Positions 1 to 51,538 of a stretch of DNA of 51,538 nt are shown in pieces (position 1 is the stretch's first letter; each line of letters opens with the position of its first letter). Position numbers and translations under genes: made by a program. This stretch comes from a bacterium (GTDB lineage: Bacteria > Vulcanimicrobiota > Vulcanimicrobiia > Vulcanimicrobiales > Vulcanimicrobiaceae): the NCBI GenBank assembly GCA_028869385.1, contig JAGWSR010000097.1, positions 1-51,538 on the forward strand, in the 5' to 3' direction. The notes under the pieces are model-generated. The model was not told the DNA's origin, ran no database searches, and saw only the letters and a program-made list of their open reading frames with translations.

Positions 1-1523
1 CGGTAGAGATCGGTGAGCGCGAGGCGCGTGGTGATGCCGTGGAGCGGCAGCGTGCTCGCGTCGAGCGTGAAGCCTTGGATGAAGGCGTGATCCACGTTCA
101 GCGGCACGTAGATCGCGCCGACGGGCGTCGCCACGATCAGATCGTTCGTGCGGTTGGTGAACCAGCCGAGCGAGATGCCGCCGAGCGCGCGGTGATCGGT
201 GAGCGTGAGGTCACCAACCTGCGCCCGTTCGGGATGCAACTGAGGATTGCCGTAGCCGGGGAAGTAGAGCTCGCTTGCGTTCGGCGCGCGGAAGGCGCTC
301 GCCGCATTCGCTCGCAGCGTGAACGCGCCGAAGTCGTTGCGCCAGCCGACTGACGGCGAGAACTCGCCGCCGAGCGCGCCGTCGCGCTCGCCGCGCAGGC
401 CGAACGAAAACTCGCCGGTGCGCGTCTCGATGCTCTCCTGCGCGTACGCGGCGCTCTGCGCGAGCGCGTTGTTCGTGATGTCGCCGTTACCGTCGTCGCT
501 TCGCACGCTGCCGCGCGCGAGGTCCACGCCGTAGATCAGGCGTTCGCGCGCGCCGTGCACGGTGGAGCGCAGGCCGAGCCCCACGCGACCTTCGGTGTTG
601 AGAGACGGTACCGCGGTGTAGCAATTCGCGTCGGTTGCTGCGTTGCAGGCGAAGCCGATACGCTGCGAGCTACCGAAGAGCTGAAGTTCGGTCGTGGACT
701 GCGCGCGGTCGCGAGCGAGCGAGAGCGTTACGCCGTCGTTGACATCGTGCTCGCGGCTGGTGGACGAAAGATACGGAAAGAAGCCTGCGGCACCGATGTC
801 GTCGGATTCAGCGGTCGCGTGCAGCGAGGCGCGGATCGCGCGGAGCGTGCGGCTCCCGTCGTAGCGTACCGTGGTTGCGCGATAATCGCCGTTGTCGCGC
901 GTCGTCGGATTCGGCGTACCGGCAAAGGGATCGAGGCTCGGCGGCAGCGCGTACGTGTTGGTCGCAACGGTGCGATCGAACGAAAAGCCCGCCGCGCCCA
1001 CCTGCACTTCGCGATCGTCGAACGTGCCGTAGCGCGCGAGCACATGCGGGTGCTGCGTGCGGTCGGTAATGACGTTGATGATGCCGCCGATCGCGCCCGT
1101 GCCGTAGAGCGTCGAGCCGCCGCCCTCCACCACTTCGATGCGACGCACGCCCACGGTGGAGAGATTGCCGAGCGTCACGGAATTCGCCAGGCTGCCGGTG
1201 ATCGGCACGCCATCCATGAGCACGAGCACCTGCGCCGAGCTGCTGCCGCGGATGCCGTAATCCACGCTCGCGCCGATCGGCCCGTAGTTGAAGAGTTCCA
1301 CGCCCGGAACGTCGGCGAGCGCGTCGCCGACGGTGCGATAGCCGCGCCGCGCGATCTCGTCGGCGGTCACCACGAAGGTGGTGCGAATGGTGTTGCGCAG
1401 CGTGGTCTCCGAGCGGTCGCTCGTCACGACGTGCACGATCTGCGGCGGTGCCGACGGCGTCGGCGAAGGAGAAACGGCGGTGATCGCTGCGGCGAGAACG
1501 CGCAGCGCTCCGATGAGAGCCAT
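1..1523 (-). CDS. btuB: TonB-dependent outer-membrane receptor, BtuB-like (3' end outside window)
   Basis: Likely imports cobalamin or a related corrinoid across the outer membrane using TonB energy. The protein starts MALIGALRVLAAAITAVSPS, a signal peptide, followed by a plug domain at about residues 45-150 with the motifs FVVTADEIARRGYRTV, VLVLMDGVPI, RRIEVVEGGGSTLYGTGAIG and IINVIT. The remainder has the alternating pattern and aromatic strand ends of a 22-strand barrel. About 507 residues are present and the C-terminal strands lie beyond base 1. The substrate call rests on the cobalamin riboswitch directly upstream and the divergent cobB/btuF genes. The receptor family is certain; the exact ligand is inferred. 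Confidence 0.9.
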   Translation of the reverse strand, partial: MALIGALRVLAAAITAVSPSPTPSAPPQIVHVVTSDRSETTLRNTIRTTFVVTADEIARRGYRTVGDALADVPGVELFNYGPIGASVDYGIRGSSSAQVLVLMDGVPITGSLANSVTLGNLSTVGVRRIEVVEGGGSTLYGTGAIGGIINVITDRTQHPHVLARYGTFDDREVQVGAAGFSFDRTVATNTYALPPSLDPFAGTPNPTTRDNGDYRATTVRYDGSRTLRAIRASLHATAESDDIGAAGFFPYLSSTSREHDVNDGVTLSLARDRAQSTTELQLFGSSQRIGFACNAATDANCYTAVPSLNTEGRVGLGLRSTVHGARERLIYGVDLARGSVRSDDGNGDITNNALAQSAAYAQESIETRTGEFSFGLRGERDGALGGEFSPSVGWRNDFGAFTLRANAASAFRAPNASELYFPGYGNPQLHPERAQVGDLTLTDHRALGGISLGWFTNRTNDLIVATPVGAIYVPLNVDHAFIQGFTLDASTLPLHGITTRLALTDLY

Positions 1524-1533
1524 GAAGACGACC

Positions 1534-1550
1534 TTCCTTTACGCGAGGAA
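1534..1550 (-). promoter_or_regulatory. Shine-Dalgarno of the TonB receptor inside a small hairpin
   Basis: On the minus strand the ribosome binding site AAGGAAGG lies about 8 bases before the receptor start. It can pair with an upstream TTCCT: TTCCT-CGCGTAA-AGGAA forms a five-pair stem. Because this lies just downstream of the cobalamin riboswitch, translational control by sequestering the binding site is plausible. No U-tract terminator is seen between riboswitch and start. The pairing is visible; the mechanism is inferred. Confidence 0.45.
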
Positions 1551-1574
1551 CGACGGTGATATCGGATCCGCTGC

Positions 1575-1720
1575 GGTATCCTGACTCGCAGATCGTCGCC
1601 TCGGATCGCTCCGTGTCTCGCGCCTTCCCACCCAAACGGACAGTGACGCTAAGACGGCTCCCTGCATACAGTGGCGCGACCGTGCCGGCATCTCACCGGC
1701 TTCCCGCGCTGCAGACCTGA
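1575..1720 (-). promoter_or_regulatory. Cobalamin (adenosylcobalamin) riboswitch
   Basis: Read on the minus strand, this contains the family's hallmark blocks in order: AGGTCTGCAG, GGGAAGCCGGTGAGA, TGCCGGCACGGTCGC, the B12 box core GCCACTGT (near 1668-1675), GGGTGGGAAGGCG and the terminal block GAGTCAGGATACC (1575-1587). It lies in the leader of the TonB receptor gene, where it would switch off receptor synthesis when cobalamin is plentiful. Its 5' end is only about 55 bases from the cobB start on the other strand, so the two divergent transcription units must share or interleave their promoters. Confidence 0.93.
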
Positions 1721-1773
1721 GCGAGCCTGATTGGCAGAGGCGCCCGAGCGCACCTGCTGGAACCGAAGCGGCC

Positions 1774-3057
1774 GTGCAACGCGCGCTCGGCATCGTCGCT
1801 GCGGGAACCGGAGAGGGCAAGACGCTCGTCGGCCTCGCCTTTGCGCGTGCGCTCGCCCGCGCGCGCTACGCGGTTATGCCGTTCAAAATCGGCCCCGATT
1901 TTCTCGATGCGCGCCTCTACGAGCACGCCTGCGGCGTGCGCGCGCGCAACCTCGACCTGTACCTCGATGGGCAAGAGCGCGTGCGCACGGAACTCGCGCA
2001 AGCGCACGGTGCGGTGGTGATCGAGGGGATGATGGGCCTCTTCGACGGTGACGACGCGGGCGAAACGTCGAGCGCGCACGTGCTCGCGCTCGCCGACGTG
2101 CCGACGCTGCTCGTGGTTGACGGATGGCGCATGTCGCAGTCGGCCGCCGCGGTCGCCATCGGGTGCGCGACGATGGAGCCGCGCGTGCGTCTGCGCGGCG
2201 TGGTGCTCAATCGCTGCGGCGGCGCCGCGCACGAACGCGCCGTGCGCCGTGCGTGCGAAGCGGTCGGCATCCCGTTGCTCGCCACGCTGCCGTACGATGC
2301 GTCGTGGACGATGCCCGAACGGCATCTCGGACTCGTCGTCGAGCGCAGCGATGCCTTCGACGCGATGCTCGACGCCGTCGCCGATGCGCTCGCCGCGCAA
2401 GTGGATCTGCACGAATGGTTCGGCGCGCCGCAAGCGCCGCGCGCCGCCGTTGCGAGCGCCGCGGGGCCGCGCATCGCCGTCGCGGCCGACGACGCGCTCT
2501 GGTTCACCTATCCGCAAACGCTCGATGCGCTCGCGGCGCTCGCCGAACCGGTGCCGTTCTCGCCGCTGCGCGATCGTGCGTTGCCGCCGGGAACGCGCGG
2601 CATCTGGCTCGGCGGCGGCTATCCCGAACTGCACGGCGCCGCCCTCGAAGGCAACGGCACTATGCGCGAGGCGTTGCGCGCTGCCGCGCGCGACGGACTC
2701 CCCATCTACGCGGAGTGCGGCGGTTTGATGTATCTCGCCGACCGACTCGACACGGCGCACGGAAGCCACGCGATGGCGGGCGTCCTGCGCGGCGCGACGA
2801 CGATCGCGCAGCCGCGTCTCACGATCGGCTACCGCGACACGTACGCATCGCGCGCGACGATTCTCGACGATGCGGGCGATCGCGTGCGCGGCTACGAATT
2901 CCACTACGCAACGAGTACGCTCGAGGAGCCTCCGGCCTACGATGGGCCGGGCGACCGCGGCGCCGTGAGCGAGAACGTGCTCGCGAGTTTCATTCACCGA
3001 CGCTTCTTTCCGGGAGACCGTACGATATGGCGATTCGTCGAACGCTGCGCGCGCTGA
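1774..3057 (+). CDS. cobB: Cobyrinate a,c-diamide synthase
   Basis: ATP- and glutamine-dependent amidation of the a and c carboxylates of cobyrinic acid (CobB/CbiA family) in corrin-ring synthesis. The GTG start gives MQRALGIVAAGTGEGKT, where the P-loop-like dethiobiotin-synthetase fold begins at once. KIGPDFLDARLYEHACG and VVIEGMMGLFDG are family motifs. The C-terminal class I glutamine amidotransferase half has GGGYPELHG, the nucleophile cysteine in AECGGLMYL, and the histidine in SFIHRRFFP. Length 427 is close to family size. The gene is divergent from the riboswitch-controlled receptor and overlaps the next gene by 31 bases. No ring-building cob genes are seen, so it may serve salvage of incomplete corrinoids or act with genes elsewhere. 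Confidence 0.92.
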   Translation: MQRALGIVAAGTGEGKTLVGLAFARALARARYAVMPFKIGPDFLDARLYEHACGVRARNLDLYLDGQERVRTELAQAHGAVVIEGMMGLFDGDDAGETSSAHVLALADVPTLLVVDGWRMSQSAAAVAIGCATMEPRVRLRGVVLNRCGGAAHERAVRRACEAVGIPLLATLPYDASWTMPERHLGLVVERSDAFDAMLDAVADALAAQVDLHEWFGAPQAPRAAVASAAGPRIAVAADDALWFTYPQTLDALAALAEPVPFSPLRDRALPPGTRGIWLGGGYPELHGAALEGNGTMREALRAAARDGLPIYAECGGLMYLADRLDTAHGSHAMAGVLRGATTIAQPRLTIGYRDTYASRATILDDAGDRVRGYEFHYATSTLEEPPAYDGPGDRGAVSENVLASFIHRRFFPGDRTIWRFVERCAR

Positions 3058-3860
3058 GCCTCATTCTGATGCTCGCGCTCGCCGCCGTCGCGCCCGCGCG
3101 GGCCGGCGACGTGCGCATCGTCGCGCTCGTGCCGTCGCTCGCTGAAGACGCCTTCGCGATCGGCGCGCACGTCGTCGCCGTGTCGAACTTCACCGACGAT
3201 ATCGCGGGCGCGCGGGGCCTGCCGCGCGTCGCCGACTTTCAGAGCGTAGACGTGGAGCGCATCGTCGCGCTGCATCCCGATGTCGTCGTGGGCATTCCGT
3301 CGCAGGCCCGCTTCGTGGCACCGTTGCGTCGCGTGGGCATTCGCGTGGTGCTCGTCGCCGACGACGGCTACGACGATATCTTTCGCGACATCCGCATGCT
3401 CGGCACGCTCGCGCATCACGAGCGGCGCGCAGCCGAACTCGTGCGCTCGCTGCAGGCGCAGACGGCCGCGCTTGTGGCGCGCGCGCACGCCGTGCACGGG
3501 CATCCCTCGGTCTTCGTGGCGCTCGGTACGGGGCCGGTATGGACGGCGGGTGCCGGGTCGTATGTGGCGCACTTGATCGAACTCGCGGGCGGGCGCGATG
3601 CCGCAAGCGACTTGCACGCGCCGTGGGGCGCGTATAGTGACGAAGCGCTCCTGCGCGCGCAGCCCGACGCGATCGTGAGCGGGCCGGGAACGCGTCTCGC
3701 CGACGTGGTCGGCACCGAGCCGTGGCGGAGCTTGCGCGCCGTGCGCGAAGGGCACGTCTTCACCACCCCAAACGCGCGCATCGAAGACGCGCTCTTTCGC
3801 CCTGGACCGAACTACAATGAGGGACTCCGCTGGCTGATCGCGCGCTTGTCGTCGCTGTAG
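3027..3860 (+). CDS. btuF: Periplasmic cobalamin-binding protein, BtuF-like
   Basis: Substrate-binding protein of an ABC importer, class III (BtuF/FhuD fold, helical linker). The ATG at 3027 opens a typical signal peptide ending near VAPARAG; the reading frame is open much further upstream but only overlaps cobB. Family motifs are RIVALVPSLAEDAFAIGA, the run LHPDVVVG, GTGPVWTAGAGSYVAHLIELAGG and WRSLRAVREGHVF. Length 277. It overlaps the cobB end by 31 bases and the hflX start by 31 bases, implying co-transcription. The matching permease and ATPase (BtuC/BtuD) are not in this window. A cobalamin ligand is inferred from cobB and the riboswitch; a haem or siderophore ligand cannot be excluded. 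Confidence 0.85.
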   Translation: MAIRRTLRALSLILMLALAAVAPARAGDVRIVALVPSLAEDAFAIGAHVVAVSNFTDDIAGARGLPRVADFQSVDVERIVALHPDVVVGIPSQARFVAPLRRVGIRVVLVADDGYDDIFRDIRMLGTLAHHERRAAELVRSLQAQTAALVARAHAVHGHPSVFVALGTGPVWTAGAGSYVAHLIELAGGRDAASDLHAPWGAYSDEALLRAQPDAIVSGPGTRLADVVGTEPWRSLRAVREGHVFTTPNARIEDALFRPGPNYNEGLRWLIARLSSL

Positions 3861-4888
3861 ATACAAACGACCCGAATCGTCCACTCGAACCCGAACTCGC
3901 CGAGTTCGAGGCGCTGGCGCATGCCGCGGGCGCCGAAATCATCGAACGCATCGTGCAGCGGCGTCCGCACGTGGATCCCGCCACGCTCGTGGGCAGCGGC
4001 AAGGCGGCTGAGATCGCCGAACGCGCGCGCGAGCTCGACTCCAAGCTCGTCTTCGTGCTCAACGATCTGCGCCCGCGCCAACGCAAGAATCTCGAACGCA
4101 TCATCAGCGTGCCGATCGTGGATCGCACGATGCTCATCCTCGACGTCTTCGCGCAGCACGCGCGCAGCCGCGAGGGCAAGCTGCAAGTCGAACTCGCCCA
4201 ACTGCGCTATCGCCAGTCGAATTTGATCGGCGTCGGCGCCGATCTCTCGCGCCTCGGCGGCGGCATCGGCACGCGCGGCCCCGGCGAAACGAAGCTCGAA
4301 GTCGATCGCCGCCGCATTCAAGCGCGCGTGAGCCTGCTGCGCAAGCAACTCGAAGAGGTGCGGCGCCAGCGCGGCACCCGGCGTTCGGCCCCGCATCGCG
4401 AGCCGCTGGTTGCGCTCGTCGGCTACACGAACGTGGGCAAATCCTCGCTGCTCAACACCCTCGCGCGCTCCGACGCGTTCGTGGCCGATCAGCCCTTCGC
4501 CACGCTCGATCCCACGATCCGCCGCGTCTATCTCGCGCCGGGCCGCTACGTGCGCATGGCCGATACCGTCGGCTTCATCACCGATCTGCCCAAGGATCTG
4601 GTCAATGCCTTCCTCGCCACGCTCGAAGAGCTGCGCGAGGCCGAGCTTCTGATCCACGTGCTCGACGCCTCGAATCCCGATTGGCCGCGCCAACGTACCG
4701 CGGTCGAGGCGATTCTGCACGATCTCGAGCTCGATGCGACCCCGCGCCTGCTCGTCTTCAACAAGATCGACGCGGCCCACGGCGAGGTGCCGAGCGAGCC
4801 GGGAGCGCTCGCGGTGAGCGCCCGCTCGGGCGCCGGCCTCGATGCGTTGCGAGCAGCGCTCGTCGAGCGGAGCGGCGCGCCCGCGTAG
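3830..4888 (+). CDS. hflX: Ribosome-associated GTPase HflX, probable CTG start
   Basis: Translational GTPase that splits or rescues stalled ribosomes. The N-terminal HflX domain has HVDPATLVGSGKAAEI and FVLNDLRPRQRKNLER. The glycine-rich linker is GGGIGTRGPGETKLEVDRRR, followed by a coiled coil. The G domain carries GYTNVGKSS (G1), TLDPTIRR, DTVGFI (G3) and NKID (G4). The first ATG/GTG-type codon (GTG, 3953) would delete the conserved first ~41 residues. Coding similarity extends upstream to a stop at 3818, and the only plausible initiator there is CTG at 3830, preceded by GAGGG with six-base spacing; this gives (M)ADRALVVAVDTND. Length would be 352. The family is certain; the CTG start is inferred. 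Confidence 0.9.
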   Translation: MADRALVVAVDTNDPNRPLEPELAEFEALAHAAGAEIIERIVQRRPHVDPATLVGSGKAAEIAERARELDSKLVFVLNDLRPRQRKNLERIISVPIVDRTMLILDVFAQHARSREGKLQVELAQLRYRQSNLIGVGADLSRLGGGIGTRGPGETKLEVDRRRIQARVSLLRKQLEEVRRQRGTRRSAPHREPLVALVGYTNVGKSSLLNTLARSDAFVADQPFATLDPTIRRVYLAPGRYVRMADTVGFITDLPKDLVNAFLATLEELREAELLIHVLDASNPDWPRQRTAVEAILHDLELDATPRLLVFNKIDAAHGEVPSEPGALAVSARSGAGLDALRAALVERSGAPA

Positions 4889-4908
4889 CGAACCAGCGGC
4901 CTCGTCCC

Positions 4909-5610
4909 ATGCGTATCTTCGTGCTCGCGCTCGTTACGGCGCTCTCCCTCATCGTGTCCGCTTGTTCGCCGGATTATCCGGACGATCGCATCGTGCGTTC
5001 GGTGCGCACGCTGCGCCCTTCGGTCGTCCTGCTTACGATGCGCGTGCCGCCGGAGAAGAAGAGCGACGGCTACGACGATGCGTACGCGACGGGCGTGGTT
5101 ATCGCGAGCGGTCCGTGGGGCAGCGATATCCTCACCGTCGAGCACGCGGTCGAGGGTGCGTGGCAGATGCACGCCACCATCGGCAACAAGCGCAAGGTTC
5201 CGGCGCGCGTCGTCGCGCTCGATAAGACGCTCGACGTCGCGCTGCTGCGCACGCCCGCGCGCGGGCTCACCGTCGCGCCGCTCGGCCATTCGGCGCATCT
5301 CGACGCGGAGATCGGCCGCGACGTCGGCGTGCTCGGCTATCCGATTCCCGACGAGTTCCAAGACGAAGAGCTCGGTCTCGCCACCTCGGTGAATACCGGG
5401 CGCCTCTCCTCGGTGCGCAAGGACGCGCTCGAAGTCTCGCTGTCGATCGTGCCGGGCGAAAGTGGCGGGCCGATCTTCCTCACCGATACCGCCGAGATCA
5501 TCGGCATCGCCGAATCACGCTTCGACGACGAGCGCTCGATCGGCTTCGCGCTCCCGATCGACGACGCACGCGCCTTCCTTCACAAACACGACGCCGAACA
5601 CGGTTTCTAG
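4909..5610 (+). CDS. Trypsin-like serine protease domain lipoprotein
   Basis: Exported protein of 233 residues. The signal peptide ends in a lipobox-like LIVSAC, so it is probably a lipoprotein. The rest is a chymotrypsin-fold domain of the DegP/HtrA type without a PDZ domain. A plausible catalytic triad is visible: His in LTVEHAVEG, Asp in DKTLDVALLR, and Ser in PGESGGP, followed by the strand IGIAESR and IGFALPID. Role is probably envelope protein processing or quality control, with unknown substrates. It follows hflX by 20 bases. Its stop TAG shares the palindrome CTAG with the stop of the convergent channel gene. Confidence 0.75.
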   Translation: MRIFVLALVTALSLIVSACSPDYPDDRIVRSVRTLRPSVVLLTMRVPPEKKSDGYDDAYATGVVIASGPWGSDILTVEHAVEGAWQMHATIGNKRKVPARVVALDKTLDVALLRTPARGLTVAPLGHSAHLDAEIGRDVGVLGYPIPDEFQDEELGLATSVNTGRLSSVRKDALEVSLSIVPGESGGPIFLTDTAEIIGIAESRFDDERSIGFALPIDDARAFLHKHDAEHGF

Positions 5611-6695
5611 CTCTGCTTGTGCGCGCTCTCGGTATCGAGCGTGGAGCGGTCGCCGACCCATTGCAGCGGTGGGATGGAGAAGAAGTGCGCGAGGGCGTTG
5701 AGCGATCCCGCATACTCGCCGCGCAGTTCGGAAAAACGCGTCCACGCGCGATCGCGTTCGTGTAACTCGTATCCCGCGCTCTCCAGACGATCGCATGCGT
5801 GCTCGAACTCGCCGCGCGAGATACCGGCGTCGTTGATCGTGGAGCGCACGCCGAAGTAGCGCGCGAGGTCGCTTGCAGCGTGCCGCCCGAGGTTGTGAAA
5901 GATGCGCGCCTCGCCCGCGTTGCATTTGACGGTCGTGAGCGCGAGCGTCGATGCGTCGAGCAGCGTGCCGAGGGTACCGACCCAGGATTGGTTGTCGTGA
6001 CTCGAACGAAAGTACGCAAGCGTCGGATACGCGAGATGCGTCTCCATCACCACGGCGCACCAGCGTTGCGCGTCCCGCATCACATCGGGAAGACTCTCGA
6101 CGATCCCGGCGTAGCCCGCGATCGCGAGCAGGCCGACGCCGCTCGGCGGCGTTCCCGCGCGCGCCCCGACGTTCACGACAAACGCCTCGCGCGTTTGGAA
6201 CGAGCCGAAGATCGCAAAGAGGTACGCGGTGGTGGTCGAGACGACCGCGAGACCCGATGCGCCGGCGGCGAGCGAGATCAAGCGCGTGACGCCGTGCGCG
6301 CCGACGAAATCGCCGAAGCCGATCGTGAAGTATGCGGTGCCGGCGAAGTAGAGCGCCTGCGCGAAGGATTCGAGCGGCGGACGCACCTCGCCGCGCAACG
6401 TGTAGAGCATCAGCCCGTAGCCGAGCAACAAGAGCAGCGACCAGAACCCGAGGATCATGATGAGGTTGAACGGCGCGAAGACCGCGAGCATATCCTCGCG
6501 CTTGTCGTTATCGCGTGGGTGCACGCGCCAGGCGAGCTTGGGCCAGAGTAGCCAAAGCAGGTGCGTGAGATAGTAACTCGGCCGAAAGCGGCGTCCGACC
6601 GCGCGCGGCACGATGACCGACTGGAAGACGTCGTTCAGCGCCAAGCCCACGAGGCCAAGCCCGATGACGAAGGCGGCGATTCTCTCGGCGACCAT
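5607..6695 (-). CDS. Pore-loop potassium-channel-like membrane protein
   Basis: 362 residues. An N-terminal membrane helix (residues 7-28) and a second helical region near 42-52 precede a TM-pore-TM unit (about 72-165) of the Ion_trans_2 type. Its selectivity-filter-like sequence is TIGFGD at 124-129, close to the K+ consensus TVGYGD. The C-terminal ~190 residues are soluble and do not show a recognisable RCK/TrkA nucleotide-binding motif. Ion selectivity is inferred from the filter. It is monocistronic and divergent from cobU. The 3' end overlaps the protease gene at a shared CTAG. Confidence 0.72.
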   Translation of the reverse strand: MVAERIAAFVIGLGLVGLALNDVFQSVIVPRAVGRRFRPSYYLTHLLWLLWPKLAWRVHPRDNDKREDMLAVFAPFNLIMILGFWSLLLLLGYGLMLYTLRGEVRPPLESFAQALYFAGTAYFTIGFGDFVGAHGVTRLISLAAGASGLAVVSTTTAYLFAIFGSFQTREAFVVNVGARAGTPPSGVGLLAIAGYAGIVESLPDVMRDAQRWCAVVMETHLAYPTLAYFRSSHDNQSWVGTLGTLLDASTLALTTVKCNAGEARIFHNLGRHAASDLARYFGVRSTINDAGISRGEFEHACDRLESAGYELHERDRAWTRFSELRGEYAGSLNALAHFFSIPPLQWVGDRSTLDTESAHKQS

Positions 6696-6736
6696 GCTCG
6701 GGCAGAGTTCAACGCGCGTGCGCCGAAGGCATCCGC

Positions 6737-7315
6737 ATGGCCGTCACGCTCGTCACGGGTCCGGTTCGCGCGGGCAAGAGTCGCTACGTCAACCAGATCG
6801 CGCAGGCATCGGGCAAGCGCGTGCGTTTCATCGCGACCGCGATTCGCGAAGCCGACGACGGCGAATGGGACGTGCGTCTACGGCGACACATGCAAGAGCG
6901 GCCGCGCGAGTGGGAATTGGTCGAGAGCGCCTCGCTCACGCACGAAGAGTTGGTCGAGATCATCGCGAGCGCGGGCGAGGATCGCTGCCTCGTCATCGAC
7001 GCGCTCGGCACGTGGCTCGCCGCGCGCATCGCCACCCACATCGAAGAGTTCCAACGCGACTACGCCGCATTCGAAGCCCAGCTGGACGCTGAGGCCGCGC
7101 AGTTGGCCGACGTGATGCTCCGCTCCGCGGCCGACGTGGTAGTGGTCGCCGAAGAGGTCGGCTGGGACATCGTGCCGGTAGCCGCCTCCGCGCGTCTCTT
7201 CCGCGACGTCCTCGGACGCATGAAGCAGCGCCTCGCGGCGGAGAGCGCGAGCGTCTATCTGGTGGTCTGCGGGTACGCGCTCGATCTGCGCGCGCTGGGC
7301 GTCACCATCACGTGA
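6737..7315 (+). CDS. cobU: Adenosylcobinamide kinase / guanylyltransferase
   Basis: Bifunctional CobU/CobP enzyme: phosphorylates adenosylcobinamide and transfers GMP to it during nucleotide-loop assembly of cobalamin. 192 residues, normal length. The P-loop is TGPVRAGKSRY. The guanylylated histidine is expected within RRHMQERPREW (His51). Further family motifs are VIDALGTWLAAR, VVVVAEEVGWDIVP and FRDVLGRMKQ. With cobB and the BtuB/BtuF-like proteins it shows at least partial corrinoid synthesis or salvage. The stop overlaps the next gene's GTG by four bases (GTGA). Confidence 0.93.
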   Translation: MAVTLVTGPVRAGKSRYVNQIAQASGKRVRFIATAIREADDGEWDVRLRRHMQERPREWELVESASLTHEELVEIIASAGEDRCLVIDALGTWLAARIATHIEEFQRDYAAFEAQLDAEAAQLADVMLRSAADVVVVAEEVGWDIVPVAASARLFRDVLGRMKQRLAAESASVYLVVCGYALDLRALGVTIT

Positions 7316-8907
7316 CCCAAGCGCTGCTCCTCGTCGTGCTGCTCGCGGCCGTCGTCACGGTCGCGATCGTCGCGAAGCGCGTCGCGGTGCCGTACCCGAT
7401 CGCGTTCGTCTTCGGCGGTATCGCGCTCGCCTTTATTCCGAATCTTCCGCGACCGCATTTCGATCCGAATCTCATCTTCTTGATCGTGCTGCCGCCGTTG
7501 CTTTACGGCGGGGGCTGGTCCACCGATTGGTTCGAGTTTCGCCGCAACGCCCGCCCGATCGGCCTGCTCGCGATCGGGCTCGTCGTCTTTACGACCGTCG
7601 TTGTGGCGCTCGTCGCGCACGCGCTCGCAGGACTCGACTGGACGATGGCATTCACGCTTGGCGCGATTGTCGCTCCGCCCGATGCGGTAGCGGCCGAAGC
7701 CGTCTTTCAGCGCCTGGCGGTGCCGCGCCGCGTCGTCGCGGTGCTCACCGGCGAGGGTCTCGTCAACGACGCGACGGCGCTCGTGCTCTATCGCTTCGCG
7801 CTCGCGGCCGCCGTCTCGGGAACGTTCTCGCTCGCGCACGCAAGCGCGACGTTCGTCTTCGCTTCGCTCGGCGGCATCGCGATCGGCTTGGCGAGCAGCA
7901 TGCTCGTCGCGGGCGTGCTGCACGTGCTTGCGAAGCGGGGCATGCAAGATGCCACCATCGCGAACGTGCTCTTATTGCTCGCGCCGTACATCGCGTATCT
8001 GCCCGCCGACGCGCTCGGCGCATCGGGCGTGCTCGCGTCGGTCGCCGCAGGCATCTACATGAGTCGTCGCGCCATCGTCGTCCTCGACGCCGAAGGGCGC
8101 ATCGTCGGCACCGCGGTGTGGCAAGTGATGATCTTCTTGCTCAACGCGTTCGTCTTTCTGCTGATCGGATTGCAACTGCCGGGGCTGGTCTCCGTGCTCG
8201 AATCCACGCGCACCTTCGTGCGCGATGCGCTCGTCGTGAGCCTCGCGGTGATCGTCGTGCGCATCCTGTGGGTCTATCCGGCGACGTGGCTTCCGCGCGC
8301 GCTCTCGCGGGGGCTGCGCGAGCGCGATCCGATGCCGCGCTCGTGGAAGCCGATCGCGCTCGTGGCGTGGACGGGCATGCGCGGCATCGTCTCGCTCGCG
8401 GCGGCGCTCGCGTTGCCGTTCACCGACGCGCACGGCGCGCCGCTCTCGGGGCGCGCCGAGATCATCGTTATCACGCTCTGCGTGATCGCGGTGACGCTCG
8501 TGGTCCAGGGACTCTCGCTCGCGCCGCTCATTCGCTGGCTTGGGATCGGCGAGACCGCCTCGGCGCAAACGCTCGAAACGACGATCCGCATTCGCGCGCT
8601 CGAAGCGGCGATGGCGCATCTGCGCACGCTCGAGCCGAGCTTCTCGTCACCGCAGCATTGGGAGGTGGCCGGCCGTCTGCTCGGCGAGTACGAGCAACGC
8701 ATCGCGCATCTGCGCGGACATCTCGATGACGCCGCCGACGCCGACGAAGCCACGAGCGAGAATGCGGTGGCGCACCATCTCGAACGCTCGACGCTCGACG
8801 CCGAGCGCGAAGAGATCGCGCGCTTGCGAACGGTCGGCGAGATTCCCGACGACGTCTATCGCGCGATCGAGTACGATCTCGATCTCGCGGACATGCGTTT
8901 GCGTTAG
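7312..8907 (+). CDS. Na+/H+ antiporter, CPA1 family
   Basis: 531-residue inner-membrane antiporter with about 12 hydrophobic segments in residues 1-410 and a charged cytoplasmic tail of ~110 residues. Family motifs are LPPLLYGGGW, the substrate-site region FTLGAIVAPPDAVAAEAV, and LTGEGLVNDATALVLYR containing the ND pair typical of CPA1 exchangers. AWTGMRGIVSLAAALALP is the conserved last-helix motif. The GTG start overlaps the cobU stop, suggesting translational coupling despite no obvious functional link. The stop overlaps that of the convergent lipoprotein gene. Whether Na+ or K+ is exchanged cannot be told from sequence. Confidence 0.9.
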   Translation: MTQALLLVVLLAAVVTVAIVAKRVAVPYPIAFVFGGIALAFIPNLPRPHFDPNLIFLIVLPPLLYGGGWSTDWFEFRRNARPIGLLAIGLVVFTTVVVALVAHALAGLDWTMAFTLGAIVAPPDAVAAEAVFQRLAVPRRVVAVLTGEGLVNDATALVLYRFALAAAVSGTFSLAHASATFVFASLGGIAIGLASSMLVAGVLHVLAKRGMQDATIANVLLLLAPYIAYLPADALGASGVLASVAAGIYMSRRAIVVLDAEGRIVGTAVWQVMIFLLNAFVFLLIGLQLPGLVSVLESTRTFVRDALVVSLAVIVVRILWVYPATWLPRALSRGLRERDPMPRSWKPIALVAWTGMRGIVSLAAALALPFTDAHGAPLSGRAEIIVITLCVIAVTLVVQGLSLAPLIRWLGIGETASAQTLETTIRIRALEAAMAHLRTLEPSFSSPQHWEVAGRLLGEYEQRIAHLRGHLDDAADADEATSENAVAHHLERSTLDAEREEIARLRTVGEIPDDVYRAIEYDLDLADMRLR

Positions 8908-9401
8908 GGCGTCGGTGAGGCGGTCGCCGAGAGCGTCGGCGAGGCTGTCGGCATCGGCGTGGGTGAGGGCGTGGCGGTCGTTCCGGGCGGCGACCACGTC
9001 GGAACTTCGGTGGCAGCCGGGGTCGGCGTTGCGGGCGGGGCGAGCGTCGGCGTGCCGGGCGGCACGGTCAGCGGGACGAGCCGCAGATACCCGGCCGCTG
9101 CCACGCGATCTTTGCGCACGAGAATCTGATGCGAATCGGTCGTGTACCCGGGCATACGCGCGGTCACGATCTGGCGACCGATCGGAATATTTTGGAGCGT
9201 GAACGCTCCCTGCGGGTCGGCGCTTCCGGTGTAGAGCGAGCCGACGGAGACCAGGGCGTTAGCGATCGGGCGATTGGTCGTGGCGTCGAGAATGCGTCCG
9301 GTGACGCTCCCGTAGTCTTGCACGCCGACGACGTTGTTGCTGCAGCTGTCGCCGAGGGCGAGCAGCATCACGAGTCCGAGCACGAGATTGCGCATACGCA
9401 T
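8904..9401 (-). CDS. Exported carboxypeptidase-regulatory-like domain protein with Pro/Thr-rich tail
   Basis: 165 residues. A signal peptide ends near LALGDSCSNN, so it is possibly a lipoprotein, although the lipobox is imperfect. An Ig-like carboxypeptidase-regulatory (CarboxypepD_reg) domain follows with VTGRILDATTNRPIANALV, GAFTLQNIPIG and RQIVTARMPGY at about residues 30-105. The last ~50 residues are low-complexity Pro/Thr/Ala/Ser (TPSPTPMPTASPT). It is a surface or periplasmic structural protein of unknown role. A second in-frame ATG two codons later is an equally good start. The domain resembles those in the large protein at 41444-44602. Confidence 0.65.
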   Translation of the reverse strand: MRMRNLVLGLVMLLALGDSCSNNVVGVQDYGSVTGRILDATTNRPIANALVSVGSLYTGSADPQGAFTLQNIPIGRQIVTARMPGYTTDSHQILVRKDRVAAAGYLRLVPLTVPPGTPTLAPPATPTPAATEVPTWSPPGTTATPSPTPMPTASPTLSATASPTP

Positions 9402-9439
9402 GGAGAGTACGCGCTCATCCTGACGGTCGCCTGTGCGCG

Positions 9440-10450
9440 CTACCTGCTCGGAAGCCAGTGGCGAATCGAGATTTCGTAGTCGTCACGGTAGTCATCGTAG
9501 GTGCGTTGCGCGAGCGATACCGTAATCTGCGCGGTGCCGTCCTCCCAGCGGTAATCCGCGGCGCCCTTGTCGGCGTCGGCCGACGTTTTATACGAACCGG
9601 GCAGCGCATCCCAGATCGTGGAGCGCAAGAGCTCCAAGAGCTCCTTCTGATCGCCGCCCAAGGCCGCCGTCTGACACGTGAGCTCCCAATAGCCCGCGCC
9701 GTTCGCTCCCGACGTCGGCGGGGTCTCCGAGATCGTGCAGCCTCCGACCGTCTCTCCGAAGGAAACGTTGGCCGCGAACGATTCGCTCGCGTAGCTTTTG
9801 CCGCGCAGCGTGGTGAAATCGGTCGGCGCATTCGCGAGTCCGAGCGCGAGCACGTTCTTCACGTCATTCTTCAATTGCGTCTTTTCATCCGACGAGAGCG
9901 GACTGGAAAATTTCACGACGTGCGCGTTCTTTTTGAGGTAGTGTCCGATGCGCACCTCGACGCCGGTCGCGTCTTTTCCGGAGAACGTCTCGACGTACAC
10001 GAAGGTGTCGTTCGAGCGCCAATCGAGATAGGTTTCGCCGTCGTCGGTCGAGCCCGTCTGCAGGTCGAACGAGCGCATCAGCGGTCCGAGCGCGCTCTCC
10101 ACGAACTCGATCATGCGCCCGCGCTTCCATCCCTTGTGTCCGTAGTAGTCGAACTCGTACACCCAGCGTTCGCGCACGTTCGTACCGATCGCGTACTCGT
10201 CGATCACTTCGCACGTCGCGCAGTGTGTGGCGAGCGAGCCGGCGACGCGATAGTGGCGTGCTTCGTCCGAACTGCGTGTCGCGGGGCCGTAACCGCCCGC
10301 GAAGTTTCTCGGGACGAGGGCGAGCCCGCGCTGCACGATGCCGCGTAGCTGCACCACGGCCTGCGCCGTGGTCATCGGCGGCGGTGTCGGCGTCGGGCGT
10401 CCCGCGGCGAGCAGCAGGGCGGCAAGTAGAAGTACGGCGGTCGGTCGCAT
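9440..10450 (-). CDS. Exported protein of unknown function
   Basis: 336 residues starting MRPTAVLLLAALLLAAG, a signal peptide followed by a short Pro/Thr segment. The frame is open a further 79 codons upstream, but that stretch lacks coding character and would run into nuoA, so the internal ATG was chosen. The mature part has a CATC pair (HCATCEVIDEY), WVYEFDYYGHKGWKRGR and a C-terminal YDDYRDDYEISIRHWLP. Further cysteines (GGCTIS, LTCQTAA) suggest disulphides. I recognise no family. It is divergent from the nuo operon, with 182 bases between the two starts. Confidence 0.6.
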   Translation of the reverse strand: MRPTAVLLLAALLLAAGRPTPTPPPMTTAQAVVQLRGIVQRGLALVPRNFAGGYGPATRSSDEARHYRVAGSLATHCATCEVIDEYAIGTNVRERWVYEFDYYGHKGWKRGRMIEFVESALGPLMRSFDLQTGSTDDGETYLDWRSNDTFVYVETFSGKDATGVEVRIGHYLKKNAHVVKFSSPLSSDEKTQLKNDVKNVLALGLANAPTDFTTLRGKSYASESFAANVSFGETVGGCTISETPPTSGANGAGYWELTCQTAALGGDQKELLELLRSTIWDALPGSYKTSADADKGAADYRWEDGTAQITVSLAQRTYDDYRDDYEISIRHWLPSR

Positions 10451-10611
10451 GCTGACAACATTGATGTACGTTCGGATTTCACCTGCGACTTTTCCGGCAG
10501 AAGGGAGCATCCTTGTATGGGCCTTAAGCCCTCCATTGGCGTGGTCGCTGCAGTCCAATCGTATGGAATTGGCGGGCTTTTCCGAGTCGTTTCCCAGGTA
10601 AACGACCGACT
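10451..10611. other. Divergent intergenic region upstream of nuoA
   Basis: This stretch separates the start of the exported protein (minus strand) from the Rex-type operator just before nuoA. I see no reading frame with coding character and no strong sigma-70 hexamer pair. The promoter for the whole nuo operon should lie here or within the operator, but I cannot place it. Confidence 0.4.
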
Positions 10612-10629
10612 TTGTGAAAAATTTCACAA
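10612..10629. promoter_or_regulatory. Rex-type operator (18-bp palindrome) before the nuo operon
   Basis: The sequence TTGTGAAAAATTTCACAA is a perfect inverted repeat (TTGTGAAA, two-base centre, TTTCACAA). It fits the published Rex consensus TTGTGAAWWWWTTCACAA at every position. Rex is a repressor that leaves DNA when NADH rises, and nuo operons are known Rex targets in actinobacteria and others. The palindrome ends three bases before the nuoA ATG, where the ribosome binding site would normally lie. It also fits the CRP core TGTGA-N6-TCACA, but the inner GAA/TTC bases and the target favour Rex. No rex gene is in the window. Confidence 0.75.
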
Positions 10630-10632
10630 GCC

Positions 10633-10986
10633 ATGAATCCGTACGGACCGGTCGCCATCTATTTGTGCGTCGCGTTAGCGGCCGCACTACTCTTCACGTT
10701 CTTGCCCGGCTTGCTCGGGCGCGCGAAGCCGAATCCTCAAAAACAAGAAGCGTACGAGTGCGGCGTCGAGCCGACCTCGGCGGTGCAGGGCCGCTTCCCG
10801 GTGCGCTTTTACCTGATCGCGATGCTCTTCGTGATCTTCGACGTCGAGGCGGCGTCGTTCTATCCATGGGCGGTGCAGATGCACGCGCTACGTGTCTTCG
10901 GTCTGCTCGAGATGATCGTCTTCGTGATCGTCCTCGCGATCGGGTATGCGTACGTGTGGAAGAAAGGCGGATTTCAGTGGAGATAG
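10633..10986 (+). CDS. nuoA: NADH-quinone oxidoreductase subunit A
   Basis: Small membrane subunit of respiratory complex I, at the junction of the peripheral arm and the proton-pumping arm. 117 residues with three hydrophobic segments. Conserved stretches are [13 protein letters not shown] (loop cysteine) and [20 protein letters not shown], where the helix carries the conserved Asp-Glu pair. First gene of the complete nuo operon; it overlaps nuoB. No Shine-Dalgarno is visible because the Rex-type palindrome occupies that place. Confidence 0.96.
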
Positions 10987-11456
10987 GTCCCGGACAATTT
11001 TTGCTCGCGCGCCTCGACGACGTCGCGCGCTGGGCGCAGAGCTCGTCGGTGTGGCCGCTCACCATGGGTCTCGCCTGCTGCGCGATCGAGATGATGACGG
11101 TCACGTCGGCCGAGTACGATATCGCGCGCTTGGGCTCGGAAGTCTTCCGCAGCTCGCCGCGTCAGGCCGATTTGATGATCGTCTCCGGCCGCGTTTCGCA
11201 GAAGATGGCGCCCGTCGTCAAGCGCCTCTACGATCAGATGGCCGATCCCAAGTGGGTCATCTCGATGGGCGCCTGCGCGAGCTCGGGCGGCGTCTTCGAT
11301 AATTACGCCGTGATCCAGGGCGTCGATACGGTGATCCCGGTGGACGTGTACGTTCCCGGTTGCCCGCCGACGCCCGACGGTCTGCTCTACGCGGTCAACC
11401 TGATTCAGCAGCAGATTCGCGAAGGCGGACGCGGCGGAATCCTCGCCCGTTCGTAG
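10977..11456 (+). CDS. nuoB: NADH-quinone oxidoreductase subunit B
   Basis: Carries the terminal iron-sulphur cluster N2 that reduces quinone. The GTG start within the nuoA end gives [10 protein letters not shown] and 159 residues. A longer in-frame opening to 10614 only translates nuoA out of frame and was rejected. Cluster ligands are visible: the tandem cysteines in [10 protein letters not shown] (34-35), Cys100 in MGACASSGG and Cys129 in VPGCPPTP. Overlap with nuoA is ten bases. Confidence 0.96.
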
Positions 11457-11489
11457 CCCACTGCTTCCTCAACGTTAAAAGAGACAGCT

Positions 11490-12095
11490 ATGCCAAGCAC
11501 GCAACAACCGCCGATCGCGGGTGCCGCGATCGATCCGCCGAGTCTGCGCCCGCAGATTGACGATGCGCTCGTGGAGCGCGTCGCGCCCGCCGAGTTGCTC
11601 GCGCGTCTCACCGCGCTCAAAGCCGAGGGCTACTCGATGCTGCTCGACCTCGGCGCGGTAGATTACCTCGGCCGCGCTCCGCGCTTCGATGTCGTCTATC
11701 ATCTGTTGAAGATGCCGACGACCGCGGCGAGCGTGGCGCAAGTGGGAACGCCGCAGCGCCTGCGCGTGCTCTGCGGCATCGAGGACGGCGAGCATCTGCC
11801 GACCGCGATGAACCTGTGGCGTTCGGCCGACTGGGCGGAGCGCGAGGTGTTCGACCTCTTCGGCATCGTCTTCGACGGGCACGCCGACCTTCGCCGCATT
11901 CAGATGCCGCACGATTGGGAAGGCTATCCGCTGCGCAAGGATTACGCGCTGCGCGGCCCCGCGCGCGAACGCGCGCCGCGCCCGGCATTCGCGCTCAAGA
12001 GCAACGTCCAGGCGGGCACCCCGCCCACCGGCCGCACGCTCGAAGCGTTGCAGGAACAGATCAAAAAGGCGCAAGCGGAGGGTGAATCCCAGTGA
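11490..12095 (+). CDS. nuoC: NADH-quinone oxidoreductase subunit C
   Basis: Peripheral-arm scaffold subunit of complex I (the 30-kDa homologue), separate from NuoD rather than fused as in enterobacteria. 201 residues. Conserved segments are YSMLLDLGAVDYLG, FDVVYHLL and the signature ADWAEREVFDLFGIVFDGH, then RIQMPHDWEGYPLRKDY. The first ~25 residues are poorly conserved, so the exact start is less certain. The stop overlaps the nuoD GTG by four bases. Confidence 0.95.
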   Translation: MPSTQQPPIAGAAIDPPSLRPQIDDALVERVAPAELLARLTALKAEGYSMLLDLGAVDYLGRAPRFDVVYHLLKMPTTAASVAQVGTPQRLRVLCGIEDGEHLPTAMNLWRSADWAEREVFDLFGIVFDGHADLRRIQMPHDWEGYPLRKDYALRGPARERAPRPAFALKSNVQAGTPPTGRTLEALQEQIKKAQAEGESQ

Positions 12096-13312
12096 GTATG
12101 TCAACGACGCCGCTCACGCCGGAGATCGTCTCGCAAGAAGGCAACGCGATGGTCCTCTCGATGGGCCCGCAGCACCCTTCAACGCACGGCGTGCTACAGA
12201 TCATGCTCGAGATCGAGGGTGAGACGGTCGTGAAGGCGGAGCCGGAGATCGGCTATCTGCACACCGGCATCGAGAAGAACTGCGAGAATCTCTTCTGGTC
12301 GCAGGCGCAGACGAACGTCGAGCGCATGGACTACCTCGCGCCGTCTTCGAACGCGCTCTGCTACGTGCTCGCGGTCGAAAAACTGCTCGGCATCACGAAC
12401 CAGATCCCGGAGCGCGCGCAGGTGATCCGCGTGCTGCAAGCCGAGCTCACGCGCATCGCCTCGCACTGCGTGCAACTCGGCACGCACGCGATCGATCTCG
12501 GTGCGATCTCGGTCTTTTTCTACTGCTTCGACCTGCGCGAGAACATCCTCGATCTGCAAGAGGCCGCGGGCGGCGCGCGCATGCATCCGAACTACCTGCG
12601 CGTCGGCGGCGTCAACGGCGATCTGCCCGACGGGTACCTCGCGCGTCTCGACGCGTTGATCGAAAAGTTCCCCGGGCGCATGAAAGACCTGCGCGGGCTG
12701 CTGCAGGCTAACCCGATCTTCCAAGACCGCACGATCGACGTCGGACACCTGAGCCCCGAAGACGCGATCGCGTGGAACGTCACGGGCCCGTCGCTGCGCG
12801 GCTCGGGTATCGCCTACGACGTGCGCAAAGCCTTCCCGTACAGCGGCTACGAGCACTATTCGTTCGACGTGCCGACGCGTGCCGAGTGCGACGCGTACGC
12901 GCGCTTTCTCGTGCGCCTCGATGAGATGGAAGAGTCCATGCGTATCGTCGAGCAGGCGCGCAAGAAACTCGATGCGGCCGGTCCGGTCGTGATCGACGAT
13001 CCGAAGATCTTCGCGCCGCCCAAGGAGACGATCGCGCTCTCGATGGAGGCGCTGATCCATCACTTCAAGATCGTGAGCGAGGGCTTCCGCGTTCCGCCCG
13101 GCGACGTGTATCAGAGCGTCGAGGGGCCGCGCGGCGAGCTCGGCTACTACATCGTGAGCAACGGCGAGAACAAGCCGTATCGCGTGCGCACACGTCCGGC
13201 GAGTCTCTACAATCTGCAGGCGCTCAAAGGCATGGCGCCCGGCAATTTGATCGCCGACCTGGTCGTGCAGATCGGATCGCTCGATCCCGTTTTCGGTGAG
13301 GTGGATCGCTAA
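12092..13312 (+). CDS. nuoD: NADH-quinone oxidoreductase subunit D
   Basis: The 49-kDa subunit, which with NuoB forms the quinone-binding pocket. 406 residues. The GTG start is in the nuoC stop overlap; an ATG two codons later is an alternative. Family signatures are MGPQHPSTHGVL, EIGYLHTGIEKNCE, NVERMDYLAP, ARMHPNYLRVGG, GPSLRGSGIAYDVRK, the C-terminal EGPRGELGYYIVSNG and YRVRTRPASLYNLQAL. The ancestral hydrogenase nickel ligands are absent, as expected for complex I. Confidence 0.97.
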   Translation: MSMSTTPLTPEIVSQEGNAMVLSMGPQHPSTHGVLQIMLEIEGETVVKAEPEIGYLHTGIEKNCENLFWSQAQTNVERMDYLAPSSNALCYVLAVEKLLGITNQIPERAQVIRVLQAELTRIASHCVQLGTHAIDLGAISVFFYCFDLRENILDLQEAAGGARMHPNYLRVGGVNGDLPDGYLARLDALIEKFPGRMKDLRGLLQANPIFQDRTIDVGHLSPEDAIAWNVTGPSLRGSGIAYDVRKAFPYSGYEHYSFDVPTRAECDAYARFLVRLDEMEESMRIVEQARKKLDAAGPVVIDDPKIFAPPKETIALSMEALIHHFKIVSEGFRVPPGDVYQSVEGPRGELGYYIVSNGENKPYRVRTRPASLYNLQALKGMAPGNLIADLVVQIGSLDPVFGEVDR

Positions 13313-14145
13313 TGGCCCTTCGACAAGCTCAGGGTGACACGGGAGCTCAGGGTGACACGGGAGCTCAGGGTGACGCGTTTGATTTTGCGGGGTTGGCGGC
13401 GACGTTGCGGCCGCAGTGTGAGGCGCTGGTGGCGCAGTACGAGCATTCGCGCTCGGCGCTCTTGCCGATCATGCACCTGTTCCAAGATCACCAGGGCTAC
13501 GTCTCGCAAGACGCGATGCGCTTTGCGGCGGAGTTGCTCGATCTCTCGCCCGCGATCGTCGAATCCACCGTCTCGTTCTACACGCTGTTCTTCCAAAAGC
13601 CGGTCGGCAAGTACATGTTGCAGGTCTGCCGCGGATTGATGTGCGAGATCAACGGCGCCGACGCGACGATGGAGTACTTCCGCGAGAAGCTCGGCATCGG
13701 CCATCTCGAGACGACCGACGACGGGCTCTTCTCGTACGAAGAGGTCGAGTGCCTCGCCGCGTGCGACAAGGCGCCGTGCATGCAAGTGAACCTCGAGTTT
13801 CTCTACAACCTGACGCCGGCGATGATCGACGAGATGCTCGATCTCATGCGCAAGGGCAGCTACCACATCGCGCCGCTCGCGCAGACCGCGAAGCCGGAGC
13901 GCACGTGGAAGGTGCGTCAAGACGCGCAGGTCTCGACCGGCGCCAAGTCGCCCGGTACGCTGAACGCCACCGAGCCGAACAACGCCGGCGGCGTAGGCGA
14001 CGCGAGCGGCGTCATCATGCTCGACCGTTTCGTCACCAAGGATATCGCGTTCACCGGACGCTCGCGCGAGCGCCTCGTGCGCGACGCGCGCGCGGTCGCG
14101 GAGATCGTGGAAGAAGAGGGAGCGAACAACCATGCCGGTCACTAA
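13312..14145 (+). CDS. nuoE: NADH-quinone oxidoreductase subunit E, extended at both ends
   Basis: Thioredoxin-fold [2Fe-2S] subunit (cluster N1a) of the NADH-oxidising module. Ligands are Cys106 and Cys111 (CRGLMC) and Cys147 and Cys151 (CLAAC). The usual family length is about 160-180; this protein has 277. The first 21 residues come from a tandem DNA repeat (GDTGAQ units). After the core there is an additional tail of about 95 residues (from ~183) with an APLAQ...STGAKSPGTLNA linker and a charged helix-like end (RSRERLVRDARAVAEIVEEE). The ATG shares its first base with the nuoD stop. The core call is certain; the function of the extensions is unknown. Confidence 0.94.
   Translation: MALRQAQGDTGAQGDTGAQGDAFDFAGLAATLRPQCEALVAQYEHSRSALLPIMHLFQDHQGYVSQDAMRFAAELLDLSPAIVESTVSFYTLFFQKPVGKYMLQVCRGLMCEINGADATMEYFREKLGIGHLETTDDGLFSYEEVECLAACDKAPCMQVNLEFLYNLTPAMIDEMLDLMRKGSYHIAPLAQTAKPERTWKVRQDAQVSTGAKSPGTLNATEPNNAGGVGDASGVIMLDRFVTKDIAFTGRSRERLVRDARAVAEIVEEEGANNHAGH
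13327..13374 (+). repeat. 18-bp in-frame tandem repeat at the 5' end of nuoE
   Basis: The unit GCTCAGGGTGACACGGGA occurs twice exactly (13327-13344, 13345-13362) and a third time for its first 12 bases. It is preceded by CCTTCGACAA, so the start reads CCTTCGACAAGCTCAGGGTG. I recall that 20-mer as a dispersed repeat found in many unrelated bacterial genomes, though I could not verify this here. It is in frame and encodes six-residue GAQGDT units. The N-terminus of NuoE seems to have absorbed a repeat element. Confidence 0.8.
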
Positions 14146-15391
14146 GGTGTTGACGGCGGGGATCGGTGAGGCCGACCTTCGCGATATCAACGTCTATCGT
14201 TCGCGCGGCGGCTACAAGCAATGGGAGCGCGCGGTGCGCGAGCTCAAGCCCGCCGACGTGATGGAAGCGTGCGACAAGTCGGGGCTGCGCGGCCGCGGCG
14301 GCGCGGGCTTTCCGACCGGACGCAAGTGGAGCTTCTTGCCGAACAACGGCAAGCCGCGCTACATGGTCTGTAACTGCGACGAAGCCGAGCCCGGCACGTT
14401 CAAAGATCACATGCTGCTCGAAGAGACGCCGCATCTGGTGCTCGAGGGCATACTGCTCGGCGCCTACGGCATCGGCTGCACGCACGCGTACATCTATATC
14501 CGCGGCGAGTTCAAGCGCGGCTTCGCGATCTTCCAGAAGGCGATCGACGACGCGCGCGCCGCGGGACTCATCGGCAAGAACATTCTCGGCACCGGACTCG
14601 ACATCGAAGTGACGGCGCACCGCGGCGCGGGCGCGTACATCTGCGGCGAAGAGACCGGACTGCTCAACTCGCTCGAAGGCAAACGCGGCGAACCGCGTCT
14701 CAAGCCGCCGTTCCCCGCGATCGCCGGTCTCTACGGCATGCCGACCGTCGTGAACAACGTCGAGACGCTCGCCTATCTCGTGCCGATTCTCGAAAAGGGC
14801 CCCGAGTGGTTTGCTTCGGTCGGCACCGAGCGCAGCAAGGGCTTCAAGATCGTCTCCGTCTCCGGCCACGTGCAGAAGCCGGGCAACTACGAAGTGCCCA
14901 TCGGCACGACGGTCCGCGAGATCATCGAGATCGCGGGCGGCCTGCGCCCGGGACGGAAGTTCATGGCCGTGCAGCCGGGCGGACAATCGTCGGCGTGCAT
15001 CTTCGAAGAGCATCTCGACGACCCGTACGATTACGAGTCCATGGCGAAGGCCGGTTCGATGCTCGGCTCGGGCGCCTTCACCGTCTTCGACGACACCACC
15101 GACTTCGTCAAGGCCGCGCTCAACTCGGTGCGCTTCTACGCGCACGAATCGTGTGGCCAGTGCACGCCGTGCCGCGAAGGCGGTCACTGGCTCGAGCGCG
15201 TGCTCCATCGCTTCGTCGAGGGACGCGGCCTGCGCAGCGATCTCGCGATGATCGGTCGCGTCAGCGGCACGATCACGGGGTTGAATCTGTGCGCGCTTGG
15301 CGATTCGATCGAACCGTTTTTGAAGTCGGTCGTGAACCGCTTCCCCGAACAGTTCGAAGCACGTTTACTTAAAGAGGCTACGCCGGCGTGA
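14132..15391 (+). CDS. nuoF: NADH-quinone oxidoreductase subunit F (NADH-binding)
   Basis: Binds NADH, FMN and a [4Fe-4S] cluster (N3) and starts electron transfer in complex I. 419 residues. Motifs are GLRGRGGAGFPTGRKW (NADH/FMN binding), CNCDEAEPGTFKD (FMN), GAGAYICGEETGLLNSLEG, and the cluster ligands ESCGQCTPCREG plus a distal Cys in LNLCALGDS. It overlaps the nuoE end by 14 bases. The stop lies inside the left arm of the long inverted repeat that follows. Confidence 0.97.
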   Translation: MPVTKVLTAGIGEADLRDINVYRSRGGYKQWERAVRELKPADVMEACDKSGLRGRGGAGFPTGRKWSFLPNNGKPRYMVCNCDEAEPGTFKDHMLLEETPHLVLEGILLGAYGIGCTHAYIYIRGEFKRGFAIFQKAIDDARAAGLIGKNILGTGLDIEVTAHRGAGAYICGEETGLLNSLEGKRGEPRLKPPFPAIAGLYGMPTVVNNVETLAYLVPILEKGPEWFASVGTERSKGFKIVSVSGHVQKPGNYEVPIGTTVREIIEIAGGLRPGRKFMAVQPGGQSSACIFEEHLDDPYDYESMAKAGSMLGSGAFTVFDDTTDFVKAALNSVRFYAHESCGQCTPCREGGHWLERVLHRFVEGRGLRSDLAMIGRVSGTITGLNLCALGDSIEPFLKSVVNRFPEQFEARLLKEATPA

Positions 15392-15534
15392 GCGCGCCAT
15401 GCGTTGCGTCTCCGGGGACGTTCGCGATTTTCCATCCATGGAAAATCGCTACTGCCTCACGTCGCGCTCTCGCCATCCTGGCTTCGCGCGCCGTTGAGAG
15501 CCCCCGGAGCCGCAACGCACGACGCGCTCACGCC
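15385..15534. repeat. 150-bp long inverted repeat between nuoF and nuoG
   Basis: The outer arms 15385-15417 and 15502-15534 are 33 bases each and match as reverse complements at 30 positions. Inside lie a 12-bp perfect palindrome (15424-15449) and a weaker GCTCTC/GAGAGC hairpin (about 15465-15500), so single strands could fold into a three-way, cruciform-like structure. It contains no coding signal and provides the last codons and stop of nuoF. It looks like a REP/MITE-type element without its own gene. No convincing target-site duplication is visible. It may affect message stability or polarity between nuoF and nuoG. Confidence 0.85.
15424..15449. repeat. Perfect 12-bp palindrome with two-base spacer
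   Basis: GCGATTTTCCAT, a CC spacer, then ATGGAAAATCGC. It forms the inner hairpin of the larger inverted repeat and is noticeably AT-richer than its surroundings. It has no U-tract, so it is not a standard intrinsic terminator. Confidence 0.85.
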
Positions 15535-15567
15535 TACATTTCGCACTCGCTGATGGGTTGGATATAG

Positions 15568-17559
15568 ATGGCCGAGCAGGCTACGGATATGGTGAAGCTG
15601 ACGATTGACGGGGTGGCGGTGGAGGTTCCGAAGGGGACCTTGCTCGTCGAGGCGGCGAAGAAGATTAAGCAAGAGATTCCGGTCTATTGCTATCATACGA
15701 AGCTCGGCCCCGCCGGGCTTTGCCGTGTGTGCCTCGTTGAAATCGAGGGGATGCCGAAGCTGCAGATCGGGTGCAATACGCCGGTCGCCGACGGTATGGT
15801 CGTGCACACGCGCAATGAAAAGGTGGAGACTGGGCGTTCGATGATCCTCGAGTTGCTGCTCGTGAATCATCCGCTCGATTGTCCGATCTGCGATAAGGGC
15901 GGCGAGTGCGATCTTCAGGATTATGCGATGGCGTATGGACGCGGCGCGTCCGATGTGGCCGATCCGAAGCAGAGCAAACCGAAGGGCGTGGATCTCGGGC
16001 CCACGATCGTGCTCGATGAGGAGCGCTGCGTGGTCTGTCAGCGCTGCGTGCGTTTCGACGACATCATCGCGGGCGAGCGTCAACTCGTGGTCAAGGATCG
16101 CGGGCACAACGACATCATCGCCACCTCGACGGGCGATCCGTATCGGCATAACTTTACCGGTAACGTGACCGAGCTTTGTCCGGTCGGCGCGCTCACCTCG
16201 AAGACGTATCGCTTCAAGTCTCGTCCGTGGGATCTCAATCGCACGCAGACCAGCTGCACGCAGTGCGCGGTCGGGTGTCAGCAGTTCGCCGACGTGCGGT
16301 ATGGCACGCTCGTGCGCACGATGTCGGTCGAGAGCGATGATGCCATCTCCGATGGTTGGCTCTGCGATCGCGGTCGGTACAATATCGGCTACGTCGCGGC
16401 GCCGGAGCGTCTCACGCAGCCGCTCTACAAGCGCGACGGTGAGTTCGTGCAGATCGGCTGGGACGATGCCTTCGCGCTCTGGGCGAACGCGATCAAGGAT
16501 GCGCAGAGCGCCGGCAAGCAGGTCGGTGCGCTCGGCGGCGGACGGCTGTTGAACGAAGAAGCGTATCTGCTGCAGCACGTCTTCCGCGCGCTCGGGGTGA
16601 AGAATCTCGATTGGCGCACGGGGCGGCAGCTGCAGGCGTCGCCCGGCGGCGCTGCGAGCTACGAAGCGCTCGAGAACGCCGAGTCCATCGTCGTCGTCGG
16701 CGACATCCCCGAGCTTGCGCCGGTCTTGTGGCTGCGCGCGATCAAGGCGGCGACGCGCAAGGGCGCGCGTCTCGTGCGCGTCGGCGCGTGCGGCCAGGCG
16801 CCGAGCTTCGCGCATACCGACGTCGCGACCGCGGCTGAGGCCGCGAGTGCCGTCGCGCCGCAAGGCCGCGTCGCCATTCTCTGGGACGGTTCGAATCTCG
16901 AAGTCGGAAAGGCGCTCGCGGCGGCGTTCGCCGCGCGCGAGACGCTTGCGTACATCGCGAGCGAGCAGGGCAATGCGCGCGGCGCCGAAGCGATGGGCAT
17001 GCTGCCGAGTGACGGCGGCAGCGACTTCACCAAGATCGTCGCCGATGCGGCGGGCGGCGCTTACGGCGTGCTCGCCATCTTCGGCGCGAATCCGGTGCGT
17101 AACGCGCCGAACGCGCAGGACGTGCGCGCCGCGCTCGACGCGACGCCGTTCGTCGTGGTGAGCGAACTCTTCATGACCGAGACCGCGCAGGCGGCGACGC
17201 TCGTGCTTCCGGCCAAGGGCGCCTACGAAAAGAGCGGAACCGTGCTCGACATCGCGGGTGACGCGCTTCCGGTCAACGCGTCGCTACAGGCGCCGGTCGG
17301 CGCGCTCTCCGATCTCGAGATGCTCGTCGGGCTCGCGCAGCACTTCGATCTCCCGCTGCCGACGAGCGAAGAGCTCGGCGCGGCGGTGATCGCGCGCGCC
17401 GCGAAGCCGCTCGCCGTCACGCTCGGCGACGCGCGCTACGCAACTGCCCACGCGCTCGCGCCGAGCGACGCGCGTTCGATCTGGGACGGCGGCGGCACGT
17501 GCGCGCACGACGAGCGTATCGTAACGCTGCGTCGCGAACCCGCGAAGGTTGGTGCCTAA
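15568..17559 (+). CDS. nuoG: NADH-quinone oxidoreductase subunit G
   Basis: Large iron-sulphur subunit of complex I, 663 residues. The N-terminal [2Fe-2S] ferredoxin domain uses Cys41, Cys52, Cys55 and Cys69. The His-Cys3 cluster is HPLDCPICDKGGEC (His101, Cys105, Cys108, Cys114), and a further [4Fe-4S] site begins CVVCQRC. A molybdopterin-oxidoreductase-like domain follows whose CTQCAVGC plus a later Cys in WLCDRGRY retains the pattern of the optional N7 cluster, which many lineages have lost. The C-terminal part is a degenerate molybdopterin-like domain. It starts 176 bases after nuoF because of the intervening inverted repeat. Confidence 0.96.
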   Translation: MAEQATDMVKLTIDGVAVEVPKGTLLVEAAKKIKQEIPVYCYHTKLGPAGLCRVCLVEIEGMPKLQIGCNTPVADGMVVHTRNEKVETGRSMILELLLVNHPLDCPICDKGGECDLQDYAMAYGRGASDVADPKQSKPKGVDLGPTIVLDEERCVVCQRCVRFDDIIAGERQLVVKDRGHNDIIATSTGDPYRHNFTGNVTELCPVGALTSKTYRFKSRPWDLNRTQTSCTQCAVGCQQFADVRYGTLVRTMSVESDDAISDGWLCDRGRYNIGYVAAPERLTQPLYKRDGEFVQIGWDDAFALWANAIKDAQSAGKQVGALGGGRLLNEEAYLLQHVFRALGVKNLDWRTGRQLQASPGGAASYEALENAESIVVVGDIPELAPVLWLRAIKAATRKGARLVRVGACGQAPSFAHTDVATAAEAASAVAPQGRVAILWDGSNLEVGKALAAAFAARETLAYIASEQGNARGAEAMGMLPSDGGSDFTKIVADAAGGAYGVLAIFGANPVRNAPNAQDVRAALDATPFVVVSELFMTETAQAATLVLPAKGAYEKSGTVLDIAGDALPVNASLQAPVGALSDLEMLVGLAQHFDLPLPTSEELGAAVIARAAKPLAVTLGDARYATAHALAPSDARSIWDGGGTCAHDERIVTLRREPAKVGA

Positions 17560-17562
17560 CTC

Positions 17563-18546
17563 ATGCACGTTCCCGATTGGATCGTCATCCTCATCAAGTC
17601 CGCGATTCTGCTGCTCGTCGTCGTGACGACCTTCGCCTACGCGATGCTCGCGGAGCGCAAGGTGCTCGGCTGGATGCAACTGCGTCCGGGTCCGAATCGC
17701 GTGGGACCGTGGGGGCTCATGCAGCCCGCGGCCGACGCGGCGAAGCTGATTCTCAAAGAGGATCTCACGCCGAAGACCGCCGATCCGCTGATCTACCGGC
17801 TCGCCCCGTTCATCTCGCTGCTCACCGCGTTTTCGGTGTACGCGATCATTCCGTTCGGCGCCGATTCGTCGGGCGCGTGGGCGATCGGCAACGTGAACGC
17901 GGGCATCCTGCTGCTCATGGCGATCACCTCGATCGGCGTGTACGGCATCTCGCTCGGCGGCTGGGCGTCGGGCTCGAAGTATCCGCTGCTCGGCAGCGTG
18001 CGCGCGACCGCGCAGATGATCAGCTACGAACTCGGCATGTCGCTCTCGTTCATCGGCGTGCTGATCCTCGCGGGCACGACCTCGCTCGACGGTATCGTCA
18101 ACGCGCAGGCGCACCAATGGTTCATCATCCCGCAGATCCTCGGCTTTCTCATCTACATCATCACCGCCGTCGCCGAGACGAACCGCGTGCCGTTCGACCT
18201 CGTGGAGGCCGAGACGGAGCTCGTGGCGGGCTTCCACACCGAGTATTCGGGCCTACGCTTCGGCCTGTTCTTCATCGCCGAGTACGTGAACATGCTCACC
18301 GTCTCGTGCATCGCCACGCTGCTCTTCCTCGGCGGCTGGAACGCGCCGTTCGGCTTGGCGATCGTGCCCGGCGTCGTGTGGTTCATCGCCAAGGTCTCGT
18401 TCTTCATGTTCTTCTACATGTGGCTGCGCGCGACGCTGCCGCGCTTCCGGTACGACCGCCTGATGGCGTTCGGCTGGAAGGTGCTGCTCCCGCTCGCAAC
18501 GCTCAACCTCGTCATCACGGCGATCATCGTCGCTCTCAAAGGCTAG
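17563..18546 (+). CDS. nuoH: NADH-quinone oxidoreductase subunit H
   Basis: Membrane subunit next to the quinone site that links quinone reduction to proton pumping. 327 residues, about eight membrane helices. Signatures are AERKVLGWMQLRPGPNRVGP, the quinone-channel loop ADAAKLILKEDLTP, and PFDLVEAETELVAGFHTEYS with the conserved acidic residues. It starts three bases after the nuoG stop. Confidence 0.97.
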   Translation: MHVPDWIVILIKSAILLLVVVTTFAYAMLAERKVLGWMQLRPGPNRVGPWGLMQPAADAAKLILKEDLTPKTADPLIYRLAPFISLLTAFSVYAIIPFGADSSGAWAIGNVNAGILLLMAITSIGVYGISLGGWASGSKYPLLGSVRATAQMISYELGMSLSFIGVLILAGTTSLDGIVNAQAHQWFIIPQILGFLIYIITAVAETNRVPFDLVEAETELVAGFHTEYSGLRFGLFFIAEYVNMLTVSCIATLLFLGGWNAPFGLAIVPGVVWFIAKVSFFMFFYMWLRATLPRFRYDRLMAFGWKVLLPLATLNLVITAIIVALKG

Positions 18547-18549
18547 ACC

Positions 18550-19146
18550 ATGAGAAAACAACTCTACAACGTGGGCGCGATCCTCAAGGGGCTTTCGATC
18601 ACGTTCAAGTTCATGTTCGCGAAGCGGCCGACGATCGAGTATCCGTCGGTGAAGAAGCAGCACGCGCCGCGCTTTCACGGCCTGCACGAGCTGCGTCGCT
18701 ACGCCGACGGCAAAGAGCGCTGCATCGGTTGCGAGCTCTGCTCGAGCGCGTGCCCGGCCAACGCCATCACGGTCATCGGCGCGGAGAACTCGCCCGAGAA
18801 CCGCAAGTCGCCGGGCGAGCGTCACGCGGCCCGCTACGAGATCGACGAACTGCGCTGCATCTTCTGCGGCATGTGCGAAGAGGCGTGTCCGACCGACGCG
18901 ATCGTGCTCACGCCGCGCTTCGAAATGGCCGACTATCGCCGCGGCTCGTTCATCTATGCCAAGGATCGTCTCTTGGTGCCGCCCGAGGCGGGCGTCGGCA
19001 CGCCGCCGGACGAGCGTCCGAACGGCATTCCGGCCGACTTGGGCAGCGTCGCCGAGGTGAAGTCCACGATCGATATCACCGCGGGATACGGCGCGACGCA
19101 TCGCGGCGAGATCCTCAAGACGCAACGTCGGGGGCTCGCAGGCTAG
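18550..19146 (+). CDS. nuoI: NADH-quinone oxidoreductase subunit I
   Basis: Carries clusters N6a and N6b. Two ferredoxin motifs are CIGCELCSSACP (Cys58, 61, 64, 68) and CIFCGMCEEACP (Cys103, 106, 109, 113). 198 residues with a C-terminal extension after FIYAKDRLL containing GVGTPPDERPNG. Both cubane motifs are complete. Starts three bases after the nuoH stop. Confidence 0.97.
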   Translation: MRKQLYNVGAILKGLSITFKFMFAKRPTIEYPSVKKQHAPRFHGLHELRRYADGKERCIGCELCSSACPANAITVIGAENSPENRKSPGERHAARYEIDELRCIFCGMCEEACPTDAIVLTPRFEMADYRRGSFIYAKDRLLVPPEAGVGTPPDERPNGIPADLGSVAEVKSTIDITAGYGATHRGEILKTQRRGLAG

Positions 19147-19749
19147 ATGCTCGCGTTTGGAATTCTCGCCGTCATTCTGCTCGCGTCGGCGATCTGGACC
19201 GTCTCGGCGAAGAAGCCGGTCTATAGCGTCGTCGCGCTGCTGCTGCACTTCGCCGCGCTGGCCGCGACGTACCTGATGCTCAACGCCGAGTTCTTGGCGG
19301 TCATTCAACTGATCGTGTACTCGGGCGCGATCCTGATTTTGTTCCTCTTCGTCATCGCGCTGCTCTCGAGCGGCGTCGCGCCGTTCTCGGTCGGCCCGAA
19401 CAAGATGCCGAAGCTCGCGATTCCCGCGGTCGTGCTCGTGCTCGTCGCGCTCGGCGCGGTGACCGTCGGTGTGGCGCACCTCGTCGTTCCGGTCGCCACG
19501 AGTACGGGCGGATCGCCCGTCGGACCGGCCGGCACGGCCGACGTCTTCGGCTCGGTCGGTGACTTCGGCAAGGCGCTCTTCACGACGTATCTGCTGCCGT
19601 TCGAAATCACGGCGCTCGTGCTGATGGTCGCGGTCATCGGCGTGATTCTGCTCGCGGGCGACCGCTCGCCGTACGTGCCCTCACAGAAGCAGGCACGCGA
19701 GGTGCGTCGCGAGATGCGCGAGGCCATCGTGCGCGGAGGTGACCGCTAA
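19147..19749 (+). CDS. nuoJ: NADH-quinone oxidoreductase subunit J
   Basis: Membrane subunit of complex I with five expected helices. 200 residues. The conserved third-helix segment IVYSGAILILFLFVIALL is present. The ATG directly follows the nuoI stop, and its own stop overlaps the nuoK ATG by one base. Confidence 0.95.
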   Translation: MLAFGILAVILLASAIWTVSAKKPVYSVVALLLHFAALAATYLMLNAEFLAVIQLIVYSGAILILFLFVIALLSSGVAPFSVGPNKMPKLAIPAVVLVLVALGAVTVGVAHLVVPVATSTGGSPVGPAGTADVFGSVGDFGKALFTTYLLPFEITALVLMVAVIGVILLAGDRSPYVPSQKQAREVRREMREAIVRGGDR

Positions 19750-20063
19750 TGCTTCCCATGTCCGTTCCGCTGCTCGACTACGTGGCGCTCTCGTCGGTGA
19801 TCTTTTTCATCGGCGTCGCGGGCGTGCTGATCCGGCGCAATCCGCTCATCGTGCTGATGTCGATCGAGCTGATGTTCAATGCCGCCAACCTGCTCTTCAT
19901 GGCGTTCTCCCGCGCGTGGGCGCACAACGCCGGACACATCTTTGCGTTTCTCGTCATCACCGTGGCGGCTGCGGAAGCCGCCATCGGCCTTGCGATCGTG
20001 GTGACGGTCTTCCGGACGGCGCGGCACGTTGACGTTGACGACGTCGCGCTGATGAAAGGCTAG
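19749..20063 (+). CDS. nuoK: NADH-quinone oxidoreductase subunit K
   Basis: Small antiporter-like membrane subunit of complex I, 104 residues, three helices. It contains the conserved glutamates of the half-channel: LMSIELMFNAANLLF and TVAAAEAAIGLAIV. The TAATG overlap with nuoJ fixes the start; a Met three codons later is possible. Confidence 0.95.
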   Translation: MLPMSVPLLDYVALSSVIFFIGVAGVLIRRNPLIVLMSIELMFNAANLLFMAFSRAWAHNAGHIFAFLVITVAAAEAAIGLAIVVTVFRTARHVDVDDVALMKG

Positions 20064-20070
20064 CCCCGCG

Positions 20071-22068
20071 ATGACTCACTATCAAATGGGCAATCCCGGC
20101 TCGTACCCGTATCTCCTCGCGCTCTGGCTCTTGCCGCTCGTCGGCGCGATCGTCGCGTGGGCGTTCGGCCCGCAGCTCAAGCGCCTCGCCGGACCGCTCT
20201 GCTCGGCGCTGCTCGGCGCCTCGTTCGTCGCGACGCTGCTCTCGTGGCACGATGCCACGCAGTCGGTCGCGACCGGCGCGGCAAATCTCGTGGGCGCGCA
20301 CCAAGCGCTCGTGTCGTGGATCCCGGGCTTCAACTTCGGCCTGCTGCTCGATCCGCTCTCGCTGCTCTGGACCTGCATCATCACCGGCGTCGGATTTCTG
20401 ATCCACGTCTATTCGATCGGGTACATGGAGGGCGACAACGCCTTCGCGCGTTTCTTCGCGTATCTGAACTTCTTCGTCTTTGCGATGCTCACGCTCGTGC
20501 TCTCCGACAACTTCGTCGGCTTGCTCGTCGGTTGGGGTCTCGTGGGCCTGGCCTCGTACTTCCTGATCGGCTTCTGGTTCTACAAGCCGTCGGCGGTCGC
20601 GGCCGCGCGCAAAGCCTTCGTGATCAACGTCGCGGGCGACGTCGGCATCATGTTCGCGATCTTCATGATCGTCGCGAGCGTGCACTCGATCTCGTACGGC
20701 GACGTGTTCGGCAGCGTCGGAAGTTTGAGCACCCCGTGGTTGCTCGCGATCTGCATCTGCCTCTTCATCGGCGCCGCCGCCAAGTCGGCGCAGGTGCCGC
20801 TGCATACGTGGCTTCCCGACGCGATGGAGGGCCCCACGCCCGTCTCCGCGCTGATCCACGCCGCGACGATGGTGACCGCGGGCGTCTATCTCGTGGCGCG
20901 CTGCGCGCCGCTCTGGAGTCAGAGCCCCGACGCGCAACTGCTCGTCGGCTCGATCGGCGGCGTGACCGCGCTCGCCGGGGCGATCCTCGGCTGCGTCCAG
21001 TGGGATATCAAACGCATTCTCGCCTACTCGACGATGTCGCAGATCGGTTACATGATCATGGGCGTCGGCGTCGGTGCCTACGAAGGCGGCGTCGCGCACT
21101 TCTTCACGCACGCGTTCTTCAAGGCGCAGCTCTTCCTCGGTTCGGGCATCATCATCCACGCGCTCGCGAACGAGCAGGACGTGCGCCGCATGGGTGGCCT
21201 CGTCAAGAAGCTGCCCTTCGCGTTCGTCGCGATGCTCGTCGGCGTGCTCGCGATCTGCGGCATTCCGGGCTTCAGCGGCTCGTTCAGTAAGGACGCGGTG
21301 ATCTACGGCACGCTGCAGCACGGGCATCCCGTGCTCTACGCCGTCGGCATCCTTACCGCGGGCATCACGGCCTACTACATGTTCCGACTGCTCTTCGTGA
21401 CGTTCTTGGGCGCGTATCGCGGCGAAGTCGATCCGTCGGATCTCGGCATCCGTCATCCGGAACTCGCCGGCACCCATACGGCGCACGACGATCACGGTCA
21501 CGACGCGCATCACGCGCCCGCGTGGCTGATGAACGTACCGGTCGGCATCCTGATCGTGCCCTCGATCCTCGCGGGTTGGCTGCTGTTCGGCGGTGAGAAC
21601 TCGCCGTGGGCGCACTTCTTCGCGCAGCAATTCCCACAGGCGACGCTCGCGACGCCCGCCGTCAGCGAGATGACGACGACGCTGATCGTGCTCGCGTGCG
21701 TCGCGATCGGCATCGCGATCGCGTGGCGCCGCTACGCGACGCGCGACGCGCAGGATACCGCCGTCGAACGCCTGCGCACCGAATCGGTGAAGATGCCTGC
21801 GATTCTCGCGAACGCGTTCTACTTCGACGCGGCGCTCGATCTCGTGTTCGTGCGCAGCTCGCAGTTGCTCGGCACGCTCTTCGGACGCCTGATCGATCCG
21901 CAGGTCATCGACGGCGCGGTGCGCGAGACCGCGTTCTCCGCGCAGTGGCTCGGCACGTTCGTGCGCTCGTTCCAGACCGGGCTCGTGCGCGCGTACGCGT
22001 TCATCCTCGTGCTCGGCGTCGCGTGCTTCCTCGTTTACTACGCCGTCACCGCCGGAGGGCTCCACTAA
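20071..22068 (+). CDS. nuoL: NADH-quinone oxidoreductase subunit L
   Basis: Distal proton-pumping antiporter-like subunit with the long lateral helix. 665 residues. Conserved motifs are FLIHVYSIGYM, the helix-7 region AAKSAQVPLHTWLPDAMEG, PVSALIHAATMVTAGVY, and DIKRILAYSTMSQIGYM. A His-rich insertion HTAHDDHGHDAHHAP (about residues 470-485) lies in the loop before the C-terminal helices; such insertions occur in some homologues and could bind metal. Overlaps nuoM by one base. Confidence 0.97.
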   Translation: MTHYQMGNPGSYPYLLALWLLPLVGAIVAWAFGPQLKRLAGPLCSALLGASFVATLLSWHDATQSVATGAANLVGAHQALVSWIPGFNFGLLLDPLSLLWTCIITGVGFLIHVYSIGYMEGDNAFARFFAYLNFFVFAMLTLVLSDNFVGLLVGWGLVGLASYFLIGFWFYKPSAVAAARKAFVINVAGDVGIMFAIFMIVASVHSISYGDVFGSVGSLSTPWLLAICICLFIGAAAKSAQVPLHTWLPDAMEGPTPVSALIHAATMVTAGVYLVARCAPLWSQSPDAQLLVGSIGGVTALAGAILGCVQWDIKRILAYSTMSQIGYMIMGVGVGAYEGGVAHFFTHAFFKAQLFLGSGIIIHALANEQDVRRMGGLVKKLPFAFVAMLVGVLAICGIPGFSGSFSKDAVIYGTLQHGHPVLYAVGILTAGITAYYMFRLLFVTFLGAYRGEVDPSDLGIRHPELAGTHTAHDDHGHDAHHAPAWLMNVPVGILIVPSILAGWLLFGGENSPWAHFFAQQFPQATLATPAVSEMTTTLIVLACVAIGIAIAWRRYATRDAQDTAVERLRTESVKMPAILANAFYFDAALDLVFVRSSQLLGTLFGRLIDPQVIDGAVRETAFSAQWLGTFVRSFQTGLVRAYAFILVLGVACFLVYYAVTAGGLH

Positions 22069-23489
22069 TGCTCGTGCTCTCGCTCGTTCTCGTGCCGATC
22101 GTCGTGGGGCTCGCGCTCCTCGTCGTCCGCAACGAGAACCCCACGATGAGCCGCACGATCGGAGCGCTCGTCGCCCTCTACACGCTCGTCGCCGCGGTCG
22201 CTTCGCACGGCAGCGAGTGGAGCTATCGTTGGCTCTCGCGTCCCTTCGAAGCGAGTTTCCACTTCGGCGATACCGCGATCTCGTACTGGCTCGTGCTGCT
22301 GCTCGCGATCTGCACGCTCTGTGCGATTCTCGCGACCAACGTGCCGCGCCAGCGCGCCTTCATCGCGCAGATGCTCCTGCTCGAAGGCGCGATGCTCGGA
22401 CTCTTCCTCGCCCGCGACCTGCTGCTCTTCGCCCTCTTCTGGGATCTGATGCTGCTGCCGGTCTTCTTCACGCTGCTCGGCTGGGGCGAGCACGTCGCGA
22501 CCGCGTGGCGATACTTCATCTACAACTTCGCGGGCGGGCTCTGCCTGTTGCTCGCCACCGCGGCTTTCGGCATGCTGTTCGGCTCGACCGACGTGATCGG
22601 ACGCAGCGACGTGCATCTGGTCGGCGCATGGGTGCCGTGGATCTTCTGGGGCTTCGCGATCGCCTTCTTGGTGAAGACGCCGGTGTGGCCGCTCCACACG
22701 TGGATGCCGCTCACCTACAGCGACACGCCCTCACCGATGGTCGCGGTCGTCTCGGCCGTGCAGTCGAAGGGCGGACTCTACGGGCTGATCGCCATCGGCA
22801 TGGCCTTCATGCCCGACTATCTCAAAGCGTACGCCGGCATCTTCGTGGTGCTGGGCGTGATCTCGCTGCTCTACGGCGCATTCGTCGCGGTCACGCAGAA
22901 CGACGCCAAGCGCGTCGTCGCGTACTCGTCGCTCTCGCACTTGGGCTTGATCGTCATCGCGCTCGCCTCGTTCAACGCGACGGCGCTGCAGGGCGCGGTG
23001 ATCTACATCGTCGCGCACGGACTCTTCTCCGCCGCGCTCTTCTTGATTCTCGGCTTCGTCGAGTCGCGTGAAGAGACGCGCTCGCTCGTGCGCTTGGGCG
23101 GCCTCGGCGCCGCCAATCCGCGCTTGGCGGGAGCGCTCTGCATCGCCGCGCTCGCGGCGCTCGGGCTCCCCGGTCTCGCCGGATTCGTCGGCGAGCTCGT
23201 GATTCTAACCGGCATCTTTCAAGCCGGCTTCACGATCCCCGCGATTCTCGCGCTGATTCCGATCGTGCTCGCCTCGGCCTACATGCTGCGCCTCTTCCAG
23301 GGCATCATGAACGGTCCCGAGGTTCCCGATCTTCCGGTGCGACGCGACCTCGGCTGGCTCGAGGGATTGGCGCTCGCGCCGCTCGTGCTCGCGCTCGTGG
23401 TGCTCGGCGTCAATCCGCACGCCCTTACCACGTTCGACGCGAGCGCGTACAACGCGGTCGCGAGCACGCTGCAAGGAGGTACCCGATGA
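22068..23489 (+). CDS. nuoM: NADH-quinone oxidoreductase subunit M
   Basis: Middle antiporter-like proton-pumping subunit, 473 residues, about 14 helices. The ATG at 22068 sits in the nuoL stop (TAATG). An open stretch upstream in this frame only shadows nuoL. Conserved motifs are LLLEGAMLGLFLARDLLLF, FWDLMLLPVFFTL, VKTPVWPLHTWMP and SKGGLYG with the essential lysine, and NDAKRVVAYSSLSHLG. The stop overlaps the nuoN ATG (ATGA). Confidence 0.97.
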   Translation: MLVLSLVLVPIVVGLALLVVRNENPTMSRTIGALVALYTLVAAVASHGSEWSYRWLSRPFEASFHFGDTAISYWLVLLLAICTLCAILATNVPRQRAFIAQMLLLEGAMLGLFLARDLLLFALFWDLMLLPVFFTLLGWGEHVATAWRYFIYNFAGGLCLLLATAAFGMLFGSTDVIGRSDVHLVGAWVPWIFWGFAIAFLVKTPVWPLHTWMPLTYSDTPSPMVAVVSAVQSKGGLYGLIAIGMAFMPDYLKAYAGIFVVLGVISLLYGAFVAVTQNDAKRVVAYSSLSHLGLIVIALASFNATALQGAVIYIVAHGLFSAALFLILGFVESREETRSLVRLGGLGAANPRLAGALCIAALAALGLPGLAGFVGELVILTGIFQAGFTIPAILALIPIVLASAYMLRLFQGIMNGPEVPDLPVRRDLGWLEGLALAPLVLALVVLGVNPHALTTFDASAYNAVASTLQGGTR

Positions 23490-24916
23490 ATCCCACCGTG
23501 ACCAACGCCGACTGGTACGCCCTCGCGCCGATCGCAATCGTCGCGATCGCCGCGCTCGTCGTGCTGATCGCCGACCTCTTTGCACCCAAGCACGTCAACC
23601 GATACGTGGCGATCGCCCTCGGCGTCATCGGACTCGCCGCGGCGGGAATCGACTGCGCCGCCGCCTACGGCCACGATTACGCGGCATTCGGCGGAGCGTT
23701 CATCGTCGGCGGCTTCAGCGTGGTCTTTCAAGAGATCGTGATCGTCGCCGCGCTCGGCTCGATCGTCCTTTACGGCGCCATCGGCAACGGCGAGCGCATC
23801 GCGGGCGCGGTCGCGCTTCTGCTCTGGTCGGCGTGCGGCGCGATGTTGATGGCGGGCGCGGGCAACCTGATGACGATCTTTCTCGGCCTCGAATTGCTCT
23901 CGCTCGCGCTCTACTGTCTGTGCGGTCTGGCCGACCGACCGACGGCGCGCGAGTCGGCGTTCAAGTACCTGATTCTGAGCTCGGTCGCGTCGGGCTTCAT
24001 GCTCTACGGCATGGCGCTGCTCTTCGGCGCCAGCGGCAGCGTCGCGCTCGCCGACTTCACGGCGCCCGCGCTCGCGAGCAATCCGCTCCTGTGGATCGGT
24101 GCGGGCCTCTTTCTCGTCGGCATCTCGTTCAAACTGAGCCTCGTGCCGTTCCACGCCTGGTCGCCCGACGTGTACGAGGGCGCGCCGCTTCCGGTCACGG
24201 CGTTCATGAGCGTGGCGACGAAGGCCGGCACGCTTGCGGTCTTCGCGCGCTTCATCTACGCCGCGCTGCCGGCGGGTATCGCGCCTAAGCTGCTGCTGCC
24301 GATCTGGATCGTCGCGGCGATCTCGATGATCGCGGGGAACGTGGGCATGCTCGCGCAGCACGACCTCAAACGGCTGCTCGCGTACTCGGGCATCGCGCAG
24401 GTCGGCTACATCCTCGCGGCGCTCGCGGGCGGCACGCCGCTCGGCATGCGCTACGCGATCTTCTACCTTGCGGCGTACACGTTTATGAATCTCGGCGCGT
24501 TCGCGGTCGCGGCGCTGCTCTCCGACGACGGCGAACAGGGCTCGCGCCTTGCGAACTACCGCGGGCTCGCGCAGCGCTCGCCCGTCGCCGCCGCGATGAT
24601 GACGCTCTTTCTCCTCGCGCTCGCGGGCCTGCCCCCGACGGCCGGATTCCTCGGCAAGATCCTCATCCTCTCGACGAGCGTCAGCACCGGGTACGCATGG
24701 CTCGGTATCGCGCTCATCGTCGGCACGGCGATCTCGCTCTACGCCTACGCCAAGGTGATCCGCGCCATGTACGAACGCAACGAGCACGCGCACGCGCACG
24801 ACGCGCATCCGAGCGTGCCGCTCGCGTGGGTGAGCGCGGCGATCTGCGTCGTCGTGGTGATCGCGCTCACGTTTTATCCCTTGACCCCGAGCAACGTCCT
24901 ACCGCTCGTGCGATGA
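23486..24916 (+). CDS. nuoN: NADH-quinone oxidoreductase subunit N
   Basis: Third antiporter-like proton-pumping subunit, 476 residues. Motifs are LGLELLSLALYCLCG, SFKLSLVPFHAWSPDVYEG, VTAFMSVATKAG and DLKRLLAYSGIAQVGY. A short His-rich end segment (NEHAHAHDAHPS) precedes the last helix. This completes all 14 subunits in canonical order. The stop overlaps the ATG of the following regulator. Confidence 0.97.
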   Translation: MNPTVTNADWYALAPIAIVAIAALVVLIADLFAPKHVNRYVAIALGVIGLAAAGIDCAAAYGHDYAAFGGAFIVGGFSVVFQEIVIVAALGSIVLYGAIGNGERIAGAVALLLWSACGAMLMAGAGNLMTIFLGLELLSLALYCLCGLADRPTARESAFKYLILSSVASGFMLYGMALLFGASGSVALADFTAPALASNPLLWIGAGLFLVGISFKLSLVPFHAWSPDVYEGAPLPVTAFMSVATKAGTLAVFARFIYAALPAGIAPKLLLPIWIVAAISMIAGNVGMLAQHDLKRLLAYSGIAQVGYILAALAGGTPLGMRYAIFYLAAYTFMNLGAFAVAALLSDDGEQGSRLANYRGLAQRSPVAAAMMTLFLLALAGLPPTAGFLGKILILSTSVSTGYAWLGIALIVGTAISLYAYAKVIRAMYERNEHAHAHDAHPSVPLAWVSAAICVVVVIALTFYPLTPSNVLPLVR

Positions 24917-25335
24917 GCGCCAAGCCCGACGTCCTGCGCGCGCTCGGCTCGGCGGTGCGCGCGCTGCGCGCCCGGCTCGACCGCGAACTGCAGACGGCGG
25001 GACTGCGCCTCGGCCAGTATCAGGTAATGCGCGTGCTCTGGGAGCGCGACGGGATCACGCCGCGCGAGATCTCCGACGATCTCGGCGTCGAGATGCCGAC
25101 CGTCACGCGCACCGTTCAGCGCATGGAGCGCGACGGGCTGGTGCGTCGTGAGGCGCACCCTGCGGACGCGCGCTCGGTGCGCATCTATCTCACGCCGCGC
25201 GGCGCCTCGCTGCGCGAGCCGGTCATGCAAATGCTCGACGAGCAGACCGAGGTCGCGCTACGCGGCTTCGCGCCGCCGGAGCGCCGAGCGCTCGTCGACT
25301 TTCTCCAGCGGATGTACGCGAACGCACGAGGGTGA
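24913..25335 (+). CDS. MarR-family transcriptional regulator
   Basis: 140 residues with a winged helix-turn-helix. Recognisable parts are LGQYQVMRVLWERDGITPREIS, LGVEMPTVTRTVQRMERDGLV (recognition helix) and the wing RREAHPADARSVRIYLT followed by dimerisation helices. ATGA overlap with nuoN implies that it is translated from the nuo message. MarR proteins usually repress genes in response to small aromatic ligands or oxidants. No ligand or target can be read from the sequence. Control of the nuo operon or of the gene behind it is conjecture. Confidence 0.88.
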   Translation: MSAKPDVLRALGSAVRALRARLDRELQTAGLRLGQYQVMRVLWERDGITPREISDDLGVEMPTVTRTVQRMERDGLVRREAHPADARSVRIYLTPRGASLREPVMQMLDEQTEVALRGFAPPERRALVDFLQRMYANARG

Positions 25336-25419
25336 CGCCGCTCGTCACGCGAGGGGGCTCCCGGACGCTCTACGATCGGTAGTACACTAGCGTTATCGGA
25401 AGCTCGGAGGTCGCCTCGC

Positions 25420-26619
25420 ATGCGTCGCCGTTCGTGTCTCGCACTTCTCGTCGCACTCCTACTCGCCGCTTGGTGCCCGGCGGCCGCTCGCGCCGGAGCG
25501 CCGGTCGTGCTCAATCCGAATACCGCGGGTTCGGGCTTGACGAGCGATCCGGCCGGGGCGATTCGCACGGCGCGCGGGTTGATCGCGCAGGGCAAGATGC
25601 AAGATGCGATCACCTCGCTCGAAACCTACGTCTTCGGCCATCCGAACGAGATCGCACCGCGCCGCTTTCTCGGCGATCTCTACTTTCGCACCGGGCAGCT
25701 CGACCGCGCGGCGTTCACCTATCAGGAGATTCTCGCGAGCGACGGTGGCGATCGCGAGACGCACAATCGACTCGGTACCGTGTACGCCATCCAGAATCGC
25801 GTGGACGATGCGATCCGCGAATTCGACAAAGCGTTGCCGGGTACGGATTCGGTATCGGATCTCGTCGCGCTGCATCAGCGCAAGGGCGATCTCGCGACGT
25901 ACGAAGCGCAGATGAAGCGCACGGCCGAACGCTACCCGACCGATCCGGCGTTGCAGTCCGAAGTCGGACAGATCTACGACGCACTCTACGAGCCCTACAT
26001 CGCCATCATCTATTTTCGGCGCGCGCTCGACGCGGATCCGAGCGACCTGAGCGCGCTCAACGGCTTGGGCGTCGCGTATCTCGACATGCACGACTACGCC
26101 GACGCGCAAGAGCAATTCACCGAATGTCTCCGCCTCGCACCCGGTGCCTACCCGTGCGCCAACGATCTCGGCGCCGCGATGCTCGAGGCCAAGCAGTACG
26201 CCGACGCGCAGCGGATGCTCGAACGCGCGCGCTCGCTCGCGCCGGAGCGCGCGGAGACCTACGTGAACTTTGGATTCCTATCCGACGCGCTCGGCGACTG
26301 GCATCGGGCCGCGGCCTATTACGCGCAGTCGATCGCCGTCGATCCGTACGTGCGCGAAGCCTACATCGACCTCGCGCTCTCGTACGAAGACCACAAGCTC
26401 TATCCGCTCGCCGAAGCGACGCTACTCAAGGGCCTCGCCGCGATGGCCGACGACGGGCGGTTTCACGTGCTGCTCGGGATCGCCTACGCCGGCGAAGGCA
26501 AACGCTCGCTCGCCGACGACCAGTTCCGGCTCGCCTTGAGCGGCACGAACCCGGAGGCGCAGCGCGTCGCTCGCCTGCAACTGCCGAACGCGTCGCCGAC
26601 GCCGCTCCGGACGCCCTAG
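25420..26619 (+). CDS. Exported TPR-repeat protein
   Basis: 399 residues. The signal peptide MRRRSCLALLVALLLAAWCP ends near AARAG. At least seven tetratricopeptide-like helical pairs cover residues 45-385, for example DAITSLETYVFGHPNEIAPR, YFRRALDADPSDLSALNGLG and YAQSIAVDPYVREAYIDLA. The end is Pro/Thr-rich. Probably a periplasmic or surface scaffold for protein interaction; partner unknown. A GGAGG ribosome binding site lies nine bases before the ATG. The stop shares CTAG with the convergent RidA gene. Confidence 0.8.
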   Translation: MRRRSCLALLVALLLAAWCPAAARAGAPVVLNPNTAGSGLTSDPAGAIRTARGLIAQGKMQDAITSLETYVFGHPNEIAPRRFLGDLYFRTGQLDRAAFTYQEILASDGGDRETHNRLGTVYAIQNRVDDAIREFDKALPGTDSVSDLVALHQRKGDLATYEAQMKRTAERYPTDPALQSEVGQIYDALYEPYIAIIYFRRALDADPSDLSALNGLGVAYLDMHDYADAQEQFTECLRLAPGAYPCANDLGAAMLEAKQYADAQRMLERARSLAPERAETYVNFGFLSDALGDWHRAAAYYAQSIAVDPYVREAYIDLALSYEDHKLYPLAEATLLKGLAAMADDGRFHVLLGIAYAGEGKRSLADDQFRLALSGTNPEAQRVARLQLPNASPTPLRTP

Positions 26620-26996
26620 GCGCGAGCGATCGCTTCGATCTCCACGCGCGCGCCGCGCGGGAGCCCCGCGACCGCGACCGTCGAGCGCGCCGGTTTCGAC
26701 TCGCCGAAGTAGCGCGCGTACACCTCGTTGACGGCCGCGAAATCGGCCATATCCACGAGAAAGATCGTCGTTTTGACGACGTCCTCGAACGATAGCTCGG
26801 CTGCGGCGAGCACGGCGCCCAGATTGCGCAGCGCGCGGTCGGTCTGCGCCGCGACGTCGTCGCCGACGAGTTCGCCGGTCTGCGGATCGAGCGCGATCTG
26901 CCCCGAGCAGAAGAGCTCTTTGCCCGCGCGCACGGCCTGGCTGTAGGGCCCGATCGGCGCGGGTGCGTCGTCGGTGCGAATCGCCGAGCGCGACAT
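26616..26996 (-). CDS. ridA: RidA-family enamine/imine deaminase
   Basis: 126 residues, normal length for the YjgF/YER057c/UK114 family. It hydrolyses reactive 2-aminoacrylate-type enamines formed by PLP enzymes. Motifs are GPYSQAVRAGKELFCSGQI, IFLVDMADFAAVNEVYARYF and the active-site arginine region KPARSTVAVAGLPRGARVEIEAIA. It lies downstream of, and overlaps by one base, the aldo/keto reductase gene on the same strand. A PLP-dependent decarboxylase is divergent from this pair, a sensible source of such intermediates, though the link is inferred. Confidence 0.93.
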   Translation of the reverse strand: MSRSAIRTDDAPAPIGPYSQAVRAGKELFCSGQIALDPQTGELVGDDVAAQTDRALRNLGAVLAAAELSFEDVVKTTIFLVDMADFAAVNEVYARYFGESKPARSTVAVAGLPRGARVEIEAIARA

Positions 26997-28027
26997 CAGA
27001 CGCCCGCTCCTTCGCGCGTCATCACGCCCTTGAACGCCATCGGCGGCTCCTCGAGACCGAAGTTGCGCGCGTAGAGCTCCTCGATCTTCGCGAGTTCGTC
27101 GGCGTCGAGTTTGGGCGACTCGGACGCGTTCGCGAACTCGACGAGTTGCTCGCGATCGTAGATGTTCGGAAGAATCGTCATCACGCGCGGCTCGTGCAGC
27201 AGCCATTGGATCGCGGCCTGGCCGAGCGTGCGATTCGGACGCTCGAGGAAGCGAAGCTGTTCGACCTTTTGCACGCCGTTGACGAGCCACGAACGCGGAC
27301 GATGCCGGCGATGATCGTTCTCGGGAAAGACCGTGTCGAGCGTGTAGTGCCCTTCGAGCATGCCGCTCGCGTGCGGCACGCGGATCATGTAGCCCGTGTC
27401 GGCGCCGGAGTCGTAGGCCGCTTTGATCTGCTCGTTCCCCGGAAACTGCTCGAGCATGCTCCAGATGATCTGCAGCGAGCTCACGTTGTGCAGCTTGACC
27501 GCGTCCACGCCTTCGTAGAGAAAGCCGATCGCCGGTCCGAGGGCGATGCCGTACATGCGAATCTTGCCTTCGCGCTTGAGCGCTTCGAGCGTCTCCCACA
27601 TCGGCTCGTCGTGCACGTGCGGCATCTTCGCGTTGTGCAGTTGATAGATGTCCACGTAATCGGTGCCCAGACGCTTGAGCGATTCGTCGAGCGCCTTGCG
27701 AATGAACGCGGGGGAGACGTCTTGCGGCAACTCCATCTGGCCGCGGCGTTCGCCGCCGTGCGTGTAGAAGTCGTACCCGAATTTCGTCGCGATCACGACG
27801 CGGTCGCGGCGGTCGGCGAAGGCCTTGCGCAACTGCTCTTCGCTGCGTCCGTTGCCGTAGGTGTCGGCGGCGTCGTAGAAGGTGACGCCGAGGTCGAAGG
27901 CCTCGTGCAGCATCGCGACCGCTTGATCGTCGGTCATCTCGCCCCACCATCCGGTGGAGGTGGTCCACAGGCCGAAACCGACTTCGGAGACGGTTACATC
28001 GCTGTTCGGATACGTACGATATCGCAT
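26996..28027 (-). CDS. Aldo/keto reductase
   Basis: 343 residues. NADPH-dependent reductase of aldehydes or ketones with a TIM-barrel fold. The start MRYRTYPNSDVTVSEVGFG is typical. Catalytic residues can be located: Asp and Tyr in FYDAADTYGNGRSEEQL, Lys in VIATKFGYD and His in IYQLHNAK. ASGMLEGHYT and TILPNIYDREQL are the usual cofactor-side segments. The frame is open a long way upstream, but that is antisense to the decarboxylase. First gene of a two-gene unit with ridA. Substrate unknown. Confidence 0.9.
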   Translation of the reverse strand: MRYRTYPNSDVTVSEVGFGLWTTSTGWWGEMTDDQAVAMLHEAFDLGVTFYDAADTYGNGRSEEQLRKAFADRRDRVVIATKFGYDFYTHGGERRGQMELPQDVSPAFIRKALDESLKRLGTDYVDIYQLHNAKMPHVHDEPMWETLEALKREGKIRMYGIALGPAIGFLYEGVDAVKLHNVSSLQIIWSMLEQFPGNEQIKAAYDSGADTGYMIRVPHASGMLEGHYTLDTVFPENDHRRHRPRSWLVNGVQKVEQLRFLERPNRTLGQAAIQWLLHEPRVMTILPNIYDREQLVEFANASESPKLDADELAKIEELYARNFGLEEPPMAFKGVMTREGAGV

Positions 28028-28102
28028 GGTCGAAAAGACACTCCTCAAACGCTCGGGGCGGGCAAAAAAGATTCTCCGCGCGCCGAGGCCAACCCCCATA
28101 TT

Positions 28103-29518
28103 GTGGAACATGCCGGGACCCTCGAAGACGACTTTGCGCGGGTCGGGCGCTGGATCGCCGAGTACCTGAATCACCCCGAGCGCTACGCGGTGCTCCCGGC
28201 GGTGCAGCCGGGCGAGATCGCGGCGCGCCTCCCCGAGGCGCCGCCGGAACTGGGCGAGCCGTTCGAAGCGATCCTGCGCGACTTCGAGACGACGATCGTG
28301 CCCGGGATCACGCATTGGAATCACCCGCGGTTCTTCGCGTACTTTGCCACGAGCTCGGTGCCCGCGGCGATCGCCGCCGAGGCGCTCGCCGCGACGCTCG
28401 ACGTGAAGGTGATGCTCTGGCGCACCTCGCCCGCGGCAGCCGAGCTGGAGTCGGTCGTCATGCGCTGGCTCGGCGGCTTGCTCGGCGTTCCGGAGAGCTG
28501 GACGGGCATCATCTACGATACGGCATCGATTGCCGGTTTCACCGCGCTCGCCGCGGCGCGCGAGGCGCTCGGTTTCGACATTCGCGAAGAGGGCATGAGC
28601 GCGCGCGACCTCCCGCGTCTGCGCGTGTACGCGACCGAGCACACCCATTCGCACATCGAGAAGGCCGCGATCGCGCTCGGCATCGGCCGCCGCAACGTGG
28701 TGAAGGTCGCCTGCGACGATGCCTTCCGCATGGATCCCGACGCGCTCGAGCAGGCGATCGCCGCCGACCTCGCGCGCGGCGATCGCCCGCTCGCGATCGT
28801 CGCGACGGTCGGCACGACCTCGACTACGTCGGTCGATCCGGTCGCGCGCATTGCGGAGATCGCGCGACGTCACGGCGTGTGGCTGCACGTCGACGCGGCC
28901 TATGCCGGCGTCGCGGCGTTGCTCCCGGAGCACCGCGCGCTGATGGACGGAGTCGAGCGAGCCGATTCGCTCGTCGTCAATCCGCACAAGTGGCTCTTCA
29001 TCCCGATGGATTGTTCGGTGCTCTTCCTGCGCGATGAAGCGACGGTGCGCCGCGCGTTCAGCCTGGTCCCGGAGTACCTCACCACGACCGACGGCGACGT
29101 GCGCAACTACATGGACTACGGCCTCCAACTCGGGCGGCGCTTTCGAGCCTTGAAGCTTTGGTTCGTCCTGCGCCACCTCGGCGTTGCGGAGATGCGCGCG
29201 CGCCTGCGCGAGCACATCGAACTCGCGCAACGCTTTGCCGCGTGGGTCGTCGGCGAGCCCGAATGGGACGTGCTCGCGCCGCATCCGCTCTCGGTGGTCT
29301 GCTTTCGGTACCATCCGCACGGCGTGGACGACGAAACCGAACTCGAAGCGATCAACGCGAGGCTGCTCGACCGCGTGAACGCCACCGGAGAGATGTTCAT
29401 CTCGCACACGAAGATCGACGGTCGCTACGCGTTGCGCTTGGCGATCGGCAACGCTCGTACGCGAGCGGAGGACGTCGCGGCGGCCTGGAATATCTTGCGT
29501 CGCGAGGCCCGCGCCTAG
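28103..29518 (+). CDS. Group II PLP-dependent decarboxylase (aromatic L-amino-acid decarboxylase-like)
   Basis: 471 residues; decarboxylates an amino acid, by family most likely aromatic. Motifs are NHPRFFAYFATSSVPAAIAA, IYDTASIAGFTALAAARE, TEHTHSHIEKAAIALG, TVGTTSTTSVDP, HVDAAYAG and the cofactor lysine in NPHKWLFIPMDC. The start is taken as GTG 28103 (MEHAGTLEDDF), the only initiator near the conserved first helix; no strong ribosome binding site is seen. The gap to the divergent aldo/keto reductase is 75 bases. The histidine kinase gene begins two bases after its stop, so they are probably co-transcribed. Confidence 0.88.
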   Translation: MEHAGTLEDDFARVGRWIAEYLNHPERYAVLPAVQPGEIAARLPEAPPELGEPFEAILRDFETTIVPGITHWNHPRFFAYFATSSVPAAIAAEALAATLDVKVMLWRTSPAAAELESVVMRWLGGLLGVPESWTGIIYDTASIAGFTALAAAREALGFDIREEGMSARDLPRLRVYATEHTHSHIEKAAIALGIGRRNVVKVACDDAFRMDPDALEQAIAADLARGDRPLAIVATVGTTSTTSVDPVARIAEIARRHGVWLHVDAAYAGVAALLPEHRALMDGVERADSLVVNPHKWLFIPMDCSVLFLRDEATVRRAFSLVPEYLTTTDGDVRNYMDYGLQLGRRFRALKLWFVLRHLGVAEMRARLREHIELAQRFAAWVVGEPEWDVLAPHPLSVVCFRYHPHGVDDETELEAINARLLDRVNATGEMFISHTKIDGRYALRLAIGNARTRAEDVAAAWNILRREARA

Positions 29519-29519
29519 C

Positions 29520-30875
29520 GTGGCGCCGCTCGTCGCGCGTTCGCGTGGCGCAATCTTTTTCGTCGCACTCGTCGTCCTCACGATCGCCATCGGGTTTATC
29601 GCCTATCGGATCATCGACGCAGATCGTTCCACGCTTCGCGTGGGGACCGACGCGAGCGTCGACGTGGCGGCGTTGCTGCGCCTTACGATCGACGAAGAGA
29701 CCGGCGTGCGCGGCTATCTCGACACGGGCGCGCGCCTCTTCCTCGAGCCCTACGACGCGGCGCTCCAGCGCTATCCCGAACTCTACGCGTCGCTCGCACA
29801 GCGTCTCGCGCTTCCCGAGTACGCGGCCACGTCCGCGGCGCTCCGACGCTTCGACGAGGCGCACGCAGTGTGGGAGCGCACCGTGCTCGCCGGGCTCGTC
29901 GCCGATCCGCGGCGCGCCGATCGTCTCGCGCTAGAGATACGCGACAAGCAACTCGTGGATGCGATGCGCGCGCAGGCACATTCCATCCAAGCCTCGATCG
30001 TGCGCACGAACGAGGCACAGCGTGCGCGCACGAACCGCGCGATCGTCTTTTCGATCGCGGCGATCGTTTTGCTGACCATCGTCCTCGGATCGCTCGCGCT
30101 GCAGACGGAGATCCGACGAGCGGAGCAAGAGCACGATCTGCGGGCCGAACTCGCCGCGCGCAACGCCGAGCTCGAACAGAGCAATCGTTCGCTCGAAGAG
30201 TTCGCCTACGTGGCGTCGCACGATCTCCAGGAGCCGCTGCGCACCGTCGCGAGCTTCGCGGAGCTCCTGCAGCGCCGTTACGAGGGACGGCTCGACGCGC
30301 AGGCCGACGAGTTCATCCACTTCATGGTCGACGGTGCGACCCGCATGCGCGCGCTCATCAACGACGTCCTCGAATACTCGCGCGTCACCACCCGCGGCAC
30401 GCCGCTCGCCGAGATCTCGCTCGGGCGCGCGGTCGGACGCGCGGTCGGCGCGCTGCGTCGCACGATCGAGGAGCACGGTGCGATCGTCGACGTGCCGCCC
30501 CTACCGACGGTGCTGGGGGACGAAGGGCAACTCGCGCAAGTCTTTCAGAACTTGATCGGCAACGCGCTCAAGTACAACCATAGCCAGGCGCCGCGCGTCC
30601 GCGTGCGCGCGGTCGTGGGTGACGACGGATTCGCGACGGTCTCGGTCGCGGATAACGGCATCGGCATCGCGCCTGAGTATCACGACCAGATCTTCAAGAT
30701 ATTCACGCGCCTGCACACGCGCACGGAGTACGAGGGAACCGGGATCGGGCTCGCGATCTGCAAGCGCATCGTGGAGCGCCACGGAGGCCGCATCTGGATC
30801 GCATCAGAAGAAGGGAACGGAACGACGATCTTCTTTACCGTGCGCACCGTGGAGGGCGTTAGTCGTGGATCCTGA
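29520..30875 (+). CDS. Membrane sensor histidine kinase with CHASE3-like input domain
   Basis: 451 residues with GTG start. A first membrane helix at about 10-30 and a second at about 175-195 enclose a periplasmic four-helix domain with [14 protein letters not shown], the mark of CHASE3. The HisKA motif is [19 protein letters not shown] with the phosphorylated His. The ATPase domain has the N box [31 protein letters not shown] and [18 protein letters not shown]. This arrangement, followed by a Rcp1-like regulator, resembles phytochrome-type kinase/single-domain regulator pairs, but no chromophore domain is present. It overlaps the regulator by 11 bases. Confidence 0.92.
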
Positions 30876-31311
30876 TTCGGGCGTGATCGAAGTGCTGCTC
30901 GTCGAAGACAGCCCCTCCGATGCGCGCTTGACGCAAGAGGCGTTCAAGGACGGTAAGATCCGCAACCGTCTCCACCTGGTGAGCGACGGTGTCGAGGCGC
31001 TCGCGTTTCTCAAGCGCGAGGGGCGCCACGCCGATGCCGTTCGACCCGATCTCGTACTCCTCGACTTGAATCTGCCGAAGCTCGACGGCCGCGAGGTGCT
31101 CAAGCGCATCAAGACCGACCCCGAGTTGCGCACGATTCCCGTCGTGATCCTTACGACGAGCGAAGCCGAGACCGATATCGCGGCGGCGTACGAGTACCAT
31201 GCCAACTGCTACATCCAAAAGCCGGTCGATTTGAAAAGCTTTCTCAAGATCGTCGCGGCCATCGAAGACTTCTGGCTGACGGTCGTCAAGCTCCCCGGAG
31301 GCGCCGCATGA
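30865..31311 (+). CDS. Single-domain response regulator, Rcp1-like
   Basis: 148 residues, receiver domain only. [17 protein letters not shown] carries the acidic pair, [17 protein letters not shown] the phospho-accepting Asp, [12 protein letters not shown] the Thr and [11 protein letters not shown] the Lys. There is no output domain, so it acts by protein contact or as a phosphate relay. The start is GTG 30865; GTG 30883 is an alternative. It lies between two kinase genes, overlapping both, which implies a shared relay. Confidence 0.93.
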
Positions 31312-32759
31312 CCCCGTTGCGCCTGCTCTTGATCGAAGATAATCCGGCCGATGCCGCCTACGCTCGCGCGGTCCTCGACGGTGAGTCCTTTGCGGTCGTC
31401 GCGGTGACGCGGCTCGCCGAGGCCCTCGAGGCGCTCGCGACGGAGCGCTTCGACGCCATCGTCCTCGATATGTCGCTGCCCGACGCGAACGGACTCGCGG
31501 CGCTCGGCTCGCTGCAGTCGGCGCATCCGTCGCTTCCTATCGTCATCTTGAGCGGCTCCGAGGACGAGCGCACGGCGATGGCCGCCGTGCAGGCCGGGGC
31601 GCAAGACTATCTGCTCAAGGGTGAGGTCTCCGAATCGGGCCTGCGTCGCGCGGTGCGCTACGCGGTCGAGCGCGCGGAACTGCAGCGACGACTCGCGCTC
31701 TCGATCGCGGAGCTCGAGCGTCAGCGCGCCTCCGTGCTCGAACTCAACACGCTCAAGAACGACCTGATCGCGACGCTCGCGCACGACATCAAGGGTCCGC
31801 TCACCTCGATCATCGGCTTCTCGGAACTGCTCGAAGAGGGCTTGCTCGACGGCGACGCGGCGACCGACGCGGCACGCACGATCCGTACCAACGCGCAACG
31901 CCTCGCCACGCTCGCGAACGACGTGCTCGCGCTCTCACGGGTCGAGCACGGCGATCTCGAGATCGCCGACGATCGCGTGGACCTGCTCGCACTCGTTCGC
32001 AAGATGATCGAGTTGCACGGCGACTCGCGCAGCATCGTCGTGTCGAGCGATCTGGAGACGGCGCCCGTGCGCGGCGATGCCGAGCGATTGCTGCAAGTGA
32101 TCGACAATCTGCTGCGCAACGCGATCAAATATTCGCCGGGTGGCGAACCGATCGAGATCGGCGTCGCGCGCGTGGGCGATGAGTACGTGCTTTCGGTGCG
32201 CGATCGCGGCATCGGCATCCCGCACGACGAGATTCGCACGCTCTTCGAGCGCTTCACGCGCGGCTCGAACGCGCGCCGAGCCAAGATCGCCGGTACCGGC
32301 ATCGGCCTCTACATCGTGAAGATGATCGTCGAACGTCACGGCGGCTCGATCGCGGTTCAGAGCCGGCTCGGCGAAGGCAGCACGTTCAGCGTCACGCTGC
32401 CGAACGCCGACGCGCGCGACGAACAGCAACTCGGACGCGTCAGCTTCGTCAGCGCGGATCGAGCGCTCTCGCGTTTCGCCGCCTACGAGTTGCGGTCGCG
32501 CGGCATCCGCGTGCGCGAGGCCGCGTCGCTCGACGATGCCGCGTTCGATCGCGCGCGCGACGGCGACGCGTTCATCGTGGACGAAGGCTTCGCGAGCGCC
32601 GCCGAGGTGCGCGCGCAACTGCCGTCGGCTCGCGTGCGCCTCATCGGCCTCAACGCCGCCTCGTCGCGCGGTTGGGATGCGACGCTTCGCACGCCGTTTC
32701 TCGTGGCCGATCTGCTCGATGCGGTCGGAGTTCCGTCGTCGAGCAGCCTCGGTCAGTAG
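31308..32759 (+). CDS. Receiver-histidine kinase hybrid
   Basis: 483 residues, no membrane helix. The N-terminal receiver (about 1-125) has [18 protein letters not shown], the Asp in [13 protein letters not shown], and [13 protein letters not shown] coiled coil leads to a HisKA domain with [19 protein letters not shown], then an ATPase domain with [25 protein letters not shown] and [12 protein letters not shown]. The last ~100 residues (from [20 protein letters not shown]) resemble a receiver in secondary-structure pattern but lack a clear phospho-Asp, so it may be degenerate. Translationally coupled to the preceding regulator (ATGA). The stop overlaps that of the convergent glnA by seven bases. 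Confidence 0.9.
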
Positions 32760-34066
32760 AGGCGCAGGTAGGCGCGGTGCTCCCACGGATGGACCGCGCG
32801 TCGGTACGACTCGTACTCGGCGAGTTTCGCATCGCGAAACGCGTGGTAGAGGTGATCGCCGAGCGCCGCGCGCACGACGGGATCGCCGTCGAGTTCGACG
32901 ATCGCTTGACGCAGTGACTTGGGAAGAACGGCGATGCCGGCTTCGCGACGCTCGCGTTCGTTTAACTCGTAGGTGCTGCCGGAGAACGATGCGCTCGGCA
33001 GCGTCGCGCGCCGTACGCCGTCGGTAGCGGCACCGAGCAGCACGGCGAGTGCGAGATACGGATTGCAGGCCGGATCGGGGCTGCGCATCTCGATGTGACG
33101 CGGCCGTTGCGCCGGGGGCACGCGCACGAGCGCGTTCGCGCTGCGCTCCGACCATACGGTGTAGATCGGAGCGTCCCACGCGGCGACGAGCCGTTTGTAC
33201 GAATTGACGGTGGAGTTACAGATCGCGGTCGCGGCCGGAGCGTGCGCGAGCAAGCCGCCGACGACGTAGAGCATCGTCTCTTCGTCGGCGTCGTCGCCGA
33301 GGGTGAAGGCGACGTGCATGCCGCTGCCCGCGCGGTCGGCGAGCGGCTTGGGCATGAACGTCGCGTCGAGTCCGAAACCGGCCGCGAGGTGCTTTGCGAC
33401 GGTGCGCAGCGTGAGCACGTTGTCGGCCGCGGCGAGCGGGTCGCAGGGAGCGAAATCGATCTCGTGCTGTCCGGCGCCGTGTTCGTGATGCGCGGAGGCG
33501 ACGCGAATGCCCATCGTGCCGAGCGCGGCGACGATGGCGTTACGCGCGTCCTCACCGCGGTCGTTCGCCGAGAAGTCGAAGTAGGAACCGACGTCGGCCG
33601 TACGCGTCGACCCGTACTCGGTCGCGTCGCGTTCGAAGAGATAGAACTCCGCTTCGACGCCGATCTGGAGACCCTCGAGCGCGCGCTGCGACTCCTCGAC
33701 GGCGCGGCGCAGCGTCGTGCGCGGACAGCCCTCGAACGGCGATCCGTCGGACATCGCGATGTCGCAGATGAGGCGCGCCTCGCCGCTCTCGGGCGTCGAC
33801 CAGGGATAGAGCGCGAAGGTGCTCGGATCGGGACGCAGCACCATGTCGAGCTCCTCGCCGCGAACGAAGCCGTCGATCGAGCCGCCGTCGAACGTGACGC
33901 GGCCGTCGAATGCCGCTTCGAGTTCGCTCGCGGGGATCGAGACGTTCTTGCTCACGCCGAAGATGTCGGCGAAGACCAAGCGCACGAAGCGCACGTTGCG
34001 CTCCTTGGCGAGTTTGAGCGCGTCGCGCCGAGTCGGCGACGCGGGGCCTTTAGGTGTGGAGTGCAT
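32753..34066 (-). CDS. glnA: Glutamine synthetase, type I-alpha-like
   Basis: 437 residues, the length of the short Bacillus-type (GSI-alpha) enzyme. It makes glutamine from glutamate, ammonia and ATP. Motifs are VFADIFGVSKNVSIP, FDGGSIDGFVRGEELDM (with the Arg linked to glutamine feedback in GSI-alpha), LQIGVEAEFYLFE (metal Glu), HHEHGAGQHEIDF, GSGMHVAF, TVNSYKRLV and PDPACNPYLAL, ending [13 protein letters not shown]. The adenylylation-site context NLYDLPPEE of GSI-beta is absent. It is downstream of a PucR-type regulator and overlaps its end by 17 bases. A gamma-glutamyl-amine ligase function is less likely given the match throughout. Confidence 0.88.
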   Translation of the reverse strand: MHSTPKGPASPTRRDALKLAKERNVRFVRLVFADIFGVSKNVSIPASELEAAFDGRVTFDGGSIDGFVRGEELDMVLRPDPSTFALYPWSTPESGEARLICDIAMSDGSPFEGCPRTTLRRAVEESQRALEGLQIGVEAEFYLFERDATEYGSTRTADVGSYFDFSANDRGEDARNAIVAALGTMGIRVASAHHEHGAGQHEIDFAPCDPLAAADNVLTLRTVAKHLAAGFGLDATFMPKPLADRAGSGMHVAFTLGDDADEETMLYVVGGLLAHAPAATAICNSTVNSYKRLVAAWDAPIYTVWSERSANALVRVPPAQRPRHIEMRSPDPACNPYLALAVLLGAATDGVRRATLPSASFSGSTYELNERERREAGIAVLPKSLRQAIVELDGDPVVRAALGDHLYHAFRDAKLAEYESYRRAVHPWEHRAYLRLY

Positions 34067-35177
34067 GGATCGCCATCGCTAAGCGGAGGGTGAGTTGATC
34101 GTGGGGATCTTCGAGCGCGCGCCCGGTGATCTCGCCGATCTGTCGGAGACGATAGAAGACGGTGTGCCGGTGGACGTTGAGCTCCGCCGCCGCGGTCTTG
34201 ACGTTCTGGCCGGCGGCGAAGTACACGCGCAGCGTGCGTTCGAGTTCGGTCTGCTGCTTGTCGTCGTACGCGCGAAGCGGGGCGAGCGCGTCGAGCGCGA
34301 AGGCGCGAAGCTGCTCGACGCTCGCCCCGCGGTAGAGCAGCGGATAGGCACCGAGATCCTCGGCGGCACAGACCATGCCGGTCCCGTACATACGCCGCAC
34401 GATCGCGAGCGCGGATTCAGCGGATTCGACCGCGTGCCCGAGTTCGTGCACCCCCGCGGGTCCGACGAACGCGCCGGTGACTCGCAGCGACGCATTGCGT
34501 TTGGCCGCGCTCTTCGGCAGCAACTGCGCGGCAGTGCGCGCGCGCGTCGCATCCACCTCGCGTTCGGCGGGGATGAAGACGACGAGCGTCGCGCCGCGTT
34601 CGACGATGCCGATCTCGATATCGCCGCCGCGGAAGGTCTCGGCGGCGAGCGCGCGCAGGTCGCTCGCTGCGGGCGGGGCGCCTTCGCTCGTCTCGGCTTC
34701 GAGCACGGCGCAGCAGTACTGTGCGGCGAGCGCGATCCCGCGCGCCGCGGCGTCGTCGCGAATCGCGCTCAGATCGTGGTGCGACGCAGCGAGTAGCGCC
34801 TCCCAAAACGGGCGTCGGCGCGCGCGGGTGCCGCCTGCGTCCCGAGCCCACTCGACCGCGATCGCCGATGCGCAGAGGCGCGCGGGCGCGGCGAGTCCGG
34901 CGAGTTGGCCCTTTGGCGCGACGACGCTCAGCCAGCCGCTCGGAGCATCGGCGGCGCCGACCGGGAGCGTCGCGAGCGTGTCGCGCGCGGCGCCGCGGGC
35001 CGTCGCCGGGAGCGAGCGCGCGCCGGCGCTCGCCACATGGCGCCAGGCCGCGTCCTCGAGCAAAACCCCCGCGCCCGTGCGCTCGGCGAGATAGGCCGCG
35101 AGCGCGGTCGCGCCGCCGCCTGCGGCCGCGATGCGGCCCAGGCCTTCCGCGAACTCGACGAGCTGGTCGGGAGTCAT
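34050..35177 (-). CDS. PucR/CdaR-type transcriptional regulator
   Basis: 375 residues. The C-terminal ~70 carry the PucR-family HTH: ELERTLRVYFAAGQNVKTAA, LNVHRHTVFYRLRQIGEITG, then DPHDQLTLRLAMAIHAL. The N-terminal ~130 residues look like a GAF-like input domain (YLAERTGAGVLLEDAAWRHV). A middle region, FIPAEREVDATRARTAAQLL, resembles the GGDEF-like domain of this family without a catalytic motif. PucR proteins often control nitrogen or purine use, which suits the overlapping glutamine synthetase. Divergent from the diguanylate cyclase; the gap is 42 bases. Confidence 0.85.
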   Translation of the reverse strand: MTPDQLVEFAEGLGRIAAAGGGATALAAYLAERTGAGVLLEDAAWRHVASAGARSLPATARGAARDTLATLPVGAADAPSGWLSVVAPKGQLAGLAAPARLCASAIAVEWARDAGGTRARRRPFWEALLAASHHDLSAIRDDAAARGIALAAQYCCAVLEAETSEGAPPAASDLRALAAETFRGGDIEIGIVERGATLVVFIPAEREVDATRARTAAQLLPKSAAKRNASLRVTGAFVGPAGVHELGHAVESAESALAIVRRMYGTGMVCAAEDLGAYPLLYRGASVEQLRAFALDALAPLRAYDDKQQTELERTLRVYFAAGQNVKTAAAELNVHRHTVFYRLRQIGEITGRALEDPHDQLTLRLAMAIHALHT

Positions 35178-35219
35178 GCTCGCCAGCTTCGGCGAAGGGT
35201 GTAAACGTTCTTGGGACTG

Positions 35220-37028
35220 ATGGACGCAAAAACGATCCGCGAGGTCGCCGCCTCGCTCTTCGACGATACTCCCGACGCGGTCGTGCTCTACGACCGTGAG
35301 GGCTGCGCCATCACCGCGAACGAGGCGGCACGGCTGCTCACGGGGTACGCGCTCGACGAGATCGTCGGCGTCACGTACCGTCTGCACGTCGCTCCGCGCG
35401 ACGGCGATCGCGTCCAGCTGGCGGTGCAGACGGCACTCGCGGGCGGAACCGATCATTTCGACACGAGCGTGCGGCACAAAGACGGCACCATCGTCCCGGT
35501 CGAGTGCTACGTCTTTCCGGCGATCGTCGGCGGCGAGTTGGTCGGCATCTTCGCGCAGGCGCGAGACATCGTCGCGTTGCGTTCGGCCGAATCGTCGCTG
35601 AGCTACAATCAGGAAAAGTTCCGCTCGCTCTTCGAGTACCATCCCGACGGCATCATGGAGGTGAAGGCCGACGGCACGATGTCGCGCGTCAACGTCGCGC
35701 TCGAGAGCGAGACCGGCTACTACGGCGAGCAACTCGTTGGGAAGATCTGGACCGAACTCGTGGCGCCGGAGATGCGCGCCGACGCCGACGAACTGTTGCG
35801 CTCGGCGATGCGCGGTGAAGCCGTCGAGCACGACAGTTTCTTGCTCGACCGTCTGGGCAATCGTATCGACGTTCAGTTAAAGCTCGTGCCGCTGCGCGTC
35901 GGGGACGGCGTGCGCGGCGCATACGCAATCTTCAAGAACGCGAGCGCGCAGAAGACCGCCGAACGCATCATCGCCGCGCGCAGCGAGCAGATTCGCCGTC
36001 TCTATATGGTCGCCGCCTCGCGCGGTGAGTCGCTCGACGAGCAGATCGAGGCGACGCTCGGCCTCGGCGTCGAGCTCTTCGGGTGGGACGAAGGCTACAT
36101 CGTGCACTTCGAGGACGAGCGTTTGGTGGTGCGCAACGTGGTCGGAACCGGCGTGCTGCACAAACAGATGCACTTTCCGCTGCAGGCGACCTTCGCGCGC
36201 TATGTGCTCGAGCCCGGACGCAAGCAGATCTTCATTCGCGATGTGGACGACGAGGCATGGCGCGACGATCCGGCGCGGTCGATCGGGCCCTGGCGCTCGT
36301 ACTTCATCGTCGCGCTCGACGTCGCGGATGTGCCGTACGGCGCGCTCGTCTTCGCGAGCCGCTCCGCGCATCACGACGACATCGATCCCGGCGAGCGGGA
36401 CATGCTGCAGCTCATCGGACTCTTTGCGGCATCGGCGATCGAGCGCGCGGTGCAGTCCGAGCGCATCGAGCAGATGGCGTTCAACGACGCGCTCACCGGA
36501 CTCCCCAATCGCGTCCTCTTCAACGATCGCATCGAGAACACGATGGCGACGGCGCGCCGGTACGGGCGCGGCTTTGCCGTGATGTACCTCGACGTCGATA
36601 AGTTCAAACACATCAACGACCGTTTCGGTCACGCCGTCGGCGACGAGACGCTCAAGATCATCGCGCAGCGGCTCCGTACGGTGACGCGCGAGAGCGACAC
36701 GGTCTCGCGCTTCGGCGGCGACGAATTCGTCATCTTGCAGCCCATCGTGGACGGTCCGAGCGACGCAGCCGACCTCGCCCGCAAGTTGAACGTCGCGATG
36801 CAGGACCCGGTTCGCATCGACGGCGTCGCGCACGTCGTACAGTTGAGCGTGGGCATCGCGCTCTATCCATCCGACGGCGCGAGCATCGAAATCTTGATGG
36901 AAGCCGCCGATCGCGCGCTCTATCGCGCGAAGCGTGAGGGGCGCAATCGTTGGTGCTTCGCGAACGCGGAGTTCGCGCGAACCGAGTTGCGTCGGCGAGG
37001 AGCTAGCCGCCGAGAAGCGGCGGAATAA
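35220..37028 (+). CDS. Diguanylate cyclase with PAS-PAS-GAF sensing domains
   Basis: 602 residues, soluble. Two PAS domains (about 10-125 and 130-245), with VVLYDREGCAITANEAARLL and HPDGIMEVKADGTMSRVN, are followed by a GAF domain (about 265-415). The GGDEF domain has DALTGLPNRVLFNDRI, YLDVDKFKHINDRFGHAVGD and the intact active site RFGGDEFVIL. RESD lies five residues before it, matching the product-inhibition I-site. No EAL domain follows. It therefore makes c-di-GMP in response to small-molecule or redox/light cues sensed by PAS/GAF. A TTG three codons upstream is an alternative start. It overlaps the convergent transporter gene by 26 bases. Confidence 0.93.
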   Translation: MDAKTIREVAASLFDDTPDAVVLYDREGCAITANEAARLLTGYALDEIVGVTYRLHVAPRDGDRVQLAVQTALAGGTDHFDTSVRHKDGTIVPVECYVFPAIVGGELVGIFAQARDIVALRSAESSLSYNQEKFRSLFEYHPDGIMEVKADGTMSRVNVALESETGYYGEQLVGKIWTELVAPEMRADADELLRSAMRGEAVEHDSFLLDRLGNRIDVQLKLVPLRVGDGVRGAYAIFKNASAQKTAERIIAARSEQIRRLYMVAASRGESLDEQIEATLGLGVELFGWDEGYIVHFEDERLVVRNVVGTGVLHKQMHFPLQATFARYVLEPGRKQIFIRDVDDEAWRDDPARSIGPWRSYFIVALDVADVPYGALVFASRSAHHDDIDPGERDMLQLIGLFAASAIERAVQSERIEQMAFNDALTGLPNRVLFNDRIENTMATARRYGRGFAVMYLDVDKFKHINDRFGHAVGDETLKIIAQRLRTVTRESDTVSRFGGDEFVILQPIVDGPSDAADLARKLNVAMQDPVRIDGVAHVVQLSVGIALYPSDGASIEILMEAADRALYRAKREGRNRWCFANAEFARTELRRRGASRREAAE

Positions 37029-38319
37029 AGATCCCGAGCACGTAGGCGATCGAGAGCACGCCGATGACGATCGCGGTCGTCCACGCGACGACGTTCGCCG
37101 TGCGCGAGTTAGTGTAGGCGCCCATCACGCTCTTGCGATTGATGATCGTGAGCATGAGCGCGAGTTCCGCGGGCAAGAGCATGCCCTGCAAGACCTGGGC
37201 GAAGAGGATCAGCTCGAGCAGCGGAATGCCCGGGATCAGCACGATCGCCGCGCCGACGATGAGACCCGCCGCAAAGAGCGTGAAGAAGGCCGGCGCTTCG
37301 GAGAACTTGCGATCGACGGCGGCTTCGAACCCGAGTGCCTCGCAGATGATGAAACTCGTGGAGAGCGGCAGCACGGTCGCGGTGAAGAGCCCGGCATTCA
37401 AGATGCCGAATGCGAAGATCGTCGATGCGAAGGCCCCGGCGAGCGGTTTGAGCGCGACGGCGAAATCGGCGGCCTGCGTCGGGTTGTAGTGCGCACCGTG
37501 CTCGTTCGCGAGAAAGATCGTCGCGGCGCTCGCGATCATCATAAAGCCCGCGAGCGCGATCGCGAGCACGGAGCCGTTGATGACGTCGGCGCGCGCGAGC
37601 GGAAGATCCTCGCTGCGCGAGCCTTTCTCCACAACCTGCGACTGTAAGAAGAACTGCATGTACGGCGAGATGGTCGTTCCGATGATGCCGACGACCATGC
37701 TCAGCCATCCGGCTTCGTGCAGGTGGAACGAGGGTACGAAGGTGCCGTGCAGCACCGCGTGCCAGTTCGGTTTGGCGAGCACCGCCGATACGATATACGT
37801 GAGATAGATCAGCGAGAAGACGACGAACGTACGCTCGACGACCTTGGCGTTGAAGCGGAGGACGAAGAAGAAGACGATGACGAGCGCGATCGGAACGGCG
37901 ATGTAGCGCGAAATTCCGAAGATCTCCGACGCGGCGGCAATGCCGGCGAACTCCGTGGACGTCAGCAACGTGTTGATGAGAAAGAGCACGAGCATCGAGA
38001 TCACCGAGATCTTGACGCCGAAATTCTCGCGGATGAGCGCGGCGAGGCCCTTGCCGGTAACGAGCCCCATGCGCGTGGACATCTCTTGCACGACGATGAG
38101 CGCGACCGCGAGCGGTACCAGCACCCAGATGATGCCGTAGCCGAACTGCGCGCCCGCTTGCGAATAGGTCGCGATGCCGCCGACGTCGTTGCCGGCCGAG
38201 GCGGTGACGAAACCCGGGCCGAGGACGGCGAGAACGAGCAGCAGCGAGCGCCAGAGCGAGCGTTTGCGCGCCGGCGTTTCGTCGGCGGTGAGCTCAGTCG
38301 TGGAGAGCTGCGGCTGCAT
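37003..38319 (-). CDS. Nramp-related divalent metal transporter (probably magnesium)
   Basis: 438 residues, about 11 membrane helices, SLC11/LeuT fold. Helix 1 reads GPGFVTASAGNDVGGIATYS where canonical Nramp has DPGN, and helix 6 reads GTTISPYMQFF where canonical Nramp has a metal-binding Met in MPH. Loss of that Met is expected to relax transition-metal preference and is a feature of Nramp-related Mg2+ transporters. The start MQPQLSTTELTADE was preferred; an ATG 22 codons earlier lies deeper within the upstream gene. It overlaps that PRC/MgtE_N/CBS gene by 26 bases and shares its M-box riboswitch, which strengthens the magnesium call. Confidence 0.82.
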   Translation of the reverse strand: MQPQLSTTELTADETPARKRSLWRSLLLVLAVLGPGFVTASAGNDVGGIATYSQAGAQFGYGIIWVLVPLAVALIVVQEMSTRMGLVTGKGLAALIRENFGVKISVISMLVLFLINTLLTSTEFAGIAAASEIFGISRYIAVPIALVIVFFFVLRFNAKVVERTFVVFSLIYLTYIVSAVLAKPNWHAVLHGTFVPSFHLHEAGWLSMVVGIIGTTISPYMQFFLQSQVVEKGSRSEDLPLARADVINGSVLAIALAGFMMIASAATIFLANEHGAHYNPTQAADFAVALKPLAGAFASTIFAFGILNAGLFTATVLPLSTSFIICEALGFEAAVDRKFSEAPAFFTLFAAGLIVGAAIVLIPGIPLLELILFAQVLQGMLLPAELALMLTIINRKSVMGAYTNSRTANVVAWTTAIVIGVLSIAYVLGIFIPPLLGG

Positions 38320-39598
38320 GCGGGCGCGTCCGGTGGGCGGTGAATTTGGGGAGTTTTTTCGCGAGGTCTTCGGGCATGATCGCATCGATCGCGTCGTCCA
38401 CGGTCACGATGCCGAGCATCTTGCCTTCCGCGTCGATGACCGGCGCGGCGAGCATGTCGTAGCGGGCGATCGTGGCGGCGACCTCTTCGGAGGGCGTGTC
38501 GGGGTGGATCGTCACGATCTCGGTATCCATGATCGATTCGATCGTCTCGGCGGGATCGGCGAGCAGCAGCGTGCGCAGGCTGAGCACGCCGAGCAGCGTG
38601 TCGGCTTTGTCCACCACGTAGAGATAGTAGATGAACTCGGAGGTCGGCGCGATCTCGCGAATCTTGCGAATCGTCGCTTCGGCCGTGCGATGCGGATAGA
38701 TCCACGTGTAGTCGGTCGTCATCAGCCCGCCGGCGGTATCTTCGGCGTACTGCACCAGCGCGCGCAACTCGCTCGCGGTGTACTCGTTCATCTCGGCGAG
38801 GAGCTCTTGCTGTTGCTCTTCGTCGAGTTCGGCGAGCAAGTCGGCAGCGTCGTCCGCGTCCATCTCCTCGATGATGTCGGCCGCGCGTTCGGTTCCGATA
38901 TCTTCGATGAGCGAGCGTTGCGTCTCGGCGTCGAGATGCTCGAACGCATCGGCGGCGGTCTCGTCGTCGAGCTGGCGCACGACGGCGGCGGCTTCGCGCG
39001 CGGAGAGATCGCCGATGATCTCGGCGAGTTCGGAGGGATGCATGCGCGCGAGCTTGCTCTCTTTGACCGAGAGGCTCACATGCGTGGGATTGTTCTCGCG
39101 GATGGGCGCGACCGAATCCCATGCGATCATCGAACGCGGGATCGAGCGGTAGATGCCCGGCGTGAACCGCTTGCCGAACGACTTGAGCCCCAAACGACGC
39201 AGCAGGCCCGCGATCCCAACGTCGGCGGCGACGACGCGCAGCGCCGAGCCGGCGCGCGCGATCTCGAGATCGTTGATGCGCACGACCTTGCGTCCGTCAA
39301 CGTCCACGATCTGCTTGTCGAGCAGGTCGGCGATGAGGTAGAGCGCGTCTTGCTCGGGCGGCGCGGGCTCTTTGGGGGTCGTGGTCAGCGCGATCGTGCC
39401 GTGCGGGTCCACTTCGGCGATCGTCTCGATCGGTGCGAAGCGAGGACCTTGCGAGGTCTTGATGACGAAGCCGTCGATCTTCGGAAAGACGTCGTCGGGC
39501 TTGTTGACGAGGAAATCGCTGACCTTCCCGATCGGGATGTCGTTGACGGTGGCCTTGCGGCCGACCAGTTCCGAGATGAATCCGTCGGTAAACGCCAT
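38294..39598 (-). CDS. Soluble PRC-barrel / MgtE_N / CBS protein without a transport domain
   Basis: 434 residues with no membrane helices. The N-terminal ~80 residues resemble a PRC barrel (LVGRKATVNDIPIGKVSDF). A linker leads to an MgtE N-terminal superhelical domain (about 185-300) with MHPSELAEIIGDLSAREAAA, LDAETQRSLIEDI and DADDAADLLAELDEEQQQEL. Two CBS domains (about 305-425) include AGGLMTTDYTWIYP, FIYYLYVVDKADTLLGVLSL and IMDTEIVTIHPDT. These are the cytosolic Mg2+-gating parts of MgtE, but the five-helix channel is missing. It probably senses Mg2+ and gates the overlapping Nramp-related transporter. GGGGAGG precedes the ATG. Confidence 0.87.
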   Translation of the reverse strand: MAFTDGFISELVGRKATVNDIPIGKVSDFLVNKPDDVFPKIDGFVIKTSQGPRFAPIETIAEVDPHGTIALTTTPKEPAPPEQDALYLIADLLDKQIVDVDGRKVVRINDLEIARAGSALRVVAADVGIAGLLRRLGLKSFGKRFTPGIYRSIPRSMIAWDSVAPIRENNPTHVSLSVKESKLARMHPSELAEIIGDLSAREAAAVVRQLDDETAADAFEHLDAETQRSLIEDIGTERAADIIEEMDADDAADLLAELDEEQQQELLAEMNEYTASELRALVQYAEDTAGGLMTTDYTWIYPHRTAEATIRKIREIAPTSEFIYYLYVVDKADTLLGVLSLRTLLLADPAETIESIMDTEIVTIHPDTPSEEVAATIARYDMLAAPVIDAEGKMLGIVTVDDAIDAIMPEDLAKKLPKFTAHRTRPHAAAALHD

Positions 39599-39631
39599 GT
39601 CCGCACACCTCCCCTCTCATCCGACGAGCAT

Positions 39632-39663
39632 AAAAACGCCGGCCGCCTCGGAGGCAGCCGGCG
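39632..39663 (-). terminator. Intrinsic terminator between M-box and coding region
   Basis: On the minus strand CGCCGGC and GCCGGCG pair around TGCCTCCGAGGCG, which adds inner pairs, and TTTTTA follows immediately. It lies between the M-box aptamer and the first coding region, the expected place for a magnesium-controlled transcription terminator. When Mg2+ is high the hairpin should form and stop transcription of both downstream genes. Confidence 0.85.
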
Positions 39664-39699
39664 CGAAAGAGAAGATGACCCAAAGCGGTCGTCCCAACC

Positions 39700-39872
39700 C
39701 CATCGTCCGAGCTTTGGCACCACGCATCGTAGAGGGTTCACCCGCGGATGAACCTTCAGCCGCGTTAGACATCGCCTTAGCTCGGCGCAGTCTGTTCTAC
39801 CTCACTTGGCGTCTCTCGACGTTTCGGGGCAGCGGCTTGTGTATCGCGTGGACGCCTCACCTAGCGAGGTAT
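39700..39872 (-). promoter_or_regulatory. M-box (ykoK-type) magnesium riboswitch
   Basis: The minus strand shows the conserved M-box blocks in order: ACCTCGCTAGGTGAGGC, GCCGCTGCCCCGAAA, AACGTCGAGAGACGCCAA, CTAAGGCGATGTCTAACGCG, CTGAAGGTTCATC and GTGCCAAAGCTC. These are the family's near-invariant nucleotides. It is followed by the intrinsic terminator and the PRC/MgtE_N/CBS-Nramp gene pair. Established M-boxes bind Mg2+ and turn off Mg2+ uptake genes. Confidence 0.95.
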
Positions 39873-39881
39873 CCATCTTTA

Positions 39882-39887
39882 AGTATA
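39882..39887 (-). promoter_or_regulatory. Probable -10 element for the M-box transcript
   Basis: TATACT on the minus strand, about ten bases before the conserved 5' edge of the M-box. This places transcription start right at the aptamer. A TTGACC is nearby but only eight bases upstream, too close for a normal -35. The flagellin stop codon is about 18 bases upstream, so the promoter is squeezed between the two genes. Confidence 0.5.
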
Positions 39888-39904
39888 GGGGGGCGGGTCA
39901 ACCC

Positions 39905-41173
39905 TTAGGGGTGAGCGGCGCTGATGGCGCCGATGAGCAGCGTGGTGAGCTGCTGGGTGCTGACTTCCATCTGCGAGAGCACGCTCGTGCCGACGCTGAC
40001 GAGGATCTGCTCCTTGGTGAACTCGGTCGTGGCGCTCGCGATGTTGAGATCGCGGATCGAACTCTCGCTCGCCACTTGGTTGACGATCTGAATGGAGGCG
40101 TCGTTCGCCTGCTCGCCGAGGGCGACTTGCTGCGCGCCGATCGAGGCCTCTTGCCCGGTGACCAGGTTCAGGGCGTTGTCGAGGCGCGTCTGCGCGGCGT
40201 AGTTCATCAGGTCGTCACCGAGGACGATCTCGTTGATTCCGAGCGCGGCGGTATTCGCGGCGTCGATCGAGACGGCGACGGTCGAACCTTCACCCGCGCC
40301 CGTGTTGACCGTGAGCGGTTGTCCGCCGCTCGCATACTGCGTCGGCTCCGTCACGACGTATGCGGTCTTGCCGACGTCGTTCACCGAGAGCGGCGCGGTC
40401 CACCCGAAGGCGAAGACGTACTGCCCGGCCGCGTTCTGTACTTGATAGTTGCCCGGCGGCGGCGGCGGGCCGCCGAATTCGACGAAGTAATTCGTTCCCG
40501 GCGTGACGTGAAAGACGTTCTGCTGCGCCGGTCCGAATGACGGATCGGGGCTCGACACCGTGAGCGTCACCTGCAGTTCGTTCGTCGTCGCATCGTACGA
40601 ATCGATGCTGAAGCTCATCTGCGCTTGCTGCTCGACGGGCGTATTCGACACGTAGGTGAGCGTCGGATCGGTGCTGATCAGCGTCTGCGTGGTTCCGCCG
40701 ACGGTCGGGTTCTGCTCGAAGATAAAGTACGGTGCCTGCTGCTGCGTGTTCGAGAGGCTCCCGTCAAGCAGGTGCAGTCCGTTGAAATTCGCGTTGCTCG
40801 CGATGCGGTTGATCTCTTGCGAGAGCTGGTCGATCTCGGTCTGCAGATCGGCGATGTTCTGCGCCGAGTTGAGATCGGAGCGCGCTTCGACCGTGAGCGC
40901 GCGCATGCGCTGAATGAGCGCCGTGACCGAATGCAGCGCGCTCTCCGCGACGGTAAGCGCGTTGCTCGCGGTCTGCACGTTGGTCGTGCCTTGTTGCAGA
41001 CCATTGCTGATGCTGCGCAGCGATTCGGCGATCGCGAGTCCGCTCGGGTCGTCCGCCGCCGAATTGATGCGCAATCCCGACGACAGCTGCTTGACCGAGT
41101 TCGCGAGATTCTGCTGATTGCGTCCGAGGTTGTACTCGACGGCGCCGAAGCTGTCCGATAGTCCGATGCGCAT
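39905..41173 (-). CDS. fliC: Flagellin
   Basis: 422 residues; filament subunit of the flagellum. The N-terminal D0/D1 region is well conserved: NQQNLANSVKQLSSGLRINS, AADDPSGLAIAESLRSISNG, and the segment LQTEIDQLSQEINRIASNANFNG. A variable exposed region at about 145-320 includes the run FGGPPPPPGNY. The C-terminal helix (EFTKEQILVSVGTSVLSQME, then QQLTTLLIGAISAAHP) corresponds to D1/D0. No other flagellar genes are in the window. A GAGGTG ribosome binding site lies about 7-12 bases before the ATG. Confidence 0.93.
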   Translation of the reverse strand: MRIGLSDSFGAVEYNLGRNQQNLANSVKQLSSGLRINSAADDPSGLAIAESLRSISNGLQQGTTNVQTASNALTVAESALHSVTALIQRMRALTVEARSDLNSAQNIADLQTEIDQLSQEINRIASNANFNGLHLLDGSLSNTQQQAPYFIFEQNPTVGGTTQTLISTDPTLTYVSNTPVEQQAQMSFSIDSYDATTNELQVTLTVSSPDPSFGPAQQNVFHVTPGTNYFVEFGGPPPPPGNYQVQNAAGQYVFAFGWTAPLSVNDVGKTAYVVTEPTQYASGGQPLTVNTGAGEGSTVAVSIDAANTAALGINEIVLGDDLMNYAAQTRLDNALNLVTGQEASIGAQQVALGEQANDASIQIVNQVASESSIRDLNIASATTEFTKEQILVSVGTSVLSQMEVSTQQLTTLLIGAISAAHP

Positions 41174-41357
41174 CAGCTACGCACCTCGACGAAGGCTGGA
41201 CATGACGAAACAGAGCCGATCGTCCGTGATCGCTCCGTTGCTTGTGTGCGATGCGCTTGCAACAGCACATCCATGTCCACTCTGTATTCCTCCATCCTTG
41301 GATCGAACACAGCCGCCGATGCTTCCGGATCTGCATCGACGCCCATATATAGTTTGG

Positions 41358-41384
41358 GTATCGGCGCGGAAACGAAAAGATTGC
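41358..41384 (-). promoter_or_regulatory. Candidate sigma-28 (FliA-type) promoter for flagellin
   Basis: On the minus strand GCCGATAC (41358-41365) matches seven of eight bases of the FliA -10 GCCGATAA. Eleven bases upstream, GCAATCTT matches half of the -35 TAAAGTTT. It would give a leader of roughly 175 bases before flagellin. The -10 is good and the -35 poor. Confidence 0.35.
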
Positions 41385-41410
41385 ATTCGAAGCCGGGCCT
41401 AGAGTGTAAA
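41381..41410 (+). promoter_or_regulatory. Candidate sigma-70-type promoter for the surface-fibre locus
   Basis: TTGCAT (41381-41386), an 18-base spacer and TGTAAA (41405-41410), about 33 bases before the ATG of the large outer-membrane protein. Four of six bases match at each hexamer. It is a weak match and overlaps the candidate flagellin promoter on the other strand. Confidence 0.25.
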
Positions 41411-41443
41411 TGTTCCGCCTAGCCGCCGAACCCTTGTAATGCG

Positions 41444-44400
41444 ATGGGTCGCCCATTGCAGGTCATTGGCCTGCTCCTCATGTTCATTGGCCTGTTTGGG
41501 CTGGCGCTGCTCTCGAGCGGAAACGCTGGCCTTGTCGCGCTCGCCGACCCGTGCGTCCCCGACAAGGCCGCACCTTCTCCGGCGGTCGAGGCGGTGGATA
41601 TCACGCGGGCGACGCCCGAGCCCTCGCACGGACCGGCCAAAGAGCTCGGCGCCTACCCGGTCTTCGCGCCGACCGATACCCTCGGGAGCCCGACCCCGTC
41701 GCCGACCCCCTCGCCGACGCCGACACCCGCGACCTCGCCGTCGCCCGCCGCGTCGCCCGGGATCGCCCCCTGCCCGACGCACCGCCACCACCTCTTCGGC
41801 GAGGGGCCGATCGAGATTTCCGGGACGGGCGGCGTGGATATCGGCACGCACCGATCGAGCGCCTACAGCTATAGCCAGCAGACCGACGCGGCGAACCTCT
41901 CGATGGCGCTGCACGTCGGCCGGCGCACCGACCGCAGCTCGCTCTCGTACGATCAGAGCATCGGCGAATCGGGCGGGACGTACAACATCGCGCAGGGGAA
42001 CCTCGTCTATAGTCAGCCGCAGTACTCGATCGGATACGGCATCGTCTCCGCGCCGTCGGACACCCAGCTCTCCTCCGGCTCGTTCAACCGCGGGATCACC
42101 GTTGGGATTCCGCGTGGACGCGACGAGCTCGACCTGATCCTCGCGCGCTCGCTCGGCATCAACGGCGAGAGCTACGGCGTGCTCGGCTTGCGGCACAGCG
42201 CGGCCTATGCGAAGGGCCTCATCTTTTCGCAGACGCTCTACCTCGCTCGCGGCGATCAGACCGGTGGGCGCAATACGACCTTCGATCTCTCGCTCGGCAA
42301 GTACCGGGCTGGCGCGACGTACCGCGCCGAGGCCGCGCTCAGCAACACGCGCGGCGTGAGCGGCGTGCCCGACGGCACGCGCGTCGCGTACGCGCTGCAC
42401 GCCGACTACACCGGCAACACCACGTCGACGAGCATCGGCTACTTCACGATACCGCTCGGGTACATCACACTCGGGCAGAACGAGTCGAGCCAGCAGAACC
42501 TGCAGTTCACCAATCGGCGCACGCTCTTCAAGCGCGGCATTCTGACGTTCGACTACGGCGATCTCTTCACGAACACGGCGGGCTCGCAGACGCAGACGCA
42601 GCACGAGGCGTTCAATCTCTCGCTGCCGTTCGGCACGAACATCTCCACGCAGACGCTCTTGAACTTCGCGCAGGGCGCGTCGGGCGGCGTGCGCACGAAC
42701 GAGCGCGACGCCGGCCTGTCGTTGAGCGAACTCGTGAAGAGCTTCTCGTTCACGCAGACCGTGCAGGGCAACGCCATCGGTGCCGATGACGGTACGCACG
42801 CCGCCCAGGTGGAGTACGCCTTCGGCCTGACCCATCCGCTCTTTCATGGCTTCCTGAGCCTGCTCACGCAGCACGGGCGCATCTACGGAAACGGCTCGAC
42901 GACCGACCAGCGCGATAACAATCTGAGCTTGATCGAACCGATCGGTCGCAAGGCGCAGATCGGCTACTCGATCGACGATTCCCGCATCGCAACGACGGGG
43001 ACGCTGGGCTCGGACTCATTCACGAACCAACTCCTCCAAACGTACAGCGTACAGCGACGCTTCTCGCCGGCGGTCGGCGCGCGCCTCACCTACGCCGTCA
43101 CGCGGCAGTCGGGCGTCTTCGGCGGCACGGCGCGGTCGTTCAACGTGGATATCATCGGCCCGGTCGCCTTCGGCGGCGCGGCCCGCTACACGGGGCGCCC
43201 CAATCCCAACCTGCCCGCGGTCGTCTCGGGACACGTGTACTTGCAGAACGAGGCGTCGGAGTACGGGCTGGTTGGGAACCGCGGCATTCCGAACGTGCTC
43301 GTGTCGCTCGACGGCGGGATCACGCAGCGCACCGACGCGACCGGCTCCTTCGAGTTCCGCTTCGTGCGGCCGGGGCGCCATACGATCACGATCGCGACCG
43401 GAACGCTGCCGGCGGGCATCATCCCCGATACCGCGACCCAGAGCTTCACGATTCAGGGCGGTCAGATCTTCAACGTGGACTTCTCGGCCGGGCTCTTCGC
43501 GGGCATCTCCGGACGGGTCACCGAGCAGCACGGCAGCGGCACGATCCCGGTGGGGAACGTGCAGCTGATCGTGGACGACCATCAGCGTGGCTACACTGCC
43601 TCGGACGGCACCTATCAGATCGGCCATCTCATGCCCGGCAAGCACGAGGTCAAGGTGGATCTCGACTCGCTCCCCTCGTCGCTGACGGTGACGGGCCCGG
43701 ACAAGCGCTCCGTGGATGTCGTTCAAGGAAGCCTCACGACGCTCGACTGGACGCTCGGGTCGCTCGGCTCCATCGAAGGGTACGTCCTCTACGCACCCGA
43801 CTCGGGCTTCGGCGACCTCACCGGCGCGCGCAACGTGTACGTGGTCGCGGAGCCCGGCGAGCACGCCGCCATCACCGACGAAGGCGGACACTTCCTCATC
43901 GATAACCTCCCCGCGGGGCAGTACACCTTGAGCGTCGATCAGGACTCGCTTCCGGACGGCCAAGCGGTGATCCAAGGACCCGACGGGCCGATCGACGTCG
44001 CCAGCAGCGATGCGGTCAAAGGCATCACCTTCAAACTCGGCGCGCAGGCCAAGCAAGTCGTCTTCACGTTCTCCGGCAGCGGCGCCGCCGTGCAGGCGAA
44101 CTTCGTTCCCGATCAGGTGCCGCCGGGCGGCCTCACCGAGCTGCAGGTAACGACGAACGCGAGCAAGGTGCGCAAGGTCACCGCGACCGGCGATCTCGGG
44201 AACCTCACGCTGCACTACGTTGCCGCGCGCAAGCTCTGGGTCGCGCGCGTGCACGCACCCGCGCTGCAGAACGGCGACTACGCGGAGCACGTCGATGTCG
44301 AAGGTGCGACCTCCGGCGGTGCCGATTCGACGCTCACCATCAGCAACGCGATTCAACTCGTCATCGCGCACGGCGTGCCGGCGCACCCGCATGCGGGCGA

Positions 44401-44602
44401 ACCCGTGCACGTGATCGCCAAGATCGCCGCCGATGTCGAGGAGGGCGACCTCGTCGCGCTCGAGGACGGGGAGCAAATCAAGCTTCCGCGGCCACGCGGG
44501 AACGTTTACTCGTTCGTGGTACATCCCAAGCGCTCGCTGCCGCTGCGCGGGATCATCTTCACGCGGCGAGGCGAGCGCATCCCGTTTGTCATCCAACCGT
44601 AA
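41444..44602 (+). CDS. Large outer-membrane barrel / Ig-repeat protein, usher-like by context
   Basis: 1052 residues. A signal anchor (5-30) is followed by a Pro/Ser/Thr linker with repeated SPTP (about 80-105) and a Cys/His stretch CPTHRHH. Residues ~115-590 have long alternating strands with many Gly, Ser, Tyr and Gln, as in a large beta barrel (RGITVGIPRGRDELDLILAR, for example). Residues ~595-850 hold three carboxypeptidase-regulatory/SdrD-like Ig modules: VSGHVYLQNEAS with VSLDGGITQRTDATGSFEF, SGRVTEQHGSG with YTASDGTYQIGHLMPGKHEV, and EGYVLYAPDSG with AITDEGGHFLIDNLPAG. A further all-beta C-terminal part follows. No FimD signature is obvious; the usher role is inferred from the downstream chaperone and subunit-like genes. 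Confidence 0.55.
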   Translation: MGRPLQVIGLLLMFIGLFGLALLSSGNAGLVALADPCVPDKAAPSPAVEAVDITRATPEPSHGPAKELGAYPVFAPTDTLGSPTPSPTPSPTPTPATSPSPAASPGIAPCPTHRHHLFGEGPIEISGTGGVDIGTHRSSAYSYSQQTDAANLSMALHVGRRTDRSSLSYDQSIGESGGTYNIAQGNLVYSQPQYSIGYGIVSAPSDTQLSSGSFNRGITVGIPRGRDELDLILARSLGINGESYGVLGLRHSAAYAKGLIFSQTLYLARGDQTGGRNTTFDLSLGKYRAGATYRAEAALSNTRGVSGVPDGTRVAYALHADYTGNTTSTSIGYFTIPLGYITLGQNESSQQNLQFTNRRTLFKRGILTFDYGDLFTNTAGSQTQTQHEAFNLSLPFGTNISTQTLLNFAQGASGGVRTNERDAGLSLSELVKSFSFTQTVQGNAIGADDGTHAAQVEYAFGLTHPLFHGFLSLLTQHGRIYGNGSTTDQRDNNLSLIEPIGRKAQIGYSIDDSRIATTGTLGSDSFTNQLLQTYSVQRRFSPAVGARLTYAVTRQSGVFGGTARSFNVDIIGPVAFGGAARYTGRPNPNLPAVVSGHVYLQNEASEYGLVGNRGIPNVLVSLDGGITQRTDATGSFEFRFVRPGRHTITIATGTLPAGIIPDTATQSFTIQGGQIFNVDFSAGLFAGISGRVTEQHGSGTIPVGNVQLIVDDHQRGYTASDGTYQIGHLMPGKHEVKVDLDSLPSSLTVTGPDKRSVDVVQGSLTTLDWTLGSLGSIEGYVLYAPDSGFGDLTGARNVYVVAEPGEHAAITDEGGHFLIDNLPAGQYTLSVDQDSLPDGQAVIQGPDGPIDVASSDAVKGITFKLGAQAKQVVFTFSGSGAAVQANFVPDQVPPGGLTELQVTTNASKVRKVTATGDLGNLTLHYVAARKLWVARVHAPALQNGDYAEHVDVEGATSGGADSTLTISNAIQLVIAHGVPAHPHAGEPVHVIAKIAADVEEGDLVALEDGEQIKLPRPRGNVYSFVVHPKRSLPLRGIIFTRRGERIPFVIQP

Positions 44603-44783
44603 GCCGAGCGTAAGCCCGTAGTTAAGTTTGGGCCCAAGACCCCTCCGGCGTCTCAAGCCCCCTCTTGCTTGCGCCGAATCAGGTACTACGGGACTGGAAA
44701 ACCTGGAATTCCTTGCCCCGGAACGGCTCGGATATATTGCCGGCCCGGATGATGCAATTGCACGAGAAAGGACTCTTAGTAAA
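44603..44783 (+). other. 181-base untranslated stretch before the first subunit-like gene
   Basis: No coding frame. It contains a hairpin near 44646-44676 (CGGCG...CAAG / CTTG...CGCCG), the palindromes GGAATTCC and TGCAATTGCA, and an isolated -10-like TATATT at 44733-44738 without a good -35. It matches no riboswitch I recognise. It may hold a separate promoter or an mRNA-processing site giving the subunit gene higher expression. Confidence 0.3.
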
Positions 44784-45548
44784 GTGAAACGAGCTCTAGC
44801 CTTAGTGGCGATGCTTGTGAGCGCGGCGGCAATGAGCAGCCCGGCGCTGGCAGTCGGCACGCCGCAGTACGGTTCGGTTAAACTGCAATGGAACGTTGCC
44901 GTTGCGCTGACCGCGACGATCCACACCAGCTATACGTCGGCCTTCGCCTATGCGACGCCGACCGGCAACCTTGCCAACCCCTCGGGTACCTGCGCGGCGG
45001 CTCCGGCCGGCGCGAACGCCGACCTGACGCTCGATTACGGTTCGATCACCCCGAGCCTCTCGGCGACGGTCGCCTGTACGTACCTCAACGCGGTCGGCGC
45101 CTCGCTGACCGATAACGACTCGGCCGGCGTCAAAGTCTATCAGGCATTCGACGCGGCGCTGCCCACCGGCATCAACGTCTGTGCGTTCCCGAACGCGGGC
45201 GCCTCGTTCCCGATGACCCCGACGGCGGCGATCACGCAGTCCACGCGCACGGGCACGGGTCCGGCGGTCTACGGCGGCGCTTGCGCGGCCGGCGGCTCGC
45301 TCGTTCCGACGGCCGCGGGCGGCGCGATCACCGGTACGGCCGGTACCTCGACGCAAGTCGGCGGCACGGGTGAAACTTACCAGAACGCGACGACCCCGTT
45401 CTCGATCGGCGGCACGAACATCATTTCGACCGCTGGTGCGAACACGACGGCCGTTCTCGCGGGCGAAGACCTGCAGCTGAACGTCGGCACGACCGCCGCC
45501 TCGGGCGCCGCGTCGGCCATCATGACCGTCCAGTTCATTCCCCAGTAA
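44784..45548 (+). CDS. Exported fibre-subunit-like protein (family A)
   Basis: 254 residues with GTG start. The signal peptide MKRALALVAMLVSAAAMSSP ends near ALA. Mature part begins QYGSVKLQWNVAVAL and is Ala/Thr/Gly-rich, all-beta in character. LDYGSIT is followed by LTDNDSAGVKVYQAFD, and the end is SAIMTVQFIPQ. The protein at 50485-51165 shares the same order of features (YGSTRLAWNV, VDFGNQV, TTNDGSGFTLYAEG and a terminal beta strand). This suggests a structural subunit polymerised at the cell surface. Cysteines 83, 112 and others could form disulphides. GAAAGGA lies 12 bases before the start. No named family is recognised. Confidence 0.7.
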   Translation: MKRALALVAMLVSAAAMSSPALAVGTPQYGSVKLQWNVAVALTATIHTSYTSAFAYATPTGNLANPSGTCAAAPAGANADLTLDYGSITPSLSATVACTYLNAVGASLTDNDSAGVKVYQAFDAALPTGINVCAFPNAGASFPMTPTAAITQSTRTGTGPAVYGGACAAGGSLVPTAAGGAITGTAGTSTQVGGTGETYQNATTPFSIGGTNIISTAGANTTAVLAGEDLQLNVGTTAASGAASAIMTVQFIPQ

Positions 45549-45585
45549 GCTGGGAACCTAATTCGGGAGAACAGCCGAGCCGAAT

Positions 45586-46383
45586 ATGTCGGGTGGTATG
45601 AAAAAGACCATAAAGGCCATGGCGGCAGCCGCGCTGCTGATTCTGGCGGCGGCATATCCGGCCTCGGCTGATCTCTCGTTAGACGTTGCTCCGGCGAAGC
45701 TGGAACTCCAGATCTCGCCGAGCACGACCCAGACGTTTCCGATCACGGTGCGCAACAGTGGGACGGCACCGTTGCACATCCAGGTCTCGCTCTCGGATTT
45801 CACGCTCACGCCGAGCGGAGAGTATCAGTTCGGCAAAGCCGGTTCGCATCCGTACTCGCTCGCGCACTGGCTCGGAGTGAATCCTCGCGAGTTCGACGTT
45901 CCGCCCAATACGGTGCAGCAGGTTCGCGTCACCCTCAACGTGCCGCAGCACGTGGCCGGTGAGTACTCGGGGATCATCTTCTTTACGACGCGCCCCGAGC
46001 GACACGAAACCCACGGCATCACGTTCGCGGAACGCGTCGCGGCCAAAGTGTACGCGTACACGCCGGCCTCGCTGCGGATCGACGGTGCCGTGGACGGTAT
46101 CGCGGTCAAGGAAACGTCGATCGGCGAACGCTTTTTGGTCGGATTCAAGAATCGTGGAAATGCGCACGTCTATGTCAACGGACGGATCGAAGTGCGTAAG
46201 GGCGATCAGACCGTCGCCCGCGTGCCGTTTCCACCACAGTTGCTGGTCGAGCGCGGAGAACGCCGCGTCCTCGAAGCGTACGTGACCGACAAACTTCCGC
46301 CGGGAACGTACACGGCGCTCGCGCTCGTCGATTTCGGCGGGCCGAATCTCGCGGGTGGGCAGACAACTTTCACCGTGAAGTAG
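45586..46383 (+). CDS. Periplasmic PapD-like (pilus-type) chaperone
   Basis: 265 residues. The signal peptide is MKKTIKAMAAAALLILAAAY-PASA; an ATG four codons further on (45598) is an equally good start. The mature N-terminal Ig-like domain has LDVAPAKLELQISPSTTQTF, ITVRNSGTAPLHIQVSLSDF, and the PapD-like segment VPPNTVQQVRVTLNVPQHV-AGEYSGIIFF. A second Ig-like domain has FLVGFKNRGNAHVYVNGRIE and ends PPGTYTALALVDFGG. Related proteins cap subunits in the periplasm by donating a beta strand. Its position between a subunit-like gene and a giant exported protein supports that job. The classical FGS/FGL loop cannot be assigned. Confidence 0.72.
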   Translation: MSGGMKKTIKAMAAAALLILAAAYPASADLSLDVAPAKLELQISPSTTQTFPITVRNSGTAPLHIQVSLSDFTLTPSGEYQFGKAGSHPYSLAHWLGVNPREFDVPPNTVQQVRVTLNVPQHVAGEYSGIIFFTTRPERHETHGITFAERVAAKVYAYTPASLRIDGAVDGIAVKETSIGERFLVGFKNRGNAHVYVNGRIEVRKGDQTVARVPFPPQLLVERGERRVLEAYVTDKLPPGTYTALALVDFGGPNLAGGQTTFTVK

Positions 46384-46411
46384 CGCTACGGAGAGCGCGG
46401 GAAAGATAAGG

Positions 46412-49400
46412 ATGTTTCGGAAGCTACAACTGGCCATAGTGCTCCTCGCGATCGCGACGATCGCCGGCGCGCTCGGCAGCGCCCGCATCGCCGGCGCCGC
46501 GCCTCCGCCGGTCGTGCACCCGATCGACGAGCCGCCGCACCCGATCATCCCGCACCCGATCGTGCGCCACACGCTCCCGCCGCTTCCCTTTGCCTCGGTC
46601 TCCCCGGTCGTGAGTCCGTCTCCCGGTGCTTCTTCAAACGGCTCCGGCCCGTCGGCGGGCATTCCCGCGGGCTTGACGCAGACGACGTGGCACATCGACC
46701 GTAATGCGCCGCGCCTCCATCACGTTCCGAAACTTTCGAAATTTCTCGTGAAGGTCGGCAAAGGGCAGTATGCCGTGCGCCCCACCTTCACCGGTGCGAT
46801 GGCTCGTTACGCCGCGAACGCCCATATGCGTCCGATGGCCGGAGACGGCAGTACGATCATCCTGACCGGCGATCAGTACAACTACTTCGAGAACGACATC
46901 ACGGTCTCGTACGGTACCGAGATCTACGTGCTCTGCGAGAACATGCCGTACGCCGATACGTACCGGTATTACGTCTATCCGCCCGACGGCAGCGGTCCGT
47001 ATTCGAGCGGCAACATCGGTACCTTCACCTCGAGCGGCAACCGCTCGTGTAATAACTACGGCATCTTCAATCTTTCGACGCCCTTCACGTTCAACAATCC
47101 GACCACGGTGAACGGCAGCGCCTACCCGGGCGTCTGGGTGATCGCGATGTACGACGTCAGCAAAGCGAAGATGATCACCGAGACGAACATCGTCGCGAGC
47201 GCATCGTTCAACTTCAACACGTATTCCGACGTCGCCGAATCGACGCCCGCGCTCGACTTTACGCAGGGTGGCACGATCGCCGTCGGTGCGACGGGCTTGA
47301 ATCCGAATCACTATTACGCCGTAGGCTGGGTGTACTCGGCGGGCAGTGGCTTGCCGTGCGAGTACTCGGTTCCGTCGGTTGGAACGGGCAAGACCGGCGT
47401 CTGCTTCACCGGTACCGTAACCGGCGTACAAGCCTTCAGCGGCAACTTCGAGCAGTGGTGGAACAGTTCGAGCTCGCCATCGACGACGAGCGCCCCGACG
47501 GGCACCTACGACGTCGAACTCTACGACGCGACGACCTCGGAGATGATCGGCCACCAACAGGTCTCGATGGAGCCGTCCACCTCGTCGTGGACCCTGACGC
47601 CGTATAATTCGAGCGGCGCCACGCCGCCGCCCGGACTCAGCTACGACAATATCTTTGCGACCGACGGGTTGAGCGATCAATCCACGACCGGACTCACCTA
47701 TGCGGCGAGCGGCCTCTCTTCGACCTCGAACGGACACACGATTCGCATCACCGTCAGCAACCCGAACGGCGTCGTGCTTAACGATCCGCTCGGCGGCGGC
47801 AGCGGTAACTATCCGGTGATGACGACGAATCCGACGACGACGCAGTCGGGCGGCGCCATCTCGAAGCAGGTCGCATTCCCGTACGACGCTACCGAACTCA
47901 TGGCGTACGGACCGACGCAGAATCCGTTCGCGCCAAACGTGCTCACCGCGCAACTCTACGACACCACCCTCGGGAGCGTGATCGCGAGCAAATCGTTCCA
48001 AGTGCTCGCGTACGCGGCGAACTTTTCTTGGGCCGGCGGCACCGTCGTGAACGCCGCGCCCGGTACCGGCGTCACCGAGTCGGTGACGATCACCAACACC
48101 GGCAATCAGAACTTCGGCACGTGGAACGGCGACGGCATCAACGGCGTCGAGATCGCGCCGAACGCGACGTATAACGAACAGCTCAATCTCGTCGATACGA
48201 CGGCCACCGATTCCGCCGGAAATACGTGGACGATCTTCAGCGTCGGCAGTGGTAAGAATCTCAAGATCTACGCCGAGCCGACGAGCCTCTCGTCGGGAGC
48301 GAACTTGCCGGTCGGCGGCACGCTGACGTTCAACATCAGCATCCAGGTGGCGAACGGACAGTGTAACTCGTCGCCGTGCTACTTCGACACCGGCATCCGC
48401 CCGCGCCACGGCGTGGCGTATAGTGGGCTCGACAGCGTCTCGAATGCGCTTGGCATCTTGGCCAACGGCGTCTCGCCGAGTTCGGTCGTCGCCACCGCCA
48501 CCTGGTCGGTCCAGAGCGAGAGCGCCACGGCGAACATGGCCGCGCGTCGCGCCGACTACGATCACCTGACCTACGTGCAAGGCACGGCGAACGCGCCGTC
48601 GAGCGACTACTACACGGTCAACTTGACGATCAATAACGCGTCGTCGCCCGGTGGCAACAAGTTGATGGACCTTAAGGTGGTCATGCCCTCGGTCCTCGAT
48701 ATGACGACCGGGGCTCCGACCGTGCTTTCGCCGGGCGGCTGGTCGGTGATCACGCAGACGGGAACGACGAACCTCGGCGGATCGAACGTGTTCGAATTGA
48801 CCTGCAATCCGAACACGAAGAACGGCTGCGGTATCTCGTCGGGTAGCTCGCAGACCTTCTCGCTCAAGTTCCCGGTCTTCACGGGTTCGTTCGTGGAGCA
48901 AGATACCGCGATGACCGCCAACTTCGACGGCGGCGGCTGCGGCAATTGCAACGCGACCTCGTACCCGCTGAATGCGACGAACACGACCGTCAACGGCATC
49001 GCGGGCATCACCAATACCGACTCGTTGATGCTCGGCGGCTTCTCGCTGAACCCGACGCTGATGTACATGACCTTCTCGCCGAGTACGGTCGGTACGGGCG
49101 TCGCGACCTCGGCGACGATGGTCTTCAACAACACCTCGACGAGCCAGGATCCCAATCCCGACTACGTGGATCAGGTGAACCTCGTCTTCCCGGCGGCGAT
49201 CGATCCGAGCAGCATCACGGTTCCGACCGGTTGGATTGCGACGCAGACGAGTACCAATAATTGGCAGATCGCGCTTTGCTCCGCGCCCACCAACACGACG
49301 CCGTGCTCGACGAACGAGACGAGCGCGGTCGCGCCCGGCGGCTCGCTCTCGATGACGCTCAACTACAACGCTCCCGGTCCGACCGCTGGCACCTACAACG

Positions 49401-50485
49401 TGAAGTGGTACGTGACCGGCGCGAACGGCGGCGAAGACACGAGCGCGATCACCGAGAACGCCTCGGTGACGTTCAGCGCGACCTCGGCATCGGTCAAATT
49501 TACCACGGTCAACGGCGTCGCCGTCCCATCGGGGACCGAGCCGCAGACCGGAACCGACGCGACGACGAACGGCTCGACCTTCGTTTATACGATTACCAAC
49601 ACCGGTGCCTCGACGTTAAACAACGCCACCATCACGATCCCGCACACCACGCGCGGCAACACGAGCGGTGGGGACGCGACGGGACAGTACTGGCAGCTTA
49701 CGAGCGCACCCACGGTCTCGCTGAGTTCGGGAACCGGCACCAGCGGAACGTGTAACGGCACGCTCAACGCCGCGCAATACACCAACCCCACGTCGAGCGC
49801 CGACGGAACGATTACGCTCAGCGGCTGCTCCGTGCCGACCAACGGCGTCATCACCGTCACGATGGTGTTGAAGACGCCGTACCTAATCGGCAGCGACTTC
49901 CTCTTCTCGTCAACCGTGAAGAGCGGCGCGACGCTGGTCTCGGCGCAGCCCGCCTATAGTTCGTCGAACGCGATGCTGATCGTGATCAACGGCATCCTGA
50001 CCGTCGTAACGCCGGGCAACGGCTCGGTCGGCGGCGCGAACGTGCTCACCGCTATTTCGGGCAGCGGCGCGACGCCTTCGACGTCGTGTACCGGCTGCTC
50101 GGTGACGACCGGCTCACCCGCGCTCGTTGATTTCGGCGTCTTTTCGGGAACGTTCACCACGACCGACATCGTGGACGCGAGCGTGATGTCCGACGCTAAT
50201 TCGCCGAACTCGTGGACGCTCTACATCTCGAGCTCCACGAACCCGGCGAACATGCTCTACAACGAAGTCGACTCGACGCATTCGTCGAGCGCGACGGGGC
50301 TCAGCTACAGCAACAACACGAGCTACACGCTGGTGCCCACGACCTCGCCGGGCACGCAGCTCTCCACCTACACCGGCACCGGACGTCACGCGCCGTCGGA
50401 TACCATCCAGAACTTCCAAGTGCAGACCGGCGGTAACACCTCGCCCGAGTCGGTCACCATCACCTACACGCTGGTATTCAACTAA
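46412..50485 (+). CDS. Giant exported surface protein, candidate fibre tip adhesin
   Basis: 1357 residues. The signal sequence (LAIVLLAIATIAGALGSARI) is followed by a Pro/His-rich spacer (VVHPIDEPPHPIIPHPIV) and then Thr/Ser/Asn-rich beta structure to the end. At least two CARDB/DUF11-like segments occur: VTITNTGNQNFG and YTITNTGASTLNNATITIP. Closely spaced cysteine pairs recur (CNSSPC, CNPNTKNGC, CGNC, CSAPTNTTPC, CTGC), likely disulphides. The last ~130 residues (VDFGVFSGTFTTTD, then SPNSWTLYISSSTN and a final VTITYTLVFN) parallel the small protein encoded next (VDFGNQV, FTLYAEGTN, VYVTYTAVGN). Two-domain tip adhesins end in such a pilin domain. The adhesin role is inferred. Confidence 0.65.
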   Translation: MFRKLQLAIVLLAIATIAGALGSARIAGAAPPPVVHPIDEPPHPIIPHPIVRHTLPPLPFASVSPVVSPSPGASSNGSGPSAGIPAGLTQTTWHIDRNAPRLHHVPKLSKFLVKVGKGQYAVRPTFTGAMARYAANAHMRPMAGDGSTIILTGDQYNYFENDITVSYGTEIYVLCENMPYADTYRYYVYPPDGSGPYSSGNIGTFTSSGNRSCNNYGIFNLSTPFTFNNPTTVNGSAYPGVWVIAMYDVSKAKMITETNIVASASFNFNTYSDVAESTPALDFTQGGTIAVGATGLNPNHYYAVGWVYSAGSGLPCEYSVPSVGTGKTGVCFTGTVTGVQAFSGNFEQWWNSSSSPSTTSAPTGTYDVELYDATTSEMIGHQQVSMEPSTSSWTLTPYNSSGATPPPGLSYDNIFATDGLSDQSTTGLTYAASGLSSTSNGHTIRITVSNPNGVVLNDPLGGGSGNYPVMTTNPTTTQSGGAISKQVAFPYDATELMAYGPTQNPFAPNVLTAQLYDTTLGSVIASKSFQVLAYAANFSWAGGTVVNAAPGTGVTESVTITNTGNQNFGTWNGDGINGVEIAPNATYNEQLNLVDTTATDSAGNTWTIFSVGSGKNLKIYAEPTSLSSGANLPVGGTLTFNISIQVANGQCNSSPCYFDTGIRPRHGVAYSGLDSVSNALGILANGVSPSSVVATATWSVQSESATANMAARRADYDHLTYVQGTANAPSSDYYTVNLTINNASSPGGNKLMDLKVVMPSVLDMTTGAPTVLSPGGWSVITQTGTTNLGGSNVFELTCNPNTKNGCGISSGSSQTFSLKFPVFTGSFVEQDTAMTANFDGGGCGNCNATSYPLNATNTTVNGIAGITNTDSLMLGGFSLNPTLMYMTFSPSTVGTGVATSATMVFNNTSTSQDPNPDYVDQVNLVFPAAIDPSSITVPTGWIATQTSTNNWQIALCSAPTNTTPCSTNETSAVAPGGSLSMTLNYNAPGPTAGTYNVKWYVTGANGGEDTSAITENASVTFSATSASVKFTTVNGVAVPSGTEPQTGTDATTNGSTFVYTITNTGASTLNNATITIPHTTRGNTSGGDATGQYWQLTSAPTVSLSSGTGTSGTCNGTLNAAQYTNPTSSADGTITLSGCSVPTNGVITVTMVLKTPYLIGSDFLFSSTVKSGATLVSAQPAYSSSNAMLIVINGILTVVTPGNGSVGGANVLTAISGSGATPSTSCTGCSVTTGSPALVDFGVFSGTFTTTDIVDASVMSDANSPNSWTLYISSSTNPANMLYNEVDSTHSSSATGLSYSNNTSYTLVPTTSPGTQLSTYTGTGRHAPSDTIQNFQVQTGGNTSPESVTITYTLVFN

Positions 50486-51165
50486 TGCGCACGCTACGAC
50501 GCCTCCTCGGATTCGGAATCCTCGCGGTCGCGCTCGCGATCGCGCTCGGCGCCCACCCTGCGAACGCGCAAAGTTACGGCTCCACGCGCCTCGCGTGGAA
50601 CGTCACGCCGATCGTGACGCTCGCGCTCACGCCGAACTACCAGACGGGCTTCGGCCCGCAGGGCGGCGCGGGTTCCGGCTCGACGCCCGCGCCCGGCTCG
50701 GGCGCCGTCCTTGGCGGCGGCGCGGTGGACTTCGGCAACCAGGTCGTTCAAGGGTACCAGTATCTCTATAAGTACGCCGTCCAAGCGGCGGTAACGACCA
50801 ACGACGGCAGCGGCTTCACGCTCTACGCCGAAGGCACCAACATCAACGACACGACGCTCGGCTCGACGGTGCCGATCAATCAAATTCTCTACTGGCTCGT
50901 CTCGAGTGGCGGCAACTCGCCGTTCTCGCCCGCGACGCCGTTTACGGCCACGACCTCGCCGACGAGCGCGGGATGCGGCGGCCAGTGTATCAATTACGCG
51001 GGCTCTCCGCCGGGAACGGCGATCGTGTGGCACTATCCGAGTACGACGATCGGTCAGCCCGGAAATGCGGTCGCGCAGGGCTACGACTATCAACTTCGCT
51101 TGGGCAGCGTCTCGAACGCCGACAGCTTCAGCGTGTACGTCACCTACACGGCGGTGGGAAATTGA
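50485..51165 (+). CDS. Exported fibre-subunit-like protein (family B)
   Basis: 226 residues. A signal peptide (LLGFGILAVALAIALGAHPANA) is followed by QSYGSTRLAWNVTPIVTLAL, closely matching the mature start of the protein at 44784-45548. Then come a Gly/Ser/Pro linker, GGAVDFGNQVVQGYQY, NDGSGFTLYAEGTN, a CGGQC pair and the terminal strand DSFSVYVTYTAVGN. The ATG overlaps the stop of the giant protein by one base, and its own stop overlaps the next start, indicating one operon. Probably a structural subunit; no named family recognised. Confidence 0.68.
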   Translation: MRTLRRLLGFGILAVALAIALGAHPANAQSYGSTRLAWNVTPIVTLALTPNYQTGFGPQGGAGSGSTPAPGSGAVLGGGAVDFGNQVVQGYQYLYKYAVQAAVTTNDGSGFTLYAEGTNINDTTLGSTVPINQILYWLVSSGGNSPFSPATPFTATTSPTSAGCGGQCINYAGSPPGTAIVWHYPSTTIGQPGNAVAQGYDYQLRLGSVSNADSFSVYVTYTAVGN

Positions 51166-51538
51166 AAAAGTTCGGCCTCGTCCTCTTCGCCTTCGCGCTC
51201 GCGCTCGCGCTCGGCTCGCAGGCGCGCGCGATTCAGATTCCGGTCGCGACCAAGCAGATCTCGCTCTCGTTCTTGATCACGCCCTCGCCCATCGTGTACG
51301 TGCCGAACTCGGCGAACGGTGCGGTGCGCGAGGTTGCGCTCACCGCGCGTCAGGCGGCAGCGGGTCTGGCCTTCGACGCATCGTCGCAACTCGCGCGCGC
51401 CGGCGATGCGGTGCTTGCGTACGATCCGATCTCGCTCGGCGATATGGTCGCACAATCGAATCCGCAGGGCTCGGCCAAGGTGCAGTTCACGGTCAAGGTG
51501 GATCCGACGTTCGTGTACTTCCACATCGTCCCGGGCAG
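51162..51538 (+). CDS. Exported protein, possible further fibre subunit (3' end outside window)
   Basis: The TTG start overlaps the preceding stop (TTGA) and gives MKKFGLVLFAFALALALGSQ, a clear signal peptide cleaved near ARA. The mature part begins IQIPVATKQISLSFLITPSP and includes VQFTVKVDPTFVYFHIVPG at the window edge. About 125 residues are visible. It lacks the full motif set of the two preceding subunit-like proteins but has similar composition and position. Confidence 0.6.
   Translation, partial: MKKFGLVLFAFALALALGSQARAIQIPVATKQISLSFLITPSPIVYVPNSANGAVREVALTARQAAAGLAFDASSQLARAGDAVLAYDPISLGDMVAQSNPQGSAKVQFTVKVDPTFVYFHIVPG

Follow-up and report, generated by a model that had tools for sequence, protein, structure and literature searches.

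The six genes at the end of the contig analysed here encode what we regard, with a probability of about 0.82, as a divergent and apparently undescribed class of the chaperone-usher (CU) pathway, for which we infer a donor-strand mode of assembly. The locus very probably builds a surface fibre in the manner of the pili of E. coli. Its rating as a divergent variant of the CU pathway follows from the fact that it is homologous to that pathway and yet fails several of the defining features. The Pfam and NCBIfam models for ushers, PapC_N/C, PapD and pilins did not match any of the members searched, and direct sequence searches of Pfam, NCBIfam and the PDB returned Ig-module or WxLIP-type matches only. 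A literature search that covered few subscription papers turned up no account of a comparable locus.

Layout and distribution of the locus

The window, one whole contig of 51,538 nucleotides, carries the locus on the forward strand from position 41444 to the contig end. The six consecutive frames that a preliminary description had read on this strand were upheld by a codon-usage model, which prefers them over the opposite frames. The reading given in that description is supported; of the three results that it had named as refuting, none was seen. The features are listed below, together with the analyses on which the assignments are based.

41444..44602, + strand: USHER, usher-like outer-membrane protein, 1052 aa (AF2, Foldseek, hhalign, Pfam)
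41810..43156, + strand: predicted beta-barrel of USHER, residues ~123-571 (AF2)
43217..43738, + strand: Ig-type modules 1-2 of USHER, residues 592-765 (hhalign to usher C-terminal domains)
43739..44599, + strand: further C-terminal Ig-type modules of USHER, residues 766-1052 (Pfam CarbopepD_reg_2 at 797-831; AF2 strands)
44784..45548, + strand: SUB1, exported subunit, 254 aa (family alignment; hhalign to SUB2)
45586..46383, + strand: CHAP, two-domain periplasmic chaperone-like protein, 265 aa (family alignment; hhalign)
46412..50485, + strand: BIG, exported protein, 1357 aa (20-member alignment)
50081..50482, + strand: subunit-like C-terminal domain of BIG (hhalign to SUB1)
50485..51165, + strand: SUB2, exported subunit, 226 aa (family alignments; AF2; Foldseek)
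51162..51538, + strand: SUB3, exported protein, partial at the contig end (complete relatives in the same place)
39905..41173, - strand: flagellin gene, divergent neighbour (Pfam Flagellin_N/C)

The program-made open reading frame of 306 residues at 44628 is too long for SUB1, and the gene likely starts at the GTG at 44784, giving 254 residues with a signal peptide (VKRALALVAML...). Of SUB3, 125 residues are visible before the contig ends; its complete relatives, at the same position of the locus, have about 220-250 residues (221-249). The genes overlap or are separated by 0-40 bases, with the exception of a gap of ~180 bases ahead of SUB1. A scan for promoters and terminators recovered fewer sites than in shuffled sequences and gave no operon signal.

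Full-length relatives of the barrel protein were found in around 28 of 98 related genomes, at 28-51% identity, and the gene order, whose conservation had been named as a check, is largely kept in around 25 genomes. Given these two observations, the locus is not a product of chance. In the relatives USHER, SUB1 and CHAP come first and are followed by either BIG-SUB2-SUB3 or SUB2-SUB3-BIG. In 25 of the 27 loci the gene immediately upstream is the divergent flagellin gene; it is a conserved association, outside the fibre machinery. A CHAP scan of 84,980 species genomes yielded 28 loci on basis of short peptide patterns, which distant relatives in other groups may escape, and those loci with a named phylum were all from Eremiobacterota (WPS-2) MAGs. 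The nearest named loci belong to Candidatus Eremiobacterota (WPS-2), a little-known soil phylum.

Relation to ushers and pilus chaperones

USHER is composed of a signal peptide, a variable linker rich in Pro, Ser and Thr (around residues 36-122), a barrel and C-terminal Ig-type modules. It had been described as a barrel plus Ig-repeat protein with three carboxypeptidase-regulatory/SdrD modules, and both statements agree with the data: the AF2 model (21-sequence alignment, mean pLDDT 76, pTM 0.44) has 24 strands of at least 9 residues in the barrel region, and Pfam recognizes the three modules (CarboxypepD_reg x3/SdrD_B). Within the 22 USHER members Pfam finds solely carboxypeptidase-regulatory/SdrD-type and similar Ig modules. 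In a Foldseek search of the PDB the top seven matches were all FimD, and FimD or PapC made up 12 of the top 14 (best E 4e-14); LptD, porins and Ig chains had weaker E values. The superposition was poor (query TM-scores 0.24-0.30, rmsd ~20 A), as is to be expected because the domains of the model are not well placed, and considering this and the pTM of 0.44 the closure of the barrel in the model is not reliable.

A barrel of 20-26 strands with a plug had been named as a check; the predicted strand number lies in this range, but the plug was not recovered. The sole insertion of more than 13 residues in the modelled barrel spans residues 177-215 (39 residues, after strand 3), and since no insertion is longer, a PapC-type plug is lacking. 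Likewise, only a short and variable Pro-rich stretch lies between the signal peptide and strand 1, so that the usher N-terminal domain is absent as well. The sizes of both parts in FimD and PapC, with which we compared, are general knowledge.

As an independent test, profiles for comparison were built from those ushers and chaperones of the phylum itself that Pfam confirms; the ushers are present in 23 of 148 genomes. Against these ushers USHER aligned over 422 columns (hhalign; 96.8%, E 3e-10), while the reversed profile reached 2.7% and none of 20 column shuffles exceeded 0.3%; the same-phylum Omp85 and TonB-receptor barrels gave 0.1% and 0.5%, respectively. Most of the signal is carried by residues 592-765, which match the usher C-terminal domains over 174 columns (94.7%, E 6e-8, reversed 0.2%). 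Judged by this match, modules 1-2, annotated as 'SdrD/carboxypeptidase', correspond to the usher C-terminal domains, and the Ig-type modules past these two are extra in comparison with known ushers. The barrel part alone scored 25%, with the register unchanged. The earlier statement that FimD/PapC signatures are not recognizable thus holds for the named models (PF00577 matched none of the 22 USHER members and nothing in the genome itself), but usher homology is seen via the ushers of the phylum. Taken by profile and model, the 1052-residue protein is a usher homologue.

CHAP matches the PapD_N-positive chaperones of the phylum over both domains (hhalign; 96.1%, E 3e-9, reversed 0.6%), and these in turn match the FimC-type chaperones of E. 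coli (91%). The assignment as a PapD-like chaperone could therefore be retained in terms of two-domain homology, but PapD_N itself matched none of the 18 CHAP proteins. A proline has been reported as the sole invariant residue across CU chaperones (PMC4654587); it aligns with P100 in domain 1 of CHAP and is kept in all 18 proteins. The position equivalent to Arg89 of the archaic chaperone CsuC, the anchor for the subunit carboxylate, is occupied by Arg in 11 of the 18 proteins and by Gln in the other 7. The type 1 and P pili of E. coli (FimD/PapC, FimC/PapD) provide the best structural matches to USHER and share the logic of a two-domain tip adhesin, whereas direct sequence-profile similarity to them is absent, at 3% (i.e. 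nil) for the usher and 10% for the chaperone; no direct match to FimA/C/D-type proteins of E. coli was obtained.

The archaic CU systems (Csu/CupE; PF00577 Usher, PF00345 PapD_N and PF05229 SCPU) resemble the locus in having a large-barrel usher with C-terminal domains, and a two-Ig chaperone and small exported subunits encoded in one operon; the homology of usher and chaperone is detectable. The locus could be an archaic, Csu-like operon of the known kind that has merely drifted in sequence, in line with the homology of USHER and CHAP to the archaic counterparts and with the occurrence of archaic-type loci with SCPU subunits in the phylum. However, genomes such as G011, G032, G036, G038 and G053 carry both kinds at separate places, and in profile comparisons the subunits of the locus are not similar to the SCPU ones (hhalign; 0.1-1.5%), which makes a drifted copy unlikely. 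Further differences from the archaic systems are the missing N-terminal domain and PapC-type plug, the extra C-terminal Ig modules, the giant 1357-residue protein and the chaperone without a PapD_N match. The existence of a second, shorter related class (class II) with its own 700-residue protein also speaks against drift; its chaperone matches CHAP at 99.8% and the usher-like C-terminus of the 700-residue protein matches at 96% (hhalign).

Exported subunits and the WxL-type likeness of CHAP

SUB1, which has four family-invariant Cys, and SUB2 are homologous (hhalign; 99%, E 6e-18), and neither of them matched a pilin, as had been claimed for the subunits. For SUB2, the one small protein that was modelled, the AF2 monomer shows a beta fold at moderate confidence (pTM 0.72), with the conserved N-terminal segment unordered and unpaired. 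The best Foldseek matches, all weak, were TLP-1, the archaeal Saci_0406 thread and the Pyrobaculum bundling pili, followed by CfaB, SafA, CsuA/B, FimF and PapA (E 0.05-0.8 for CU pilins). The archaeal threads and the bundling pili belong, like TasA, to the donor-strand filaments that do without a chaperone-usher pair (PMC9715654). The presence of CfaB among the better CU pilin matches is a likeness to the alternative CU systems (CFA/I, ECP), although their TcfC/CooC Pfam models are unmatched here. No homology was found between SUB3 and SUB1 or SUB2 (5-10%), and SUB3 is assigned here by position alone.

BIG contains 10 conserved Cys, as derived from the 20-member alignment, and has no Pfam match. 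Its C-terminal ~130 residues match columns 78-230 of SUB1 (hhalign; 87.8%, E 3e-6, reversed 0.5%), and the N-terminal segment of SUB1 is missing from this match. The segment holds a motif of the G-x-V-x-x-K-W type, whose strict pattern finds around half of the SUB1 and SUB2 proteins; near the C-terminal domain of BIG the motif occurs in 1 of 20 proteins. The motif count was used for SUB1, SUB2 and BIG, as it is too loose for CHAP and USHER. By analogy, the layout of BIG would be that of a CU tip adhesin, in which the subunit domain takes up a strand but donates none, and we propose that BIG acts as a tip adhesin or stalk.

A different relation emerges for CHAP when it is compared with the WxL system of the Bacillota, in which WxLIP (DUF916/DUF3324) is the two-Ig protein (PMC10599100). 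WxLIP_PGBD was matched by 17 of the 18 CHAP proteins (best 2e-7), while PapD_N was matched by none, and in profile comparisons WxLIP matched CHAP at 96.9% (reversed 0.3%) and the class II chaperones at 97.3% over 226 columns, the reversed profiles giving 0.2-0.3%. WxLIP and the FimC-type chaperones of E. coli do not match each other (hhalign; 0.3%), and CHAP is about equally close to WxLIP and to the known pilus chaperones. In WxL clusters one two-Ig protein likewise serves small and large partners, and WxLIP is predicted to contribute a strand that completes the WxL sandwich (PMC10599100), the role that the chaperone has in the CU pathway. The locus might accordingly be read as the Gram-negative version of a WxL system, in which CHAP, as a WxLIP-like protein, displays and stabilizes WxL-like subunits on the surface as a static complex and the barrel serves for anchoring or export, with no polymeric fibre being formed. 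We hold this to be slightly less likely even than a drifted archaic operon. A WxL domain was not detected in the locus: SUB1, SUB2 and BIG were rejected as such (hhalign; 0.2-4%), and SUB3 reached 43% over 25 columns only. Moreover, CHAP lacks a C-terminal membrane helix, ending in an Ig strand (...TTFTVK) with no hydrophobic tail, and the outer-membrane usher has no equivalent in WxL clusters.

In a further reading, which is very improbable, the barrel of the 1052-residue protein only resembles those of ushers, the protein itself being a porin, adhesin-anchor or two-partner-type secretor of unrelated origin, and its neighbours form an S-layer or adhesin array. The low model confidence, the weaker non-usher Foldseek matches and the frequent occurrence of carboxypeptidase-regulatory modules on outer-membrane proteins of other kinds would fit, but ushers rank above every other barrel, the usher profile match is collinear across the barrel and the C-terminal domains, the Omp85 and TonB-receptor profiles are not matched, and CHAP is independently homologous to CU chaperones.

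Proposed fibre assembly and its implications

In the divergent CU pathway that we favour, the periplasmic partner of SUB1 and SUB2, and probably of SUB3 and the BIG C-terminal domain as well, would be CHAP, which would bind them and complete their Ig-like fold with one of its strands. USHER would form a 24-strand pore in the outer membrane, with periplasmic C-terminal Ig modules that take up the complexes of chaperone and subunit and keep hold of the fibre at its growing end. BIG, being without a donor segment, would be exported first as the tip adhesin, its C-terminal domain taking up a strand. SUB1 and SUB2 would come next, each inserting its N-terminal segment with the G-x-V-x-x-K-W-type motif into the preceding subunit. 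Given the lack of the N-terminal domain and of a PapC-type plug, recruitment would fall to the C-terminal modules of USHER and gating to another part, either the ~40-residue segment after strand 3 or some other means.

More tentatively, and with somewhat less than even odds in our estimation, this class and class II may constitute a separate Eremiobacterota branch of the CU pathway that connects WxLIP with the diderm chaperones of PapD type. Both would then descend from one ancestral strand-donating two-Ig chaperone, to which an usher was subsequently added in diderms and a membrane helix in monoderms, and the pili of this branch would be gated with neither an usher N-terminal domain nor a PapC-type plug.

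As a probable fibre system of a poorly explored phylum, the locus escapes the named models, and such systems may therefore be undercounted. A usher that works without two of the usual parts, the N-terminal domain and the plug, would offer a natural way of testing their purpose. Finally, the near-equal likeness of CHAP to the WxLIP and PapD-type proteins opens the way to direct tests of how the CU pathway arose and of a chaperone function that WxLIP may have.

Loci with related components

In the phylum, the following loci and frames were found:

L099-L107, e.g. L105:4087-9028 and L102:9167-13194: loci of a second, shorter chaperone-usher-like class (class II), with small subunits, a relative of the chaperone CHAP and a 700-aa protein
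L114-L125: ordinary archaic-type chaperone-usher loci, with Usher, PapD_N and SCPU
G000:C98:20506-20859 and similar places: ~705-aa frame, matching USHER residues 533-659

The class II 700-aa protein, which has no Pfam family above the cut-off, matches with its C-terminus profile columns 627-784 of USHER, the barrel and Ig-module protein. The USHER stretch that is matched by the ~705-aa frame comprises the barrel end and the first Ig module, and the frame of G000:C98 has counterparts in many relatives. Usher was present in 23 of 148 genomes; an ordinary archaic-type locus (Usher, PapD_N, SCPU) was not found in the window's own genome.

Chaperones

WxLIP (L162-L170), the two-Ig protein of Gram-positive WxL clusters, was matched at ~97% (hhalign) by CHAP (45586-46383) and by the class II chaperones; WxLIP and the E. 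coli FimC-type chaperones showed no match to each other. Genome G054 carries a second copy of the locus, whose two chaperones may reflect chaperone specialisation:

L108:6217-16245: two subunits alternating with two chaperones, followed by BIG (the proposed tip adhesin) and USHER

The flagellin neighbour

39905-41173, minus strand: flagellin gene, directly upstream of the usher gene and divergent from it

This arrangement was present in 25 of 27 loci, and likewise in the f2-family genomes where the remaining neighbours differ. Flagellum and fibre may possibly share their regulation.
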